Shown here: in pieces, positions 1 to 64,000 of the stretch | How the letters are laid out: each line of letters begins with the position of its first letter | How positions within the stretch are numbered: the stretch's first letter is position 1 | Origin: Methanobrevibacter millerae | GTDB taxonomy: Archaea; Methanobacteriota; Methanobacteria; Methanobacteriales; Methanobacteriaceae | DNA: 64,000 bases | Reading direction: 5' to 3' | Assembly: GCF_001477655.1 (NCBI RefSeq) | Contig: NZ_CP011266.1 | Coordinates: 2,340,001-2,404,000, forward strand | Translations under genes and position numbers: made by a program | Notes under the pieces: model-generated | Databases searched by the model: none | What the model saw: only the letters and a program-made list of their open reading frames with translations | What the model was told of the DNA's origin: nothing

Positions 1-78
1 AGAATTTTCATCAGCACATACTAAAGACATGCTTAAAAATAATACTAGAACCATAGAGAACAGATAATATTTCCTAAT
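1..78 (-). CDS. Secreted protein, 5' end only (signal peptide); runs off the window
   Basis: Only the N-terminus is in the window. The leftward frame reads IRKYYLFSMVLVLFLS and ends in a cleavage-like LVCADENS, so it has a basic n-region, a hydrophobic core and a short polar end typical of a signal peptide. No ATG, GTG or TTG fits a ribosome site: GGGGGT at 85-90 lies 6 nt before an ATT codon (78-76), and starting there restores the basic n-region. The in-frame ATG at 54 would leave a signal peptide with no positive charge and no ribosome site. The gene lies directly downstream of the adhesin-like gene at 124-2436, so it is probably a second surface protein, but the mature part is not visible. 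Confidence 0.5.
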   Translation of the reverse strand, partial: MRKYYLFSMVLVLFLSMSLVCADENS

Positions 79-123
79 AAAAAAACCCCCACAATTTTTT
101 AAATAATAAAATAAATTAAGCGA

Positions 124-2436
124 TTAAGCCTCATTTTTAACAGTAATTTTGTTGTTTATATTATATTCATCATAGGATGAAGTTACGATATATTCACCAT
201 CCGCCAAATTGACAATTAGATTGGCAATTCCTTCGCTGTCGGTTACATTTGTGTATATGACGCCATTAATATTAAAATCTATGCTTTGATTTGCATAAGG
301 TTTACCTTGTCCGTCAATTAATCTTGCCTTGAAGTTTGTTGCATTTGTATGACTTACAGCATCATCTGCAAACAATACCGGAAGGATAGTTACTATATTA
401 GTATACTTTAATGAATTATATTCCGCAGTTACGACATAAGATCCCGGCTGCAATCTTAAATTGAGATTTGCATAACCTGATTCATTAGTGGTTCTTGTAT
501 AGAATACACCATTGATGTTGAATTTAACATCAGCATTCGCTAAAGGATTGCCGACATTATCCAATACCTTGATTGAATATGCAGAATCATTTCTGTAATA
601 CTTTGTTATGTCATGGCCGTCAACCAAAACAGGCAAAACCTTAACATTGTTACTGTGCTGTTCGCCGTTGTTCGGATTAATTGCAGTTAAAATATAATCT
701 CCAGGATTTAAATTTATATTCAATTTAGCCTGACCATTGTTATCGGTTGTTCTTGTGTAAAATACACCATTAATATTAAATTGAACACCAACATTAACCA
801 AAGGTTTTCCAGATGCATCCAAGAATTTAGCATAATATTGAGTGTCGTTTCTGTACATTTTTACAATGTCATTTCCTGAAATAGTATGTAAAACATTAAC
901 GTTCGCTGTTGTGCTGTTTTTACCAAAAGCACCAGCATAACTTGCAGAGACAGTATAATTTCCTGAATTTAAATTTAATGCAATTGAAGCCAATCCATTG
1001 TCATTTGTGGTTTTTACATAGTCAACACCATTGACATTTATAGTGACATTTTGGCCAGAAATTCCATCATTGTTTACATCCTTCAAGTATACATTGAACC
1101 TTTCAGAACCTTTATAATATTTTTTAACATCATTTGCTGAAATTAAAGCACCATATTCATTTACTTTTAATTTAATGCTATTGACAAAATTATTATTAAG
1201 TGAATATACCAAATCAGATTTTCCGGATTTAACTGCCTTGAGTGAAAGGGTGATGAAATTTTGACTGTTACAATCATTCAAATACCATGTTACAACGCGG
1301 GGAGCGGCATCATAAGTAAATGTTCCTTTTGAAAGGGTGGCTGTGTTGAAATCAAAGCCTTCGGGAATAGCGAATCTAACAACAGGATTTGATTTTGCAA
1401 TATAATTTACTTGATAAGTTAAATCTATTTTTTCTCCAACTATGTATGATTTGACCGGAGACAATAACTTAAAGATTTCAACAGCACTGTTTGAAAAGAC
1501 ATGGGTCCCTAAACCTAATTTGCCGGGAGTAGCCGGAAGAGAAGACCTGGAAATATAATTATTAAAGAAATAAATATTATCTGCCAGGGATGAAGTTGAC
1601 CTTCCAACACCCGCACCGTTGTCATTTGATGCATACACATCAACACTATAGGATAATCCGTTAGATGACTCGGACAGTTTCCAATGGTAAGTCATGAGAT
1701 TTCTTCTGTTGACCCCATAGGAATCAGTATAACCTATCCTAATTGCTTCATCAACAGGACTTGCAGCAGTGTTGAATGTTGATTTTTGAGAATATGAGTA
1801 TACGTTAGGACATACCACAAACTGTCCAGGCTCCAATTTTCCGGTATGATGTAAGTTTGCAAATGCAACACCATAAGTTCCATCGTTTGCCTTGATTACA
1901 AAATGACCCATGGAATATCTGGCGAGGATGTTGTGAATTCTTGAAAGATAACTGTCTGAAATTTGATTGTTTACAACCATTTCACTGGCAATGCTTTCAA
2001 TTTGTCTGAATACACTGCCGTCAGTTATACCACCATTACCAATGAGCCATCCGTTAGATGTTACAATCGAATGGACAAAATAGCCATCAGGATTTTTATA
2101 TTGCTTTACATATTCGATATCTCCCCATTTACCGCTTTCAACAATGATATCAAGAGCATTTGTTGCATCCCGCCTATGGGAGATAACGCCTTCATTATCG
2201 CTTACATGAAGAACAATAGAGCTGCACTCACTTAATTCAATCAAATCATCATCACTGTTTGTTTCCATATCAACAATTGGAGAACCGTCAGCATACTGTT
2301 CTACAATTACATCATCATTTATTTGTGTTTCTTGAGCAACTGTTCCATTTATCGAATCATCAGCTGAAACAAATGAAATGCTCAACAGAAAAACAATTGT
2401 TAAAATAAAAATAAAAAATTTTGAATATTTTTTAAT
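124..2436 (-). CDS. Adhesin-like surface protein with Ig-like repeats, probable ATT start
   Basis: A secreted protein of about 770 residues. The N-terminus (IKKYSKFFIFILTIVF, then SFVSADDS) is a clear signal peptide. Residues of about 60-340 form a domain I do not recognise. The C-terminal half holds four tandem domains of roughly 80-95 residues with the motif INGVxYxxTT and NLxxGxYxVTA, which is the pattern of bacterial Ig-like/carboxypeptidase-regulatory beta-sandwich repeats in methanogen adhesin-like proteins. No membrane anchor or sortase motif is seen at the C-terminus (KITVKNEA). The only standard start in frame, TTG at 2385, has no ribosome site and removes most of the signal peptide. 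ATT at 2436 lies 6 nt after GAGGTG. Function is probably cell-surface attachment; the ligand is unknown. Confidence 0.8.
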   Translation of the reverse strand: MKKYSKFFIFILTIVFLLSISFVSADDSINGTVAQETQINDDVIVEQYADGSPIVDMETNSDDDLIELSECSSIVLHVSDNEGVISHRRDATNALDIIVESGKWGDIEYVKQYKNPDGYFVHSIVTSNGWLIGNGGITDGSVFRQIESIASEMVVNNQISDSYLSRIHNILARYSMGHFVIKANDGTYGVAFANLHHTGKLEPGQFVVCPNVYSYSQKSTFNTAASPVDEAIRIGYTDSYGVNRRNLMTYHWKLSESSNGLSYSVDVYASNDNGAGVGRSTSSLADNIYFFNNYISRSSLPATPGKLGLGTHVFSNSAVEIFKLLSPVKSYIVGEKIDLTYQVNYIAKSNPVVRFAIPEGFDFNTATLSKGTFTYDAAPRVVTWYLNDCNSQNFITLSLKAVKSGKSDLVYSLNNNFVNSIKLKVNEYGALISANDVKKYYKGSERFNVYLKDVNNDGISGQNVTINVNGVDYVKTTNDNGLASIALNLNSGNYTVSASYAGAFGKNSTTANVNVLHTISGNDIVKMYRNDTQYYAKFLDASGKPLVNVGVQFNINGVFYTRTTDNNGQAKLNINLNPGDYILTAINPNNGEQHSNNVKVLPVLVDGHDITKYYRNDSAYSIKVLDNVGNPLANADVKFNINGVFYTRTTNESGYANLNLRLQPGSYVVTAEYNSLKYTNIVTILPVLFADDAVSHTNATNFKARLIDGQGKPYANQSIDFNINGVIYTNVTDSEGIANLIVNLADGEYIVTSSYDEYNINNKITVKNEA

Positions 2437-2519
2437 TTAAAACACCTCATAAGAAAATTATGTTAGAAGTGATAAAAATATATTGCTAAAAAAAGAAAAA
2501 AGAAAAGAGTTATAAGTAA

Positions 2520-2951
2520 TTAATATCCGGTTACGCTACCCTGAGCTGCAGCTTGAATTTGTTGAGCCTGACCTTGAAGATTTGCCAAAATGTCAGTGAC
2601 TTGCTGTAAGTTAGCCAACATTTTATCTAAGCTGTCTTCCAAATCTTTTTTCTGCCCAGCAATAATTTTCTTAGCGCCTTCAGCATCTTTTTTAATAGCG
2701 TATCCTGCACCAATACTTATAATAATTTCATCAGTGTCTTTGAGTTCCCCTTTAATGAAAGAACCAGCACCCACAGGTACAAAAGCCTCAACAGACTTTT
2801 CACCATTCAAATCATCTAAAGTGTTGGATAATGCATCGACTTCACCAATGGAAGCTTGAATTAATTCGATTTGCTGGCGAATTAAATCTGCTTGTTGATT
2901 GTATGCATTAATTTCATTAATGAGTTCATTCATTTTTTGCTGATCTTCCAT
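2520..2951 (-). CDS. pfdA: Prefoldin alpha subunit
   Basis: Encodes 143 residues, the usual size of archaeal prefoldin alpha. Two long coiled-coil helices (about residues 1-50 and 90-135) flank a central beta segment containing VPVGAGSFIKGEL and IISIGAGYAIKK, the beta-hairpin region that builds the hexamer base. Prefoldin is a cytosolic jellyfish-shaped chaperone that passes unfolded proteins to the thermosome. It is the last gene of a leftward cluster beginning near 6786 that encodes ribosomal and RNA-processing proteins, and this neighbourhood is common in archaea. The start ATG at 2951 is preceded by AGGTGTTATT. Confidence 0.93.
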   Translation of the reverse strand: MEDQQKMNELINEINAYNQQADLIRQQIELIQASIGEVDALSNTLDDLNGEKSVEAFVPVGAGSFIKGELKDTDEIIISIGAGYAIKKDAEGAKKIIAGQKKDLEDSLDKMLANLQQVTDILANLQGQAQQIQAAAQGSVTGY

Positions 2952-2973
2952 AATAACACCTCTTAAAGTGCGA

Positions 2974-3198
2974 TTATAAAATTTCTTTTACAATTGGGTC
3001 TACAACATCTTCAGGAGCAATTTCAGTGATTTCAGAAATTTTAATTTGGTTTCTGTTAATACCGTGTTTGCTTCCGAAACGTTCATAAATTTTTTGTTTA
3101 ATATCAGCTTCACTGGTAGCTTTATATTCTTTTACAAATTTATGAAAATCATCACCCATTACAAAAGTACCTTTAACTCTGTAAATTTTAGTTATCAT
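2974..3198 (-). CDS. rpl18a: Large-subunit ribosomal protein L18Ae (L20a/LX)
   Basis: A 74-residue protein with the archaeal LX pattern: N-terminal IYRVKGTF, an FVKEYKATSEADIKQKIYERFGSKHG core and IKISEI. It is the short single-domain archaeal version of eukaryotic L18a. It lies between aIF6 and prefoldin alpha, the standard archaeal order, and probably shares their transcript; the gap to eif6 is 20 nt. Confidence 0.9.
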   Translation of the reverse strand: MITKIYRVKGTFVMGDDFHKFVKEYKATSEADIKQKIYERFGSKHGINRNQIKISEITEIAPEDVVDPIVKEIL

Positions 3199-3218
3199 AT
3201 TAATCCCTCAGATTGTAA

Positions 3219-3890
3219 TTATAAATCATCTAAAAAGCCTAATGCCTCTTCAACTCTAGCCATTTCAGGACCAGTACTGTCTTTAGCAACAATTGCCCCA
3301 TTTGAATTAGCAATGGAACATGCGCCAACTAAAGAAATACCTCTTCCAACAGTACCGACGTCTCCTTCAACACCAAATACTTTACGAGAAAAGTCAACTT
3401 CACTTTCAACAGCCGTGCTACTAATTAAAAATCCCTTGTTGGTTACGGATATCAATGATCCGATAATGTCACTTCCAACCATGGAGGTTGCTTCAACATC
3501 AACATCCAATGTGGATTCAATAGTGTTAATAGCATCTTCAGACAGGAACGGACTTACGATAGCACCATTGTCATTGGCCGCAACAATATTTCCAACTGCA
3601 GTATAATTGCCAGGAATTGCTGCCACTTCAAGACCTAATTCCTTAAACTGTTCAACTTCTCTATCCAAAACATGTGGGGAAACAACAATACCTTTGGAAT
3701 TGGCTACAGATAAAGATCCAATAAGGCTACTTCCAGAAACAGAAGACTTAACAGCAGGAACCTCCAAAGTTTCCTCAACCAATTTGACTTTTTCGTCAAT
3801 TAAGTTATAAGGAACAATAGCAACATCATCAGTTACCTGAATGAAAACTCCAATATTAGGATTTCCTACAACATCGATTCTTCTTAACAT
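3219..3890 (-). CDS. eif6: Translation initiation factor aIF6
   Basis: A 223-residue protein made of about five repeats of roughly 44 residues, visible as recurring GNxxVAxxNGxIVSP-like turns (for example NIVAANDNGAIVSP and SIANSNGAIVAK). This is the pentein fold of IF6. It binds the 50S subunit and prevents early joining with the 30S subunit, and it also takes part in 50S maturation. Its place between L31e and LX in a ribosomal cluster agrees. The ATG at 3890 is preceded by GAGGTGACAAT. Confidence 0.94.
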   Translation of the reverse strand: MLRRIDVVGNPNIGVFIQVTDDVAIVPYNLIDEKVKLVEETLEVPAVKSSVSGSSLIGSLSVANSKGIVVSPHVLDREVEQFKELGLEVAAIPGNYTAVGNIVAANDNGAIVSPFLSEDAINTIESTLDVDVEATSMVGSDIIGSLISVTNKGFLISSTAVESEVDFSRKVFGVEGDVGTVGRGISLVGACSIANSNGAIVAKDSTGPEMARVEEALGFLDDL

Positions 3891-3932
3891 ATTGTCACCT
3901 CACTTGTCAAGTATTTGAAAAAAGTACAATAG

Positions 3933-4178
3933 CTATTCTGCTAAAGTAGCTTCTACAACACCATCATCATCTTTAACTGCTTTTACAGTAATTTTAGAAG
4001 GTATTTTTTGAATACCTCTTGCCCAAATTACATGATTGATAGATTCATCAAGTTTGACTTCTTCTGCTTTCATGTGTTTGGTTAAGAAATTTTTAACTTC
4101 CCTAATAGCTCTAGGAGCTCTGATAGTCCTTTTGACATTTTTTACATTTCTAAGTGGAATAGTGTAAACTCTTTCCAT
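3933..4178 (-). CDS. rpl31e: Large-subunit ribosomal protein L31e
   Basis: An 81-residue basic protein with [22 protein letters not shown] and a [18 protein letters not shown] segment, matching archaeal/eukaryotic L31e, which sits near the peptide exit tunnel. L39e lies 11 nt upstream on the same strand and aIF6 follows downstream, a conserved archaeal arrangement. The length is typical for the family. Confidence 0.94.
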
Positions 4179-4189
4179 GATAAATCCCC

Positions 4190-4345
4190 CTATAATTTAA
4201 GGCTGTTTCTTCTCCAATGTCTAGGTTTAGGTCTGTATCTAAGTTTACGATTAGTTTTAGCATAAGCCCAGATTGGAATTCTCCTATTTTGTTTGTTTGC
4301 TTTTGCCATCCTTAATTTTTTAGCTAATGGTTTATTTCTACTCAT
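4190..4345 (-). CDS. rpl39e: Large-subunit ribosomal protein L39e
   Basis: A short gene of 51 codons plus stop. The protein starts [20 protein letters not shown] and ends [14 protein letters not shown], the strongly basic, tryptophan-containing pattern of L39e. This protein lines the ribosomal exit tunnel. It is followed by rpl31e after an 11-nt gap, the usual archaeal pair. ATG at 4345 is preceded by AGGTGAAAAA. Confidence 0.95.
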
Positions 4346-4374
4346 TTTTTCACCTGTGAATAAAGTATAATAAA

Positions 4375-4956
4375 TTATTTATATCCTATAACTCGAGTTT
4401 GATAATGTTCCGGAAATATGTCTAGAGAATTTCCTCCCTTCTCATCAATCAAAGTCCTTATTTCAACCTCATAATCTGAGCTGTTATCCTTATTGCTCTT
4501 TTCATGAGATATTTCAAATAGATTAGATGTTATTAATTTAACAGATTTGTGACCAAAACTATCCAAATTAATGTATTGAACATTCTTTCTATCTTCAAGG
4601 CTCCTTATCTGATTGATATTGAGTTTTGGAGTTCTGTCATCCCTTCTTGTACCGTCGGCAATAATATCATATCTATCAGCAACTTCTTCAATAACTGTTT
4701 CATGAATAAACTTTATTCCATCATTTGGAAAGCCATCATTCATAATCATGTCACAGGTCTTATCTAAAATCTCAAAATCCAAATCCAAGACTTTATGATT
4801 GAAACCCAATGATTCTGCTGATTTGCTGGCAGGAATATATGAATCATAAACACCGAAATTTGCAGTGCATAATTCAACATCAAGACCTAATCTTTTAAGC
4901 ATTACTGCCATGAAAGATGAATCCTTACCACCACTATACAATACAGCCGCTTTCAT
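4375..4956 (-). CDS. PP-loop ATPase (asparagine synthase/ExsB-like), function unknown
   Basis: A 193-residue protein beginning [14 protein letters not shown], the SGGKDS PP-loop of N-type ATP pyrophosphatases, which adenylate a substrate before nucleophilic attack. [13 protein letters not shown] resembles the second nucleotide-binding loop of this superfamily. It lacks zinc-binding cysteine pairs of tRNA thiolation enzymes, so the substrate is not evident; I believe it matches the archaeal DUF7411 group. It is a regular member of archaeal clusters with rps19e, PDCD5-like protein and rpl39e, hinting at RNA or ribosome modification. The start is 5 nt from the end of the PDCD5-like gene. Confidence 0.7.
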
Positions 4957-4961
4957 GAGTA

Positions 4962-5327
4962 CTATTTCCTTGTAATTTTAATCTCCCTTTTTTGACCAGC
5001 AATTTGTCTTAAAAGAACTTTTAACTGATCATCAGTGACTTTTCCTCTTAAACTACCCGCCTGAGCAGATTGAATCAATTGAAGTTCAATTTGATTAACA
5101 AGTTCCGGTTTGGTTAATTTAAGATTAGCCAATCTGTTACGAGCTTCAGAAGTCATAATCTGACCTAAAATCTGTTTTTTCTGAGCTTCAAATTTTGCCT
5201 GTGCCTCTTGCTGTTGCATTTGTTGAGCAGCAACCTGTTGCTGTTGCGCTTGTTGCTGTTGTGCAGCAGCTTGCTGTGCTTGCAACTCAGCCATTCTTTT
5301 TTGACGAATTTCATCAAGATCGCTCAT
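4962..5327 (-). CDS. PDCD5/TFAR19-family DNA-binding protein
   Basis: A 121-residue protein. Residues 1-50 form a charged, glutamine- and alanine-rich helix (MSDLDEIRQKRMAEL followed by runs of Q and A). Residues 55-115 are a helical bundle with ILTSEARxRLxNLKLTKPE-like sequence and a basic tail IKITRK, the pattern of archaeal PDCD5 homologues. These bind DNA in vitro and their cellular role is unclear. The gene is found next to rps19e in many archaea, as here. The long Q run is more extended than I would expect in most homologues. Confidence 0.88.
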   Translation of the reverse strand: MSDLDEIRQKRMAELQAQQAAAQQQQAQQQQVAAQQMQQQEAQAKFEAQKKQILGQIMTSEARNRLANLKLTKPELVNQIELQLIQSAQAGSLRGKVTDDQLKVLLRQIAGQKREIKITRK

Positions 5328-5379
5328 ATCAAACTCTCCAATATAAATTTTAATTATCCGTTATAAGTTCAGAATATAA

Positions 5380-6096
5380 TTATTTTCTCCTTAAAGATGA
5401 AAGTAGTGAATCAACAGCATTATCTAAATCTTCTTTGTTTAATGAAGAAATTGATTCAAATACTGGTTTGGAATGTCTTTCTTTTACATCATCACTAAAT
5501 TCTTTAATTGCTTTTGATATGTGTTCATGTCCTGCGTCAATTTTAGAAATTGCATTAATGAACTCATCTTTATCAGCATCTTCGATTTTGGAATTTTCTT
5601 TTATTGCTGAACTTAATCTGTTAAGAAAATTAGAATGAATTTCAGATTCAGATTGGTTACTAAATTTTGCAAGTTCAGGAATATCTTTAATGATTTCACC
5701 AGCGGTTTTATCTAAAAAGGATCTTCCTTTAGGAGAAACAACTCTTCCTCCTTCAACTTTTTCAACTAAACCTGCGTCTTCTAATTGGTGAAGAGCATTT
5801 CTAATGATAGCTCCACTACCTTTTCTAAATACTTCAGGAGTTACACCACGGTCTTTTTTACCACCGTAGAAAGTTCTTAAACTCATTACTCCAACAGGTC
5901 CATCCATGTACACTCTTCTAATGATAGATGCACATCTTACATACCACCAATCAGCATTTTCTGGTTTTCTTTCTTTGTGAACACCAGTTTTAACAAAATT
6001 GGACCATGCAGGGGAATTGATTTTATCATTTTCTTTAAATTCTTCTGCGACTTTTTTAATTAATAAATCTGCAGGTACATCAAATACAGTAGTCAT
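5380..6096 (-). CDS. rps19e: Small-subunit ribosomal protein S19e with long C-terminal extension
   Basis: Residues 1 to about 145 are a complete archaeal S19e: [13 protein letters not shown] at the start, PxWxxFVKTGxHKER, [14 protein letters not shown] and SFYGG-like [10 protein letters not shown], ending in the winged-helix part [21 protein letters not shown]19e acts in 30S assembly and 16S rRNA maturation. Archaeal S19e is normally about 150 residues, but this one runs to 238. The extra about 90 residues ([13 protein letters not shown] to SSLRRK) are acidic-basic helical sequence without a domain I recognise. The frame is continuous, so this is a real fusion or extension rather than an annotation error. 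It is followed by the PDCD5-like gene. Confidence 0.92.
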
Positions 6097-6194
6097 ATTA
6101 ATTCTCCAATATTTTATTAAATAATTGTCCTCTTAATCCACTGTAAATTTAAGACCTAAAAAATAGGGCCTGTAACTCTAAATTTAAGTAATTC

Positions 6195-6452
6195 TTAAGG
6201 CTTTTTTTTGTAAATTACAGCAACATGTCCTCTAACATCGATTAATTTACATCGAGTTTTTTCGACAATCTCTGCAATATAAGTATCTTTATCTCTAGCG
6301 ATATTTTTTGCAAATTTAAGTTTGACAATTTCATTAGCCTTAAGCTGGCGTTTGATTTCTTCAATGACATTGTCATTGACACCACTTTTACCAATGTTAA
6401 TTGTCATCGCGGAAAGAGCTCTATTCATCATTTCTTTTTTGGATTGACTCAT
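6195..6452 (-). CDS. YhbY/CRM-domain RNA-binding protein
   Basis: An 85-residue single CRM (YhbY) domain: NIGKSGVNDNVIEEIKRQLK, then VKLKFAKN, and a C-terminal RGHVAVIYKK. The GKxG loop is the RNA-contacting motif of the family. E. coli YhbY binds pre-50S particles, so a role in large-subunit assembly is likely. The start overlaps the end of the RNase P gene by 32 nt, which implies translational coupling. Confidence 0.88.
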   Translation of the reverse strand: MSQSKKEMMNRALSAMTINIGKSGVNDNVIEEIKRQLKANEIVKLKFAKNIARDKDTYIAEIVEKTRCKLIDVRGHVAVIYKKKP

Positions 6453-6786
6453 ATCTAGCTCTCCTTTTATTTTTCTTTTCCTTACTGTAAGGAATTCTCA
6501 TAACATGGCCACATTCTCCACAAAAAATGTTGACTTTCTCGTCAACGAGCCGGACGGACGAATTATGACCATAGTAAAGGAACTTACCGCAATTCCGACA
6601 ATACCTTCTAGACCATTTTTCCGGAATTTTGGTATTGTACTTTGTGGACAATCTTCTAGCTAATTCAACATATCGATCAGACCGTTCGGGATGGGTGATG
6701 AATTCCATCTCAGCACGCTCAAAAAGAATGTTCATTCTTTCAATAGCTATATCAATCATCCATTTAGGTCTTTTTCCTCTACTCAA
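6421..6786 (-). CDS. rnp4: Ribonuclease P protein component 4 (Rpp21)
   Basis: A protein of 121 residues from a TTG start. It contains WMIDIAIERMNILFERAE, HPERSDRYVELARR and four zinc ligands (CRNC and CGEC), the pattern of Rpp21, which pairs with Rpp29 on the catalytic RNase P RNA and helps process pre-tRNA 5' ends. The open frame extends upstream to 6864, but the TTG at 6786 has a strong ribosome site (TAAGGAGGATA) a few bases upstream, so I take it as the start. It is the first gene of the leftward ribosomal cluster. Confidence 0.9.
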   Translation of the reverse strand: MSRGKRPKWMIDIAIERMNILFERAEMEFITHPERSDRYVELARRLSTKYNTKIPEKWSRRYCRNCGKFLYYGHNSSVRLVDEKVNIFCGECGHVMRIPYSKEKKNKRRARYESIQKRNDE

Positions 6787-7091
6787 AAATATCCTCCTTA
6801 ATTGTCGGATATAATATTCAAAAATTGAATTAAAATGATTTGCGCAAATTAAAACAAAAACCATAGTTAAATGATAACCTTAGGTTAACATGAATATTAA
6901 AAATAAATATGAATTTCAACATTAATAAATGTTATGCAAAACCTGAAAAATATCAAAAAATCTGTTGAAAAATACATGAAATTAAATGAAAAGTAACTTT
7001 CATAATCTGAAATGAAAGTATTGAAACTGCAATTAAAATAATGCTAAACTATATTATTTAAAAAGACCATGATAATAAAATAAAAATAAAC
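6787..7091. other. Non-coding gap between AK6-like gene and rnp4
   Basis: About 305 bases of AT-rich DNA with no supported gene. It must hold the promoter of the leftward rnp4-to-pfdA cluster. A 13-bp perfect palindrome TAACCT-T-AGGTTA at 6875-6887 lies about 90 bases upstream of the rnp4 start and could be a regulator site. No terminator is clear. Confidence 0.5.
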
Positions 7092-7634
7092 CTATTGATG
7101 TGTGAGTAGCCAATCCATGAAATCAATTTCACCAAAAGTTAGTTCTTTTTTATTGTTGACAACATCTAAAAGTATTGAAACAACATCATCAACATCCAAA
7201 TTGCTGACATCCAATTCATATACATTATTTTCATAAATATCTAAACTTTCAGCCGAACATACGCCCAATGCTTCAGCTTCAAGATTTTCATGAATTTTAG
7301 CATCCGAATAATTTCTTAAAGCCAATCTTTCTTTTAAAATTTCAGGCCTGCATCTCAATATAATCAACTTATCGGCACCTGAGCACAGATGAGACAAATG
7401 ACCTTCAACAATAAGATTATCTGTTTTTGAAATAATATCTAAAAGAAGTTCGTTTAAAGCATCAATATCGATGACCTTATATCCTTTATCTTCATCAATG
7501 CCTAAAACTAAATTGTTAGAAATAGCTAAGTCATTAACTTTAACTAATTCCCAATTTAATTTCCCGGCCAATATTTCGCTGACGGTGGTCTTTCCAGTGC
7601 ATGGAGTTCCACTGATAAAAATAATATTGGACAT
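7092..7634 (-). CDS. AK6/Fap7-like adenylate kinase
   Basis: A 180-residue P-loop kinase. The Walker A is ISGTPCTGKTTVS, a form typical of AK6 (hCINAP/Fap7). IVEGHLSHLC and LRCRPEILKERL are the base-binding and lid segments. In eukaryotes and archaea this family is a nucleoside monophosphate kinase/ATPase that works in late 30S/40S maturation with S11/uS11. The last about 20 residues carry acidic and aromatic positions (FGEIDFMDWL). It is followed upstream, 7 nt away, by a DRG-type GTPase, so the two probably share a transcript. Confidence 0.85.
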   Translation of the reverse strand: MSNIIFISGTPCTGKTTVSEILAGKLNWELVKVNDLAISNNLVLGIDEDKGYKVIDIDALNELLLDIISKTDNLIVEGHLSHLCSGADKLIILRCRPEILKERLALRNYSDAKIHENLEAEALGVCSAESLDIYENNVYELDVSNLDVDDVVSILLDVVNNKKELTFGEIDFMDWLLTHQ

Positions 7635-7641
7635 AAATATC

Positions 7642-8736
7642 TTATTTTTTTAATATGATTCTTAAAACATCCTCATCATCCAAAACATGATCAGGCCCAA
7701 CCTTTTGACCCGGAAACTTGACTGATGTTCCCCATACTTTTGCATGACGGAAGTTTTTAACGAATTCTCTGTGAAGTTTTCCACAAGCATCTATTACGGT
7801 AGAACCCTTTTTGATAACCAACGGATCTTCCATATCTGCTTTTCTTCCTTGAGGTTTAAGATAAACCCTAACCAAATCCAAATTATCAAATATCAAATCC
7901 TTTAACTCGTCAATATTTGTCTTTTTATCTGCAGAAATAGGAATGAACTCCGGAATGTACTTTTTAAGTTCTTCCAAGTAATTTTCATCAACTAAATCGA
8001 CCTTATTCAATAAAATCAGCATAGGAACATATGTTTTATTCCTGTCCAAAACATCAATGAACTGGTCAATAGTCACATCGTCCCTGAACAGAACATCGGC
8101 ATTATGCATTCCATACTCATTAATGATAGATCTTATAGTCTTTTCATCCAAGTGAGTTAAAGGACAAGTTGATGAAACCTTTACACCACCGAGCTTTTTT
8201 CTGTTGACTGTAACGTCAGGTGGGCGTTCATTAGGTCTTATACCAATATTTCTTAGTTCTTTTAAAATAACATCCAAATGCTGTGGATTTAAAGTATCTA
8301 AAACAATTAAAATCAAATCTGCTGTTCTTGCAACAGACAGTATTTCTTTTCCTCTTCCTTTACCGCTACTTGCTCCAGTGATAATTCCAGGAATATCAAA
8401 AACTTGTATCTTTGCATTCTTATGTTCCATGACACCGGGAACAATATCTAAAGTTGTAAATTGATAAGCACCAACCTTACTTTCAGCATTAGTAATTTCA
8501 TTCAATAATGTAGATTTACCAACAGACGGAAATCCCACAAGCACAACTGTTGCATCACCAGTTTTTTTCATGTGAAACCCCTGACCCTTATGGCCAGAGC
8601 TGCTGCGTTGAAGAGATTCCTCCTTCAATCTTGAAAGTTTAGCTTTTAATTTTCCAATATGGTGTGAAGTAGCTTTATTATATGGTGTCTTTTGAATTTC
8701 TTCCTCAATGTCTTTAATTTTATCCTCAATACCCAT
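7642..8736 (-). CDS. DRG-family GTP-binding protein
   Basis: A 364-residue Obg-related GTPase. G1 is [12 protein letters not shown]3 is DIPGI, G4 is NKVD and G5 is SADKK. The N-terminus is the charged helical HTH-like region ([26 protein letters not shown]) and the C-terminus is a TGS domain (residues of about 290-364, ending [11 protein letters not shown]). DRG proteins bind ribosomes and are thought to relieve stalled elongation. Full length for the archaeal family. The downstream AK6-like gene is 7 nt away. Confidence 0.92.
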
Positions 8737-8771
8737 TAAATCACCATATTAATTTTAAAATATAAAAAAAG

Positions 8772-8795
8772 AGATTGGAAAAAATATTCCAATCT
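8772..8795 (-). terminator. Terminator of aglB
   Basis: Perfect 9-bp arms AGATTGGAA/TTCCAATCT with a 6-nt loop overlap the aglB stop codon. In the leftward direction a T run (CTTTTTTTATA) follows. Confidence 0.7.
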
Positions 8796-11520
8796 ATCTG
8801 TTTGTTGTGTTAGTAGAGGCGGATCCTCCACCAGCAACAGTATTGTTAAAGTTCACTTGCCACAATGATACACCGTTTTCCATATGAACCATTGTGAATA
8901 CATTTTGATTTGCACCACCCAACAAGTATAATTGAGTAAACATGGAATTGGCCAATTTGTTATCAATCAATATTGGAGTGTATACATTACTCTCACCCAT
9001 CAGGAACAATGTGTAGTTTGCATTTTCCACATTTCCGACAGATTCGTTTTTAACCAGATATCCATCCTCAATTACCATGATATTGGAAATATTCAATGGG
9101 TTATATGTAGAACCGTTAATAACAATTTCACTGTTATTGTATGTAGACAATGCTTCAGTGTATGCAGTTGTTGAATTGTTTCCTTGTCCTCTTTCAATAA
9201 CTGCATTTACAAGTAAACCAGACTGGTTAAGTAACGGAAGTTTACCAACGGAGTTAGGTTCAACAGTTACCTGTTTGGTAGGCACATAGTAGTTGTAGTT
9301 TTGAGAACTTTGGTTTGTAAAGTTCCAGTCACCGAAGTAACTCCACCAACCCGCTTTTTGAAGCATATCTGAACTTGCAACAAACATTACAGGACGTGGA
9401 TTTGCAGGGTGAGTGCCGTTTACAACTTGTTGAGCCTGTTCATTAGTCAAATGATAATTATTGACTAATGTATCGGTAGCGTTCTGTGCAGTCATAGGTA
9501 AAATTTCTTTAAGAATTTCAGTTGTTTTACCATAATCTCCGGTGAAATTATATAAATCTTCTTGAGGTTTAGTACCTGAACTATCAAGCATTCTGAAGAT
9601 ACCTGCAGAATATTCTAAATCGCTCGTCGTCATCGCCTGACCCAGCCAGTATGCACGGTCACCTGACTGAGAACCTCCATCGAATGTTACTTGTCTATCA
9701 GCAGCAATCTCAAAGAGGTAACCGAAGTCCCACCAGGATGTAATTACAGTATTGTTTTCTGTATTCTCATTAATCCAAGTCATTGCATTCCACATCGGAT
9801 CGCTAGTACCCGGAACTACTTGATTTGAAGTTACATATGCACCGCAAACCGTAGGTGATACTAAAGCAAGAACAACAAGCACGACAGCTATGTAATTCTT
9901 GATAGGAACACGGGTAGTGTCTGCAGACTTGTTTTGTTTGAGATAAATTGAAGCTAATCCAACAGCTAATAATACAACCAACAATATTAATCCATACATT
10001 AAATTGATTTGAGTTAATGGATAAGCTGCAAGAGCTGCACAAAGAATAACAATAACAGCCAGTAATTTATCATTCTTCAATTTATTCTTAAAGTAATCAG
10101 TTACATAACCTACAAATATACCAGTCATCAATCCAAATGGCAATACAATAGTAGTAATGAACCTTGAACCTCTAGTAACTGCTAAAATAGTAATTACTGT
10201 CCAAACCAAAAACAAACAAGCATATAAAATAGTAATACGTTTGGTTTGAGAAATTTCATCTTGAGTGCTGCCAAATGAAGTTAACTGACCAAGAGATAAT
10301 TTGAATTTTTTACTGTCATCAATTTTTTTAGAAGCGGAAACTCTATTCGCCTTGCTTGGTTTTGCATTAGTAGTTTTTGGTTTAGTGACATTTCTGAGTT
10401 TGAATACTCTGGAAACCAATATATATAATACAATCAAACCGGCGAATAATACAGATATTCCACCAATACCGTTTACTACACCATTGGAATTAGCTAAGAA
10501 TGCTGAACCCATTCCAGCACCAAGCAGGTTTGGCATTTGCATCTCTGCAACAGAAATAAGTACGTTAGGGAAACCACCAACAACTGTACCGGCAGATTGC
10601 AATGAAAGTAATCCAAACAAGGTACCGAAAATTCCTAATACGCCATCAATACCTCTGAAAGCGGCAAGTCCTATAAAACCAATAACCAAAAGCAAAATAA
10701 TTGACAGCACTTCTTTCTGGCGAATAAACCATATCAGCTTATTGGAGTACTGTTCTTGATTATTCTCTCCGACATTAAATATAAAGCATGCAATTAAATA
10801 TACTACAGCAAATATTCCCATTAAACCGACGTAAAAGATATAACCCGTCCATGATATGGAGAACAGTCCTATTGAAATAATAGATAAAATTGCATAAATT
10901 ACTTTCAAAGCCAGATTATCCGTTCGTATACATTCAACAAAGAAGAATATGAAGAATAGCGAGAATATGTAATAAAACATATCTGTATCGAAAAATCCTG
11001 GGAATGTGTGTGCAAAGTAGTTTGGAGCCAATGCAATAATTAATGTGGCGGTGATTGCACCAAAATCATTGGTTAATCTTCTAGCAAAAATAAATGCAGG
11101 AATAACTGCCAAAGATGCTATAATTGCACCAGTCCAAAATGCAACTTCCCTAATGCCATGAGATCCGAAGTACTGATTAGCAATATCATGTAAAAATGAC
11201 GTTATATATACAATACCAAACTCATAATCGATTACATTACCATCAGGCGCATACCTATGCATATCCATCTGTGTACCATTACCATAATCTATATCTCCAA
11301 CATGGCCATTATTTACATAATTTTCCGTCAACCTTAAGTTATAATATGAATCCATTTCACTAAAATAAGGAAGACCGGAGGAATCAACATAATCCCCTTT
11401 TATTTCATTAGGAAGAATATTGAGGTCGGCCGCAGGAGCTCTTAATGCAAAAACAACAGCTAAAAGAATCATTATAATGACAATTGATTTAGCTACTGTT
11501 ATTATTGTTTGTCTATTCAT
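8794..11520 (-). CDS. aglB: Oligosaccharyltransferase AglB (STT3 family)
   Basis: A 908-residue membrane enzyme that moves a lipid-linked glycan to asparagine in N-X-S/T sequons on the outer face of the membrane. Residue 10-28 is the first membrane helix. About a dozen more follow to near residue 560, with an SMD/E-like acidic loop early (YFSEMDSYYNLR) supplying catalytic metal ligands. The soluble domain carries the signature WWDFG (SWWDFGYLFEI), the family's WWDYG. A basic loop of about 40 residues (near 375-415) interrupts the helices on the cytoplasmic side. It probably glycosylates surface proteins such as the adhesin-like proteins seen here. It is monocistronic: a long leader lies upstream and a terminator follows. 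Confidence 0.93.
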   Translation of the reverse strand: MNRQTIITVAKSIVIIMILLAVVFALRAPAADLNILPNEIKGDYVDSSGLPYFSEMDSYYNLRLTENYVNNGHVGDIDYGNGTQMDMHRYAPDGNVIDYEFGIVYITSFLHDIANQYFGSHGIREVAFWTGAIIASLAVIPAFIFARRLTNDFGAITATLIIALAPNYFAHTFPGFFDTDMFYYIFSLFFIFFFVECIRTDNLALKVIYAILSIISIGLFSISWTGYIFYVGLMGIFAVVYLIACFIFNVGENNQEQYSNKLIWFIRQKEVLSIILLLVIGFIGLAAFRGIDGVLGIFGTLFGLLSLQSAGTVVGGFPNVLISVAEMQMPNLLGAGMGSAFLANSNGVVNGIGGISVLFAGLIVLYILVSRVFKLRNVTKPKTTNAKPSKANRVSASKKIDDSKKFKLSLGQLTSFGSTQDEISQTKRITILYACLFLVWTVITILAVTRGSRFITTIVLPFGLMTGIFVGYVTDYFKNKLKNDKLLAVIVILCAALAAYPLTQINLMYGLILLVVLLAVGLASIYLKQNKSADTTRVPIKNYIAVVLVVLALVSPTVCGAYVTSNQVVPGTSDPMWNAMTWINENTENNTVITSWWDFGYLFEIAADRQVTFDGGSQSGDRAYWLGQAMTTSDLEYSAGIFRMLDSSGTKPQEDLYNFTGDYGKTTEILKEILPMTAQNATDTLVNNYHLTNEQAQQVVNGTHPANPRPVMFVASSDMLQKAGWWSYFGDWNFTNQSSQNYNYYVPTKQVTVEPNSVGKLPLLNQSGLLVNAVIERGQGNNSTTAYTEALSTYNNSEIVINGSTYNPLNISNIMVIEDGYLVKNESVGNVENANYTLFLMGESNVYTPILIDNKLANSMFTQLYLLGGANQNVFTMVHMENGVSLWQVNFNNTVAGGGSASTNTTNR

Positions 11521-11875
11521 TAAAATCCTCTATTTCAGTTTTATTTTAAATTAAAAATTAATTATAAGAGTAATTGAACAATATAACAAAAAAGTTATAT
11601 ATTCTTAGGTTATGCACTAAAGTGCAAGATTACTAAGCAATCCCCCTGTTCAAGGGTTAACAATTAATAAACCAAATATTATTTAGTTAATTAACAAATA
11701 ATGCAATTTTAATTCGAAGAATTAAATTATATCGCATATGATAAAAATATTATGATACATAGATATCGAAAATATTTCTATTAATGTATATATATTATTT
11801 TTAACATTATTAAGTATTTGCATATAATTTAAAATAATTGAAAAAAAAGTCAAATTTAAAAAAATAAAAATTAAG
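11521..11875. other. aglB upstream region with small inverted repeats
   Basis: A 355-base gap between topA and aglB without a gene. Three adjacent small stem-loops can be drawn at 11613-11626 (TGCACT/AGTGCA), 11628-11642 (GATT/AATC) and 11644-11656 (CCCT/AGGG). Further upstream is a perfect repeat TTTAATTC-GAA-GAATTAAA at 11708-11726. These could belong to the aglB leader or to a small RNA. The rest is AT-rich and featureless. Confidence 0.45.
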
Positions 11876-14035
11876 TTATTTTTTAAGTTTATATTTCAAC
11901 TCATCCAATGCACATGTAAATCTGCATCTAGGAAAACCTTTGCAACCTACAAAGTCACCATAACGTCCGGAACGTTTAATCAAATCTCTTCCACACTCAG
12001 GACATTTGCCAAGAACTTCAATTTGCTCAGGTTCAAGGTGTTCCTTACCGCAATTGGAATCCAGACAAGCATGCTTAGGCGGTTTGCTTCCAAATGAAAT
12101 TATAGGCAATCCGCATTTATCACATGTTTTCTTCAAGAACCGTGCACCCTTAGGGATTGAGTAGGTATTATTACAGTCAGGATAATTGGAACAACCAACA
12201 AAATAGCTTTTGTTTTTAGGAGAGTACCTTTTAATAAGATTTCCACCACATTTACACTTACCTACAATATTACTTTCCTGATAAGCATCATAAAGTTTGG
12301 ATCCTATTTCATCAGTATTCTTATCGATATCAACTAGAATCTCTTTAACATCCTTTTCTCCCTCATTAATAACACTATCTTTTGTTGTTTTTTCCTTATT
12401 AATACCTTCAAGCTTATCTTCCAAGTCTCTAGTCAATTCTTCACTAGTCAAATTGTTACAATAGCTGCTTAATGTATCAATAAGATTCTTACCCAACTGA
12501 TTAACAGATATCTTATTGCCGTCTATATATTTACGGTCATAGAGCTTGTCAATGATATCGGCACGAGTAGCCTTTGTACCAAGTTCCCTTTTTTCCAATT
12601 CCTTAATTAAAGAAGCCTGATTATAACGGGCAGGAGGTTTAGTCTCTTTTTCATCAGAAATAAGTTCCTTAACACTCATTGAATCTCCCTCCTTAACCTC
12701 AGGGAATTTTTCATCATCGATTTTTCTGAACGGATAATGTTCCATCCATCCCTTATGGGTAACTCTTCTGCGTCTGAAGCGGAACTTTTCGCCCTCAATG
12801 TCTAAGGTAGTGCTCATTGATTCGAATTTTGCGGCTTCGAAAAATACAGAAATAAAGCGATAAACAATCAAATCATATATTTTTTGCTCATCTTTAGACA
12901 ATCCTGACGGAAGAATTCCTGTAGGATGTATAGCAGGGTGTGCTTCATCATCCTTTTTACCGTTGTTAGGTTTTAATTTAGCAGGCAATTGAGAAATGTG
13001 TTTTCTATAATCATTATTTTGAGCCAATTGTTTGAAAATAGATGGGAAATCAAGGCTTTCAGGTAATTTTTGGGATGAAGTACGTGGATAAGATGTATAA
13101 CCTGAACTGTAAAGGTTTTGGGCAATGACCTGAGTTCTTTTAGGAGTAAATCCAAATACATTATATGCTTCAGACTGCAATCCTCCCAAATTGAATGGAA
13201 CCGGAGGTCTTGTAGTTGAATTGGAAAAATCAATATTATCTACAGTAGCATCCTTTCCCTGACATTTATTGAATATTTCCTCAGCCCTTTCACGGTCAAA
13301 AATGTTTCCATCAACATGCTTGATTTCAATATCTTCAAAATCTAGAATGGCTCTGATAACCCAGTAAGGTTCAGGGACAAATTCTTCAATTTCTTTTTCA
13401 CGATCTACCAAAATAGATAATGTGGGAGTTTGAACACGACCTACAGATAATTTTAAAAATCGTTTTTTAGATTTGCGAACCGCATTTGATAGAGCAATGG
13501 AAATATTCATTCCAAAATAATAATCCAGAATATGGCGAGCAATACCGTTGTCCACCTGATGCATATCTATATTGATTTTATTTTCATAAGCATCAATTAT
13601 GTCTTTTTTAGTTAAAGTTGAAAATTTCATACGAGAAGCTTTAGATAATGAATCTTCACCACAAGCATATTTTAAAGCATTATATCCAATCAAAGTACCT
13701 TCAACATCGTAATCGCATGCATGGACATAAGAATCAGCACCTTTACCAAACTTTTGAATAGCCCTTACATAATCACGAGTGTATCCACTAGTTTTCTTAT
13801 TGACCTCATATGCAGGTGCCCAGTGCAAGTTGAATGAGATGCTACTTTTAGAAGTATTTGGGATTAATGAGTATAAATGACCAACACCTGATAAAACAGT
13901 TATATCTTTTGAATCTCTGTTCAATGTCCAATATTTAATTTTTTTATTGTATAAATTTTTTTTAGCCTTAGAAGACAATGCTTTTGCTATTTTTTCAGCA
14001 GAACTAGGCTTCTCACAAATAATTACTTCATGCAT
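11876..14035 (-). CDS. topA: DNA topoisomerase I (type IA)
   Basis: A 719-residue enzyme that relaxes negative supercoils by single-strand passage. The N-terminal Toprim domain begins HEVIICEKPSSA and has the DYDVEG metal motif. The active-site tyrosine is about residue 316 in SGYTSYPRTSSQ. The C-terminus has three zinc-ribbon units with paired cysteines (CKCGG with CSNYPDC, CDKCG with CLDSNC, CPECG with CKGFPRC). The frame stays open to a TTG at 14065, but ATG at 14035 starts right at the Toprim strand and is preceded by GGGGT. The 3' end is followed by AT-rich DNA with poly-T on the leftward strand. Confidence 0.94.
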   Translation of the reverse strand: MHEVIICEKPSSAEKIAKALSSKAKKNLYNKKIKYWTLNRDSKDITVLSGVGHLYSLIPNTSKSSISFNLHWAPAYEVNKKTSGYTRDYVRAIQKFGKGADSYVHACDYDVEGTLIGYNALKYACGEDSLSKASRMKFSTLTKKDIIDAYENKINIDMHQVDNGIARHILDYYFGMNISIALSNAVRKSKKRFLKLSVGRVQTPTLSILVDREKEIEEFVPEPYWVIRAILDFEDIEIKHVDGNIFDRERAEEIFNKCQGKDATVDNIDFSNSTTRPPVPFNLGGLQSEAYNVFGFTPKRTQVIAQNLYSSGYTSYPRTSSQKLPESLDFPSIFKQLAQNNDYRKHISQLPAKLKPNNGKKDDEAHPAIHPTGILPSGLSKDEQKIYDLIVYRFISVFFEAAKFESMSTTLDIEGEKFRFRRRRVTHKGWMEHYPFRKIDDEKFPEVKEGDSMSVKELISDEKETKPPARYNQASLIKELEKRELGTKATRADIIDKLYDRKYIDGNKISVNQLGKNLIDTLSSYCNNLTSEELTRDLEDKLEGINKEKTTKDSVINEGEKDVKEILVDIDKNTDEIGSKLYDAYQESNIVGKCKCGGNLIKRYSPKNKSYFVGCSNYPDCNNTYSIPKGARFLKKTCDKCGLPIISFGSKPPKHACLDSNCGKEHLEPEQIEVLGKCPECGRDLIKRSGRYGDFVGCKGFPRCRFTCALDELKYKLKK

Positions 14036-14200
14036 TCTAACAATTACCCCATATAATTTTCTCAATATATAGATAAAATATAGAATAAATTATCATATAT
14101 AAAAATTTCTATGAAAAAGATGCTGTAAAAAAATGTGTATAATTCATCACAAACTATAAAAAATAAATTTAAATAAATATTAAAAAAAGCGTTTACATTA

Positions 14201-14347
14201 CTATAAATCTTCACGATAAAAAGAATAAAACTCAGCACAGTAATCACAGATAGGATATTTACCATTACGATAATATGCCAATTCAGAGTTATTCATGTCA
14301 AATTTCTTACCGCATAAAAAACAAGTTTCAATTTTTTCTTCAGACAT
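14201..14347 (-). CDS. Small double-CxxC zinc protein
   Basis: A 48-residue protein too short for most gene finders: MSEEKIETCFLCGKKF, then KYPICDYCAEFYSFY. Two CxxC pairs (CFLC and CDYC) 25 residues apart would bind one zinc ion as a rubredoxin-like knuckle fold. ATG at 14347 follows AGAGGTTAAAC, a good ribosome site. It lies between the SerB-fusion gene, whose terminator precedes it, and topA. The function is unknown; similar mini zinc proteins in archaea are suspected regulators or RNA-binding factors. Confidence 0.75.
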   Translation of the reverse strand: MSEEKIETCFLCGKKFDMNNSELAYYRNGKYPICDYCAEFYSFYREDL

Positions 14348-14373
14348 GTTTAACCTCTTAAAAAAAGTAAAAA

Positions 14374-14402
14374 AATATAAATTAAAATATTTAATTTATA
14401 TT
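14374..14402 (-). terminator. Terminator of serB-fusion gene
   Basis: Perfect 12-bp AT-rich arms (AATATAAATTAA and its complement) with a 5-nt loop overlap the stop at 14391. T-rich sequence follows on the leftward strand. Confidence 0.6.
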
Positions 14403-15995
14403 ATATTTTTGTAAAAGCAAGAGCTCTTCAGTAGATAATTTTCCACCTTGTTTGAATTTTTCAAAGATTTCTTCAGCTCTTTCTTTTTCTTCACGGTTTT
14501 TATTAGCACCAGAAGAAGGTTTTTTATCAGATCTTCTTTTTCTAGGTTTACCAGAACCTAATTTCTTGTTAATAACATGAATATCACTTAATACAGCTTT
14601 AAATTCTTCATGTTTTGCTGAAGCATTATTACGTGCTTCGATGAATTTTTTATGTGCATCGTCAGCAGCGGTTCTGATATCATCAGTTTTTCTGAAGTAA
14701 GTTAACATTTCTTCGTGAGCAGCTTGTGCTTTTTCGGAAAGTGAAATAACTTTTTCATGCTCTTCTTCGGATAATTTTCTTAATTCCTGAGCTTCTTCCT
14801 TAACTGATTCATCTTCTTGGATATCCATTAACTGTTTTCTTAAATCATTTGCATTTTTAACAAGTTGATTTTCTTTTTTGATATCTAAAACGCGAGTTTC
14901 AATAATTTTATCAATCTTTTTAATTTCATTTTCGATTTTTACTTTGTCACGTTTACCGGAAGACCATTCGAGATTTTTAATTTGATTATTAGCATCGTTA
15001 CGAGCTTTTTTAGCTTCTTCAACAGCTTTATTAATCTCATTACGTTCGTTTCTGAATTCAATAGCTTTGTTTAAGTTCTCTTTTAATGATGCGTTTAATT
15101 CATCACGGATTTTACGTTGTTCTTTAGCTATTTTGTTGAATTCTTCCCTTTCTTCAGCAATTTTAGCGATTTCAGCTTCTTTTTCGTCTTTTTGTTTTCT
15201 TACACCTTCCATAGTGTCAGCGAGAACAAATTCAGATTTTGGAAGATCATTTTTAGGTTTTTCAGCTTCAGTTTTTTCTTCTTCTTTAGTTTCTTCAACT
15301 TCAGCTTCTTCTACTTCTTCAACTTCATCGTTTTCAACAGCGTCGTTTTCAGTATCATCAGTGGTTATTTGATTAAGAATTTCATCTAAGACTTTAGTTA
15401 AGTCTTTTTCATCTACAACAACATCAGCTATTTCTTTTACAGAATCTTTAGCATTGAATGCAATTCCGCAACCAGCTGATTCAATCATGGAAATGTCGTT
15501 AGCGCCATCTCCAACTGCAACTACATCCTCTAAAGAAATACCTGCATTTTCGACATGATCATTTAATACATCTAATTTAGTACCAGATACTAAAGGACCA
15601 GTCACTTCACCAGTTAATTTACCATCTTCGACTGTGAAACTATTGGTATAGACTGCATCAATACCAAGTTTTTCTTTAATTTTATCAGCCACTACATCAA
15701 AACTACCACTAATGATAGCTACATCAATATCTTCGTCTTTTAAACGTGCGATAGTTTCACTAGCACCATCCATCAATGGAAGTTCGTCTGCGACTTTCTC
15801 AATATCTTCGATAGAGGTTCCTTCAAGAAGTTGGACTCTGTCTTTAATAGAAGTTTCAAAGTCTATTTCACCTTGCATAGCTTTTTCAGTAATTTCAGCT
15901 ATTTTATCTTCAACATTTGCTAATTTTCCTATCTCATCTATTGCTTCACCATCAATAATAACATTATCTAAGTCAAATACTACAAGTTTAATCAA
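14391..15995 (-). CDS. serB: Phosphoserine phosphatase SerB fused to archaeal coiled-coil protein
   Basis: A 534-residue fusion. Residues 1 to about 205 are a HAD phosphatase of the SerB type: FDLDNVIIDGE (motif I), SGSFDV (motif II), a conserved lysine in GTKLD and VGDGANDISMI (motif IV). It would make serine from phosphoserine. Motif I has Val where DxDxT has Thr. An acidic linker rich in E and V (about 215-255) leads to a long coiled coil (about 270-480) like the archaeal COG1340 protein, then a basic segment (RKRRSDKKP) and the tail LSTEELLLLQKYNIN. Start TTG at 15995 follows GGTGGTATTA; the frame extends 4 codons further. The coiled-coil part is often a separate neighbour gene in archaea. 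Confidence 0.85.
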   Translation of the reverse strand: MIKLVVFDLDNVIIDGEAIDEIGKLANVEDKIAEITEKAMQGEIDFETSIKDRVQLLEGTSIEDIEKVADELPLMDGASETIARLKDEDIDVAIISGSFDVVADKIKEKLGIDAVYTNSFTVEDGKLTGEVTGPLVSGTKLDVLNDHVENAGISLEDVVAVGDGANDISMIESAGCGIAFNAKDSVKEIADVVVDEKDLTKVLDEILNQITTDDTENDAVENDEVEEVEEAEVEETKEEEKTEAEKPKNDLPKSEFVLADTMEGVRKQKDEKEAEIAKIAEEREEFNKIAKEQRKIRDELNASLKENLNKAIEFRNERNEINKAVEEAKKARNDANNQIKNLEWSSGKRDKVKIENEIKKIDKIIETRVLDIKKENQLVKNANDLRKQLMDIQEDESVKEEAQELRKLSEEEHEKVISLSEKAQAAHEEMLTYFRKTDDIRTAADDAHKKFIEARNNASAKHEEFKAVLSDIHVINKKLGSGKPRKRRSDKKPSSGANKNREEKERAEEIFEKFKQGGKLSTEELLLLQKYNIN

Positions 15996-16007
15996 TAATA
16001 CCACCAA

Positions 16008-16553
16008 TTATATTAAATCTAGCTCACTTAATCTATCGTAAGCTCTTTCGACGCCTAATTTAGCGTCGCTTTTTGTTTTTGCTCCAGTACAAACAACTTT
16101 ACCGGAACCAAACAATAATAGCACAACTTTAGGATCAGATAATCTGTATACTAAACCAGGAAATTGTTCAGGTTCATATTCGGTATCCTCAAGTTCTAAA
16201 GCTACTGCTTCTAAATTTAATGTGGATTGCAAATTTGCAGATGCCACAATATTTTGAATTTTAATTTCAAATTCGTGAGGAATTTCTGTATCTACTTCCC
16301 TCATCAAATCTACAGTTTTCTTGATTGCCAATTTGGAATCATCTATAGATTTTGCTCCAGTACAAACAAGCTTACCAGAGCTGAAGATTAACGCTGCGGT
16401 TTTAGGATCTTTAAGTTTGAAAACTAATCCCGGAAACTGTTCACGATTAAAATTAACCCCTTCTAAAGCTTGGGACACATCAGTCAGGACAATGTCCTTG
16501 CCAATGCTTGCGGAAGCTACAATGTTTTCTATTTTAATGTCAACATCGGTCAA
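16008..16553 (-). CDS. tbp: TATA-box-binding protein
   Basis: A 181-residue TBP with the two imperfect direct repeats of the saddle: the first has IENIVASASIG and FPGLVFKLKDPKTAALIFSSGK, the second IQNIVASANLQ and FPGLVYRLSDPKVVLLLFGSGK. It recruits TFB and RNA polymerase at promoters. The start is TTG, 6 nt after GGAGGT; no ATG is available in frame. The acidic C-terminal tail common in some archaeal TBPs is short (SELDLI). It stands divergent from the CYTH gene. Confidence 0.95.
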   Translation of the reverse strand: MTDVDIKIENIVASASIGKDIVLTDVSQALEGVNFNREQFPGLVFKLKDPKTAALIFSSGKLVCTGAKSIDDSKLAIKKTVDLMREVDTEIPHEFEIKIQNIVASANLQSTLNLEAVALELEDTEYEPEQFPGLVYRLSDPKVVLLLFGSGKVVCTGAKTKSDAKLGVERAYDRLSELDLI

Positions 16554-16733
16554 ATTAAAACCTCCAATTAAGTTTTTAAAAGTAGTAAGTAAAAATTAAG
16601 AAAACAAAAATTTAAATTTTTACTAATAAAATATTTCATTTAAATAGTATATAAAGTTATGTTTATTTAAATAAAAATATCAAAAATATTAAAATTAAAA
16701 AATTTTAAATATTAAATTAATGGGGAAATTGAA

Positions 16734-17276
16734 ATGATAGAAGTTGAAGTTAAAGCAAAAATTAAAAATTTTAAAGATATGGAAAAAAAGTTGGAAAATC
16801 TTGGAGCTACAAAAACTAAAAAAGAATTTCAAGAAGATATCTATTTTAACAGTCCAATAGTGGATTTTGCAAATACCGATGAAGCCTTAAGAATAAGAAC
16901 AACTAAAGAAAATAACGATGAAAATATATTCATAACATATAAAGGACCAAAAATAGATTCCAAAAGCAAAACACGTGAAGAAATTGAAATTGGAATAGAA
17001 GATAGTGAAAAGTGCAGCAAGATTTTTCAACATTTGGGATTTACAAAGGTAAGGGCAGTCAAAAAAGACAGACAATACTATTCATACAAAAACTTTGAGA
17101 TAAGTTTAGATGACATTGAAGGTTTGGACCCGTATATGGAAATAGAAATTGCTCTTGAAGATGGAAATAACCATACAGAAGCTCAAAATAAAATTTTTGA
17201 TTTATTTTCAAAATTGGGAGTTAATGATGGATTTGAAAGAACATCCTATCTGGAACTTTTAGAAAAATTATATTAA
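16734..17276 (+). CDS. cyaB: CYTH-domain protein (CyaB/thiamine triphosphatase-like)
   Basis: A 180-residue single CYTH domain. The N-terminal IEVEVKAK is the ExExK signature, and alternating charged beta strands (EALRIRTTK, FITYKGPK, KTREEIEIG, YMEIEIAL) form the triphosphate tunnel. The family ranges from class IV adenylate cyclase to triphosphatases, and the substrate cannot be read from sequence. It stands divergent from tbp and is followed by aksA after a 51-nt gap, which contains its own AT-rich promoter-like DNA. Confidence 0.85.
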   Translation: MIEVEVKAKIKNFKDMEKKLENLGATKTKKEFQEDIYFNSPIVDFANTDEALRIRTTKENNDENIFITYKGPKIDSKSKTREEIEIGIEDSEKCSKIFQHLGFTKVRAVKKDRQYYSYKNFEISLDDIEGLDPYMEIEIALEDGNNHTEAQNKIFDLFSKLGVNDGFERTSYLELLEKLY

Positions 17277-17327
17277 TATCAAAAGAAAATACTATAATAA
17301 TTATAATTATATAAAGAAGTGAGATAA

Positions 17328-18497
17328 TTGCAATATTTTATAAGTCATTACAATAAAGAATGTGAAATAACTTTCCCAGAAGATTTTATAATTTATGATA
17401 CTACTCTAAGAGATGGAGAACAGACCCCCGGTGTTTGTTTCAGTTTTGAAGAAAAATTAGAAATTGCCCGTAAACTTGACCAATTTAAAATCAACCAAAT
17501 TGAAGCAGGTTTTCCAATAGTTTCTGAAAGAGAAAGAGAAAGCGTAACTGCAATAGCAAAAGAAGGTTTGGATGCAGATATTCTAGCATTGACCAGAACA
17601 AAGCCAGAAGACATAGATGCTGCTCTAGACTGTGATGTAGATGGTATCATTACTTTTGTTGGAACTTCAGACATACATCTAGACCACAAAATGCACATTA
17701 CACGCCAAGATGCAATCAATTTATGTGAAACTGCAGTTGATTATGCAAAAGACCACGGTTTATATGTTGCATTTTCAGCAGAAGACGCAACAAGAACAGA
17801 TATTGAATTCTTGAAAAGAATCTATTCAAAAGCCCAGGAATGCGGTGCAGACAGAGTTCATATTGCTGATACCACAGGTGCTATCACCCCACAGGGAATT
17901 GATTACTTGGTCAGAGAACTTGTAAAAGATTTAAACATTAATATTGCTCTTCACTGCCACAATGATTTTGGTTTAGCGGTCATTAACTCAATTACCGGAG
18001 TGTTGGCTGGAGCAAAAGGTATCTCAACCACAGTCAATGGAATTGGTGAAAGAGCAGGAAATGCTTCACTTGAAGAGTTAATTATGGCTTTAAAAATATT
18101 ATATGGAAAAGATTTGGGATTCAAAACCAAATACATTACCGAATTATCAAATATCGTATCTCAGGCAAGCGGATTACCAATTCCATACAACAAACCAGTT
18201 GTGGGAAACAATGTATTCAGACATGAATCCGGAATTCATGTTGATGCAGTAATTGAAGAGCCTTTATGCTATGAACCATATGTACCTGAATTGGTTGGCC
18301 AGAAAAGACAACTTGTTTTAGGAAAGCATTCAGGATGCAGAGCTGTTAGGGCTAAATTAAATGAATGTGAACTTGATGTTAGTGATGAACAACTTATTGA
18401 AATTGTAAGACAAGTTAAAAAATCCAGAGAAGAAGGAAAATACATCAACGATCAGGTGTTCAAGGACATAGTTAAAAAAACCAGCAAAAAAGAATAG
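17328..18497 (+). CDS. aksA: Homocitrate synthase AksA (coenzyme B pathway)
   Basis: A 389-residue DRE-TIM metallolyase. YDTTLRDGEQTPGV is the catalytic DRE motif, LHCHNDFG carries metal-binding histidines, and NGIGERAGNASLEE is the second family signature. It condenses acetyl-CoA with 2-oxoglutarate and longer 2-oxo acids, the first reaction in making the 7-mercaptoheptanoyl part of coenzyme B. The homoaconitase-like gene follows 3 nt downstream, which favours AksA over isopropylmalate or citramalate synthase, although LeuA-type specificity cannot be excluded. The start is a TTG after AAGTGAGATAA. The length is that of the short form without a regulatory domain. Confidence 0.85.
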   Translation: MQYFISHYNKECEITFPEDFIIYDTTLRDGEQTPGVCFSFEEKLEIARKLDQFKINQIEAGFPIVSERERESVTAIAKEGLDADILALTRTKPEDIDAALDCDVDGIITFVGTSDIHLDHKMHITRQDAINLCETAVDYAKDHGLYVAFSAEDATRTDIEFLKRIYSKAQECGADRVHIADTTGAITPQGIDYLVRELVKDLNINIALHCHNDFGLAVINSITGVLAGAKGISTTVNGIGERAGNASLEELIMALKILYGKDLGFKTKYITELSNIVSQASGLPIPYNKPVVGNNVFRHESGIHVDAVIEEPLCYEPYVPELVGQKRQLVLGKHSGCRAVRAKLNECELDVSDEQLIEIVRQVKKSREEGKYINDQVFKDIVKKTSKKE

Positions 18498-18500
18498 GTC

Positions 18501-19763
18501 ATGACTATGAATATTACTGAAAAAATCTTATCAAAAAAAGCTGGTCATGAAGTAACCCCAGGCGAAATAATAGAAATTCCAGTTGACCTCGCAATGTCTC
18601 ATGACGGAACTTCACCGCCAGCAATAAAAACCTTTGAAAAAGTGGCAGATAAGGTATGGAATCCAGAAAAAATTGCAATAATTTTTGACCACAATGTTCC
18701 GGCAAATACAATTGGATCTGCAGAATTTCAAAAGGTCTGCCGAGAATTCATAAAAAAGCAGAAAATAAGTAAAAATTATATTCACGGAGAAGGAATATGC
18801 CACCAGGTAGTTCCGGAAATGGGATTGGTTGAACCTGGAAAAGTAATAGTTGGTGCTGATTCACATACTTGTACATATGGTGCTTTTGGAGCATTTTCCA
18901 CAGGTATGGGTGCAACAGATTTAGCAATGGTCTGGGCTACTGGAAAAACATGGTTCATGGTTCCACAAGCCATTAAAATGGAAGTTACTGGAGAATTGAA
19001 TCCTTACATTGCACCTAAAGATATAATTTTAAACATTATTGGTGAAATAGGAATTGCTGGTGCAACATATAAAACTGCAGAGTTTTGTGGCGACATCATT
19101 GAAAACATGGGTGTTGAAGGAAGAGCAACCATGTGTAATATGGCAATTGAAATGGGTGCAAAAAACGGAATAATGGAACCGAATAAAGAAGTGATTGATT
19201 ACATATGCAAAAGAACTTCTAAAAAAGAAAGTGAACTCAATATCGTGAAATCAGACAAAGATGCTGTTTATGAAAAAGAAATGCATTTTGATGTGACTGA
19301 CATGGAACCTCAAATCGCATGTCCAAATGATGTAGATAATGTATGCGACATTTCCAAAATTGAGGGAACAGCAATAGACCAATGTTTAATCGGTTCATGT
19401 ACAAACGGCAGATTATCCGATTTGAAAGATGCATATGAAATCTTGAAAGACCAAAAAATTAACGATAATATTAGATTATTAATATTGCCAGCATCACGTG
19501 AAATATACAAACAAGCAATGAACCTAGGATATATTGAAGCATTTATTGATGCTGGAGCTATAATTTGTAATCCCGGATGTGGACCATGTCTTGGAGGACA
19601 TATGGGAGTATTATCCGAAGGTGAAGTTTGTATATCCACAACAAATAGGAATTTCAAAGGAAGAATGGGGGATCCAAAATCTTCAGTCTACCTTTCAAAT
19701 TCAAAAGTTGTAGCTGCTTCTGCAATTGAAGGAGTTATAACAAATCCAAAAGATTTGATGTGA
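18501..19763 (+). CDS. hacA: Homoaconitase large subunit (aconitase family)
   Basis: A 420-residue aconitase-superfamily large subunit. The three [4Fe-4S] cysteines lie in ADSHTC, GSCTNGR and NPGCGPCLGGH. It would dehydrate and rehydrate homocitrate to homoisocitrate with a separate small subunit, which is not in this window. Its position 3 nt after aksA supports a coenzyme B role (AksD) rather than LeuC; both families have the same motifs. The stop codon overlaps the GTG start of the next gene. Confidence 0.82.
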   Translation: MTMNITEKILSKKAGHEVTPGEIIEIPVDLAMSHDGTSPPAIKTFEKVADKVWNPEKIAIIFDHNVPANTIGSAEFQKVCREFIKKQKISKNYIHGEGICHQVVPEMGLVEPGKVIVGADSHTCTYGAFGAFSTGMGATDLAMVWATGKTWFMVPQAIKMEVTGELNPYIAPKDIILNIIGEIGIAGATYKTAEFCGDIIENMGVEGRATMCNMAIEMGAKNGIMEPNKEVIDYICKRTSKKESELNIVKSDKDAVYEKEMHFDVTDMEPQIACPNDVDNVCDISKIEGTAIDQCLIGSCTNGRLSDLKDAYEILKDQKINDNIRLLILPASREIYKQAMNLGYIEAFIDAGAIICNPGCGPCLGGHMGVLSEGEVCISTTNRNFKGRMGDPKSSVYLSNSKVVAASAIEGVITNPKDLM

Positions 19764-20332
19764 ATAAAATGCCAATGAATAAAAATGAAGCCAATAAGAG
19801 ACTTATTGAAAAAATAAATACTGTTGAAGATTCATATCCAAAAAACTTTTCAAACACACAAAAAATACTATTGACAACCGATGGTTCAATAACAGCAATA
19901 TTAGATGTATTATATGGAAAAATTACACTATCAACACTTGAACAACATTTTGAAGATGCAACAGAAGAAACTGCAAAATTAATTAATGCAGAAGCTGGGG
20001 ATTTGATTAATTTTAGGGAAGTTATAATGCATAAAGATGATGAAAATCTAATCTATGCAATATCTTATATCCCACTAAAAAGATTGACTGATGAAATATG
20101 CTCTGACCTTGTTAGAGCAGATATACCAATCGGTAGAATTCTTAAAAATTACAATATCGAATCAAGAAGAGAAATTAACAACATATATATTGAAAAACCA
20201 AATAAAACACTACAGGAACTATTTAATACAACAGAAGATATGCTAGCAAGAGACTATGCAATCATACATAAAAATGAAATATTAATGTGGATTAAAGAAG
20301 TGTTCCCAGTAAGCAAATTTACTAACATATAG
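19760..20332 (+). CDS. Chorismate lyase-like protein (DUF98)
   Basis: A 190-residue protein starting at GTG that overlaps the stop of hacA by 4 nt. NTQKILLTTDGSITAILDVLYG, DLINFREVIM and SDLVRADIPIGRIL match the DUF98/Rv2949c chorismate pyruvate-lyase family. It would form 4-hydroxybenzoate from chorismate. In methanogens 4-hydroxybenzoate is a precursor of the aminobenzoate part of methanopterin, so the operon would serve two coenzymes of methanogenesis. The assignment is by pattern, without alignment. Confidence 0.7.
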   Translation: MNKMPMNKNEANKRLIEKINTVEDSYPKNFSNTQKILLTTDGSITAILDVLYGKITLSTLEQHFEDATEETAKLINAEAGDLINFREVIMHKDDENLIYAISYIPLKRLTDEICSDLVRADIPIGRILKNYNIESRREINNIYIEKPNKTLQELFNTTEDMLARDYAIIHKNEILMWIKEVFPVSKFTNI

Positions 20333-20341
20333 GTGGTATTG

Positions 20342-21325
20342 ATGGGTGTAAAACTTAAAGATATAATCGAACCTAAAAAAATAGACTTCAAAGACCTTGA
20401 AGGCAGAGCCGTTTCCATAGATGCATTCAATACACTATATCAATTTTTATCAACGATAAGGCAAAGGGACGGGCAGCCATTATGCGATGAAAATGGAAAT
20501 ATAACCTCCCATTTAAGTGGAATTCTATATAGAAATTCATCAATGGTTGAAAAGGGAATAAAGCCAATTTATGTTTTTGATGGAAAAGCACCTGAACTTA
20601 AAAGTGACACCCAAACCAAAAGAAGAGAAATAAGGGATGAAGCTGAAAAAATTTATAAAGAAGCCCTAAAAAGTGGAGACACAGAAAAGGCACGAAAATA
20701 TGCAATGAGATCTTCAAAATTATCCCCAGAAATTATTGAATCATCCAAAAGATTATTGACTTTAATGGGAATACCATATGTTGAAGCAAAAGGGGAAGGA
20801 GAAGCCCAAGCAGCATATCTTGTTGAAAAAGGTGATGCGTATGCTGTAGCTTCACAAGATTATGACTGTTTATTATTCGGAGCAAAAAGAGTTGTAAGAA
20901 ATCTTGCAGTTAATTCAAACTTGGGAAATCTGGAATACTATGAGTTAAGACATGTATTGCACGAATTGAATATTACTCGTGAAGAGTTAATTGAAATGGG
21001 AATACTGATTGGAACCGATTTCTGTGATGGCCTAAAAGGAGTAGGTGCTAAAACTGCACTGAAGTTAGCTAAAAAAGATCAACTTCAGGAAAAACTAGAT
21101 GAACTTCAAAAAGAAAGTTCACATGATTTGAATGAAGTAAAAGACATATTTTTAAACCATAATGTAAATACTGACTATAAAATCAAATGGAACAAGCCAG
21201 ATAAAGAAGGACTTGTTGAATTTTTATGTTATGAACATGGATTTTCGGAAAGCCGTGTTGTAAAAGCTTCAGATAAGCTTAAAAATTTAAGTTCATCACA
21301 GGGAAGCCTTGACGCATGGTTTTAA
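20342..21325 (+). CDS. fen: Flap endonuclease FEN1
   Basis: A 327-residue structure-specific nuclease. The N-terminal MGVKLKDIIEPKKIDFKDL has the buried start typical of FEN1. Acidic metal ligands are in IDAFNTLYQF, YVFDGKAPELK, EAKGEGEAQAA, SQDYDCLLFG and GTDFCDGLKGVG (helix-hairpin-helix). The C-terminal QGSLDAWF is a PCNA-interacting PIP box. It cuts 5' flaps in Okazaki fragment maturation. ATG at 20342 follows AGGTGGT and gives the canonical MGVKL start; the frame extends to a GTG at 20333. The 3' end overlaps the convergent DUF2119 gene by 4 nt. Confidence 0.95.
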   Translation: MGVKLKDIIEPKKIDFKDLEGRAVSIDAFNTLYQFLSTIRQRDGQPLCDENGNITSHLSGILYRNSSMVEKGIKPIYVFDGKAPELKSDTQTKRREIRDEAEKIYKEALKSGDTEKARKYAMRSSKLSPEIIESSKRLLTLMGIPYVEAKGEGEAQAAYLVEKGDAYAVASQDYDCLLFGAKRVVRNLAVNSNLGNLEYYELRHVLHELNITREELIEMGILIGTDFCDGLKGVGAKTALKLAKKDQLQEKLDELQKESSHDLNEVKDIFLNHNVNTDYKIKWNKPDKEGLVEFLCYEHGFSESRVVKASDKLKNLSSSQGSLDAWF

Positions 21326-21972
21326 TAAGGAGGAAAATCCTCCCCAAATACTTTTTTTGCATAATTCATAGCCAACTTAACTTGAGTTTTATACTTTTTC
21401 ATCATTGCATATTCAAAGTCCATCCTAGTTTCACACTTAGTAATTAGCCTAAGCAAATCCATATATCTCTCGATTGCCAAATCCATATCAAAATCGTATT
21501 TTTTCATTATTTCAGGAGTCAACTTTTCAATGCATGGAAACTCCAAAGTTTTGCAAACGGTATCTGTTGAAAAATAAGTCATTCTAATCAATGGTGAAAC
21601 AGATGATACCAAAACATGATTTCCCGCAGGAATCAATGGAGGAACACCAGTTCGTTTATAGCGATCCATTGATGTCAATTTATCATAATGGCTTAAATCA
21701 AAGCAATGAAGTTCTGTATAAAAATCCGGCTCAAAATAGTTAATTAACTTTAAAATCCTTTGACCCAAATCCGATTCATAATATTCCTTTTTAATTGTGG
21801 ACATATACTTTGTTTTATCAAAATTATAAAAATAAAACTGACCAGAGGACAAATCTTCTTGTTTGAGTTTTTTAATAAATTTTATAGAGGTTTTTCCCTC
21901 GTTTCCATGTACTCCACCTAAAAAAAGTTTAGTGGGACCTTTACCATTATCAATATATTTAAAAAAAGACAT
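21322..21972 (-). CDS. DUF2119 protein, carboxypeptidase/deacylase-like
   Basis: A 216-residue protein matching the methanogen DUF2119 family as I remember it. GGVHGNEGKTS and ELHCFDLSHY resemble the HxxE...H zinc-binding pattern of M14 carboxypeptidases and aspartoacylase-like deacylases, and LEFPCIEKLTP could supply an acid. This suggests a metal-dependent amidohydrolase fold, but the substrate is unknown. It reads against fen with the two stop regions overlapping, and ahcY lies upstream on the same strand, with ahcY's terminator between them. Confidence 0.7.
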   Translation of the reverse strand: MSFFKYIDNGKGPTKLFLGGVHGNEGKTSIKFIKKLKQEDLSSGQFYFYNFDKTKYMSTIKKEYYESDLGQRILKLINYFEPDFYTELHCFDLSHYDKLTSMDRYKRTGVPPLIPAGNHVLVSSVSPLIRMTYFSTDTVCKTLEFPCIEKLTPEIMKKYDFDMDLAIERYMDLLRLITKCETRMDFEYAMMKKYKTQVKLAMNYAKKVFGEDFPPY

Positions 21973-21987
21973 GAAAAATAAAAAATG

Positions 21988-22006
21988 GAAGGAATTATGT
22001 TCCTTC
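21988..22006 (-). terminator. Terminator of ahcY
   Basis: Perfect arms GAAGGAA/TTCCTTC with a 5-nt loop overlap the ahcY stop. T-rich sequence follows on the leftward strand. Confidence 0.65.
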
Positions 22007-23245
22007 TTGCCAGTTCGCCATGTAAGCTTTTTGTTTATCTGTTAATGAGTCGATTTCAATGCCCATTGCTTGTAATTTTAAACTTGCAACATTGTAGTCA
22101 ATTTCATCAGGTGCTTTGGTTACACCGACAGGCAAATCGTTTTCGAGAATGTGTTTTGCGGATAATGCTTGTACTGCAAAACTCATGTCCATGATTTCAG
22201 CAGGGTGTCCTTGTCCGCGTGCTGCTGATAAGTTTACTAAACGACCATCAGCTAAAAGATAAATTTTACGTCCGTCTTTGGTTGTGAATTCTTCGATACT
22301 TTCTCTTACTTCTTTAACTTCGGTTGAGATTGCTTCGAGGTCTGGTCTGTTGATTTCCACGTTGAAGTGTCCGGAGTTTGCAAGCATACATCCGTCTTTC
22401 ATGTATTTGAAGTCGTCACCGCAGATGATATCAGCATTACCGGTTACAGTTATGATTAAGTCTGCTTGTTTTACTGCTTCGCGGATTGTCATTACTCTGT
22501 ATCCGTCCATTCTTGCTTCTAATGCTCTGATTGGATCAACTTCTGTTACGATTACATCAGCACCTAAACCTGCTGCACGTAAAGCTAATCCTCTTCCACA
22601 CCATCCGTATCCGCAGACTACGACGGTTTTTCCTGCAATTACCATGTTGGTGGTTCCCATTATTGCATCAAAACTTGATTGGCCAGTTCCGTAACGGTTA
22701 TCGAATAAGTATTTGGTGTATGCATCGTTTACTGCGATTACTGGGAATTTTAATGCTCCGTCTGCATGCATTGCTTGTAATCTGTGCACACCAGTTGTGG
22801 TTTCTTCACATGCGCCTTTAATGTGGCTTAACAATTCTGTTCTTTCGTTGTGAAGTACCATAATCATGTCTGCTCCGTCATCGATGATTATGTCAGGTTT
22901 GTGATCAAGTACCATATTAATGGTTTGGTAATATTCTTCGTCGTCTTGTTCTCTCCAACCATAAACGTTTAAACCTAAATCTGCAGCTCCAGCCACAGCA
23001 TCATCATGAGTGGATAATGGGTTGCATCCAGTCATTGCGACTTCAGCTCCACCAGCCATTAAAGTTAAACCTAAATTAATTGTTTTAGGTTCTAAATGTA
23101 AACATGATCCAATAGTAATTCCTTTGAAAGGTTGAGTTTCTAAATATTCTTCTTTAATGTGTTCTAAAACAGGCATGTGTTTTTGAACCCATTCAATTTT
23201 TCTGACACCCTCTGGTGCAAGAGACATATCCTTAACTTTACTCAT
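21995..23245 (-). CDS. ahcY: S-adenosylhomocysteine (or S-inosylhomocysteine) hydrolase
   Basis: A 416-residue NAD-dependent hydrolase. Key parts are TGCNPLSTHDD near the N-terminus, DDGADM, GTGQSSFDAIMGTTN and the Rossmann motif VVCGYGWCGRG. The C-terminus lacks the Lys-Tyr (KPDHYRY) ending of bacterial and eukaryotic enzymes and stops at MANWQEGT, as in short archaeal forms. It recycles the methyl-transfer product. In methanogens the related enzyme prefers S-inosylhomocysteine after deamination, so the exact substrate is open. It is monocistronic with its own terminator. Confidence 0.9.
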   Translation of the reverse strand: MSKVKDMSLAPEGVRKIEWVQKHMPVLEHIKEEYLETQPFKGITIGSCLHLEPKTINLGLTLMAGGAEVAMTGCNPLSTHDDAVAGAADLGLNVYGWREQDDEEYYQTINMVLDHKPDIIIDDGADMIMVLHNERTELLSHIKGACEETTTGVHRLQAMHADGALKFPVIAVNDAYTKYLFDNRYGTGQSSFDAIMGTTNMVIAGKTVVVCGYGWCGRGLALRAAGLGADVIVTEVDPIRALEARMDGYRVMTIREAVKQADLIITVTGNADIICGDDFKYMKDGCMLANSGHFNVEINRPDLEAISTEVKEVRESIEEFTTKDGRKIYLLADGRLVNLSAARGQGHPAEIMDMSFAVQALSAKHILENDLPVGVTKAPDEIDYNVASLKLQAMGIEIDSLTDKQKAYMANWQEGT

Positions 23246-23369
23246 AAAATATCTCCATATAATTTTTATACATTAATAAATGTGTATATCCTTTTAAATA
23301 TATGTTACCATTAAATTAAAAAAATTGAAAAATTGAAAAAACAAGCAAAAATGTTGTAAAAAAGGAAAA

Positions 23370-23378
23370 CTTTAAATG
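23370..23378 (+). promoter_or_regulatory. TATA box of tRNA-Met
   Basis: CTTTAAATG preceded by an A-rich stretch (GGAAAA) matches an archaeal BRE/TATA element. It lies about 35 bases upstream of the mature tRNA 5' end, leaving a short leader for RNase P. Confidence 0.5.
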
Positions 23379-23410
23379 TAACATTGAACTAATATATGTA
23401 TGTTATTTAT

Positions 23411-23521
23411 GCCGGGGTGGCTCAGCTGGTTAGAGCGCACGGCTCATAGGGTATAAAAAGCAGTGCTCTGACTAATACCTGGGATACCGTGAGGCCACGG
23501 GTTCGAATCCCGTTCCCGGCA
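23411..23521 (+). tRNA. tRNA-Met (CAT), elongator, with 37-nt intron
   Basis: A complete cloverleaf after removing an intron: acceptor GCCGGGG/TCCCGGC with discriminator A at 23521, D arm GCTC...GAGC, anticodon stem CACGG/CCGTG, loop CTCATAA, T arm ACGGG/CCCGT. The anticodon CAT at 23445-23447 and a G1-C72 pair indicate elongator Met rather than initiator; tRNA-Ile2 (modified CAT) cannot be fully excluded. The intron 23449-23485 sits at the canonical position 37/38. It pairs internally (GGTAT/ATACC) to give the bulge-helix-bulge needed by the splicing endonuclease. No CCA is encoded. Confidence 0.95.
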
Positions 23522-23638
23522 TCTTAAATCCCAGGTATACATTTTTAAAAACTTTTTTTATTAATTTCAATTTAAAAACATATATTTTATATACTTATTT
23601 TAAAAAAAATATCCTTGTTAAGCTAATGAGGGTATGAA

Positions 23639-24805
23639 ATGTTATATAATGAACTTGGAAAAAGCGGACTTAAAGTTTCAAGATTAGGTTTTGGAACTAT
23701 GAGACTGCCGACAGTAAACTCCAATGCAGACATTGATGAAGTTGAAGCTACTAAAATGCTCAAATATGGAATAGAAAATGGAATCAACTTAATTGACACC
23801 GCATATCCTTACCACAGTAAGGAGCTGGACGGTAACGGTAACAGTGAAAAATTCATTGGTAAATTTTTAAAGGAAAACAGTTATAGGGATGAAATAATAC
23901 TTTCCACAAAGTCTCCATCATGGCTGATGGAAGAAAAATCTGATTTTGATAAATATCTTGACATACAACTGGAAAAATTACAGACGGATTATATTGATAT
24001 ATACCTGCTTCATTCCTTGACTGAACCAGATTGGTTTAAGGTTAAAGATTTGGATGTTTTAGACTTTTTAGATGACTGTCTCAGCAGCGGTAAGGTAAAG
24101 CATGTAGGGTTCTCATCCCATATTGAAGTAGATTACCTAATTGAAATTTTAGACGAATATCCCAAATGGGAAGTTGTCCTAACCCAAATGAACTATCTGG
24201 ATGAATATTACCAATCAGGAATTATGGGACTTGACTATCTAAAACAGATAAATGTTGGAAGCATGATTATGGAACCTCTTCGTGGAGGAAGACTGGTCAA
24301 TAATATCCCGGCAGAAGTTCAAAAATTATGGGATATGGCAGAAGTTAAAAGAACCCCTGTAGAATGGGCTTTGCAATACTTATGGAACAGGGACGATGCT
24401 GATTGTGTTTTAAGTGGTATGACTAGCTTGGAGCAAGTTAAAGACAATATCAGAATTGCTTCAACAGAAGACATCATCAGTGAAAACGATCAGGAATTAA
24501 TAAGAGAAGTTGCAAGAACATACAGGACATTTTTAGGAAACAGATGTACAAGATGCGGATACTGTATGCCTTGTCCACATGGTGTTGATATCATAAACTG
24601 CTTAACCGAATACAATATTGCACATATGATGAATGATCCAAAGGCCAGTGCAATGCAGTATTTCTCATTGATTGATGATGATTCAAGAGCAGACAGCTGC
24701 ATTGACTGTAAGGAGTGTATTCCATTTTGTACTCAAATGTTAGATATTCCAAAAGAACTGCAAAAGGTATATGAGTACTTCGGCAGTGAATTTGATCATT
24801 TTTAA
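23639..24805 (+). CDS. Aldo/keto reductase with C-terminal ferredoxin domain
   Basis: A 388-residue fusion. Residues 1 to about 285 are an aldo/keto reductase barrel: GFGTMRLP, the catalytic DTAYPYH (Asp and Tyr), STKSPS (Lys) and LLHSL (His). Residues of about 300-370 hold two cysteine groups, CTRCGYCMPC and CIDCKECIPFC, for two [4Fe-4S] clusters. This class is widespread in anaerobes and probably moves electrons between ferredoxin and a carbonyl substrate, which is unknown. The ThiF-like gene starts 9 nt downstream and is likely cotranscribed. ATG at 23639 follows GAGGGTATGAA. Confidence 0.88.
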   Translation: MLYNELGKSGLKVSRLGFGTMRLPTVNSNADIDEVEATKMLKYGIENGINLIDTAYPYHSKELDGNGNSEKFIGKFLKENSYRDEIILSTKSPSWLMEEKSDFDKYLDIQLEKLQTDYIDIYLLHSLTEPDWFKVKDLDVLDFLDDCLSSGKVKHVGFSSHIEVDYLIEILDEYPKWEVVLTQMNYLDEYYQSGIMGLDYLKQINVGSMIMEPLRGGRLVNNIPAEVQKLWDMAEVKRTPVEWALQYLWNRDDADCVLSGMTSLEQVKDNIRIASTEDIISENDQELIREVARTYRTFLGNRCTRCGYCMPCPHGVDIINCLTEYNIAHMMNDPKASAMQYFSLIDDDSRADSCIDCKECIPFCTQMLDIPKELQKVYEYFGSEFDHF

Positions 24806-24814
24806 GGTGAAAAT

Positions 24815-25570
24815 ATGCCAACAAGATATATAGGTGACGGATACTGGGAAATAGCTTCACGTCAAATGAGTATTGTTACAAGAAGCGAACAGCAAAGATT
24901 CAAAGATGCTAAAATTTCTGTTATTGGCTGTGGAGGTATTGGAGGTCAAAGCATCGAAATGTTAGCGAGAATGGGTATTGGTGAACTTATTGTTGTTGAT
25001 GAAGATGCATTTGACATTTCAAATCTTAACAGGCAAACATTAGCAAACTTATCTGAAGTCGGATTGGACAAAAGTGCAGTTGCAGCCGAAAAAGTTCGTT
25101 TAATAAACCCATACGTTAAGATTACAAGTTACAGTGAACATGTGGATGAAACTAATATTGATAAGATTATTTCAGATTCAGATATAGTTATTGATGCTCT
25201 GGACAATGTCTTAACAAGAGTAATCGTTTCAAGAAAAGCAAAAGAAAAAGGAATTCCATATATTCACGGCGCAATTCACGGAACATTAGGCCAATTAACA
25301 ACATTTTTACCAGACGGCGAAAGAACTTATGAAGAAATGTTTAATTTGCCGTCAAAAGGAAAAGAGCTTACACCAGAAGTTTTGGATGAACTTTCAAATG
25401 TTACATCAGGAGTTCCGCCAGTCATTGGCCCAACACCAAATTTAATCGGATGCCTTCAAGGGATGGAAGCCTTTAAAATTATTACAGGAGTGGGGAAAGT
25501 TACTGCTGCACCGGAAATATTAACTTTTGACCTGTTGAATCTTAATTCATTTTCAATAGAAGAAATTTAA
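24815..25570 (+). CDS. ThiF/MoeB/HesA-family E1-like adenylyltransferase
   Basis: A 251-residue protein. VIGCGGIGGQS is the nucleotide loop, DEDAFDISNLNRQ and the lysine-rich DKSAVAAEK match MoeB/ThiF, and DALDN is the DxxDN-like catalytic site. Such proteins adenylate the C-terminal glycine of small ubiquitin-like sulfur carriers (MoaD, ThiS, SAMP). Unlike canonical MoeB it has no CxxC zinc pair visible, which resembles the archaeal ThiF subset. The carrier partner is not in this window. It lies 9 nt after the aldo/keto reductase gene. Confidence 0.85.
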   Translation: MPTRYIGDGYWEIASRQMSIVTRSEQQRFKDAKISVIGCGGIGGQSIEMLARMGIGELIVVDEDAFDISNLNRQTLANLSEVGLDKSAVAAEKVRLINPYVKITSYSEHVDETNIDKIISDSDIVIDALDNVLTRVIVSRKAKEKGIPYIHGAIHGTLGQLTTFLPDGERTYEEMFNLPSKGKELTPEVLDELSNVTSGVPPVIGPTPNLIGCLQGMEAFKIITGVGKVTAAPEILTFDLLNLNSFSIEEI

Positions 25571-25721
25571 ACATACCCCACATTTTCTTATTTTTTTACA
25601 ATTAATTTTAAACAAAATAATAATATATAATTTTAATTCTAAACAAAAAATAGTATAATTGAAATAATCTTACAGATTATTATACTATAAAATATAAAAT
25701 AATTAATATCTTTTCAAAAGA

Positions 25722-25730
25722 TTTATATAA
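25722..25730 (+). promoter_or_regulatory. TATA box of glnA
   Basis: TTTATATAA preceded by an A-rich BRE-like stretch (CAAAAGA). Transcription would start near 25753-25756, directly before the NrpR-type operator. Confidence 0.6.
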
Positions 25731-25757
25731 CATAAAATGGAAAAATTTTTTTATATA

Positions 25758-25771
25758 GGAATATATTTTCC
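25758..25771 (+). promoter_or_regulatory. NrpR operator upstream of glnA
   Basis: GGAA-TATATT-TTCC is an exact match to GGAA-N6-TTCC, the operator of the methanogen nitrogen repressor NrpR. It sits just after the predicted transcription start, about 27 bases before the glnA ATG, where repressor binding would block the polymerase. The nrpR gene itself follows glnA. Confidence 0.85.
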
Positions 25772-25798
25772 GATTAATAAAGTTTCGGAGTAGATTTA

Positions 25799-27154
25799 AT
25801 GAGTGACATCAGTGAAGAAAAAATCCAACTAATAACAGAACAAATGAAAGAGGACAACATCAAATTTATTCGTTTACAATTCGTAGATATCAATGGAACA
25901 GTTAAAAATATTGTTATTCCATTTAATGGAGAAGATATGGCCGAATTATTCAATGAAGGAATGTTATTTGATGGTTCATCTATTGCCGGATTTGTAGGAA
26001 TAAATGATAGTGATTTAGTCTTAAAACCAGATATTGATACATATTCAAGATTATCCTGGAGGCCTGAAGAATCCGCAACATGCAGATTTATCTGTGACGT
26101 ATGGACTCCTGAGAAAAAACCGTTTGCAGGAGACCCTAGAGGAGTGCTTAAAAAATCATTATCCCATATTGCTGAAATGGGTTTAAAATACAACATAGGA
26201 CCTGAACCAGAATTTTTCATTGTAGACATTGATGAAAACGGATATCCGATGCCATACGACCAAGCAGGATACTTTGATGTTGAGCCTTTAGACAAAGGAC
26301 CTGACTTCAGAAGAGAGTTAACATTGAATTTGGAAGAGCTGGATTTTGAAGTTGAAGCATCCCACCACGAGGTAGCACCTGGTCAAAACGAAATTGCTTT
26401 CAAATTCAAAGACGCTTTGAAAACAGCAGATGCTGTAATTACATTCAAACAAGCAATAAAAGCTATCGTAGATAATATGGCTACATTTGACCAGATGGAT
26501 TACAGAGTAACATTCATGCCTAAACCATTCTTTGGAGTGAGCGGTAGTGGAATGCACTGTCACCAATCCGTATTCAAAGGAGACAGAAACTTATTTTCAG
26601 ACCCTAATTCAGAAACAGGCCTTTCAAAAGATGCAATGCATTTTATGGGAGGATTACTGAAACATGCCCCAGCAATTACTGCAATCACCAACCCAATCGT
26701 AAACTCATACAAACGTCTGGTACCTGGTTATGAAGCACCAGTATACAGAGCATATGGTTTTAAAAATAGATCAACATTAATAAGAATTCCTGCAGCTCGT
26801 GGAAAAGCTACACGTATTGAATACAGAGCTCCAGACCCAGCATGTAACCCATACCTCGCATTTGCAGTAATGCTAGAAGCAGGAGTGGACGGAATCGTTA
26901 ATAAAATTGACCCTGGAGAACCTACTGAAATCAACATTTATGAATTAAATGAAGAGGAAAGAGAATCAATGGGAATTAAAGTATTGCCAACTAGTTTATG
27001 GGAAGCATACCATTCCCTTGAAGAAGACCCACTCATATTAAATGCTTTAGGAAGCCATGTAAGTGAAAAATTCCTAGAACTCAAATATAAAGAATGGGAC
27101 GAATACAGAGTACAGGTATTCGGATATGAACAAAGAAAATATTTAGATATTTAA
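25799..27154 (+). CDS. glnA: Glutamine synthetase type I
   Basis: A 451-residue enzyme that makes glutamine from glutamate, ammonia and ATP. Signatures are [33 protein letters not shown] (metal ligand glutamates), GSGMHCHQS and the ATP site [10 protein letters not shown]. The region near 376-395 ([14 protein letters not shown]) resembles the GSI-alpha class, which lacks the adenylylation site. Its promoter carries an NrpR operator, so expression should rise when nitrogen is limiting and 2-oxoglutarate is high. ATG at 25799 is preceded by CGGAGTAGATTTA. Confidence 0.96.
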
Positions 27155-27165
27155 ATCTAAATATT
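27138..27165 (+). terminator. Terminator of glnA
   Basis: Arms AATATTTAGAT/ATCTAAATATT with a 6-nt loop overlap the glnA stop, followed by ATTATTTTTATTTTT. Confidence 0.65.
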
Positions 27166-27188
27166 ATTTTTATTTTTAAATATGATGA

Positions 27189-27206
27189 TTTTTAACAAGT
27201 TAAAAA
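27189..27206. promoter_or_regulatory. Perfect inverted repeat upstream of nrpR
   Basis: TTTTTAAC-AA-GTTAAAAA lies about 35 bases before the nrpR start. It is not a GGAA-N6-TTCC site. No long T run follows directly, so it is more likely an operator or promoter element than a terminator. Confidence 0.4.
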
Positions 27207-27240
27207 TGATTATATTTGATTTTTATTTAGGAGCTACTTC

Positions 27241-28923
27241 ATGTCAGAATCAGAACGCCGAATGATTGAAATTTTAAGAATTTTAAACAAACAGAACAAA
27301 CCTACAGGCTCTAAATTAATAGCTGACGAATTAAAGGAAAAGGGTTTTAATTTAGGTGAACGTGCCGTAAGATACCACATGCAGATATTGGATGAAAAGG
27401 GCTATACTGAAAGAATGGGTTATTCTGGACGTCGCATTACAGATTTGGGGCGTGAAAAGCTAGAAAAAGGATTGGTTTATGATCAAGTAGATTTCATTTA
27501 TTCAAAATTTGAAGAATTGATATATTTAACTGACTTCAACTATATGAACAAAAAAGGAAATGTTGTTGTCAATAGCTCAACCATATATAACGAAGAAAGC
27601 TACAATATACTCAAAGATATTATTGCAAGTGGCCTTTCTGTAAGCCCTTACGTCAATATAAATGAGGTCAAAAGTACAGGCAACATGGAACTAAAAACCA
27701 TATGTGGAACAACAATTGATGGAATATTATTGAATGAAGGTATTGCATCCCAACCAGTATATGGAGGAATAGTTCAAATCGAAGATAATCATCCAATTTC
27801 ATTCAATGAACTGATTTCCTATAAAAAAACTTCAGTAACGCCATTGGATGCATTCATAGCTCCAAAAATGACATCAGTATTGGATGTTATAAATGAAGGA
27901 AGCGGACATATTCCGGCAAACTTCAGATTGATACCAAGTGTTGCCAAAGAAAAAACAATGCAAATACTATCCAAACTAAAAAAGCTTGGTATAGGCGGAA
28001 TACTTGCAATTTCTGATGATGGAGAAAACATTTTGGGATTGCCTGTCGATAAGGGAATGATGGGTATTGCAATAATAGGGGGAATAACTCCATTTTGTGC
28101 AATACAAGAATTAGGCTATGACATTGATATTAAAATAGGCGAACAGCTAGAAAACTTTGACAAATTAAAGCCTATCACCCACAATATAAACTATAATCTG
28201 AAAGGAATTTCTAAAAATAAAGAATCAAACATTCAGTTTATACTTTCAAAGTCATGGAACCTAATCCAACAGGTCGATTTGGATATTGAAAAGCAAAACG
28301 GAAATATAATAGCAAACATTTCTTATGTTAACAAGGACGATTTGGACGAAGCAATGAAAGTGATGGAAGAAAGTTATGAGAAAAACATGAAATACTTGAA
28401 TCCACACTACCAAATCATATCCCACCCGGAAGATGACAAAAAAGTGGGAATTGCCACAGTATGCAGCTTAAGCATTGATGGACTATTAATCAAAAACGGA
28501 ATCAAATCCACACCAAAATATGGAGGTTTACTTGAACTAACCGAACCGCCATTATTTATTGATTTAATTTCCTATACAGGTTCAACTATTGACCCTCACA
28601 AAATTTTCATTGCAAAGGATATGACTGCTATAACAACAGAAATGGGTCCTAAAAGAGTCCTTGCAAGTATAAAAGAAATACCTTATGTATCAAGAGACTA
28701 CAGTGTTTACTTCCTCGACAAATTATCAACATTAGGATTTCCAATCTATAAAATAGGCAAACCTAGAGAATTGACATATAATGCAAAAGCAGAAAACTAT
28801 AACTTTGGTGTTGTAACCGGAAGCGGCCTTAATACGATTGCAGCCATCAAAGAAAAAGGAATAAATATCGAAGTAAAAGCAGATACAAAATTATTACCGT
28901 TTGAAAATATGGATAGACTGTAG
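27241..28923 (+). CDS. nrpR: Nitrogen regulator NrpR
   Basis: A 560-residue repressor. Residues 1-75 are a winged helix (RRMIEILRILNKQNKPTGSKLI and RAVRYHMQILDEKGY). Two NrpR (DUF128) domains follow at about 80-325 and 330-560; each contains a matching stretch such as YGGIVQIEDNHPISFNELISY and YGGLLELTEPPLFIDLISY. The two-domain form binds GGAA-N6-TTCC and is released by 2-oxoglutarate. It lies directly after glnA, whose promoter carries a perfect site, so this is a self-contained nitrogen control locus. ATG at 27241 follows TAGGAGCTACTTC. Confidence 0.93.
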   Translation: MSESERRMIEILRILNKQNKPTGSKLIADELKEKGFNLGERAVRYHMQILDEKGYTERMGYSGRRITDLGREKLEKGLVYDQVDFIYSKFEELIYLTDFNYMNKKGNVVVNSSTIYNEESYNILKDIIASGLSVSPYVNINEVKSTGNMELKTICGTTIDGILLNEGIASQPVYGGIVQIEDNHPISFNELISYKKTSVTPLDAFIAPKMTSVLDVINEGSGHIPANFRLIPSVAKEKTMQILSKLKKLGIGGILAISDDGENILGLPVDKGMMGIAIIGGITPFCAIQELGYDIDIKIGEQLENFDKLKPITHNINYNLKGISKNKESNIQFILSKSWNLIQQVDLDIEKQNGNIIANISYVNKDDLDEAMKVMEESYEKNMKYLNPHYQIISHPEDDKKVGIATVCSLSIDGLLIKNGIKSTPKYGGLLELTEPPLFIDLISYTGSTIDPHKIFIAKDMTAITTEMGPKRVLASIKEIPYVSRDYSVYFLDKLSTLGFPIYKIGKPRELTYNAKAENYNFGVVTGSGLNTIAAIKEKGINIEVKADTKLLPFENMDRL

Positions 28924-28936
28924 ATTAAACTACAGT
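28917..28936. terminator. Bidirectional hairpin between nrpR and the DUF gene
   Basis: Perfect arms ACTGTAG/CTACAGT with a 6-nt loop span both convergent stop codons. No strong T run follows on either side, so its efficiency is doubtful. Confidence 0.4.
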
Positions 28937-29218
28937 TACTTCCACAATTTCACCATCATCCTGAGGAGTATGGGTAAATTCAATCAAATCCTCCTTTATT
29001 TCAAGGACATCAATTTCAATTGTAGGATCAAGATGTGTCTGGTCAAGAGACATCAGCATTTTAAACCCCGGTTTTCCAAAATACTCTGAAAAATCCATAT
29101 TCAATATTTCGCCTTCAGCAAAAATTCTATTATACGAAATTTCAAGATTATCATGAATTTTTACATTTTCTTTTAAGTAATTTACAGCTTCATCTACAGA
29201 TAATGATAATTCTTTCAT
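28925..29218 (-). CDS. Uncharacterised archaeal protein (DUF2097-like), copy 1
   Basis: A 97-residue acidic protein. The shared core LEISYNRIFAEGEIL also occurs in the next upstream gene, so the two are tandem paralogues. I think this is the DUF2097 family of Methanobacteria, but the name is tentative. Structure looks like an N-terminal helix (SVDEAVNYLKENVK) and then beta strands ending in VEIDVLEIKEDLIEF-like sequence, suggesting a small beta-barrel (SH3- or Tudor-like). ATG at 29218 follows GAGGTGAATTCT; an upstream GTG at 29227 would overlap that site. It is convergent with nrpR. Confidence 0.65.
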   Translation of the reverse strand: MKELSLSVDEAVNYLKENVKIHDNLEISYNRIFAEGEILNMDFSEYFGKPGFKMLMSLDQTHLDPTIEIDVLEIKEDLIEFTHTPQDDGEIVEVTVV

Positions 29219-29314
29219 AGAATTCACCTCTTACTTATAGTTATATTTCATGATATATATAATTGTTCGTAAGATATAAAACAAAATTAAAAATTAATAA
29301 AAAAAAGAGTTATT

Positions 29315-29608
29315 TTAGAAATCAATTTCAATAATAACTTCTTTATCACCAGAAATATGATTCATTTCTAATAAATCATCATAAATCTCTTTAAAATCAA
29401 TTTCAACAGCCTGGTTTAATATTTCACCATTTAATTGTAAATTAACTCTGAGTCCTTCGCCAGTTTCTTCATCCTCTTCAAGAACACTTAAAACTTCACC
29501 CGGAGCAAAAATACGATTGTAAGAAATTTCTAAAGTATCGCCTACTTTTACATTGTTTCTAACATATTCTATTGCATCATCAACACTCATTAAAAGCTCT
29601 TCTGCCAT
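29315..29608 (-). CDS. Uncharacterised archaeal protein (DUF2097-like), copy 2
   Basis: A 97-residue acidic protein, paralogous to its downstream neighbour: SVDDAIEYVRNNVKVGDTLEIS then YNRIFAPGEVL, and a C-terminal beta segment with VEIDFKEIYDDLLEM. Between the two conserved blocks it has an acidic insert (LEEDEETGEG). It sits between the fwd operon (its stop 44 nt away, upstream, with terminator) and copy 1. The function is unknown. ATG at 29608 is preceded by AAGGTGGTTAT. Confidence 0.65.
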   Translation of the reverse strand: MAEELLMSVDDAIEYVRNNVKVGDTLEISYNRIFAPGEVLSVLEEDEETGEGLRVNLQLNGEILNQAVEIDFKEIYDDLLEMNHISGDKEVIIEIDF

Positions 29609-29640
29609 ATAACCACCTTACAATCAAAAAATAAAAAAAG

Positions 29641-29672
29641 AGAGAAAGGAATTATAAATTCCTGTATTCTCT
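29641..29672 (-). terminator. Terminator of the fwd operon
   Basis: Inner arms GGAATT/AATTCC with a 3-nt loop and outer arms AGAGA/TCTCT overlap the fwdC stop. Leftward sequence CTCTTTTTTTATTTTTTG follows. Confidence 0.75.
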
Positions 29673-30518
29673 GATTGAAGTATATTCGTCGTCTAATTCT
29701 CCGTAAGTAGATAATTTTTCTTTGTTTGCTTCAGCATCTAAGTATAAATTACCTTTACCGTTAAGACCAATATCTCCAGTATATTTAATGTATTTACCTG
29801 GGAATACAACACCACTGTCTTCAGGGTCTTCTACGATACCTTCAAGAACAAATCCTTCAAGTAATCTTCCTAAGAATCCGTGAATAACGATGGTACCGTT
29901 TTTCATTTGTCCACCAGGCCAACGGTTTACATCACCGTCAATTTCAATAATACCTTTGGTCATGTGAATACCAGCTAAGATATCACAGTTACCTTTAACG
30001 TGGATTTTACCACCAGTTAAACATTCACCACATTGTTTACCAGCGTTACCGCCAACAACGATTTCTCCACCAGTCATACCTCTCCATTCACCAATGTAAG
30101 AAGCACCAGTGAATTCTTTGGTATTACCAGTGATTTCAAGGTAACCGCCAGACATTTCTCTTCCAGCGTGAGCAGCTGCATCACCATTAACGAGAATGGA
30201 TCCGCCACTCATTTCAGCACCTACGTGAAGGTCGACACTGCTGTTACAGACAATGTCACCAGCACTCATTTTACAACCAATGTATTTAACTCTGTTTAAG
30301 TCCCCGTTAAGAATCATTTTAACATCAGCAGGTCCTTCAGCTTCACCTTCAACAGTGATGTCGAAGAAGTCTGTGATTGGGAATCTTGAGTTTCCAATAG
30401 GAACTTCATATTTTGCGAAATCAGCTTCAGTCCAGGAGTAAATTTCATCCGGAATTAATTCATCGAATTCTAAAGCGATTGAAGAAGTTTTTATTTGATC
30501 AAATGTAATTGTTTTCAA
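29652..30518 (-). CDS. fwdC: Formylmethanofuran dehydrogenase subunit C
   Basis: A 288-residue right-handed beta-helix of GxxxGxxMxGGxIxVxGxA turns, for example [20 protein letters not shown] and [15 protein letters not shown], related to the GXGXG domain of glutamate synthase. In the Fwd complex it joins the FwdA and FwdB parts. The frame opens at GTG 30527, but GGGGTG overlaps that codon and is placed 6 nt before TTG at 30518, which I choose. It is the last gene of the operon and is followed by a terminator. Confidence 0.92.
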
Positions 30519-30532
30519 ACTAAACACCCCAT

Positions 30533-32242
30533 TTATTTTTCAACATCTACTCTAATTGGGTTAGATACATAATGGTCGTGTACTGGATAGTTTTCCCATT
30601 TTACTGAGTAGTATTGGGTGAAGAACGGCATGATATCGTCGATAACTTTTTGTTCTTGTGCTTCGTATCCTTTTACGTTAACCCAAATGTTTTGACTTTC
30701 TTTAACTTTAACAATTTCTTTGTCTTTTACTAAGATTTGACCATCTTTAATAGTGTAGTCAGCAACATTGAAACCTTTTTCGATTTCAGCATATTGTCTG
30801 GATGGATCAATATCATTAGGATTTATGTCATATACAGCAATATCTGCTCTGTAACCAGGAGTGAGTTCTCCTCTGTCTTCAAATCCGTAGATTTTAGCAG
30901 GTCCAGCTCTTGAGATAACTGCAATGTCGTAGAAATCGTATTCTCTGTCAAGAGTAGGTAAGGTTGTTCTTTTTTCTACCCATTTGTGAACTTCTCTGTT
31001 TTCAATCATTTCAGTTCTTCTTTGGTTACTCATTAACCAAGAGATGATTCTAGGATATCTAGTGAAAGGTCCAGCGTTAGGGTGGTCAGTGGTTAAACAT
31101 ACTTTCCATGGGTCGTCTATGTGTAAGAACAATTCAAGACCAATAGCCCATTGTAAAGAGTTAACAGGGCTTTTACCTGAGTAAATACATGGAATGATAC
31201 CTGCTGCAGTTTCACATTCAATATCTTTGTTGGTCCATTTTAAACCAGATAATTTGAATAAGTCGTATTCCATTGGTGCGTCTGCAGTCATGGTAGTAGT
31301 TTCATCTAAAGTTACTTGACCTACATCACATGTAACATGGTCGTTTTTGTTAATGTATTTAGCAATTTCTTCTGCACCTGATGCAGCATCTCTCCAACTG
31401 TTTCCAGTGTATGCGTGGAATTGGAGGTGGCATAAGTGCATAATTTGATCCCTGATAGTTGCTTTAGAACTTTTCTTAATGTTTTTAACAGCATCCATAG
31501 TTTCAATGGTTGTTGGAACATTACCTGGGTGTCCTAAATCGTTAGGGTGAATGTGTATAGAGTGAGGTAAGTTTAACATTTCGTTAGCTTTAGCTAAAGC
31601 TTGGATAACTTCTTTGGAAGTTACATCGAAGTATGGTGCTTTATCGTTTACACCATGTACGTTCATACCCCATCCCCATGCTTCACTACCACATGGGTTT
31701 ACGATTTTAATTCCGTAACCTTTTGAGATTTTTAACCATGCAGAAATAAATGCGGATAAGTCTTCAATATTATTTTCTTTTGCATATTCCATTACAAACC
31801 AGTTGTTACCGAATAATGGCATAGCTGGAATATCTATGTTAGGAATAGTTGCGATTTCTTCGTGAGTGTGTTTTGCTTCAAGAGGAGGCATAGCTGCTTC
31901 TACAACAGTACCGTAACCTAATCTTGAGTATCTGTAACCGGTTGCAGGACAACTTGGGATAGAGAAACCAGATTCGGATCTTAATACTTTAGTTTTTTGA
32001 GTAACACCTCTTCTGGAATCTTCAGGTCTGTATAATCTTCCAACTACTAATTTTGGACCTGCAACGTGAGCGTGAGGGTCAACACCTGCTGGCATGACTA
32101 TTTTATCGGTAACGTCTAAGACTTTTGCATCGGAAGAAACTTCGTCTACAATAATTCCGTCTTTGAACATGACATCTTTTTTCTCCCCGTTAATTTCATT
32201 AGCTGGGTCGTAGACAATACCATTTTTAAGAATATATTCCAT
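30533..32242 (-). CDS. fwdA: Formylmethanofuran dehydrogenase subunit A
   Basis: A 569-residue amidohydrolase-family enzyme. DPHAHVAG supplies the first metal histidines, [14 protein letters not shown] and LCHLQFHAY more, and TTDHPNAGP the catalytic aspartate. In the Fwd complex, formate made at the tungsten site travels through an internal tunnel to this binuclear zinc site and is condensed with methanofuran. ATG at 32242 follows AAAGGTGATATA; the frame extends 12 codons further upstream into fwdB without a ribosome site. Gaps to fwdC (14 nt) and fwdB (10 nt) show a tight operon. Confidence 0.95.
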
Positions 32243-32252
32243 TATATCACCT

Positions 32253-33629
32253 TTAGAGTGCGTTTGGATTTGGCACATATTTTGGAGCTACGTTTGGCTC
32301 TTCTCTGAGTTTCATTACTCTTTCTTTCAATTCACGGACAATCCATTCGTCATCACGACAGGTTTCTGGTTTGTCGATAGCTTTTTTCATGAAAATAGGA
32401 ACTCCATCCATACGATAACTGGTACCAGCACATTCTACACCGATGAATGAACCTGGTAATACAACATCTGCGAGTTCGGTAGATGGTCCCCAGTGAATAT
32501 CGATTTGAATAACAGGAATGTTAGCTAAGTGTTGGTTTGCTCCATTAGGGAAGTGAGCACCAGGGTCAGCTGCAATAACCATGAAACAATCTGGTTCTTT
32601 CCTTACTAATAAATCGATAGTGTTGGTTTCTCCTAACATGTATCTAGGATATCCTCTACAGTAGTCAACACCGAAAGCGAAACCACATTCGAATGCCATG
32701 AAAATGTTGAAACCGTTTACGTTAAAGTGTCCTCTCATTGGAGTAAGACCCCATTTACTGTATTTGTTTAAGTCTTGAACCATTTTAATAGCAATATCGA
32801 TGTTTCTTTGTTTGGATAATGTGTGAGTTAATCCTAAACCGAAGAATAAAACACCAAATTCAGCACTTTTCATTTCTTCAGCTAATTCGTAAATGTCTTC
32901 TTTAGGAATTCCAGAGATAACATCTTGGTATAATTCTTTTCCTCTTAATACAGCCCTAATAGCGTTGTAGAAACCGTAGTCACCGTTTTGTTCGAATCCA
33001 ATCCATTTGTCAGAACATTTTGCAGTGTCTGAGAATTTTGGATCCATGGTGATAACAGTTCTGTCGAATCTTCCTCTTTGTCTGAAGTATCCACGACAGA
33101 ATACAGCGTATCTTGCCATATGTCTTGGGTGAGAGTTCATTGCGTTACTTCCGGAGTAAGCAATTACGTCTGCTCTGTTTTGTACTTCTCCTAAAGTTTG
33201 GATAGGGTAACCTGCGTTTTGTACCGCTTGTAGGGAAGGACCGTGACAGATAGTTGCTTGGTTATCTAATACTGCACCAATATATTCACCTAAAGCTACT
33301 CCTTCTTTCATACATTCAGTTGAAGTTTCGGACCAACCGTAGAATACTGGTCTTACTGAGTTTGCAATGTATTCAGCAGCTTTATCTAAAGCAGTATCCC
33401 AATCTACTTCCATAAGTTCTCCATTTTCATCCCTAATCATTGGAACAAGTAATCTTTGGTCCATATCTTCCATGATTTTACTTGCACCGAGTCTGCATGC
33501 GTGTCTTACAGCAACTACATGATTGTCTTTTACTAAGTAATCTAAATCATCACAGTTACATCCACAAAATGCACAGGTACAATTTTCTACAATGTAATCG
33601 TAATCAGTTACAGGTGGTTCATAAGTCAT
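32253..33629 (-). CDS. fwdB: Formylmethanofuran dehydrogenase subunit B (catalytic, W/Mo)
   Basis: A 458-residue member of the DMSO reductase superfamily that reduces CO2 to formate at a bis-molybdopterin guanine dinucleotide site. [12 protein letters not shown] near the N-terminus, with a further Cys in RHACRLG, binds a [4Fe-4S] cluster. The metal ligand is Cys128 in TICHGPS, not selenocysteine. The sequence does not tell tungsten from molybdenum. ATG at 33629 is preceded by GGGAGGAG; a TTG at 33635 is closer to that site and is also possible. It overlaps fwdD by 11 nt. It needs the cofactor made by the divergent mobB-moaA operon. Confidence 0.93.
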
Positions 33630-34188
33630 GATCAATCAACTCCTCCCATTTACGTCCTTTGTAAACTGGTAATTCTCCTAATGATTCCATGTTTTCAACA
33701 GTGTCATCATCAGTTTCGTCAACATATTTTTTGTATACCCATCTCATTAAGTCTGCCATGAGTAATACTTTTCTGTCTGTTTTTTCAACAGTACATTTAA
33801 TTCCTTTGTATGTAGGGTCAGAACAGCAGTAAGTGTCGTGACTTACAACAGTGTTAGCCCAAGGTCCTTTACAAATAAATACAGTACCTTCGTGAGGTGC
33901 GTCTCTTGATACAGCACAGTTTACAACAACTTCACCAAAGTCAGTTTTTACTAAAACGGTATCCCAGTTGTTTACACCTAATTTTGCCATATCTCTTGGA
34001 TCCATATAACAGGTTCCTGAAGCATTTTTATATTCTTCTTTTAAAGTAGAACCTCTTTTCTTACATGCACCCTGATAGATGTCAGATCCAGTGTTTAACA
34101 TACATTTGAGTACATCTGTATTTCCTTCACCTGTAATTTTTACATCAGGTACTACTGGTTTTTCTAAATAAGTATTAGCGTAATGCAC
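33619..34188 (-). CDS. fwdD: Formylmethanofuran dehydrogenase subunit D
   Basis: A 189-residue molydopterin dinucleotide-binding domain protein. [27 protein letters not shown] and [14 protein letters not shown] match the C-terminal beta-barrel domain that closes over the pterin in other members and is a separate subunit here. The start is GTG at 34188, 7 nt after GGGGG; the open frame continues to 34251 inside fwdG but without a ribosome site. It overlaps fwdB by 11 nt. Confidence 0.9.
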
Positions 34189-34199
34189 AATTATTCCCC

Positions 34200-34430
34200 C
34201 TATTCTAACCATATAGCATTTACTGGGCAAAACATTTGACAGGTTCCACATAATTCACATTTATCTGGACTGAAAAGTTTAATAAACCCATTTTCTACCA
34301 TGATAACTACTTCTTCAGTTTTAGCACCATTACCACCAGCATTTTCTGGGCTAATAGCTGCGTTAACAGGACAAGCAATTACACAAATTCCGCATCCTAA
34401 ACAATTATCTTGATTTACTTTAAGTTCCAT
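34200..34430 (-). CDS. fwdG: Formylmethanofuran dehydrogenase subunit G (2[4Fe-4S] ferredoxin)
   Basis: A 76-residue ferredoxin with two motifs, [12 protein letters not shown] and [12 protein letters not shown], for two [4Fe-4S] clusters. It carries electrons between FwdF and the catalytic FwdBD part. The gaps to fwdD (11 nt) and fwdF (8 nt) show the operon continues. ATG at 34430 follows AGGTGATTCG. Confidence 0.92.
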
Positions 34431-34438
34431 CGAATCAC

Positions 34439-35536
34439 CTAGTCTTTAATTGCATTTAAAGCATCTGTCCAAGTTGCTGAATTGGTTGGAGTGTGATCAA
34501 TATCAGTTCTTTTTACAGTTATTGCACCGTTAGGACATGCTTTTGCACATGCTTTACATTTGATACAGTAATCAGGTTGTGCAACAATGTGATCTAATCT
34601 TGAACCTGGACCAGTTGAAACTGGGAATGCTAATGCATTACATTTACAAATATCTACACAAGCACCACATGCTTGACATTTTTCTTGGTCAACTTCAATT
34701 GTACCTTCAAATGGTTTTTTAGCTTTAGCTGCATCAGTTGGGCAGACTCCTTCACACCATCCGCAGTAAACACAGAGTTCACTGTCAATGACTGAGTTAC
34801 CTTTAACAACAGCTTTTGAAAGGTCAATATCGTATTCACCGTATGAACAAATTCTACATAATGCTTTGATAGCGTTAGTAGGACATGCTTTTTTACATAC
34901 TAAACAGTAAACACATTTGTCGGTGTTGATTTCGATAGATTCTTTACCAGTTTCTTTATCAACAATAATTGCTTCTGCAGGACATAATTCTTCACATACA
35001 CCACAGTAAATACAATCATCATCATTTACTTCAATTTCACCGGTTACTAAATCAGCACGGTCTGGTAATGTTCTGTCAATTACGATAGCATCACGTGGAC
35101 ATGCAATTTCACATCTTTTACAATAGACACATTCGTCATCGTCGATTTCTGAAAATGCGTTGTAGTGAGGATATGCTTCAATTTCTCTGATTGGTACTCC
35201 ATCAATAGTTAATACTAATGCGTCAACAGGACATAATCCGCTACACATACCACATAATACACATTTGTCTTCATTAATACTAATTCTTTGAACATCAAAT
35301 TCGTCATGGAAATTCTGTGCGATTTTTTCATGACCACTGAAGTAGACATTATTAGCTACTTGAACACGAGAGTCAATAGCAATCTCATTCAATGTAATTG
35401 CGCCAACAGGACAAGTAGACTCACAAATTCCACATCCGATACAGACATGATCTTTGAAAGATAAATTTCTTACTTCCTCCGCTGACCTTGTAATGTCAAA
35501 GTTATTGTCATTAACTTCTTTCAAATTTCTTATCAT
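34439..35536 (-). CDS. fwdF: Formylmethanofuran dehydrogenase subunit F (polyferredoxin)
   Basis: A 365-residue polyferredoxin with eight CxxCxxCxxxC groups (for example CIGCGICESTCP, CVLCGMCSGLCP, CVYCKRCEIACP, CIYCGVCEELCP), giving eight [4Fe-4S] clusters. It forms the electron wire of the Fwd complex and connects it to heterodisulfide reductase/hydrogenase or formate dehydrogenase. An additional CRICSYGEYD is an incomplete motif between the fifth and sixth clusters. It starts 2 nt after the stop of the HTH-ferredoxin gene, so that gene is in the same transcript. Confidence 0.93.
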   Translation of the reverse strand: MIRNLKEVNDNNFDITRSAEEVRNLSFKDHVCIGCGICESTCPVGAITLNEIAIDSRVQVANNVYFSGHEKIAQNFHDEFDVQRISINEDKCVLCGMCSGLCPVDALVLTIDGVPIREIEAYPHYNAFSEIDDDECVYCKRCEIACPRDAIVIDRTLPDRADLVTGEIEVNDDDCIYCGVCEELCPAEAIIVDKETGKESIEINTDKCVYCLVCKKACPTNAIKALCRICSYGEYDIDLSKAVVKGNSVIDSELCVYCGWCEGVCPTDAAKAKKPFEGTIEVDQEKCQACGACVDICKCNALAFPVSTGPGSRLDHIVAQPDYCIKCKACAKACPNGAITVKRTDIDHTPTNSATWTDALNAIKD

Positions 35537-35538
35537 TA

Positions 35539-35988
35539 TTAAATCTCCAAAATTTTAATTGAATCAGTTGGGCACTCATCTTTACATAGCTGACAACCAC
35601 AACACAGTACGGAGTTTGTATGTGCTTTTAATGATTCTAATTTAATAGCTTTCATAGAACACACATTTACACATAAGCCGCAACCAATACAGGAATCTTC
35701 AATAATTGCTTCATAGTTCTTCTCTCGGCAAATATTCACAATTTTTCGACTCTGTTCTGGTTCATCAAATACCGCATTGGTCATTATTAAAAAATCCCTG
35801 GGAGTTAATTCAGTAATAGTTCTTGCAACATCAATTGAATTCCAGGACAAGTTCCTGCCGTTCAAATAATGTGATACAGTAGATCTATCAATGCCTAACT
35901 CATCAGCAATTGCCTGGTGACTTTCACCTGCTTCTTTTAATTTAACCGCAGCGAGATATTTCAGACCAGATGCAATATGCTTTGGCAT
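35539..35988 (-). CDS. HTH-ferredoxin fusion, candidate redox-sensing regulator of fwd
   Basis: A 149-residue protein. Residues 15-45 are a helix-turn-helix (ESHQAIADELGIDRSTVSHYL), and residues 100-145 carry two ferredoxin motifs, CIGCGLCVNVC and CCGCQLCKDECP, for two [4Fe-4S] clusters. A DNA-binding domain joined to ferredoxin clusters suggests a transcription factor that senses redox or iron supply; it could also be a complex subunit that kept an HTH (it occupies the fwdH-like position of some methanogens, which I recall only loosely). ATG at 35988 follows GGTGGT; the frame extends to 36015. It is the first gene of the fwd operon, with a palindrome at its transcription start. Confidence 0.8.
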   Translation of the reverse strand: MPKHIASGLKYLAAVKLKEAGESHQAIADELGIDRSTVSHYLNGRNLSWNSIDVARTITELTPRDFLIMTNAVFDEPEQSRKIVNICREKNYEAIIEDSCIGCGLCVNVCSMKAIKLESLKAHTNSVLCCGCQLCKDECPTDSIKILEI

Positions 35989-35998
35989 TTGAACCACC

Positions 35999-36017
35999 AT
36001 GTGTAATGATAACACAT
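35999..36017. promoter_or_regulatory. Operator ATGTGT-N7-ACACAT at the fwd promoter
   Basis: ATGTGT-AATGATA-ACACAT, arms of 6 bp, overlaps the expected transcription start of the fwd operon (TATA-like TATTTATATA on the leftward strand at 36027-36036). The same motif occurs at 36323-36341 upstream of mobB. Confidence 0.65.
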
Positions 36018-36305
36018 ATGTTCATCTATATAAATATACTTGCCTACTAGATTAAAGTCGAAATACTTAAATATAACTGTGGGAATACTACACTTTTTAA
36101 AAATCAAATATTTATTAAATTAAATTAAAAATTATAAGACAAAATAAAAATAATTAATTTTTTAAAATCAAAAATAATAATCATTTATAAAATGAATAAT
36201 TAAATTTAAAGTCAATAATTTTAAATAATTACTCATTTTTGAAAAAAATTAGTAATACTATAATATAATGAAAGTATTACAAAAATGGCAAAAACATGCT
36301 AATTT

Positions 36306-36323
36306 TTTTAGGTTTACCTAAAA
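36306..36323. promoter_or_regulatory. Palindrome TTTTAGG-N4-CCTAAAA upstream of mobB
   Basis: Perfect 7-bp arms around TTTA. A very similar TTTAGG-AATA-CCTAAA stands at 43991-44006 upstream of fdhC. It abuts the ATGTGT-N7-ACACAT site, making a double operator. Confidence 0.6.
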
Positions 36324-36341
36324 TGTGTAGTAACTACACAT
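36323..36341. promoter_or_regulatory. Operator ATGTGT-N7-ACACAT upstream of mobB
   Basis: ATGTGTAGTAACTACACAT is a perfect 19-bp palindrome (9-bp arms, one central base). Its outer six bases and spacing equal those of the fwd-side site at 35999-36017. Confidence 0.7.
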
Positions 36342-36399
36342 ATCAATCTATTAATAATTTAAAAAATATAATAATATAATATTGAAAGGGGATTATGAA

Positions 36400-37434
36400 A
36401 TGAAAATCGTGTCAATTGTGGGGAGAAAAAATACAGGTAAGACTTCGCTAACGGTGAAAGTTATCGAGGAACTTACAAATAGAGGATATAATGTTGCATC
36501 AGTAAAGCATTCACATCACTCTATAGAAATGGATAAGGAAAATACCGATACTTGGAAACATAAACAAGCAGGAGCAAATTTGGTTGTTGGTGTAGGGTCA
36601 ACCACTTTTTTCAATTCAAGAAATGAACATGACTTGAATAGAATATTATATCTGCTTAAGCACTTTGATGATTTTGACTTTGTAATTATAGAAGGATATA
36701 AAGCATACAACTATCCGAAAATTGCTACTTCAAGTGATGTCGTTGACAAATACACAATCAAACAGGTGGATTCATTTACAATAACCGAAAAGGGAGTGAG
36801 TGAACTTGCTGATTTGATTGAAGAGAAAGGTCATGACATCGTCGACACATTATTTAAAAGAAACTGCGGATATAATGATGGCGAGTCAATAGCCAATGAA
36901 ATCCGCAAAGGAAATATCAAAACTGATGAGTTAGATGATGTTGTCAGTTACCTGTCCATTGACGGCAAAGTAATTGGGCTGAACAGATTCGTAAGTGATT
37001 ATTTCAAACAGGTAAACCTTGGAATCATCAACACATTGAACATTAAAGATTATGGCGTTGAAGACATAGGAAAAATAGAACTGGTAATAAACAATGAAAG
37101 TAAAATAAACAACAACCACCCAAACGGCGAAATTTTCATCAATCAAAAACCCCTGGAAATAAACGGATTTGTAATGGACATCATTTCAAATTCCATTAAA
37201 GGAATGATAAACTCCCTCAAGACAGATGAAGACATTGAAAAGATTACTGTTGAAATTAAAGGCATTGAAAACAGCGAACTTTATAATGCAGATATTGATT
37301 TGAAAATTAATGATAATAACTTGGACATCAATAAATTCACCTGCGGAATCCTTAAAGAAAGCGTTTTTGCTATGATTAGCACATTGAAAGTTGATGAAGA
37401 GATTAATGAAATAAAAATTGATGTGGAAGTATAA
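36400..37434 (+). CDS. mobB: MobB-type molybdopterin-guanine dinucleotide protein with triple C-terminal repeat
   Basis: A 344-residue protein. Residues 1 to about 150 are a MobB P-loop GTPase: [13 protein letters not shown] (Walker A), VKHSHH and FVIIEGYK. MobB helps attach GMP to molybdopterin, the form used by Fwd and Fdh. Residues of about 187-344 are an extra region made of three related units near 187-230, 247-286 and 303-343, each with I(D/N)xxxLxINxF-like start, a helix with (M/I)xxSLK or NTLN, and a xIEKIxVEI-like strand. I do not know this domain. ATG at 36400 follows AAAGGGG; the frame opens at TTG 36382. moaA follows 2 nt after the stop. Confidence 0.85.
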
Positions 37435-37436
37435 TC

Positions 37437-38369
37437 ATGAGCGAAAGAGTAGTAAAAGACAAATATGACAGGCCGATACTTTCACTAAGAATTACATTGA
37501 CAAACAGATGCAATGTCAACTGCATCTACTGCCACCACGACGGCATGAGATCATCCAAAAATGAGATGACACCCGATGAAATTTATAAAATCTGTCAGAT
37601 TGCAAAAAGAATTGGCGTCAGAAAGATTAGGCTTTCAGGTGGAGAGCCACTGATTAGAAAGGATATAGTTGAAATCGTGTCAAAAATCAACAGTATAGGA
37701 TTTAATGACATTTCAATAACGACAAATGGAATATTGCTTGAAAAATATGCAAAAGACCTGAAAGAGGCAGGGCTTGATAGAGTAAACGTAAGTCTTGATA
37801 CATTAAACCCTGAAACCTACGAATTCATAACAAAAAAAGACTATCTTGAAGCTGCCAAAAAAGGAATTTTGAAAAGTGTTGAAGTAGGGCTTTATCCAGT
37901 TAAAATCAATATGGTCATTATGAGAGACATTAACGAGCATGAAATAAAGGATATGTTCAACTTTTGTAAAGACAATAACATGGTTCTTCAATTGATAGAA
38001 CTGATTGAAAGTGAAAACTGTGATGACGATAAATTCTCTGCCGAATACCATTATAAGTTAGATATGGTTGAGGAAAGATTATCTGATATAGCTGACGAAG
38101 TAAGAGAACGTGAATTTATGCAGGGTCGTCGTAAATATTACATTAACGGTGGAGAAATCGAGGTAGTTAAGCCTGTAGATAACTCTAAATTTTGTGCAAA
38201 TTGCACCAGATTAAGAGTAACTCCTGATGGAAAAATTAAACCTTGCCTGCTTAGAAACGACAATCTTGTCGATATTATCACAGACATCAGAAACAATGAA
38301 AGTGATGAAAAATTAGAAGAAATCTTTTTGAAAGGTATAGACAAACGTGAACCTTTCAATACTGATTAA
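37437..38369 (+). CDS. moaA: GTP 3',8-cyclase MoaA
   Basis: A 310-residue radical SAM enzyme for the first step of molybdopterin synthesis. The N-terminal cluster motif is CNVNCIYC (CxxxCxxC). [15 protein letters not shown] matches the S-adenosylmethionine site. [21 protein letters not shown] carries the C-terminal second cluster. The usual C-terminal GG dipeptide is not present; it ends in REPFNTD as some archaeal forms do. It is cotranscribed with mobB, and its stop overlaps the convergent acyltransferase gene. Confidence 0.94.
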
Positions 38370-39433
38370 GTAACAAACTCTTTCATATGTGGTATCTTTT
38401 CCAATATTGCAATTATACTCCATGATATGAATAAAGTAAGAACAAACAGGAGTAAAGACCATAATTTGAAACGACCGTTAAATGAAGCGTAAATAACGCC
38501 ATTAACCAAATATAAAACAATTAAATGGAAAAGATAAATACCATAACTACATTTTGCAAGAGAATGAACACAATTAATTAAAATATTTTTTAATTTATGA
38601 AATTTAAAAAAATGCAAATTTAATTTATGAAAATTTTTAAAAAGAATAAAAATCCCAATAGATTCCACAGCAGGAAAGATTGAATATCTATTCCATTCAA
38701 CAATAACTTGAGAATTTGAATAAATAAAACTAAATAACATCGAAAGTGAAACTGATAAAAATATGCAACATAAAGCAAAATAAGGATTATTTAAAATTTT
38801 TCTATTAGTGATTCTTAAATAATATCCAGCAATAACAAAACCAATAGGGCTTGAGAGATAAATTAAATAATTAGGTAATTTATGCAAAGGATCGAAAAAT
38901 AAAAATGAAGATAATATCCAAATAATCATAAAATATTCCAATTCATTTTGAGAAGCATTTAATACAAATAAATTATAAATAGGAATAGTCAAATAAACAC
39001 CTAAAATCATCCAGAAATACCAATAATGAGTAAATATACCTTGGGACGTGAAAATAAAATTAATTATTTCAGTGAAACTATTAAATGGAGGTATATTAAA
39101 ATACAAGAACTTATAACAACCTAAAAATAATATTAAAGAAACAACAGTCCAAAATATAAACGGTTTAATGATTCTTGGAATTTTTTTAATTAAGAAAGAC
39201 TTGATATTCCATTTCCGAGATAATAATAAAGCACCCGTCAACATTAAAAATAAATCAACACCACATTTAAAAAAATTTATATCAAAATTGTATATCCACC
39301 AATTTAAAGATGGACCTAAATCAAATTGTGGAATAATAGATACGCAAGTAAAAGCAGAAACATGAATTACTAAAACAGATATTATAGCAAAAGACCGGAT
39401 AAAATCAAAATAAACAATACGGTTATTATTCAT
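38366..39433 (-). CDS. Acyltransferase 3-family membrane protein
   Basis: A 355-residue integral membrane protein with about ten helices. The N-terminus ([25 protein letters not shown]) holds the family motif: RSFAI followed by a membrane helix with an essential histidine (VIHVSAF). It would acylate sugars or other surface carbohydrate, but donors and acceptors are unknown. ATG at 39433 is chosen over TTG at 39445. The gene is AT-richer than its neighbours (Phe, Ile and Asn-rich) and stands alone between moaA, which it overlaps by 4 nt, and fdhB, with no related gene near; this suggests a recent insertion. Confidence 0.82.
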
Positions 39434-39481
39434 AATTCTCAACAATTATTTTTAAAATTTAAAAAAAATAAGAAAAAATAA

Positions 39482-39500
39482 ATAAAGCAAAATGCTTTAT
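39482..39500 (-). terminator. Terminator of the fdhCAB operon
   Basis: Perfect arms ATAAAGCA/TGCTTTAT with a 3-nt loop start one base after the fdhB stop, followed leftward by TTATTTTTTCTTATTTTTTTT. Confidence 0.8.
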
Positions 39501-40709
39501 CTATAATTTTTTAGCTTTTGAGATGTGTTCAGTGAATGGGATTCTGTCGTCAGTGTCGAATCCAGGGATGTATCCGTAAACTTCTCTTACTTTGTTGTTT
39601 ACAGTACTCCATACTTTGGATACAGGAATTTCACAAGGACAGACATCACTACATTGACCACAGTTGGTACATGCATCAACCATGTGAACCATACGGGTTA
39701 AGTGGAAGAATGGTGCTGCAGGAGTGTATCCACCAGGTACCCATTCAGGACCTTCAGCTTCAAGACAACAGTCTTCACAGAAACATAAAGGACATGCTTC
39801 ACGGCAACCGTAACATTTCATACATTTGGAGAATTCTTCATCATATTTGTGGAATACATCAATGATGTCTCCAGTGGTGTCAGCAAAGTCAACTTCTTTT
39901 TTAGCGTTGGAAGCTTTGAGCATGAAGTTGTTGATGTTTTCTCTGATTTTGATACCTTTTTCGATTGGTTCAGCAACTTCAATTAAACCTGCGTCAATAA
40001 CATCAGCTAAGATTTCAGAACCTTTGTCGGTGAATACTTCTACGAAAGTAGCTTTACCAGCTAATTCACCAATAACTCCCCAGTTACCTAATGCTAAGTC
40101 AGCATTGGATGGGATTTTTAAGCTACATCTTTGACAGTTTTCTCTTCTACCCATGCCGTCTTCTTCTAAGTCTTCGATACCGAATCCTTTTTCTTCTCCG
40201 TCAGCAGTTTCCATGATGAGTTTACCTTTAGAGATTTCTTCTTTAACAACATCTTTAGGATCTAATTCGTAAACTTCTTTGATCATGTTCATGGTTGGTA
40301 CAGGTGGTAAGGTACCTCCACAGTTTACACCAATCATGATGATGTTATCTCCGATGATTTTTCCTCTTTTGATTAATTCTCTGATGGTCATTGCATCACA
40401 TGGTTTACATGATACTGCAATTTTCATGTCTCTGCATCCGTCTAAGTATTTGTAAACGAATTTTGCTAAGTTTAAAGTACCACAGTGAATGGAACCAGCG
40501 GTTTTGAGAATGTCTTCAGGTTCGGTTACTAAACATGGTACTGCGTCATATAAATCATGACCTTCTTCTACTCCAACAACTGCATCGACTGTTCCGCTTT
40601 CTAATAAGTGTTTCATGATGGTAGTTACAACTCCACCATATTCTCCTTTAGCTTTGATGTCGTCGTTAGCAGAGTAAGCATAGTACATTTTTTCAATATT
40701 AGCGCTCAT
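39501..40709 (-). CDS. fdhB: Formate dehydrogenase beta subunit (F420-reducing)
   Basis: A 402-residue FrhB/FdhB-family flavoprotein that passes electrons from the FdhA cluster chain to coenzyme F420. The FAD/F420 part occupies residues 1 to about 260. The C-terminal part holds cysteine groups [14 protein letters not shown] with FCEDCC, and [12 protein letters not shown], for [4Fe-4S] clusters. It lies 17 nt after fdhA and ends the operon. Confidence 0.94.
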
Positions 40710-40726
40710 TTAAATCTACTCCCCAT

Positions 40727-42892
40727 TTATTTTCCTACTTGTACAGTGGTAGTTGATATATCTTCAGCTTTTACTTCAGTATCAGTACCATATTTGTAGA
40801 GTTCGTTTTTAATTTCGACTTTTTCATCGAATTTTTCAACTTCAATAGCACAAGCTTTTAATTCAACCATTTTAGATTTAGGGTCGAAAGAATCAGAGTT
40901 AGTTAATACGTTTGCAGCACATTCAGCGAAGTGCATAGGAATGTTTACAATACCTTCTCTGATATCATCAGTTACACGTGCAGGAATAGCAATTTCTCCT
41001 CTTCTTGAGAATGCTCTTACAACTTCACCGTTGATGATTCCTCTTTCTTCTGCATCTTTAGTGTTGATTTCGATGAATCCAGTTTTAACTTCGTTAGATA
41101 AGGTTTCACATCTTCTGGTCATTGCAGCGTGATAGTGGAACAATACTCTAGTGGTAGTTAATAATAATGGATATTCTTCATCTACAGTTTCAACTGGTCC
41201 TTTGTGTTCTAATGCTTGGAAGACACCTAAACCATCAGGGTGTGCAAATTTGTCTTTGTGCATTAATGGTTGACATGGGTCGTCTTCAGATGGGCAAGGC
41301 CAGTGAAGTGCTTCAGGAGTGTCTAATCTTTCACGGTTCATACCAGCCATGATAGGAGCACATTCTCTGATTTCTTCGAAGATTTCTTCAGCAGATTCGT
41401 AGTGGAATAATTCTCTTGGAACACCCATTCTAACTGCGATTTCTTCCATGATTTTCCAGTCTACCCATGCGCCTTCAGGTGGTTCTTGAGCTTTGTGTAA
41501 GCATTGAACTCTTCTTTCACCACTGGTGAATGTACCTTCTTGTTCACCCCAACCTGCTGCAGGTAAAACAACATCAGCACATTGTGCGGTATCAGTTAAG
41601 AAACATTCTTGTACAACTAACATTTCTAAGTTTTCAAGTGCTGCTTTGGTGTGTGCAACATCTGCATCAGATAATACAGGGTCTTCCCCGTGGATGTATA
41701 ATACTTTTAAGTCACCAGCGTGAGCTGCATTCATCATTTCAACTAAAGTTAAACCTGGTTTGGTAGGTAAGTTAACTTCATATCCGTATCCACTGTAGTA
41801 GTCATTGAACCATGCAGTAGTTTCTTCGTCTGCAACTTTTCTGTATCCAACGTAGTCAGAAGGTAATGCACCCATATCACAAGCACCTTGTACGTTGTTT
41901 TGTCCTCTTAATGGGTTTACACCAGTACCTTGTCTACCAATGTTACCGGTTAACATTGCTAAGTTAGCAGTGGACATAACGTTATCTGCACCGTGGGAGT
42001 GTTCAGTAATACCTAATGAGTATACGATAGCCGCTTTGTCAGCAGATGCGTATTCAACAGCTAAGTGTTCAATTACTTCAGGTTTGATACCGGTAATTTC
42101 AGAAGCCATATCTAAATCGTATTTTTGTACGACTTCTTTCATTTCTTCGTAACCTTTGGTTCTGTTTGCAATGAATTCATCATCTTGTAATCCTTTGTCG
42201 ATGATTACTTTAATCATTGCGTTCATTAAAGCTACGTCAGTACCAGTTTCAAATTGTACGTATTCATCTGCGATTTTTGCAGTAGGAGTGAATCTTGGGT
42301 CTAATACAACTAATTTAGCACCGTTTTGTTTAGCTTGGATCATTTTACGACCAAACAATGGGTGTGCTTCCATGTTGTTGGAACCAATACAGAATATGTA
42401 GTCTGCTTCTTTAATACTGTCGAAACCGTTTGTCATAGCACCGGAACCGAATGTAGTAGCTAAACCAGCTACAGTAGGTCCGTGACAAATACGTGCACAG
42501 TGGTCTACGTTTTGAGTACCACAAGCTACTCTTGCTAATTTTTGAGTAATGTAAATGTTTTCGTTAGGTGAACGAGCACATGCGTAGAATCCAACTTTGT
42601 TTGGATCTTCATCTGAAACTTCTTTGAGTTTGTTAGCAACTAAATCTAAAGCTTCATCCCAGGAAGCTTCTCTGAATTCGCCATTTTCTTTTATTAACGG
42701 AGTAGTTAATCTGTCTTCTCTGTTAATAAATTGATATCCAAAGTTACCTTTTGGACATACTTTACCCTCGTTTACAGGGTGTCTTTTGAAAGGTTCTACC
42801 CCAATAATTTTGCCGTCTTTAACTACGAAATTAATACCACAACCGGTACCACAGTATGGGCAAATAGATGGGACATATTTAATCTCAACCAT
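40727..42892 (-). CDS. fdhA: Formate dehydrogenase alpha subunit (catalytic, Cys type)
   Basis: A 721-residue molybdo/tungstopterin oxidoreductase that oxidises formate to CO2. The N-terminal [4Fe-4S] ligands are CPYCGTGC and VCPKG. The metal ligand is Cys136 in ARICHGP, so this is not a selenocysteine enzyme. [14 protein letters not shown] and [13 protein letters not shown] are pterin-binding loops. It forms a complex with FdhB and feeds reduced F420 or, with Hdr, electrons into methanogenesis. A strong hairpin separates it from fdhC. ATG at 42892 follows TTGGAGATTATAAA. Confidence 0.95.
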
Positions 42893-42930
42893 TTTATAAT
42901 CTCCAAAATTTTTATATCAAATAAAAAATT

Positions 42931-42956
42931 TTTAAGAAGCAATAATGCTTCTTAAA
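42931..42956 (-). terminator. Hairpin between fdhC and fdhA (attenuator)
   Basis: Perfect 11-bp arms TTTAAGAAGCA/TGCTTCTTAAA with a 4-nt loop are followed leftward by AATTTTTTATTTG. It is inside the operon, so it could stop part of the transcripts after fdhC, or protect the fdhC mRNA end. Confidence 0.7.
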
Positions 42957-42968
42957 TAGTTTTCACAC

Positions 42969-43760
42969 TTATTCTTTGAGATAAGTGTACCAGTATATAC
43001 AAGCTACGAAGATAGCTCCACCAACTATGTTTCCTAAAGTTACAGGAATTAAGTTGTTCATAATCATTGTAGACCAAGTTACGCCTTTTGCACCTAAGAA
43101 CATACCTAAAGGTATGAAGAACATGTTTGCAACACTGTGCTCAAATCCTATGGTAACGAAAGCCATAATTGGGAACCAGATACCTACGATTTTACCGATG
43201 ATATCATCAGATGCGTTAGCTAACCATACAGCTAAACATACTAACCAGTTACAACCGATAGCTCTGATGAATGCTTGATCCCAAGCTAAACCTACTTTTG
43301 CAGTAGCTACAGCAGTTGCTTTAGTTGCAAATGCTGATTCAGCAGGGAAGAGACCGCCCATGTAAGCGAGTACAAATGCAACGAATAATGCACCAACAAA
43401 GTTGAATACCCAACTTAATACCCAGTTTTTAGCGAGACCGCCAACAGAAGCGGAACCGTCTAATACACCGAGGGCCATGAACATTACATTTCCGGTAAAT
43501 AATTCAGATCCTGCGAGAACAACGATAATCAAACCTACAGGGAACACTGCACCGAATACGAATTTTTCTAAACCTACAGGTGCGCCTGCGGCTAACATTC
43601 CTGCACTAGCAATTTCAGCTAGTAATCCTCCGAATGCGATATAAGCTCCTGCTAAAAAGGAGAGTAAAATCACATTTACAATATTTGCTGAGTTTTTAGC
43701 TCCAGCAGTTGCAGATATTGCTTTTGCAGTATCTACTGGACTTTTAAAAGATGAACTCAT
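42969..43760 (-). CDS. fdhC: Formate transporter FdhC (FNT family)
   Basis: A 263-residue membrane protein with six helices of the formate/nitrite transporter family. GGLLAEIAS-like and [13 protein letters not shown] match the first FNT signature, and [14 protein letters not shown] and [15 protein letters not shown] the second, with the pore His in EHSVANM. It imports formate for FdhAB and methanogenesis. It is the first gene of the operon with a 5' region of over 500 bases. Confidence 0.94.
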
Positions 43761-43800
43761 AATCTCAACCTCTTTTTATCCCCTTATAAATTAATTTATA

Positions 43801-43847
43801 CCATAATACATAGAATCTGCCAAACAGATTAATCCATTGTATTATGG
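43801..43847 (-). promoter_or_regulatory. Two-part stem-loop in the fdhC 5' region
   Basis: Outer perfect arms CCATAATACA/TGTATTATGG and inner perfect arms AATCTG/CAGATT with a 5-nt loop, separated by unequal 3- and 7-nt sides. It lies 41 bases before the fdhC ATG. If transcription starts at the upstream TATA it is a leader RNA hairpin; if at the nearer TATA it spans the start site and would be an operator. Confidence 0.55.
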
Positions 43848-43990
43848 TTATTATATATTGCATTCATATAATAAAAAGGCTTTGTCATTCGATGCCAAAA
43901 GAAATATTTAAATAATATTAAATGAAAAAATATAAAGTTAATGATAAATCATGATAGACTCTTTTTCATATCGATGAATTTTTTCTATAT

Positions 43991-44006
43991 TTTAGGAATA
44001 CCTAAA
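43991..44006. promoter_or_regulatory. Palindrome TTTAGG-N4-CCTAAA upstream of fdhC
   Basis: TTTAGG-AATA-CCTAAA; 14 of 16 positions equal those at 36307-36322 upstream of mobB. It is about 230 bases before fdhC, farther than a simple repressor site. Confidence 0.5.
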
Positions 44007-44333
44007 TAAATGGTAATTAGAATTAATAAAAAAGACTTAAATTGAATTAAAAAATAAAATAAAGTAAATAAAAGAAACTAACATTATAAAAAATAATATT
44101 GTTCGAATAAATATGAACAAAATATAATGAAAAATATTACCATATATACTACATTATTTATAAAAAAATTCATAAATATCATTTATTTTTAAATAAAACC
44201 ATAAAAAAGAATATTTAATAAAAAAATAAATGGATTTGTAAAAAAATAAAAAATAAATAAAAATTAATATTATAAAAGTAATAAAACGATTTAACAAACA
44301 TCAAATAAGTATTTCAAGAACTTAGAAAAATAA

Positions 44334-44906
44334 TTAATCATCATCAATTACTTCATAGTATGCTCCATCAGCACAGGATTTGCATACAATTTCACCATCA
44401 ACAATTAAATGATATCCGTCAGCTACTCTATCGCCACAAAGAGAACAGAATTCACTTGTATGTAATTTTCCAGGCATTTGCGATTCATTAAATTTTATTT
44501 TAACTTTTTGTACTTCAAATAATTCTTCGGGAGGTGTGACATTAAACCTTTCAATCATGTCTTCACGAGTTTCTTTTTTCTTATTTTTTCTATTTGCATC
44601 AGCATCAATGATTCTTAAGGCTTCACCTGTATCCATATTATAAAAAGTTGCGGCAAATTTTCCATAATATGCTTGTTTAAGAGAGCGTTTGCCCATCGAA
44701 CATTTAGTAACTGCCTGAACTGCATCCGCCATACATCGATCAATCTCTAAAATAACAATTAAATTTTTATGACGAGTATTTAATTCCATACCCATTAATT
44801 CCAAACCATACATTGCAAGTTTAGTACCAATGGCTATTCCACCACAAATCTCACCATGGAATTCACCAGCAATTTGTAACTGTTCTTCATAATCTTTTTG
44901 ATTCAT
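44334..44906 (-). CDS. FmdE-family protein with C-terminal zinc finger
   Basis: A 190-residue protein. Residues 1 to about 130 match FmdE: FHGEICGGIAIGTKLA (conserved His and Cys), EIDRCMADAVQAVTKCSMGKR and YGKFAATFYN. The C-terminus has CSLCGD and VCKSCADG, a four-cysteine zinc ribbon. FmdE is cotranscribed with molybdenum formylmethanofuran dehydrogenase in some methanogens but is not part of the purified core, and its role is unclear (a metal or pterin handling function is plausible). Here it stands beside fdhD and fdhCAB. ATG at 44906 is preferred to the GTG at 44915. Confidence 0.82.
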   Translation of the reverse strand: MNQKDYEEQLQIAGEFHGEICGGIAIGTKLAMYGLELMGMELNTRHKNLIVILEIDRCMADAVQAVTKCSMGKRSLKQAYYGKFAATFYNMDTGEALRIIDADANRKNKKKETREDMIERFNVTPPEELFEVQKVKIKFNESQMPGKLHTSEFCSLCGDRVADGYHLIVDGEIVCKSCADGAYYEVIDDD

Positions 44907-45011
44907 AAGTATCACACAAAAAATTGATTTTTACTTAATTATATATTTATTATTTAACATTTATTTTATATAGCACATAATCAATATTATAATATAACAG
45001 GAGTTATAATC

Positions 45012-45761
45012 ATGAAAATTGAAGAGATTGATGCAATATCATTTAAGAAGAACAAAGCAAAAGAAGTTAAGGAGAATGTCGTTCAGGATGAAACCATTAC
45101 CTTAACCATTAATAATGACATTAGCCGTAGCTTGTCCGCGATTGAAGATTCCCTAAAAGAATTTGCTGTCGGATATATGTTTAATGAGAATATGGTTGAT
45201 TCATTGGATGCTATAAAAGACATTAAAATAGAAGGAAATCAAATCTATGCTGAAATTGATGATACACTACTTAAAACCAATGAAACCGTTTTATGTTCCG
45301 ATTCTGCAGGAGGCTGGAGAAGCAAAATAAAAACCGTAAAAGAAGTGGAATCTGATTTTCAGGTATCTGTCCATGAACTGATTGATAGGATTGAAGAATT
45401 GAAGAACAATGCTGAAATCTGGCAGGCTACAGGCGGGACACATGTTGCAGGAATTGTATACAAAGACCAGTTTATTGTAAAAGAAGATGTTAGCCGTCAT
45501 GTTGCAGTGGATAAGGTTATTGGATACGGCCTATTGCATGACTTTGACTTGTCAAACTCATATGTGATTTACAGCGGCAGAATGCCTGCAGATATGGTCA
45601 TTAAAATGACACGTGTAGGAGTTCCCATTTTAGCGTCAAATGCTGCACCTGCAAACTCAGGATATAACATTGCAAAAAAAGGAAATGTCACATTAGTAGG
45701 ATTCCTACGTGGTGAAAGGTGTAATGTTTATAATAATCAAAATAGAGTAATTTTCGATTGA
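45012..45761 (+). CDS. fdhD: Formate dehydrogenase accessory sulfurtransferase FdhD
   Basis: A 249-residue FdhD protein: EFAVGYMFNEN, WQATGGTHVAGIVYKD, EDVSRHVAVDKVIGYGLL and RMPADMVIKM are typical. FdhD passes sulfur from a cysteine desulfurase to the Mo/W cofactor of formate dehydrogenase. The usual CxxC is reduced to Cys95-Ser-Asp-Ser98 (VLCSDSAGG). It stands divergent from the FmdE gene and converges with hxlB. ATG at 45012 follows CAGGAGTTATAATC. Confidence 0.92.
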   Translation: MKIEEIDAISFKKNKAKEVKENVVQDETITLTINNDISRSLSAIEDSLKEFAVGYMFNENMVDSLDAIKDIKIEGNQIYAEIDDTLLKTNETVLCSDSAGGWRSKIKTVKEVESDFQVSVHELIDRIEELKNNAEIWQATGGTHVAGIVYKDQFIVKEDVSRHVAVDKVIGYGLLHDFDLSNSYVIYSGRMPADMVIKMTRVGVPILASNAAPANSGYNIAKKGNVTLVGFLRGERCNVYNNQNRVIFD

Positions 45762-45771
45762 AATTACTCTA
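45743..45771. terminator. Bidirectional terminator fdhD/hxlB
   Basis: Perfect 11-bp arms TAGAGTAATTT/AAATTACTCTA with a 7-nt loop span both stop codons. Confidence 0.6.
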
Positions 45772-46357
45772 ATACAGTATGTCTTGCTTTTAAATCACTT
45801 TCAGTTTGATGCATCTTTTCCATTAACTCAGAGACTATAGCATCCAAAAATACAAGGGTGGTTAATTCAAAAGCAGTTCCCAACGGAGTCAAAGAAGTAT
45901 AGTTACCATAAATTTGACGTTTCATATAATTTTCATCATCAACTTCTTTTTTAGTCCTACCTTTAACCAGAAGACAGCAGTCAGCCAATTGACCTAAAGT
46001 TGATTCAGTGTATGATGTAACTGCTAAAACTTTTGAACCTCTTTTTTTAGCAATAGTTGCAGCAGAAACAATAGTATTTGTTTCACCAGATCCAGATATT
46101 GCTACAATACAATCATCCTCATAAATAGCTGGTGAAATAGTTTCTCCAACAACATATGCGCTTACTCCCAAATGCATTAATCTCATTGCAAATGCTTTAG
46201 CGGCAAGCCCAGACCTTCCAGCACCAGTTACAAAAACATTTTTTGATTCTATGATAATATTTTCAAATTTATCCAGTTCTTCTTCATCCAAAAATTCTTC
46301 AGCACTGACAATGTTTCCTATAATCGCTTTAATTGAACTTTTCATTAATTCCATCAT
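45764..46357 (-). CDS. hxlB: 6-phospho-3-hexuloisomerase
   Basis: A 197-residue SIS-domain isomerase. FVTGAGRSGLAAKAFAMRLMHLG and AISGSGETNTIVSAATIAKKRGSKV are the two phosphosugar-binding loops. It interconverts hexulose 6-phosphate and fructose 6-phosphate. With hexulose phosphate synthase (elsewhere) it supplies ribulose 5-phosphate in methanogens without an oxidative pentose phosphate path. It stands alone and diverges from the ModE-like gene. Confidence 0.9.
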   Translation of the reverse strand: MMELMKSSIKAIIGNIVSAEEFLDEEELDKFENIIIESKNVFVTGAGRSGLAAKAFAMRLMHLGVSAYVVGETISPAIYEDDCIVAISGSGETNTIVSAATIAKKRGSKVLAVTSYTESTLGQLADCCLLVKGRTKKEVDDENYMKRQIYGNYTSLTPLGTAFELTTLVFLDAIVSELMEKMHQTESDLKARHTVLE

Positions 46358-46411
46358 ATCATTCCTAAAAACACTAGATTAAATATATGAAAATACTTTA
46401 ATATATAATTA

Positions 46412-47281
46412 ATGAAACTTGAAAGCAAAGGACTGATTAGCTTAGAGATAAATGGTGAAATTTATGGTTATAAATTATATCAAAGTTTGGAGTCGTTAAA
46501 CAGAACCCATTCACAGCGAAAATCTGCCAAGGAACTAAATATTTCACATACTGTTTTCAATAGAAGAATACTTAAAGCTGAATCAAAATTAGGAATTAAG
46601 TTAACTCAAAAGAAAGGCAATGGCAGTATCCTCACAAATGACGGATTGAGACTTTTGGAGGAATACCGCAAATACTTAATTCAAATTGCTGAACCGAACA
46701 ACATCAATATTGCCGGAGGACACATCAGTTCAAGCCTTTTAGAAAGTATCGACTTGCCGTTCAACATTAACGTTTATAGCAGCAGTGACGAAGACGCATT
46801 CAAATTGGCAAAAAGAGGAGTGGTAGATTTATTGACATTGGATGACCCTTTAATTGCTTATGAACGTGACATAAACTTTATTCCAATAGCCTATGACTAT
46901 CTTGTCCTGATTTCAAGTCCCGGTTCAAAAAAAATCACCAGCATCAAAGACCTTGACAATTTGGATTTTGTCAAAGTGGAAGGTTCTGCTCAAAGGCTTG
47001 CATGGAACAGTCTTGAACATTATGATTTGAATTACAATATCAAATATAGAGTTAATTCACAGTTTGATGCATTCAAATTAGTAAAGAATTCCAAAAACTT
47101 ACATAGTTTCCTGAATGCAAGTTATTTTAATGGAAATGAAATATTAAAGTTTGATACTAGACATGTTATCAGTTTAGTTAAAGTTAACGATGATGACCCG
47201 AAAACTGATGATTTAATTAATTATTTATTGACTAAAGCTCAAAAAGATATCGAAAATCAGGGTTTTATACCCATGGATTAA
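46412..47281 (+). CDS. ModE/LysR-like regulator with periplasmic-binding-type domain
   Basis: A 289-residue protein. Residues 25-90 are a ModE/LysR winged helix (SQRKSAKELNISHTVFNRR, then KLGIKLTQ and TNDGLRLLEEY). Residues 95-289 resemble a type 2 periplasmic-binding fold (NINVYSSSDEDAFKLAKRG, VDLLTLDDPL and VLISSPGSKKITSIKDL). The N-terminal half is close in layout to molybdate regulators, and proteins with this build control tungstate and molybdate genes in other prokaryotes. The ligand cannot be read. It is 650 nt past fdhD, divergent from hxlB, in a neighbourhood rich in Mo/W enzymes. Confidence 0.75.
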   Translation: MKLESKGLISLEINGEIYGYKLYQSLESLNRTHSQRKSAKELNISHTVFNRRILKAESKLGIKLTQKKGNGSILTNDGLRLLEEYRKYLIQIAEPNNINIAGGHISSSLLESIDLPFNINVYSSSDEDAFKLAKRGVVDLLTLDDPLIAYERDINFIPIAYDYLVLISSPGSKKITSIKDLDNLDFVKVEGSAQRLAWNSLEHYDLNYNIKYRVNSQFDAFKLVKNSKNLHSFLNASYFNGNEILKFDTRHVISLVKVNDDDPKTDDLINYLLTKAQKDIENQGFIPMD

Positions 47282-47433
47282 TACTTCTCACACGCTCTCA
47301 CCAACATTATTTATACTCCAAAAACATAATGTATATTACACCTCATTTCTTAAATTGTAAATTTCATAAACTTGTGAAATTTTATAAAATATATAAATAA
47401 TACTTAAAATAAAAATTACAAAAGGCGATAATT

Positions 47434-48348
47434 ATGGTTAAAAACACAGATTTACTTGCAATTGGTCATGCGGCTCACGATTATATCATTAGAGTTCCTT
47501 CATTTCCAAAAGCCAACTTTTCATCCCCAATAACTGACATGAAAACTTTTAACGGTGGAGCAGCAGCAAATGTTGCTTGTGTTGGAGCTAATCTTGGATT
47601 GAACACTGCTTTAGTTTCAGCTGTTGGTGGGGATTTCAAGAAAACTGAATACTTCGAACATATGGAAAACTTAGGAATTGATACGGAATCATTGATAATA
47701 GTTCCTGGTGAAAAAACACCAACAGCATTTGTATTAACTGATGACAACTCTGATCAGATTAGTTATTTCTATTGGGGTGCTGCAAAGGAATTTGCTGAAA
47801 GCAAAGCACCAGCAAATGTTATTAAAAGTACTGAAGCTGTGCATTTAGCAACAGGTGACCCTGAATTCAATTGGAAATGTTCAGAAGAAGCTAAAAATGA
47901 AGATTTGCTTGTTTCATTTGACCCTGGTCAAGACCTTGGAATGTACGATACCAAAAAATTAAAAGATGTTATTGAAAACACAACAATACTTTTTGGAAAT
48001 CATCATGAAATTGAAAGAATTTTAGATGCATTAGAAACTGATTTGACTGGTTTGAGAGAATTAGGTCCTAAAATAATTGTTAAAACATGTGGAGCTAACG
48101 GAAGTGAAATTTATTCCAGCGAAGACAAAGTAATAATTGATGCTATTGATGTTGATGTCGTCGACCCTACAGGTGCCGGAGACTCATATAGAGCAGGATT
48201 TTTATCAAGATTCCTGAATGGGGAATCATTAGAGGAATCTGCTAAATTCGCATCAGCAGTTTCATCATTTATCATCGAACATCAAGGATGTCAAACCAAC
48301 ATGCCTAGTTTTGATGATGCATTTGAAAGAATGAATGAGTTTTACTAA
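47434..48348 (+). CDS. PfkB-family carbohydrate/nucleoside kinase
   Basis: A 304-residue ribokinase-fold enzyme. FNGGAAANVACVGANLGL is the first PfkB signature, and VVDPTGAGDSYRAGFLSRFL the second, with the catalytic Asp in GAGDSYRAG. It phosphorylates a sugar or nucleoside with ATP; archaeal relatives act on adenosine/guanosine or on fructose, and this cannot be settled here. Its ATG follows AAAGGCGATAATT. A terminator hairpin overlaps its stop. Confidence 0.85.
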   Translation: MVKNTDLLAIGHAAHDYIIRVPSFPKANFSSPITDMKTFNGGAAANVACVGANLGLNTALVSAVGGDFKKTEYFEHMENLGIDTESLIIVPGEKTPTAFVLTDDNSDQISYFYWGAAKEFAESKAPANVIKSTEAVHLATGDPEFNWKCSEEAKNEDLLVSFDPGQDLGMYDTKKLKDVIENTTILFGNHHEIERILDALETDLTGLRELGPKIIVKTCGANGSEIYSSEDKVIIDAIDVDVVDPTGAGDSYRAGFLSRFLNGESLEESAKFASAVSSFIIEHQGCQTNMPSFDDAFERMNEFY

Positions 48349-48355
48349 AACTCAT
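48335..48355 (+). terminator. Terminator of the PfkB gene
   Basis: Perfect arms ATGAGTTTT/AAAACTCAT with a 3-nt loop, then CATCCACTTTTTTTG. Confidence 0.65.
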
Positions 48356-48376
48356 CATCCACTTTTTTTGATAATT

Positions 48377-49246
48377 ATGCACTATCGCCAAGTTAAGAGT
48401 ATACTATCACCGAAAAATGGAATGAATCTTTATCGTGGCTGCTCTCACGGCTGCATTTATTGTGATTCAAGAAGTTCTGTTTATCAGATGAATCATGAAT
48501 TTGAAGATATTGAAGTTAAGGAAAATGCTTTAGATTTGCTCAAAAAATCACTTAAAAACAAACGTCAAAAGGTTATGATTGGAACAGGTTCCATGGCAGA
48601 TCCATACATGCCCATTGAAAAAGGACTTGAATACACCAGAAGCGCTTTAAAACTAATTTACAAATATGGCCATGGATTTACATGCATTACAAAATCAGAT
48701 TTGATTTTAAGAGATATTGATTTGCTTAAAAAAATCAATGAAAATACTAAAGCAGTAGTTCAGATGACCCTGACAACATCCGATGAAGAGTTATGCAGAA
48801 TTCTGGAGCCTAATGTCTGCACAACAAAAAGACGTGCGGAAGTCTTAAAAAGATTGAATGAAAACAATATCCCGACTGTCGTCTGGCTATGTCCCATTTT
48901 ACCTTTCATTAATGATAATGAAAAAAACATTAATCAAATATTAGATTATTGTATTGAAAGCGATGTTAAGGGAATAATATGTTTTGAAATGGGCATGACC
49001 TTACGTGATGGAAACAGACAATATTTCTATAAAAAACTGGATGAAGATTTTCCGGGAGTGAAAGAAAAATATATTACTCATTTTAAAAGCAATTATCATA
49101 TTCCCAGTCCAAATAATGCTAAATTAATGAAGATTTTTAATAAAAGAACTTCAGATGCTGGAATCATGAATAATGCAAGTGAAATTTTTAATTATCTATA
49201 TGAATTTCCAGACAAAAATACGACAAAACAGTCAGTATTATTTTAA
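48377..49246 (+). CDS. Radical SAM protein of the SPL/photolyase-repair type
   Basis: A 289-residue radical SAM protein. GMNLYRGCSHGCIYCDSRS has the CxxxCxxC cluster. VMIGTGSMADPYMPIE and the KSDLILRDIDLL region match the Rv2578c/SplB-like group. The function is unknown; it may not be a photoproduct lyase. The ORF opens at 48335 inside the previous gene's terminator hairpin; I choose the ATG at 48377, which gives the usual N-terminus MHYRQVKSILSPKNG. Confidence 0.82.
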   Translation: MHYRQVKSILSPKNGMNLYRGCSHGCIYCDSRSSVYQMNHEFEDIEVKENALDLLKKSLKNKRQKVMIGTGSMADPYMPIEKGLEYTRSALKLIYKYGHGFTCITKSDLILRDIDLLKKINENTKAVVQMTLTTSDEELCRILEPNVCTTKRRAEVLKRLNENNIPTVVWLCPILPFINDNEKNINQILDYCIESDVKGIICFEMGMTLRDGNRQYFYKKLDEDFPGVKEKYITHFKSNYHIPSPNNAKLMKIFNKRTSDAGIMNNASEIFNYLYEFPDKNTTKQSVLF

Positions 49247-49387
49247 AACCTACTTTAAAATTATCAATTTATATGTATTTTGAATCAATCAATTTAAATA
49301 TTATTAACACAAAAGAATTAATATCAAACAAAAATGATTATTGAATCAAATTATATTGAGTTAATTAAAAAATAATTGAGTGGTAGT

Positions 49388-50686
49388 ATGACACAAATAA
49401 GTGATGCAAAAAAAGGTATTTTAACTGATGAAATGAAACATGTTGCAAAAATAGAAAATGTTTCAGAAGATTTTATCTTAAAATCAGTAGCTGAAGGAAC
49501 TATTGTTATCCCAAGTAACGTTAACAGAGACATTGAAGCAGCAGGTATTGGTGCAGGACTTAGAACAAAAGTTAATGCAACAGTTGGAACTTCAACAGAT
49601 ATCGTGAACTTTGATGAAGAAGTTGAAAAAGCACAAATTGCAATCGACAACGGTGCAGACTGTTTAATGGAATTAAGTATTGGTGGAGACTTAGATGTAA
49701 TAAGAAGAAGAGTGCTTGACATGTCCCCACTTCCAGTAGGATCAGTACCAGTATACCAGGCTGCAATCGAAACCATTAGAGAAGAAGGTTCCGTTGTATA
49801 CATGGACGAAGACAAATTATTTAAAACTATTGAAAAACAAGCAAAAGACGGAATTGACTTCATGGCAGTCCACAGTAGTATCAACATTGAAACCTTAACA
49901 AGACTCAAAAGACAAGGCCGTGTAACCGGACTCGTTTCCAGAGGAGGATCATTCATGTCCGGATGGATTGTTGAAAATGAACAGGAAAATCCATTATACG
50001 AGAACTTCGATTATGTTTTAGAAATTGCAAAAGAACATGATGTTGTTCTTTCACTTGCAAACGGTATGAGAGCAGGATCAATTGCTGATTCAACAGACAG
50101 AGCACAAATACAAGAATTAATCATTTTAGGAGAATTAATCGACAGATCACGTGAAGCTGGAGTACAATGTATGATTGAAGGACCAGGACACATCCCAATC
50201 AATGAAATTCCAACAAACGTAATGATTCAAAAGAAAATGTGTTCAAACGCACCTTTCTACATGTTAGGACCTATTGTGTGTGATGTAGCACCAGGTTACG
50301 ACCACATCGTATCCTCAATCGGAGCAGCATCATCTGCAAAAGCTGGAGCAGATTTCATATGTTATGTAACTCCTGCAGAACACTTGGCTTTACCTTCTCC
50401 GGAAGACGTGAAAGAAGGAGTTATAGCTACAAAAATTGGAGCTTACGCTGGAGACTTAGCTTCAGGACAAATTGATGGTTCACAAGATTTAGCAATGGCC
50501 GAAGCAAGAAAAAGATTAGATTGGGAAGCACAATATGAATGCGCAATGTTCCCAGCAGCTGCACGTGCAAAAAGAGATGAAAGACCTCCTGAAGAAGAAG
50601 ACACATGTACCATGTGTGGAAATTACTGTGCAGTAAAAATCGTTAACGAATGGTTAGATCAATCTGACTCTGACTTAATCAAATAG
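49388..50686 (+). CDS. thiC: Phosphomethylpyrimidine synthase ThiC
   Basis: A 432-residue radical SAM enzyme that turns aminoimidazole ribotide into the thiamine pyrimidine. [33 protein letters not shown]-like [10 protein letters not shown] and [14 protein letters not shown] are ThiC signatures. The C-terminal cluster site is CTMCGNYC, with three rather than the four residues of the E. coli enzyme between the last two cysteines. ATG at 49388 follows GAGTGGT; the frame opens at TTG 49376. No TPP riboswitch is seen upstream. A strong terminator follows. Confidence 0.95.
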
Positions 50687-50702
50687 ATTTATCAATCTAT
50701 TT
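50681..50702 (+). terminator. Terminator of thiC
   Basis: Perfect 9-bp arms AAATAGATT/AATCTATTT with a 4-nt loop over the stop, followed by TTTTCTTTTTATTTTT. Confidence 0.75.
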
Positions 50703-50772
50703 TTTCTTTTTATTTTTATATATTTTAAATTATATATCACCATATGAGAACTTATTTTTGCAAGGTGATATG

Positions 50773-51951
50773 ATGGGCGAAAGTGAAGAAGTATTGCTTG
50801 AAAAAATCAGAACTCTTGAAGATGAAAATAAAATTCTGAAAGAGGAAAATACTGAAAGCACTAAAAAATTAAGAAACCTAGAAACAAAAGAATTAAAGCA
50901 GAATGTCAGCAATCGTCAACTGGAAGGAAAAATTAAAGAATTGAAAGGAGAAATCAAATCCTTTAAAAAAACACCATTGATTCTTGCTACAATAACCGAA
51001 GTCTTTGATGACAATAGAGTAGGAATCAGAGGCCATGTCGGCCATGACTTTGTTGTGACATATCCAGGCTCAATTGATAAAGACAAAGTCATTGCCGGAG
51101 CAAGAGTTTCCCTAAATCAGGATAGTTTAGCAGTTGTTGAAGTATTGCCTTCCAAAAAAGAAGCGGACATAATGGCAATGGAAATTGAAGAAAAACCTGA
51201 CATTAACTATAATGATATTGGAGGGCTTGAAAATGCGATTGTTGAAATAAAGGAAACCGTAGAACTTCCAATAAAAAAACCTGAACTTTTTGAAGAAATC
51301 GGAATCGACCCACCAAAAGGAATACTTTTATACGGCCCTCCGGGAACCGGTAAAACATTACTTGCAAAGGCAGTGGCAAACCAGACAAATGCAACATTCA
51401 TAAAACTTGTGGCATCAGAATTTGTCAATAAATTCCTTGGAGAAGGAGCAAGATACGTCAGACAGGTATTTGAACTTGCAAAGGAAAAATCACCAGCAAT
51501 CATATTCATTGATGAAATTGATGCAATAGGAACAAAAAGAACCCATGGAACACAGGGTGCTGACAGAGAAGTTCAAAGAACATTAATGCAATTGCTTTCA
51601 GAACTGGATGGATTCGAATCCCGAGGAAATGTTGGAATAATAGCTGCAACAAACAGACCGGACATACTGGATGATGCATTGATAAGACCCGGAAGGTTTG
51701 ACAGGACTATTGAAGTCCCGCTTCCAAACAAAAATGGAAGAATAAACATTCTTAAAATTCATACAGAAAAAATGAAAATCGATGAAAACATAGATTTTGA
51801 GTCAATAAGTGAGTTAACGGAAGGTTTTTCAGGAGCAGATTTGAAAGCAGCATGTACAGAAGCCGGAATGTTTGCAATAAGAAATGAACGTAAAAAAGTT
51901 ATCTCAAAGGATTTCATGGATGCTATTGATAAAATTATAAATCAAATTTAA
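50773..51951 (+). CDS. pan: Proteasome-activating nucleotidase PAN
   Basis: A 392-residue AAA+ ATPase that unfolds proteins for the 20S proteasome. Residues 1-60 are a coiled coil, then comes an OB domain ([21 protein letters not shown]). The AAA module has [14 protein letters not shown] (Walker A), [10 protein letters not shown] (Walker B), the second region of homology ([18 protein letters not shown]) and [11 protein letters not shown]. The pore loop is FVNKFLGEG. The C-terminus ends [10 protein letters not shown], without the hydrophobic-Tyr-X tail that opens the proteasome gate. ATG at 50773 fits AGGTGAT best, 50770 is possible. Confidence 0.94.
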
Positions 51952-52037
51952 CTAATATTATTTATATAATAAAAACAAAAATTATGATAGTATAACTTAT
52001 TTTATGATAATTTTTTTATTGAATAACGGTGAATTAG

Positions 52038-53621
52038 ATGACACATTGGATTGAAAATATAGCTAATGAATTAAGTAAAAGGGATGTTGAAGAACATGTT
52101 ATAGCTAGTGGAACTTCAATATCCGGTTCAATACACATTGGAAACTCTTGTGACATATTTATAGCAAATGCAATAGGCAAGAAATTAAGAGAAAAAGGTA
52201 AAAAAGCAAAAACCATATGGATTGCAGATGACCACGACCCTTTAAGAAAAGTACCCTATCCACTTCCTGAAGATTATGACAAATACCTGGGAATGCCATA
52301 CTCAACAATTCCATGTCCTGACGGATGCTGTGACAACTTCGTAGAACACTTTGAAAAACCATTATTAAATGTTATTGAAGATTACGGTATAGAAATGGAA
52401 ACTAAATCAGGATTTGAAATGTACAAAAGTGGAGTTTACAATGATTACATAAGAACCGCATTCGAAAATGTTGAAAGAATTAAAGAAATCTTCAACGAAT
52501 ACAGAAGAGAACCTTTAGGAGATGACTGGTTACCATACAACCCAATCTGTGATGAATGTGGTCGTGTCAATACAACTTATGCTTATGATTATGATGGAGA
52601 TACCGTTAAATACAGATGTGACTGTGGCCATGAAGGTGAAATGGACATCAAATCTGGAAACGGTAAATTAACCTGGAGAGTTGAATGGGCGGCAAGATGG
52701 AAAATATTCGGAACCACCTGCGAACCATTCGGTAAAGACCATGCTGCAAGCGGTGGATCATACGATGTAAGTAGCGTCATTTCAGAAGAAATCTTTAACT
52801 ACCCTGCACCTTATCCAGTTCCATATGAATGGATTACTCTTGATGGTGAAGCAATGAGTAAATCCCATGGAGTATTCTTTGCACCTGAAGAATGGTTGAA
52901 AATTGGTCCTGCTGAAAGTCTTAACTACTACCTATTCAGATCAAAACCAATGAAAGCTAAAGACTTCTCACCAAAAATGCCATTTTTAGATTTCATTGAT
53001 CAATTTGATAAAGTTGAAAAGGTTTTCTATGATGAAGAAGAAGCTCCATCTGAAAAAGAGGATAAGAAATTCAGAGAAATTTATGAAATCGCTCAAATCA
53101 ATGTTGGTGAGCCACTTCCATTCAGACCACCATTCAGATTCCTAGTAAATGCATATCAAATTGCAGGCGATGATTTGGAAAAGATATTTGGAATCCTAAA
53201 AAGAAATTCACAGTTATCCAAAAGCTTTGAAGATAAGGAATTTAGTGATTTAACCGAAACTGAATTGGCACAATACAGACAACGTGTCGATAATGTAAAA
53301 TACTGGTTAGATACCTATGCACCAAAATTCGTTAAATTCCAGGTTCAGGAAAAAAGCGTTCCTAAATTACCATTGACTGAAGAACAAGATCAGTTCTTAG
53401 CAGATTTGGCAACATTAATTGAAACAAGAGAATTCAGTGATGCAGCTGAATTGCATGATGCAATGTATGAAATATTAGAAATACAAGAGTTAAAACCACA
53501 AAAAGGTTTCCAAGCAATATATAAAATGATTCTTGGTCAAAAACAAGGCCCTAGGGCAGCATCATTCTTGTTATCCCTAGACAAAGATTTTGTTGTTAAA
53601 AGATTACGTAAAGAAGCTTAA
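52038..53621 (+). CDS. lysS: Lysyl-tRNA synthetase, class I
   Basis: A 527-residue class I LysRS, the archaeal form unrelated to the class II enzyme. SGSIHIGNS is the HIGH motif and [10 protein letters not shown] the KMSKS motif. Zinc-type cysteines are in CPDGCC and CDECG...CDCGH. The C-terminal half is the helical anticodon domain. It charges tRNA-Lys. An inverted repeat and the tyrosine recombinase gene follow. Confidence 0.95.
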
Positions 53622-53633
53622 ATCAAGTTTAGC

Positions 53634-53669
53634 ATTGAACCTTACGATATTTATACTATGAGGTTCAAT
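53634..53669. repeat. Inverted repeat between lysS and the recombinase gene
   Basis: ATTGAACCT and AGGTTCAAT, 9-bp perfect arms (10 of 11 if extended to TTA/TGA), separated by 18 bases. It ends 8 bases before the recombinase ATG. It may be a binding site of the recombinase (operator or att half-sites), or a lysS terminator, though no T run follows. Confidence 0.5.
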
Positions 53670-53677
53670 CTATTAAT

Positions 53678-55315
53678 ATGTCAATAGAAGGATATGATGT
53701 AAGAGACTCACCAAAGCTTAAGCGATTTTGTCTAGAGCGAAATTTAGGGGACCATACCGTACGTAAATATTATGTTAATTTAAAAAGATATGTTAATTTT
53801 TGCAATAAAACATTAGAAGAGTTACTCGAGGAAGCAGATGAAGAAGAAGATAGAGTTACTCGCCAAGGAAGAAGGAAAATTCGGGAAAGACTAATAGATT
53901 TTCGGGTTTATCTCAAAGAAAATTATGCTACAAATACTGTTTTAACTAATATGACATGTGTTACAACATTCTACAAACATTTTGACATAACTATTCCTGA
54001 ATTACCTCGAATGGTTTATAACGAATCTCCCAACAGTTCTATCGAATTTAAAGACCTTCCCACTATTGATGACATTAAAACAGCAATTGAAAATTCAAAA
54101 AATCCTAAACACAAAGCACTTTATCTTTTTATGGCATGTAACGGAACTTCACGTAATGAAATATCAAAATTCAAGTACTCACAATTTCTTTCAGCAATAC
54201 AAGAATATTTCCCTGATGTTGAAACACCTCAAGATATTGTTAATGCATTAGATGGAAAATGCGACGAACTAGACATTATTCCCATTTTTAAAATGTATCG
54301 AGAAAAAACAAGATATCATTATTATACAGCAATCAGCCCAGAATGTGTGCAATTTTGCATAAATTACATTAAACAACAAGGATTGGGATTAAAAGAAGAT
54401 ACTCCCTTTTTCCAATTATCCGCAGATGGAGTATCTGGAGCATTTAAATTAATGAACAATAAAATGAAATGGGGAAAAAAAGGTTCTATCGACTTTTTTT
54501 CACCACACAGAATAAGAAAATTCAATGCCAGTGCCATAGAAGATACAGATTTTGCTAACTATATTCAAGGAAGAAAACCAAACAAAATAAGAGAGACATA
54601 CTTTAAAAAAGACATTGAAAATGTCCGTGAAGAATATAAAAAACATATGCACAAATTCAACATTTATGCCCACTATGACGTAATGATTAATAGCGAAGCC
54701 TACAAAAAGATGAAAAAACAAATTGAAGACGAACGAAGAAAACATGAAGATGAAAACAAAAAATTAAGAAAAGAATACGAACACAAAATAAATCAATTAG
54801 AACTTCAAAATTCATTATTATCTGGGCAAATTAATAATATTGAAACACAAATGATTGGTTTAGTAAGAGCAAATGAATATAGGGCATTTATAAAATATGT
54901 TAGAGAAGATGATTTTGCAAAAGAACATGGTTTGATGGATTATGCTATTGATATATATGAATCCAGAATATCAAACGATGAAAATTTTCATCCGAGTATA
55001 GAAGACATGGATATTATTATTAATCAAGCATATAACCGAAAAATAAATGATAATAGGTTAAATGCAAAATTATTAAGTCAGACCAGCCAAGATTATGGGG
55101 AAATTTATAGTTATATTGAATCTAAAGCTAACGAGTATCTCGATAGAAGAGGATTTGAGTTAATCCCAGCATTAAGACAAGTATTAAATAATAGATTAAA
55201 GGAATATGCATTAGAAATTGATGAAAATATGGCAGTTAGAGATAATTGGGAAGATTTAATAGATGATAGGAGAATATCCCGTATTGTTGCAGAAGTTACC
55301 AAATCAATAATGTAG
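53678..55315 (+). CDS. Tyrosine recombinase/integrase with coiled-coil tail
   Basis: A 545-residue protein. Residues 10-110 are a SAM-like core-binding domain (LGDHTVRKYYVNLKRYVNF). Residues of about 125-310 look like a tyrosine-recombinase domain: Arg159 in NGTSRNEISKF, His277 and Arg280 in SPHRIRKF, and Tyr308 in RETYFKKD. The rest has a coiled coil (about 340-395) and a helical tail that I do not recognise. It is intact, unlike several neighbours. It probably integrated the surrounding element. The start is the ATG at 53678; a ribosome site is not obvious. Confidence 0.78.
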   Translation: MSIEGYDVRDSPKLKRFCLERNLGDHTVRKYYVNLKRYVNFCNKTLEELLEEADEEEDRVTRQGRRKIRERLIDFRVYLKENYATNTVLTNMTCVTTFYKHFDITIPELPRMVYNESPNSSIEFKDLPTIDDIKTAIENSKNPKHKALYLFMACNGTSRNEISKFKYSQFLSAIQEYFPDVETPQDIVNALDGKCDELDIIPIFKMYREKTRYHYYTAISPECVQFCINYIKQQGLGLKEDTPFFQLSADGVSGAFKLMNNKMKWGKKGSIDFFSPHRIRKFNASAIEDTDFANYIQGRKPNKIRETYFKKDIENVREEYKKHMHKFNIYAHYDVMINSEAYKKMKKQIEDERRKHEDENKKLRKEYEHKINQLELQNSLLSGQINNIETQMIGLVRANEYRAFIKYVREDDFAKEHGLMDYAIDIYESRISNDENFHPSIEDMDIIINQAYNRKINDNRLNAKLLSQTSQDYGEIYSYIESKANEYLDRRGFELIPALRQVLNNRLKEYALEIDENMAVRDNWEDLIDDRRISRIVAEVTKSIM

Positions 55316-55758
55316 TTTATATTAAATAATGGAGGATAATCTGAAATATAACGTCCATAATTCTCCATTTAATTAGAACCAAAAGCAATATTCATTAACC
55401 ATTCCAATTATATCATTACTTTTCATTACTAACCCAAAAGTTAAGTGAAGATGTTTTTGCTTGGAGTTTTTGAATTCTAAGGAAGTATTAACGATTACTC
55501 CAACGATTTAGGACTTTGACTTGTTATCTTTCAAGAAATATGCTAGATGAAGTGAAAAAATAGTGATTAGAACCATAGCTATTGAATAATTAAAAAGATG
55601 ATTAATTAAACTGATACTTTATTTGTTTCTATTTAATTTTATAAGGTCGTGGTTTTATTTAATTGATTATTAAATTAATTGGTGGAAATACTTTCGCTTT
55701 AAAAAAGAAATAAAAAAGGATTTAAATCAATTCAGAAAAAATCCCTTTTTAAATTATT
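55316..55758. other. Non-coding region after the recombinase gene
   Basis: About 440 bases without a supported gene. AATGGAG and CTCCATT at 55328-55334 and 55363-55369 form a long-loop hairpin just after the recombinase stop. The remainder is AT-rich with many stops in all frames. Confidence 0.5.
55712..55750 (-). terminator. Terminator of the secreted-protein gene
   Basis: GGATTT/AAATCC arms flanked by A and T runs lie directly after the stop at 55759; T-rich on the leftward strand. Confidence 0.6.
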
Positions 55759-56376
55759 TTATACTGTATTGTTTGATAAATCTTCTACTGTATTGTCAGG
55801 AGTAAAATCATTATTCTCTATTGGAGCTACAGTATCATCAATACTTGGGCTGGAATCTCTTAATCCTGTTTCTTCACAATGACATAGTGCTGTTTCTGCT
55901 AACGGATGTGTAATCTCATTTGCAGGTATCCATTTACCACACTCTGCACATGGACAATATTTATCAGGCAATACTTCATCTATTTCCTGGGATACACCGC
56001 ATTCATCTGTTATAAAATGTGTAATAACACTATGTACAGTACCATCAGAATCAAAACCAGGATAAACAGATAAAATATAATCTAAATGGGGTGAACTATC
56101 TGCTCCATATGTATAATGTTCTAACATTCCCATTATTGTATTAGCAACGAAATATTCAGAAACATGTTCTAAACTATCATCAAGATTATCTATGTGATTT
56201 ATTATTGGATTGTTTTCAATAGGTTTAATATCTTTATTAGTATCTCCAATAATACTATTTGAACCTGTATTATCCACATCAGAATTATTAGCAGGGTTAT
56301 AATGTGTCATTACGGAAAATACACCTGAACAAACACAAACAAGCAATATTAAACCAATAATTACTTTTTTAATCAT
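55759..56376 (-). CDS. Secreted or membrane-anchored protein with CxxC motifs, unknown
   Basis: A 205-residue protein. Residues 4-25 form one membrane helix or signal peptide (KKVIIGLILLVCVCSGVFSV). An Asn/Asp-rich linker follows to about residue 65. The central part (LEHVSEYFVANTIMG to TDECGVSQEIDEVLPDKY) is unrecognised, and CPCAECGKWIP and LCHCEETG near residues 140-175 supply five cysteines and may bind metal. The C-terminus is acidic and Asn-rich. ATG at 56376 is preceded by a GATGGTGAT site. No homologous family is recognised. Confidence 0.65.
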   Translation of the reverse strand: MIKKVIIGLILLVCVCSGVFSVMTHYNPANNSDVDNTGSNSIIGDTNKDIKPIENNPIINHIDNLDDSLEHVSEYFVANTIMGMLEHYTYGADSSPHLDYILSVYPGFDSDGTVHSVITHFITDECGVSQEIDEVLPDKYCPCAECGKWIPANEITHPLAETALCHCEETGLRDSSPSIDDTVAPIENNDFTPDNTVEDLSNNTV

Positions 56377-57351
56377 TTTATTATCACCATCATCTTTTTT
56401 TATCTTTCAGTAAACATCAATACTTTAAATATTTTTCCCCCATAATGTAAAGTATAAAATATTTTACAAATACATATTAATTTTTCATCATATATAAATT
56501 ATACAGTTAAACAATTAAAATCATCATAATTAAACAATTTAAATCAATTAGATATAAAACCACCAAAAACATATAAAAAAATTTAAAAAATAAAAAAATA
56601 TATTTATAACCAAGTTATGCTGACATATGTAATTATTGAATTAGATAAAAATAATATTTTTTGACAAAATCTGTTCTATTGCAACATAAATTCCCATCAT
56701 AACCTAACAAACAATAAGTTTTGAATTATATGGTGCAAGAAATTTAGTGCCATTAAATAACACCCAAAACCCCATAATAATTTAAGATGCTCTTTTATTT
56801 TATTATTAAAATAATCAAATTATAGAACAGAAAAAATTAAAGGAAAATAGCAAAAAATAATTAATATGAACACTGTAATACCAGAAATAAAAGAACACAT
56901 GAGGAGACAAATTAAAGTAAAAAAGTAGGTTGCTGAAAGAAAATATTATCGATAAAACATGAAAAACACTATCTTAATTTAGTAATGATGAAATTAAGAG
57001 ATGTTCCGGATCTTCGAATTAAATTGTTTCGCAAGTGCGAATAAGGCGAAAGATCGTCATATTCGATAAAACACAAAATGAAGCTATAACATTCATTCTT
57101 ATTTTTACCTTATTTCGCTGTCCTACTGTCCACAATCAAAAAACCACATAAACAGGCAATTAGGCAGGCAGTTCCGGCCACAATCAATAAAAAAACACAT
57201 AAAAATATATGAAAAGAAGGTATCTATAAAGTTATCTTTTTGATTTTTACTCTTTTTATGCTAATTTTATAGAAATGGCCAACTTATCTGATACAAAATT
57301 TTATTAAGAAAATAGAATAATAATTATTAATAAAGTGTATATGGTGCAATT
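56377..57351. other. Near 1-kb non-coding region inside the candidate element
   Basis: 975 bases with no ORF worth calling; the longest candidate is 20 codons at 56867-56929. It has a GC-richer, hairpin-forming patch at 57009-57055 listed separately, and an imperfect direct repeat of about 22 bases (CCACAATCAA...CACATAAA) near 57130 and 57178. The sequence 56377-56800 is AT-rich and featureless. Confidence 0.5.
57009..57055. ncRNA. Candidate structured RNA or decayed hairpin element
   Basis: Outer arms GATCTTCG/CGAAAGATC (one bulged A) enclose an inner perfect hairpin TTCGCA-AG-TGCGAA. It is GC-richer than its surroundings and lies where no gene is found. Either strand could be transcribed. 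No known RNA family is recognised. Confidence 0.3.
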
Positions 57352-57827
57352 ATGAAGTGTCCAAAATGTAAAGAAGAAATTGAGGATAATTCAATGTATT
57401 GTCCGAATTGTGGTGATAAATTAAACCTAAACAATACAATGTATTGTCCGAATTGTGGTGAATTGACAGAATCTGATAAAAAGTTCTGTAGCAATTGTGG
57501 ATATAATTTCGTGAATATTTCTCCTCGTACTCCAGCATTTATTTTTGGAATGATTGGTTCAGGAATTGGGCTGTTAATAGCTCTCATTCTCACAGTAACC
57601 ACATTTGCTTATGGAGTTTTTCAAATAGGCATGATTGGTGGATATTTTTATTGTATATAGCTCCGATTATTGGATTAATAAGTACATGGCATCTTCAAAA
57701 AGACCGTCAGCTTGGTGCAATTGGAATGATTATATCAGCTGTTTTATTTTTCTTATACATACTTATAGGCTGGTTATCCTGTTTCTTTGTAGGTTTAGGT
57801 GCTTTATTGGTATTATTAAAAAAATAA
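57352..57827 (+). pseudogene. Zinc-ribbon membrane protein, frameshifted
   Basis: The first part (57352-57660) starts MKCPKCKEEIEDNSMYCPNCG and has three CPxCG-type pairs (also MYCPNCGEL and KFCSNCGYN), then a membrane helix (FIFGMIGSGIGLLIALILTV). It stops at a TAG at 57658. A +1 frame from about 57645 continues as YIAPIIGLISTWHLQKD and two more helices (GMIISAVLFFLYILIGW, FFVGLGALLVLLKK) to 57827. Adding one T to the run at 57647-57651 restores a protein of about 158 residues. So either a single-base deletion inactivated it, or the run is a slippery site, or it is a sequencing error. Confidence 0.75.
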
Positions 57828-57986
57828 ACTCTTTTTCTTTTTATTTTCTTTTAATTAGATATATGTAGTGTTTTAAGTTATTTTCTTTCAAGTTACGTCT
57901 CCAATGATTGTTATCTATTATTGGGTTTTTAGAATTGGGCAGTGATTTTTATAAAAAGATAAATAGAAATATAAATTGGTGATATA

Positions 57987-58253
57987 ATGGATGTAGATAA
58001 ATTATGCGAGAATTTTGAGATTATAAATTTTACGAACACATATATTAATCGCTGTAAAAAATTTAAAGATTACAATTCCCTTGATGAATATGTAAAAGAC
58101 ATAATTATTTGTTTAATGGATATTTTTCCATATTATGATTTAGAAATGTCAAAAGAAGATGTAAAGGTGGAAATAAAAGATATTGAACACTCATTTAATG
58201 TTGAAATACCTGCATATGATTATGCAATTGATTTAGGGTATGGTTGTGGTTAA
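57987..58253 (+). CDS. Small acidic orphan protein
   Basis: An 88-residue protein beginning MDVDKLCENFEIINFTNTY, acidic and rich in Asp, Ile and Tyr, with four cysteines not in a metal-binding pattern. Not recognised. ATG at 57987 follows TTGGTGATATA, a good ribosome site, so it is probably real. It converges with the RHH gene, stops 2 nt apart. It lies in the candidate mobile element. Confidence 0.5.
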   Translation: MDVDKLCENFEIINFTNTYINRCKKFKDYNSLDEYVKDIIICLMDIFPYYDLEMSKEDVKVEIKDIEHSFNVEIPAYDYAIDLGYGCG

Positions 58254-58255
58254 TT

Positions 58256-58414
58256 TTATTTAATTATTCCAGCCTTTAACAATGCCTGATACTCCCTACC
58301 AATCATCCCGCGCAAAGTATCAGAAATAGTAGAATCAAACAATACAAAATTAATTTCTTCAAGTTTTTGGACGTCTTCAGATGATACACGGAATGTTAAT
58401 CTTCTATCTTTCAT
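58256..58414 (-). CDS. Ribbon-helix-helix protein (CopG/MetJ-like)
   Basis: A 52-residue protein: MKDRRLTFRVSSEDVQKLEE (beta strand and first helix) and then a second helix (DTLRGMIGREYQALLKAG). This is the RHH DNA-binding pattern of plasmid and toxin-antitoxin repressors. No partner toxin is adjacent: the upstream gene is a primase-type fragment. It is too short for many gene finders. The start has no clear ribosome site. Confidence 0.65.
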   Translation of the reverse strand: MKDRRLTFRVSSEDVQKLEEINFVLFDSTISDTLRGMIGREYQALLKAGIIK

Positions 58415-58475
58415 ATTAATGATTTAGAATTCTAATGTTTAAAAGAAAAAAATAAGAAGTTGTTAATAAAACAAC

Positions 58476-58931
58476 TCATACAAAATGCTCAATAAACTTC
58501 TGAAGCACATCGGCCGGGTCTTCAATACCATAAACTTTTTTGATAAATGCTTCTTGGTCTAATTTGCCAACATCACAATTAGTGCTAGTACAAATAAACA
58601 ACTGTTCATAAGCCATTGCACTAGGCTGTTTATCATCATGCCATGGGCAGATGTAATGGTCATATGGCTTATGCTTGTTATTGTAATGATTAACTAGATA
58701 TTTATCATCCAGTAGTTCGGCGGCCAATTCGCGCATATCTATTGTATGTAATTCATTTGAAATGAATTTTCCATCATTTAACTCTAGCTTTTGCGGATAT
58801 TCAAAGTAAAATTCATCTTCTTTCAAGATATCCAAACAATCAGATTCACTGAGTTTTTCCTTTAAATCTGCATAGAAGTTTTTGTAACTGCCTTCACCAC
58901 TATCTATTGTTGCATGTTTGCCGGCAGACAT
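58476..58931 (-). CDS. Primase-type (CHC2-like) zinc-finger protein, probably 5'-truncated
   Basis: A 151-residue ORF from ATG 58931. YICPWHDDKQPSAMAY and FICTSTNCDVG fit the CPxHxxxxPS...C...C zinc finger of DnaG-type primases in phages and plasmids. The same frame stays open and protein-like upstream to 59048 (for example NGNYYKIAKSAIGSNPV), but has no ATG, GTG or TTG there and runs into the end of the GNAT-like gene. GGAGG at 58948 is too far from the ATG. So the true start was probably lost by recombination. The Toprim catalytic domain of a primase is absent. Confidence 0.55.
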   Translation of the reverse strand: MSAGKHATIDSGEGSYKNFYADLKEKLSESDCLDILKEDEFYFEYPQKLELNDGKFISNELHTIDMRELAAELLDDKYLVNHYNNKHKPYDHYICPWHDDKQPSAMAYEQLFICTSTNCDVGKLDQEAFIKKVYGIEDPADVLQKFIEHFV

Positions 58932-59013
58932 TATTGGAAATATAAATTTTCCTCCTTCCTGGTTAACTGGATTACTTCCTATTGCACTCTTTGCAATTTT
59001 GTAATAGTTTCCA

Positions 59014-59406
59014 TTATGAAGTTTTACCCAAGCTTCTAAATTCTTTTTTTATTAAAATTTCATCATCGGAACTGACTATCTGATAATCAAGTTTTTTAAA
59101 TATTTCTAAAGCCAAATCCTCTTCATCCAAAGATGCATAAGATGCACTGAATTCCAAATCAATTGCTATTTTTTCCAGTTGCTTGATTAGTTTATATGAC
59201 AATTCTTCACGATTTTTTAAAGAATTAATGAATAAACTATTAATTTCAATAGAATCAGCATCATAAACTTTAAAGCTGGCACATCCAACAGTAGATGTGT
59301 AGTTAACTAACAGTAGAACTACCTGAGGTTCATCCAAAACACATCCGAAAGATCTGCAAAAATCAATGAATCTTTCATCCATCTCATCGGTTACAATAAT
59401 TTCCAT
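59014..59406 (-). CDS. GNAT-like acetyltransferase, C-terminus possibly altered
   Basis: A 130-residue protein with the order of GNAT strands and helices: VVLLLVNYTSTVGCASFK, EINSLFIN (like the strand before the acetyl-CoA loop), REELSYKLIKQLEKIA (helix) and SLDEEDLALEIFKKLDYQI. The acetyl-CoA pyrophosphate loop is poorly conserved (NREELS). ATG at 59406 is 5 nt after GGAGGT. The last about 12 residues (EFRSLGKTS) overlap the open frame of the primase-like ORF and may be element-derived. It overlaps the cytosine deaminase gene by 23 nt, so the pair is translationally coupled. Confidence 0.65.
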   Translation of the reverse strand: MEIIVTDEMDERFIDFCRSFGCVLDEPQVVLLLVNYTSTVGCASFKVYDADSIEINSLFINSLKNREELSYKLIKQLEKIAIDLEFSASYASLDEEDLALEIFKKLDYQIVSSDDEILIKKEFRSLGKTS

Positions 59407-59875
59407 CATTAACCTCCGTAGTGTTTCCTACCTTTGCAAGTTCTTCATCCCAGATTTCAGAATTATTGCATGTGAATTTTAAAAATAAGTCTCTGCAACG
59501 AATATCATCCAAAACAACAATTTCAACATCATTTATTTTAAGAAAATTTTCTGCTCCCATAAGTGTAGTGTTTTCACCAATGACAACTTTCGGAATATTA
59601 TATAATATTATTGCACCGGAACACATCGGACAGGGAGAAAGAGTTGTGTACAATGTACATTTTCTGTAATCTTCATAATTTAAACGGCCTGCATTTTCAA
59701 TAGCATCCATTTCAGCATGCAAAATTACAGAATCATTTTGAATTAGTCTATTGTGACCTTGTGAAATCACTTCACCATCTTTAACAAGGACAGAACCTAT
59801 TGGAAGACCGCCCTCTTCTAAAGATTTTTGAGCTTCCATAATAGCTAATTCCATAAAATAAGCATCATCTTTCAT
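59384..59875 (-). CDS. Cytosine deaminase, fungal FCY1-like (nucleoside deaminase family)
   Basis: A 163-residue zinc deaminase: HAEMDAIENAGRL supplies the zinc His and catalytic Glu, and LSPCPMCSGAIILYNIP the two cysteines. The stretch TLYTTLSPCPMCSGAI, VVIGEN and the VVVLDDxRC-like IVVLDDIRC resemble yeast cytosine deaminase more than TadA. It would convert cytosine to uracil in salvage. TadA-like activity on tRNA cannot be excluded. The ATG has only a weak ribosome site. Confidence 0.8.
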   Translation of the reverse strand: MKDDAYFMELAIMEAQKSLEEGGLPIGSVLVKDGEVISQGHNRLIQNDSVILHAEMDAIENAGRLNYEDYRKCTLYTTLSPCPMCSGAIILYNIPKVVIGENTTLMGAENFLKINDVEIVVLDDIRCRDLFLKFTCNNSEIWDEELAKVGNTTEVNDGNYCNR

Positions 59876-59891
59876 AAAAAAAATAAATTAT

Positions 59892-59914
59892 AGATGATTA
59901 TTTAATAATCATCT
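59892..59914 (-). terminator. Terminator of the coiled-coil gene
   Basis: Perfect 11-bp arms AGATGATTATT/AATAATCATCT with a single central base, followed leftward by ATAATTTATTTTTTTT. Confidence 0.7.
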
Positions 59915-60993
59915 TATTTGAATCTGTTAAACAATCCGCCTTTGTTAGATTGTTTTTCAGCATCTTCTTTAAGTTTATCAATTTGGTGTCTTAAATCTGA
60001 GATAGTTTTTTGAGATTCATTGGATAACTTATCATAATTACTTTGTTTGATTTTCAAATCAGATTTAAGTGAGACAATTTCCTCTTTTAATTTGTCAATA
60101 GATTTTTTAGATTGCTCATCCACTTCTTCTTTATAATTACCCATTTCAATGAGTTTATTCCTTAAATCATCAATTTCGGATTTAAGTTCTTCATTTTGTT
60201 TTTTAGAATCTTCCAATTCCTCATTAGAAGTTTTTAAATTATCTCTTAATTTTTGATTTGTATCTTCCAAATCTTCAACATTTGATGCTTTTAAAGTACT
60301 GATTTGGTCTTTTAAAGATTTGATTTTTTCTTCGTACTCTTCTTTAATTGTATCTAATTCAGATTGTAATCTGTCAGTTCTTGCTTTATTAACTGCACTA
60401 TCTGCACCTAATTCACCAATACGATTACTTAAATCTTCATTAATGTCAAGCTGATTATAATATTTTCTTGAAGTTTTATCCAAAGCACTCGTCAATTCAT
60501 TTTTAAGAGATTTTAATTTAGAGTTTTCCTTTTTAAGATCAGGAATAATAGTATTAGTCAAGTAATTTAATTCATTTGATTGATTTTGTAATTTGGATTC
60601 TTTTTCTTTTAAATCTTTTTTCAATTTAGAAATTTCAGAATCATCTTTTTTAACTACAGGTTCCTCTTCAACCGCATCAGCAACTTCATCAACAGTCTCT
60701 TCCTCAACAGGTTTTTCCACCTTAGGTTCAACTTCAGGTTTTTCCTCAACAGGTTTTTCCACCTTAGGTTCAACTTCAGGTTTTTCCTCAACAGGTTTTT
60801 CCACCTTAGGTTCAACTTCAGGTTTTTCCTCAACAGGTTTTTCGACCTTAGGTTCAACTTTAGGTTTTTGTTTAATACTTTCTTTTTTTACATCAACAGT
60901 AGTTGAAGAGTCAGCTTTAGACTTATTACCTAATTTAGTAAAATCTAATTTTATTTTATTTCCATATAATTTATTTACAGGTTCTTCAGACAT
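59914..60993 (-). CDS. Coiled-coil protein with EKPxVEPK tandem repeats
   Basis: A 359-residue cytoplasmic protein with no signal or membrane segment. Residues 1-40 are a basic start (KLYGNKIKLDFTKLGNKSK). Residues of about 42-97 are four copies of a 14-residue Pro/Glu/Val/Lys unit. Residues of about 115-345 form one long coiled coil with heptads rich in E, K, L and S, and the tail is NKGGLFNRFK. The function is unknown; the build resembles structural or scaffold proteins. ATG at 60993 follows GGTGATAAAAA. It is monocistronic. Confidence 0.75.
   Translation of the reverse strand: MSEEPVNKLYGNKIKLDFTKLGNKSKADSSTTVDVKKESIKQKPKVEPKVEKPVEEKPEVEPKVEKPVEEKPEVEPKVEKPVEEKPEVEPKVEKPVEEETVDEVADAVEEEPVVKKDDSEISKLKKDLKEKESKLQNQSNELNYLTNTIIPDLKKENSKLKSLKNELTSALDKTSRKYYNQLDINEDLSNRIGELGADSAVNKARTDRLQSELDTIKEEYEEKIKSLKDQISTLKASNVEDLEDTNQKLRDNLKTSNEELEDSKKQNEELKSEIDDLRNKLIEMGNYKEEVDEQSKKSIDKLKEEIVSLKSDLKIKQSNYDKLSNESQKTISDLRHQIDKLKEDAEKQSNKGGLFNRFK
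60702..60869 (-). repeat. Four tandem 42-bp repeats in the coiled-coil gene
   Basis: Units begin at 60702, 60744, 60786 and 60828. The first three are identical; the fourth differs at two bases. Each codes 14 residues, so copy changes keep the reading frame. Confidence 0.9.
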
Positions 60994-61209
60994 TTTTTAT
61001 CACCACTTAAAGCAATGAAAAATAATTTAAATTCGACAGTCTATGTAAAATAAAAGTTTCTTTTTTAATATATTTAAATTTTTATCAAATTGATAATTTT
61101 AATATAAATACAGTTCATTTTTTCACAAATATGCATCTCCCCAAATTTAATATAGTTCGAAATATACATATAATAACTAACTAATTTTTAAAAAAACCAC
61201 GGCGATATT

Positions 61210-64000
61210 ATGGATTATTTTGATAGATTAGAAGCTGAAACTCACAAATTATACAAGATAGCTAATGAGGCTCGCTCTAAAGGACTGGATGTTGAAACAA
61301 AAACAGAAGTTCCTTTAGCAAAGGATTTAGCTGAACGGGTAGAAGGGCTTGTAGGTCCTGAAGGAGTAGCTAAACGTATAAAAGAATTAGAAAAAGATAT
61401 GTCAAGAGAAGAAGTTGCTTTTGAAATAGCAGCAGAAATTGCATCTGCAAAATTTGAATTGACTGGAGAAAAGGCAGATTACGATGAAGAGCAAAGATGC
61501 GATCAGGGATTAAGAACAGCTCTTGCAATATTGACTGAAGGGGTAGTGGCTGCACCGCTCGAAGGTATTTCACAAGTCAAAATCAAAAATAATTTCGATT
61601 CAACAAAATATATTGCCGTATACTTCGCAGGACCTATCAGAAGCGCTGGAGGTACTGCTGCAGCACTTGCCGTATTGCTTGGAGATAAAATTAGAAGAGC
61701 TATAGAAATTGATGAATTCAAACCTATAGAGGATGAAATAGAGCGTTATGTGGAAGAAGTAGAACTTTACGAATCAGAAGTTACCAATCTCCAGTATTCA
61801 CCAACACCGGAAGAAGTAAGATTTGCAGCAAACCACATACCCGTTGAAGTTACAGGCGAACAGACTGATGCAGTTGAAGTATCACACAGAGATTTGGAAC
61901 GTGTTGAAACAAACAATATTCGTGGTGGAGCATTACTGGCTATGGTTGAAGGGGTTATCCAGAAATCCAAAAAAATCCATAAGATTTCAAATAATCTTGG
62001 ACTTAACTGGGAATGGCTTACAGAGTATTCAAAACCTAAAAAAGAAGAATCTTCTGATTCATCCGAAGAGTCCGAAATTGTCCACGAACCTAAATACATT
62101 CAGGATATTATTGGTGGAAGACCTGTTTTAGGACATCCTTCTGAAAAGGGAGGATTTAGATTAAGATATGGAAGATCCAGAAATACAGGTCTTGCTACAA
62201 TGGGTGTTCACCCCGCCACAATGGCATTGCTTGAATTTTTGGCTGTTGGAACACAACTTAAAATCGAATATCCCGGTAAAGGAAATTGTGTAGTTCCGGT
62301 AGATTCAATTGAGGCTCCTACAGTCAAGCTCAAAAATGGTGATGTTGTCATTATCAACAGCGTTAAGCAAGCACGTGAGCTTAAAAAGGATGTTGTTGAA
62401 ATATTGTTCTTAGGAGACATGCTTGTTGCATTTGGTGAGTTTTTAAGAAACAATCAGCCATTATATCCATCAGGATGGTGTGAAGAATGGTGGATTGGAC
62501 TTTTAAAGGAAAGTGAAAATTACTCTGAAGATGACAATCTTGATTTAGGTCGTTTAGAATATGATTATTTGCCTGCTAAAGAAGCCTTTGAACTATCTAA
62601 AAAGTATGACATTCCACTTCATCCAAAATATACATACTGCTATAATGATGTAACTATCGAAGATTTGAATGCACTATATGATCTGCTGATGGAGTGCAAG
62701 GATACCTACAGCATTGATGAAGGAATTAAATTAAAGTTATCCTATCCTAAAAGGACACTTGAAATGATAGGTGTGCCACATATTGTTCGTGACAATCAAA
62801 TAATTATAGATGCTGATAACTCATATGCACTTCTTGCAACACTGATAGATAGACTACCTAAAAAGGACACAACTATTGAAGCCTTAAACGAAATATCAAA
62901 TATTGAAATAAAAAACAAGGCTCCGGCATATATCGGTACCCGTGTAGGAAGGCCTGAAAAATCAAAAGAAAGACTAATGAAACCTGCACCACATGGACTG
63001 TTCCCAATTGGAAACTATGGTGGATCTCAAAGGCTCGTTGCCAATGCCGCCAAAAAAGGTACAATACAGGTCGAATTATCAAGAAGAAAATGTACAAATC
63101 CCAACTGTAGATTAATGTCATTCAGTTCAATCTGTCCTAAATGTGGTGCCCCAACAGAAATTGGAAAGCCTGAAAATAAAAAAATCAACCTGGCATCAAT
63201 GCTTAAAAAAGCATCAGACAATGTTAACGTGAGAAAAGTTGATAAGTTTAAGGCTGTTGTAGGTATGATTTCCGAATCCAAGCTTCCGGAGCCATTGGAA
63301 AAAGGAATACTTAGGGCTAAAAATGAAGTGTTTACCTTTAAGGATGGTACAATACGTCACGATTCAACAGATTTACCTCTGACCCATTTTATACCAAAAG
63401 AAATTGGAGTCAGCGTTGAAAAGCTTCTTGAAATGGGCTATGAGCATGACTGTTATGGAAAACCTATAGAAAACGAGGACCAAATCATTGAACTCAAGGT
63501 TCAGGACGTTGTTATTTCAAACAATTGTGCTGAATATCTGGTAAATACCGCACATTTCATTGATGATGAATTGACCAAATTTTATGGAATGGAAATCTTC
63601 TACAATGTAAAAACCAAAACTGACTTGATTGGACATTTGATTGCAGGACTTGCTCCACACACATCCGCCGGAGTATTGGGACGTATAGTTGGATTTACAA
63701 AGGCATTAGGCTGTTACGCCCACCCTTATTTCCACTCAGCAAAACGTAGAAACTGCGACAGTGACGAAGATGCTGTGATGCTGCTTTTGGATGCATTGAT
63801 TAACTTTTCAAAAACATACTTGCCTAATACCAGAGGAGGAAGTATGGATGCTCCATTGGTTTTATCTTCAAGAATTGACCCTGAAGAAATTGATGACGAA
63901 TCCCACAACCTAGACATCTATGAACGCTTTCCTGTCGAGTTTTATGACAGAACAAAAGATCCGCTCAAACCTGCAGAAGTTCTGGATTTGATTGATAATG
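61210..64000 (+). CDS. polC: DNA polymerase D large subunit (DP2), partial at the 3' end
   Basis: The first 930 residues of the catalytic subunit of the archaeal replicative polymerase D; the window ends inside the gene. YFAGPIRSAGGTAAALAVLLGD near residue 140 and GVHPATMALLEFLAVGTQL near 335 are DP2 signatures. A zinc finger (CTNPNCRLMSFSSICPKCG) lies near 635, and NCDSDEDAVMLLLDALINF near 850 carries the catalytic double-psi acidic residues. No intein is found in this part, including at the NCDxDED site. The small subunit (polB) is not in the window. ATG at 61210 follows GGCGATATT. Confidence 0.96.
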   Translation, partial: MDYFDRLEAETHKLYKIANEARSKGLDVETKTEVPLAKDLAERVEGLVGPEGVAKRIKELEKDMSREEVAFEIAAEIASAKFELTGEKADYDEEQRCDQGLRTALAILTEGVVAAPLEGISQVKIKNNFDSTKYIAVYFAGPIRSAGGTAAALAVLLGDKIRRAIEIDEFKPIEDEIERYVEEVELYESEVTNLQYSPTPEEVRFAANHIPVEVTGEQTDAVEVSHRDLERVETNNIRGGALLAMVEGVIQKSKKIHKISNNLGLNWEWLTEYSKPKKEESSDSSEESEIVHEPKYIQDIIGGRPVLGHPSEKGGFRLRYGRSRNTGLATMGVHPATMALLEFLAVGTQLKIEYPGKGNCVVPVDSIEAPTVKLKNGDVVIINSVKQARELKKDVVEILFLGDMLVAFGEFLRNNQPLYPSGWCEEWWIGLLKESENYSEDDNLDLGRLEYDYLPAKEAFELSKKYDIPLHPKYTYCYNDVTIEDLNALYDLLMECKDTYSIDEGIKLKLSYPKRTLEMIGVPHIVRDNQIIIDADNSYALLATLIDRLPKKDTTIEALNEISNIEIKNKAPAYIGTRVGRPEKSKERLMKPAPHGLFPIGNYGGSQRLVANAAKKGTIQVELSRRKCTNPNCRLMSFSSICPKCGAPTEIGKPENKKINLASMLKKASDNVNVRKVDKFKAVVGMISESKLPEPLEKGILRAKNEVFTFKDGTIRHDSTDLPLTHFIPKEIGVSVEKLLEMGYEHDCYGKPIENEDQIIELKVQDVVISNNCAEYLVNTAHFIDDELTKFYGMEIFYNVKTKTDLIGHLIAGLAPHTSAGVLGRIVGFTKALGCYAHPYFHSAKRRNCDSDEDAVMLLLDALINFSKTYLPNTRGGSMDAPLVLSSRIDPEEIDDESHNLDIYERFPVEFYDRTKDPLKPAEVLDLIDN

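Follow-up and report, generated by a model that had tools for sequence, protein, structure and literature searches.

Translation of an adhesin-like gene of Methanobrevibacter millerae SM9 very probably starts at a conserved AUU codon

We conclude that translation of the adhesin-like gene on the minus strand of the window (the whole 64,000-bp stretch analysed here of the genome of Methanobrevibacter millerae SM9, a methanogen of the rumen; the genome is a single contig of 2,543,538 bases) very probably starts at an AUU codon, the ATT at positions 2434–2436, as the preliminary description of this DNA had proposed. From this ATT the gene extends for 770 codons (124–2436, minus strand) with the frame open throughout. 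Initiation at AUU behind a strong Shine-Dalgarno sequence is the simplest account of three things taken together, namely the conservation of the codon among orthologues, the exclusion of the standard starts in three of the ten genomes and the apparent recurrence of AUU starts in other genes of the genus.

The minus-strand sequence around the start is TTATGAGGTGTTTTAA-ATT-AAAAAATATTCA. The Shine-Dalgarno sequence GAGGTG (2443–2448) lies 6 nt from the ATT, the intervening bases being TTTTAA (2442–2437), and the last three of these (2439–2437) are an in-frame TAA directly 5′ of the ATT; both features, noted in the preliminary description, can be read directly on the minus strand. Since the TAA adjoins the ATT, no upstream start is possible in the ATT frame. 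A spacing of 5–6 nt behind GGTG is the commonest among predicted standard starts in SM9, and the gene thus has a correctly spaced predicted Shine-Dalgarno sequence together with an AUU at the homologous start position. The codons after the ATT (AAA AAA TAT TCA ...) translate as IKKYSKFFIFILTIVFLLSISFVSA, by inspection a signal peptide (2362–2436, minus strand) that is complete only with the ATT start, again as described earlier; residues 2–17 of the ATT-started protein are KKYSKFFIFILTIVFL. The VSA of the signal peptide is invariant across the orthologue alignment, and the putative cleavage site was placed by inspection of the sequence.

A genus-wide search gave ten genomes with a readable start region (G000, G015, G045, G004, G016, G022, G003, G035, G018 and G027), a set that counts SM9 itself (G000); the other nine copies are 57–73% identical, and the majority of the orthologue genomes are metagenome-assembled. 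Eight of the ten, SM9 among them, have the gene behind the prefoldin gene on one contig, and G015 and G003 show a contig break or a different location instead. It had been suggested that an alignment of orthologues might reveal ATG in the start column, but all ten copies carry ATT instead, and this agreement among ten species excludes a sequencing error at the ATT as well as a recent mutation in SM9. The homologous place is occupied by ATG in two more distant, non-syntenic orthologues (G002 and G006) and in the paralogues examined. The neighboring codons vary, TAA, AAA, ATA, ATC, GAA, ATT or CTT preceding the ATT and AAA, AAT, TAC or TCA following it. The SM9 N-terminal region has 21 ATT codons, of which only 2 are shared as ATT by all ten genomes, and codon invariance is likewise limited to 2 of the 11 columns that are Ile throughout; the start column is one of the 2 in both cases. 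AUU is thus kept at the start more strictly than ordinary Ile codons are. GAGGTG is kept in eight copies and is replaced by GGGGTG in G022 and AAGGGGGAAT in G035. Over the first 417 codons, comparison with the orthologues gives dN of ~0.19–0.35 and dS of ~1.4–1.9, and such a low dN against dS indicates purifying selection on the protein.

The earlier characterization of ATT starts as rare needs qualification, in that this one is not isolated and apparent ATT starts recur in several Methanobrevibacter genes. In a survey of 864 kb of SM9 (34%), we counted the in-frame codons that follow a strong Shine-Dalgarno match (≥6 bases, spacing 5–7) close to the start of an ORF, and found ATG 77 times, ATT 8, TTG 7, ATA 4 and GTG 3. 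With sites beside an ATG removed, the counts are ATT 7, TTG 7, ATA 3 and GTG 3, with every other codon at 2 or fewer, so ATT equals TTG in frequency behind such sites. ATT makes up 7 of the 21 codons other than ATG, GTG and TTG, vs 4% at interior sites (p = 1.3e-5) and 6% of zone codons (p = 1.6e-4). Of the seven ATT candidates, the one in L208 probably reflects noise. We also set aside cfbD (F430 biosynthesis; L206:7676–8746, plus strand), which begins VIKIIHPRPSP and has GTG/TTG, ATT or ATA as candidate starts: position −9 alternates between GTG and TTG, and orthologues with ATG match the following codon, ATA, which makes the case ambiguous. The others were traced into further genomes.

The gene tiaS (L102:15899–17149, G000:675899, plus strand), whose product, tRNA-Ile2 agmatidine synthetase, has NCBIfam NF040849 as its best match (E 9e-138, under that model's cut-off score), has ATT as its apparent start codon in all 36 Methanobrevibacter genomes read. 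Within its first 100 codons the start is the sole codon-invariant column among five all-Ile columns. In sister genera the position holds ATA (g2, g11, g13 and g15) or ATG (g4, g6, g17 and g18), and g5 probably has ATT. The Shine-Dalgarno sequence of the g4 ATG genes, CAGTGAT, is weaker than the AAGGTGAT of the ATT genes, a pairing of ATG with weaker and ATT with stronger sites that resembles the known compensation of weak GTG and TTG starts by Shine-Dalgarno strength (PMC5622118). In three genomes (G009, G014 and G040) a TAA stands directly before the tiaS ATT, and the next NTG lies 16 codons on, past the conserved GIDDTDSP motif.

A membrane-protein gene (L097:8007–8891, plus strand), which we take to be TMEM175-like and whose product had no match in NCBIfam, has ATT and ATG alternating at one site across the genus. 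The ATT copies read GGTGATTTAA-ATT (G013), GGTGGTTTAA-ATT (G059) and GGTGGTTTGA-ATT (G039), and at the same place the ATG copies read TTTGATTTAA-ATG (G031), TTTGATGTAA-ATG (G017) and GGTGTTTAA-ATG (G015); the codon before the start is TGA in G039 and TAA in the other five. We also note that GGTG accompanies ATT and is absent from two of the three ATG copies (L149, L155, L156, L171, L174 and L176). Two further genes have their candidate start behind a strong Shine-Dalgarno sequence in SM9 and close relatives. The PAP2-like gene (L108:6969–7937, plus strand) has ATT in five of five close homologues, one of which (G020) is interrupted by stops, and in G050 it reads TAA-ATT. In five genomes the ICMT-like gene (L097:10549–11037, plus strand) has ATT or ATC; in one of these, G018, the codon is ATT and there is no upstream NTG.

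The claim that the adhesin-like gene has no usable standard start (AUG, GUG or UUG) holds for SM9, G022 and G035, and does not extend to the other seven copies, where the GTG of GAGGTG is in frame with the ATT across a six-base spacer. The family start could then be this GTG (GTG TTT AAA ATT ...), with the start lost or weakened in SM9, G022 and G035. An in-frame GTG is also present in many tiaS orthologues, and the GTG/TTG alternation at the corresponding place in cfbD fits a GTG/TTG start. Nonetheless we consider this reading improbable. The GTG cannot be used in SM9 (TAA between), in G022 (out of frame) or in G035 (AAGGGGGAATAATT-ATT, with no GTG), though these genes are intact and constrained, and ATT is therefore the single start common to all copies. 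Moreover, the GTG has no Shine-Dalgarno sequence of its own, a stop lies between it and the ATT in several genomes in the tiaS, PAP2-like and TMEM175-like genes, and a GTG start leaves the invariance of the ATT unexplained.

An automatic gene caller would choose the TTG at 2383–2385, which is the earliest ATG, GTG or TTG of the frame in the ORF listing, but it is very unlikely to be the translation start. The preliminary description judged it a poor start and this is borne out: it has no Shine-Dalgarno sequence, it falls midway along the signal peptide and would truncate it, and it is present only in SM9, the nine orthologues having other codons in that column. G022 and G035 have no NTG until 27 codons downstream, past the cleavage site and the whole signal peptide. 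A start at the ATG at 2450–2448 in another frame (ATG AGG TGT TTT AAA TTA ...), joined to the gene through a frameshift or a homopolymer error, is scarcely credible; this ATG overlaps the Shine-Dalgarno sequence in SM9, G003, G004, G018 and G022, but G016 has GTG and G027 has TTG in its place, G015, G045 and G035 lack it, the ATG frame stops after four codons in G004, no length change is common to the copies, and the SM9 genome is finished (PMC4987999). Equally implausible is an SM9 pseudogene that has lost its ATG, for although the paralogues have ATG, the 770 codons are intact, dN/dS is far below 1 and the same ATT is found in ten species.

Ig-like repeats were recognized by Pfam (Big_1, Big_3_5 and CarboxypepD_reg) at 127–1185 on the minus strand, and the signal peptide (by inspection) together with the Big_1 and Big_3_5 repeats makes the product an adhesin-like surface protein. 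The repeat part matches >80 stretches in the SM9 genome, a large adhesin-like expansion. The N-terminal domain (1447–2259, minus strand), which has an invariant Cys71 and R88-R89-D90, had no match among Pfam or PDB sequences; it is widespread in Methanobrevibacter. Its fold model is of low confidence (pLDDT 54), and Foldseek found weak matches to this model that include the Ntn folds 1kuu and proteasome subunits. These weakly suggest that the domain is possibly Ntn-hydrolase-like, in which case the protein would be an enzyme and not a plain adhesin.

Upstream of the adhesin-like gene lie genes for ribosomal protein L31e, eIF-6, L18A and prefoldin. Between the prefoldin gene and the adhesin-like gene there is a T-rich run (2488–2513, minus strand), T-rich in most orthologues as well, which to judge from its sequence is a probable transcription terminator. 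It is followed by a TATA-like element, AATATATTTTTATC (2471–2484, minus strand), located 45–48 nt upstream of the ATT in all ten copies of the upstream alignment. Such an element would set the transcription start ~20 nt before the ATT, leaving a leader of ~20 nt.

In initiation at the AUU, the GAGGTG six bases upstream would position the 30S subunit on this codon, initiator tRNA-Met (anticodon CAU) would presumably pair with it by the first two bases, and the first residue would be an N-terminal methionine. The complete 25-residue signal peptide would then lead to export of the Ig-repeat surface protein. AUU initiation is expected to be inefficient and may give a low or conditional protein level, for which the strong Shine-Dalgarno sequence would compensate in part. 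No odd tRNA was seen when an unusual initiator tRNA was sought in 34% of the SM9 genome.

In Escherichia coli, infC has an AUU start with start selection controlled by IF3, and an AUU start codon was reportedly described in E. coli pcnB by Binns and Masters in 2002 (cited in PMC13009471). The adhesin-like gene resembles these two in having AUU behind a Shine-Dalgarno sequence, a start that limits expression there. It differs in that they are bacterial and IF3-controlled, whereas SM9 is an archaeon with aIF1/aIF2, the product is a surface protein and the feature is shared by several genes of the genus. Feedback through a start-selection factor with an AUU start of its own was considered and rejected for aIF1, whose start codon is ATG in 13 Methanobrevibacter genomes (SM9 included), giving no sign of an IF3-like (infC type) feedback. 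In vitro, aIF1 is reported to destabilize complexes on a non-AUG mRNA (PMC6237735).

AUU starts are thus already known from bacteria, among them Staphylococcus aureus (PMC13009471). Like the SM9 gene, cvfC1 (AUU), ccpN and citZ (both AUA) of S. aureus pair a strong Shine-Dalgarno sequence with a non-canonical start that is conserved, and the AUU/AUA starts tested give ~10% of AUG expression; they were proved by ribosome profiling and reporters (PMC13009471), whereas the SM9 start is archaeal and predicted from sequence. By analogy with this ~10%, it is plausible, and a fair guess, that the AUU start keeps expression of the adhesin-like gene low, and the fact that ten species have kept such a weak start suggests selection for the low level itself. 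Among archaea, the Asgard AtubA gene has an ATT start inferred on the same kind of grounds, the completeness of the N-terminus and the spacing of the ribosome-binding site (PMC13394414), but that is one gene, and the SM9 start is conserved in ten species and has counterparts in further gene families. In the open-access papers searched, we found no archaeal set of AUU starts that is both conserved and recurrent. The SM9 protein shares a signal peptide and Ig-like repeats with the known Methanobrevibacter adhesin-like proteins (PMC4987999), and its gene differs by its ATT from the paralogues examined, which start with ATG.

Standard gene callers allow only ATG, GTG and TTG, so genes of this kind will be truncated or misplaced. 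For the adhesin-like gene such a caller would cut the signal peptide from a surface protein, and for tiaS its options would be a GTG within the ribosome-binding site or a start that cuts a conserved motif. We tentatively raise the possibility, which we hold as less than probable, that in Methanobrevibacter and its sister genera a few genes have been lastingly kept on AUU (also AUA and AUC) starts, selected for weak or regulated initiation, and that tiaS is among them. If so, the enzyme for reading AUA by tRNA-Ile2 itself begins with AUU, or with AUA in several sister genera; because TiaS makes AUA readable, it could conceivably feed back on its own level by way of this AUU/AUA start. Conserved archaeal AUU starts would be natural substrates for studying the tolerance of aIF1/aIF2 for non-AUG codons, and offer material for asking whether weak starts serve regulation.

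Follow-up and report, generated by a model that had tools for sequence, protein, structure and literature searches.

Comparison of the fwd/mobB region across the Methanobacteriales indicates that the ATGTGT-N7-ACACAT palindromes found there are real binding sites for a regulator, conserved across this order of methanogens. Their likeliest binder is FwdH, a helix-turn-helix (HTH) ferredoxin encoded by the first gene of the fwd operon, and we consider it likely that this protein is an autoregulator that probably represses fwd. FwdH is usually counted as an enzyme subunit, and these results suggest that this long-standing "subunit H" is a transcription factor. They also suggest that the entry of CO2 into methane formation is coupled to iron or redox state. 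Among the Methanobacteriales are the main methane producers of the rumen and the human gut, and how the first step of hydrogenotrophic methanogenesis is controlled in this order is largely undescribed. A conserved operator together with a named candidate regulator makes the control of fwd directly testable.

Palindromes and promoter anatomy of the fwd/mobB region

The features of the region are listed in the table, with coordinates referring to the window, that is, the whole stretch of 64,000 nucleotides analyzed here. The fwd operon runs on the minus strand in the order fwdH-F-G-D-B-A-C, with mobB-moaA divergent from it and followed downstream by an acyltransferase gene and then the fdh genes. 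In genomes of family f3, one of which is presumably M. thermautotrophicus delta-H, the HTH-ferredoxin gene directly precedes fwdF, which identifies it by position as FwdH. The published order of the tungsten operon in Methanothermobacter is fwdHFGDACB (PMC3087415). MobB carries a C-terminal extension of about 225 residues with no Pfam match, and two tandem DUF2097 genes (28925-29608) follow fwdC.

Table. Genes and sequence elements of the fwd/mobB region (O1 to O3, putative operators; RBS, ribosome-binding site)
Feature	Position	Strand	Description and basis
fwdD, fwdB, fwdA, fwdC	29652..34212	-	ORF list; gene order same in relatives
fwdG-like ferredoxin	34200..34430	-	ORF list; place conserved in relatives
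fwdF, polyferredoxin subunit	34439..35536	-	NCBIfam NF042909
HTH-ferredoxin (FwdH by operon position), 149 aa	35539..35988	-	HTH_3-like domain + 2[4Fe-4S] ferredoxin; Pfam
RBS GGTGGTT	35992..35998	-	immediately after O1; GGTGR after O1 conserved in relatives
O1, putative operator	35999..36017	-	ATGTGTTATCATTACACAT in fwd direction; leader, directly before RBS; exact match
TATA-like box 2	36027..36038	-	TATATTTATATA; conserved (alignment of relatives)
TATA-like box 1	36067..36076	-	TTATATTTAA; abuts O2; conserved (alignment of relatives)
O2, putative operator, weaker	36077..36095	-	AAGTGTAGTATTCCCACAG; abuts TATA-like box 1; PWM 13.6
Iron-box-like palindrome	36307..36322	.	TTTAGGTTTACCTAAA; contiguous with O3
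O3, putative operator	36323..36341	+	ATGTGTAGTAACTACACAT; 58 bp before mobB start; exact match
mobB, start of mobB-moaA	36400..37434	+	Pfam MobB
moaA	37437..38369	+	Pfam Radical_SAM + Mob_synth_C
ModE-like LysR-type protein	46412..47281		LysR-type HTH; about 10 kb from palindromes

The preliminary description of this DNA had placed one copy of the palindrome at each end of the divergent region, the second within a perfect 19-bp palindrome before mobB, and inspection of the sequence bears this out. O1 (ATGTGTAATGATAACACAT on the forward strand) matches the pattern exactly, with its symmetry broken at one inner pair, and O3 forms a full 19-bp dyad round one central base. These are the only two exact matches in the 2,543,538-bp genome, where the reversed control pattern has none, so the sites are not frequent at random. 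A genome search with the full consensus ATGTGTAGTNACTACACAT, allowing up to three mismatches, again returned only the two strong sites. According to a Markov simulation, about 0.03 exact sites are expected per 64 kb, or about one per genome. A single exact copy is therefore unremarkable; the surprise is to find two within 324 bp, since the probability of a second exact site that close to the first is about 3e-4. One-mismatch searches of the same genome stayed at background level (7 matches against 5 for the reversed pattern), and the argument is consequently carried by the isolation and conservation of the sites. We rejected a large regulon in this genome, given only two strong sites at up to three mismatches and one-mismatch searches at background, and took a one-mismatch site inside the por region as chance.

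A position weight matrix (PWM) built from relatives ranked O3 best in the window (29.8) and O1 second (23.3). Third in this ranking was a degenerate copy, O2 (CTGTGGGAATACTACACTT on the forward strand), which had been overlooked; the two sites first described are thus both real, but the region holds three. The O2 score is not significant alone, as simulated 64-kb maxima average 10.8, and O2 is credible because its position is conserved in relatives.

The arrangement of these sites relative to the predicted promoters is informative. About ten bases separate TATA-like box 2 from O1, which extends as far as the RBS. Since the usual archaeal TATA-to-start spacing is about 25 bp, the fwd start predicted from this box would fall inside O1, in agreement with the earlier placement of this copy over the fwd transcription start, itself a predicted position. 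With O2 abutting box 1 and O1 covering the predicted start, occupancy of the sites should hinder transcription, which points to repression. In the genus alignment, conserved blocks occur only at the operators, the TATA-like boxes, an TCTAGTAGG element, the iron-box-like site and one further inverted repeat, and the AT-rich DNA between these blocks has diverged.

Conservation of the sites and their targets

The exact pattern gave 107 matches in 120 family genomes versus 4 for the reversed control (sums over the per-genome table), and nearly all of the listed matches adjoin the HTH-ferredoxin gene. Loci from 80 relatives have sites at about -32, -110 and -356 from this gene, and the first two are also present in 13 further loci from families f2, f3 and f4. 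We scored 94 loci, including the window and covering families f1 to f4, counting a PWM score above 5 as a site; the matrix was partly trained on these same loci, while the exact-pattern counts are independent of it. O2 reached this score in 90 of the 94 loci and O1 in 64, at about -31 to -35, being eroded in the other 30; at least one of the two is present in 91 of the 94. Background windows reached it in 29 of 8,535 cases. The O1-O2 spacing is 77 to 79 bp in 62 of the 63 loci that have both, and two fwd operators are found in every family of the order with data, positioned at roughly -109 and -31 relative to the first gene. Hence, the possibility raised in the preliminary description that the sites might not be conserved in relatives finds no support in either the exact counts or the scored loci.

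Of the three loci that lack both sites at these positions, one (L117) has two sites 79 bp apart that are shifted upstream. In L088 and L090 (from genomes G021 and G044), O1 and O2 are both degenerate, and the regulation of fwd in these genomes, the first of which is probably M. smithii, may differ. Many relatives are represented by incomplete metagenome assemblies. Where genus members lack the HTH-ferredoxin, they have only paralogous FwdF matches (43-47%), and the fwd contig is probably missing from their assemblies, except in G008 and G013, where FwdF is absent altogether. G013 has neither FwdF nor a clear HTH-ferredoxin, yet it contains one exact palindrome. In G008, likewise devoid of FwdF and a clear HTH-ferredoxin, ATGTGTAGGTAATACACAC lies about 100 bp before a set of ferredoxin, V4R-like and hydrogenase-small-subunit-like genes (L185).

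Changes in gene order reveal which genes the sites accompany. Where mobB is divergent and close, the mobB-side copy lies at about -356 from the HTH-ferredoxin gene, some 58 bp before mobB. Where the fwdH-mobB gap is longer, mobB has its own copy (at about -547) and a copy at -357 remains; where an extra polyferredoxin gene is inserted, mobB's own copy is found at about -2,000 and that at -357 is again retained. Lineages in which mobB-moaA lies upstream and is codirectional lack the -356 copy and retain O1 and O2. Because this copy is kept at a fixed distance from fwd and mobB has a copy of its own after moving, the site appears to serve both mobB and fwd. The proposal that one regulator matches fwd with mobB-moaA is therefore well supported by the comparison. 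O1 and O2 themselves remain beside the HTH-ferredoxin gene in all three situations, with mobB divergent, codirectional or distant. The extra polyferredoxin gene is an FwdF paralogue (36-40% identical) located between mobB and fwdH in L080, L081, L082, L093, L098 and L101; at least two of these six loci show a separate iron-box-like site upstream of it.

A weaker palindrome precedes hdrA outside the window, at positions 2456474-2456492 of the same genome. This site was chosen by eye from the one-mismatch matches, which are themselves at background in this genome. A site scoring above 10 is present in the hdrA promoter of 15 of 18 genus genomes and in none of 22 genomes outside the genus. Conservation within this one genus makes hdrA a probable further target there.

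FwdH as candidate regulator and rival explanations

All ten aligned HTH-ferredoxins match HTH_3 (PF01381) at E<=0.01, a family that typically binds such dyads. The window protein scores 20.7 bits for PF01381, below the curated cut-off of 23, and passes HTH_23. The recognition helix (RST[VI]SHYLNGRN) is near invariant among HTH-ferredoxins that are 50-100% identical, and both CxxCxxCxxxC motifs are invariant in the ten aligned members, all of which match Fer4_21. Structure prediction gave a helical region at residues 1-90 of FwdH with high confidence and modelled the Fe-S domain poorly; the matches in a fold search were mostly HTH proteins, none of them significant. A sequence search of the PDB recovered the FwdF of Fwd complexes and no FwdH-like chain, consistent with FwdH not being a stable enzyme subunit. 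On the DNA side, nearly all sequences keep the same letters in the core GTG(T)-N7-(A)CAC, as would be expected if a protein contacts them, and the half-sites lie one turn apart.

The HTH-ferredoxin and the palindrome accompany each other throughout the order. In genus g3, probably Methanosphaera, fwdDBAC, hdrA and the ModE-like gene are retained. The genus lacks the HTH-ferredoxin, lacks FwdF in all eight genomes tested, and has no palindrome except for one stray match; the reversed control pattern also matches once in the genome concerned. This joint loss of the HTH-ferredoxin and the palindrome counts as essentially one event in one clade. One of the tandem DUF2097 genes stays with fwdDBAC in g3.

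The preliminary description had named two candidate binders, the HTH-ferredoxin and the ModE-like LysR-type protein. The latter, responding to molybdate or tungstate, would suit targets that are a Mo/W enzyme and the genes for its cofactor; it has an HTH of the LysR type, is encoded close by, and the T-N11-A spacing of LysR-type boxes fits the dyad. However, each of the 40 genomes sampled from the order encodes the protein, those of g3 among them, and g3 essentially lacks the palindrome; a PWM search of the window gave no good site near the ModE-like gene itself. The HTH-ferredoxin follows the site and the ModE-like protein does not. Consequently, the former is favored and the latter, being universal, was rejected as the favored binder; that it binds the sites is very unlikely. 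A different regulator, encoded elsewhere, deserves more weight, although we still regard it as unlikely. The HTH-ferredoxin would then be an operon passenger, for example, an electron carrier or assembly factor. A regulator need not be encoded at its target, FwdH binding is itself deduced from sequence, the dyad shares its T-N11-A spacing with LysR-type boxes, and an exact site occurs in G013, where no HTH-ferredoxin is clear. In addition, co-loss in essentially one clade allows another regulator to have been lost at the same time. Against this stand the persistence of the sites beside the HTH-ferredoxin gene through every gene-order change seen, their loss together with it in g3, and an HTH that is intact and highly conserved.

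Explanations that dispense with a DNA-binding protein fare worse. A leader RNA hairpin, with the other copies being incidental, would suit the O1 dyad, which lies within the predicted leader directly beside the Shine-Dalgarno sequence. Nevertheless, the same sequence occurs upstream of a TATA-like box (O2), before mobB and before hdrA, the T4-A16 and G5-C15 pairs are fixed in all 77 distinct O2 sequences without covariation, and no Rfam match exceeded the threshold, which leaves a hairpin highly improbable. A chance repeat without function could appeal to the one exact site expected per genome and to one-mismatch sites at background, but it is refuted by conservation, with the excess of exact matches over the reversed control in family genomes and positions fixed from f1 to f4, and it retains next to no probability.

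The computation shows that the sites exist, that their geometry is fixed, and that they are conserved and co-occur with FwdH; from this we infer the binding by FwdH, the sign of the regulation and the signal. The palindromes would be operators of one dedicated transcription factor, most likely FwdH, a dimer of which would bind ATGTGTARTNAYTACACAT through its Cro/C1-type HTH. In front of fwd, binding would block transcription, because O2 lies against a TATA-like box and O1 spans the start predicted for a second promoter; this autoregulation is probably repressive. FwdH would also bind before the divergent mobB-moaA and, weakly, before hdrA in this genus, and the CO2-fixing enzyme would thereby be matched with its pterin cofactor and its electron-bifurcating partner. 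Its two [4Fe-4S] clusters would set DNA binding according to redox state, iron or Fe-S supply; the Fe-S domain and the iron-box-like neighbor point to iron or redox, rather than molybdenum or tungsten, as the signal. The chances are about even for the full reading. In it, FwdH would be an Fe-S-sensing autoregulator rather than a subunit of the enzyme, and would be conserved in the whole order Methanobacteriales; it would adjust the amount of the CO2-entry enzyme together with cofactor synthesis and, in Methanobrevibacter, with hdrA, and would act beside an iron-responsive regulator at a composite site.

Known systems and neighboring elements

The papers searched contained no described fwd/mobB regulon, no described regulon with this site and no study of FwdH as a regulator. 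For control of the first step of methanogenesis they yielded only Tfx, which concerns the Mo isoenzyme. In Methanothermobacter, Tfx is an HTH protein encoded next to fmdECB, the Mo formylmethanofuran dehydrogenase operon, and binds near its promoter (PMC3087415). Both Tfx and FwdH are thus HTH proteins of DNA-binding type encoded beside a formylmethanofuran dehydrogenase operon. However, the operon is fmd for Tfx and fwd here, Tfx is a separate frame before its target operon, and the window FwdH carries a 2[4Fe-4S] domain and has no Tfx family match among its Pfam hits. Cro/C1-type autoregulators (HTH_3, XRE), such as lambda CI and C.Esp1396I, share with FwdH the HTH_3 domain, dyads with half-sites about one helical turn apart, several operators per promoter and, as expected here, autoregulation by promoter occlusion. 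They differ in that FwdH would act at an archaeal promoter with a ferredoxin-type Fe-S sensor, and its operators are 78 bp apart instead of adjacent. Control by a ModE or LysR-type molybdate regulator would tie the genes for the molybdoenzyme and its cofactor to the supply of Mo/W, but the ModE-like protein does not follow the palindrome across genomes. This is a new regulon under a known kind of control, and an HTH-ferredoxin regulator is unusual.

The element next to O3 has the form of DtxR/IdeR iron boxes (TTAGG-N-CCTAA dyads), and similar sites precede feoB and rubrerythrin; it is distinct from the ATGTGT palindrome. The pattern TTAGGTNNNCCTAA occurs 6-19 times per genome and strand versus 0-4 times when reversed, and several of the sites examined precede feoB or a rubrerythrin gene. 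From these neighbors and the resemblance, the element may be read as responding to iron. In many relatives the iron-box-like site accompanies the -356 copy, and none was seen at mobB's separate copy. A second such site, at 43991-44006 (TTTAGGAATACCTAAA), lies between fdhC and an FmdE-like gene and suggests shared control of formate dehydrogenase. Finally, the inverted repeat GTAATAC-N15-GTATTAC at 36252-36280 has half-sites that are conserved in the genus and lie 22 bp apart, centre to centre; NikR sites have this same spacing.
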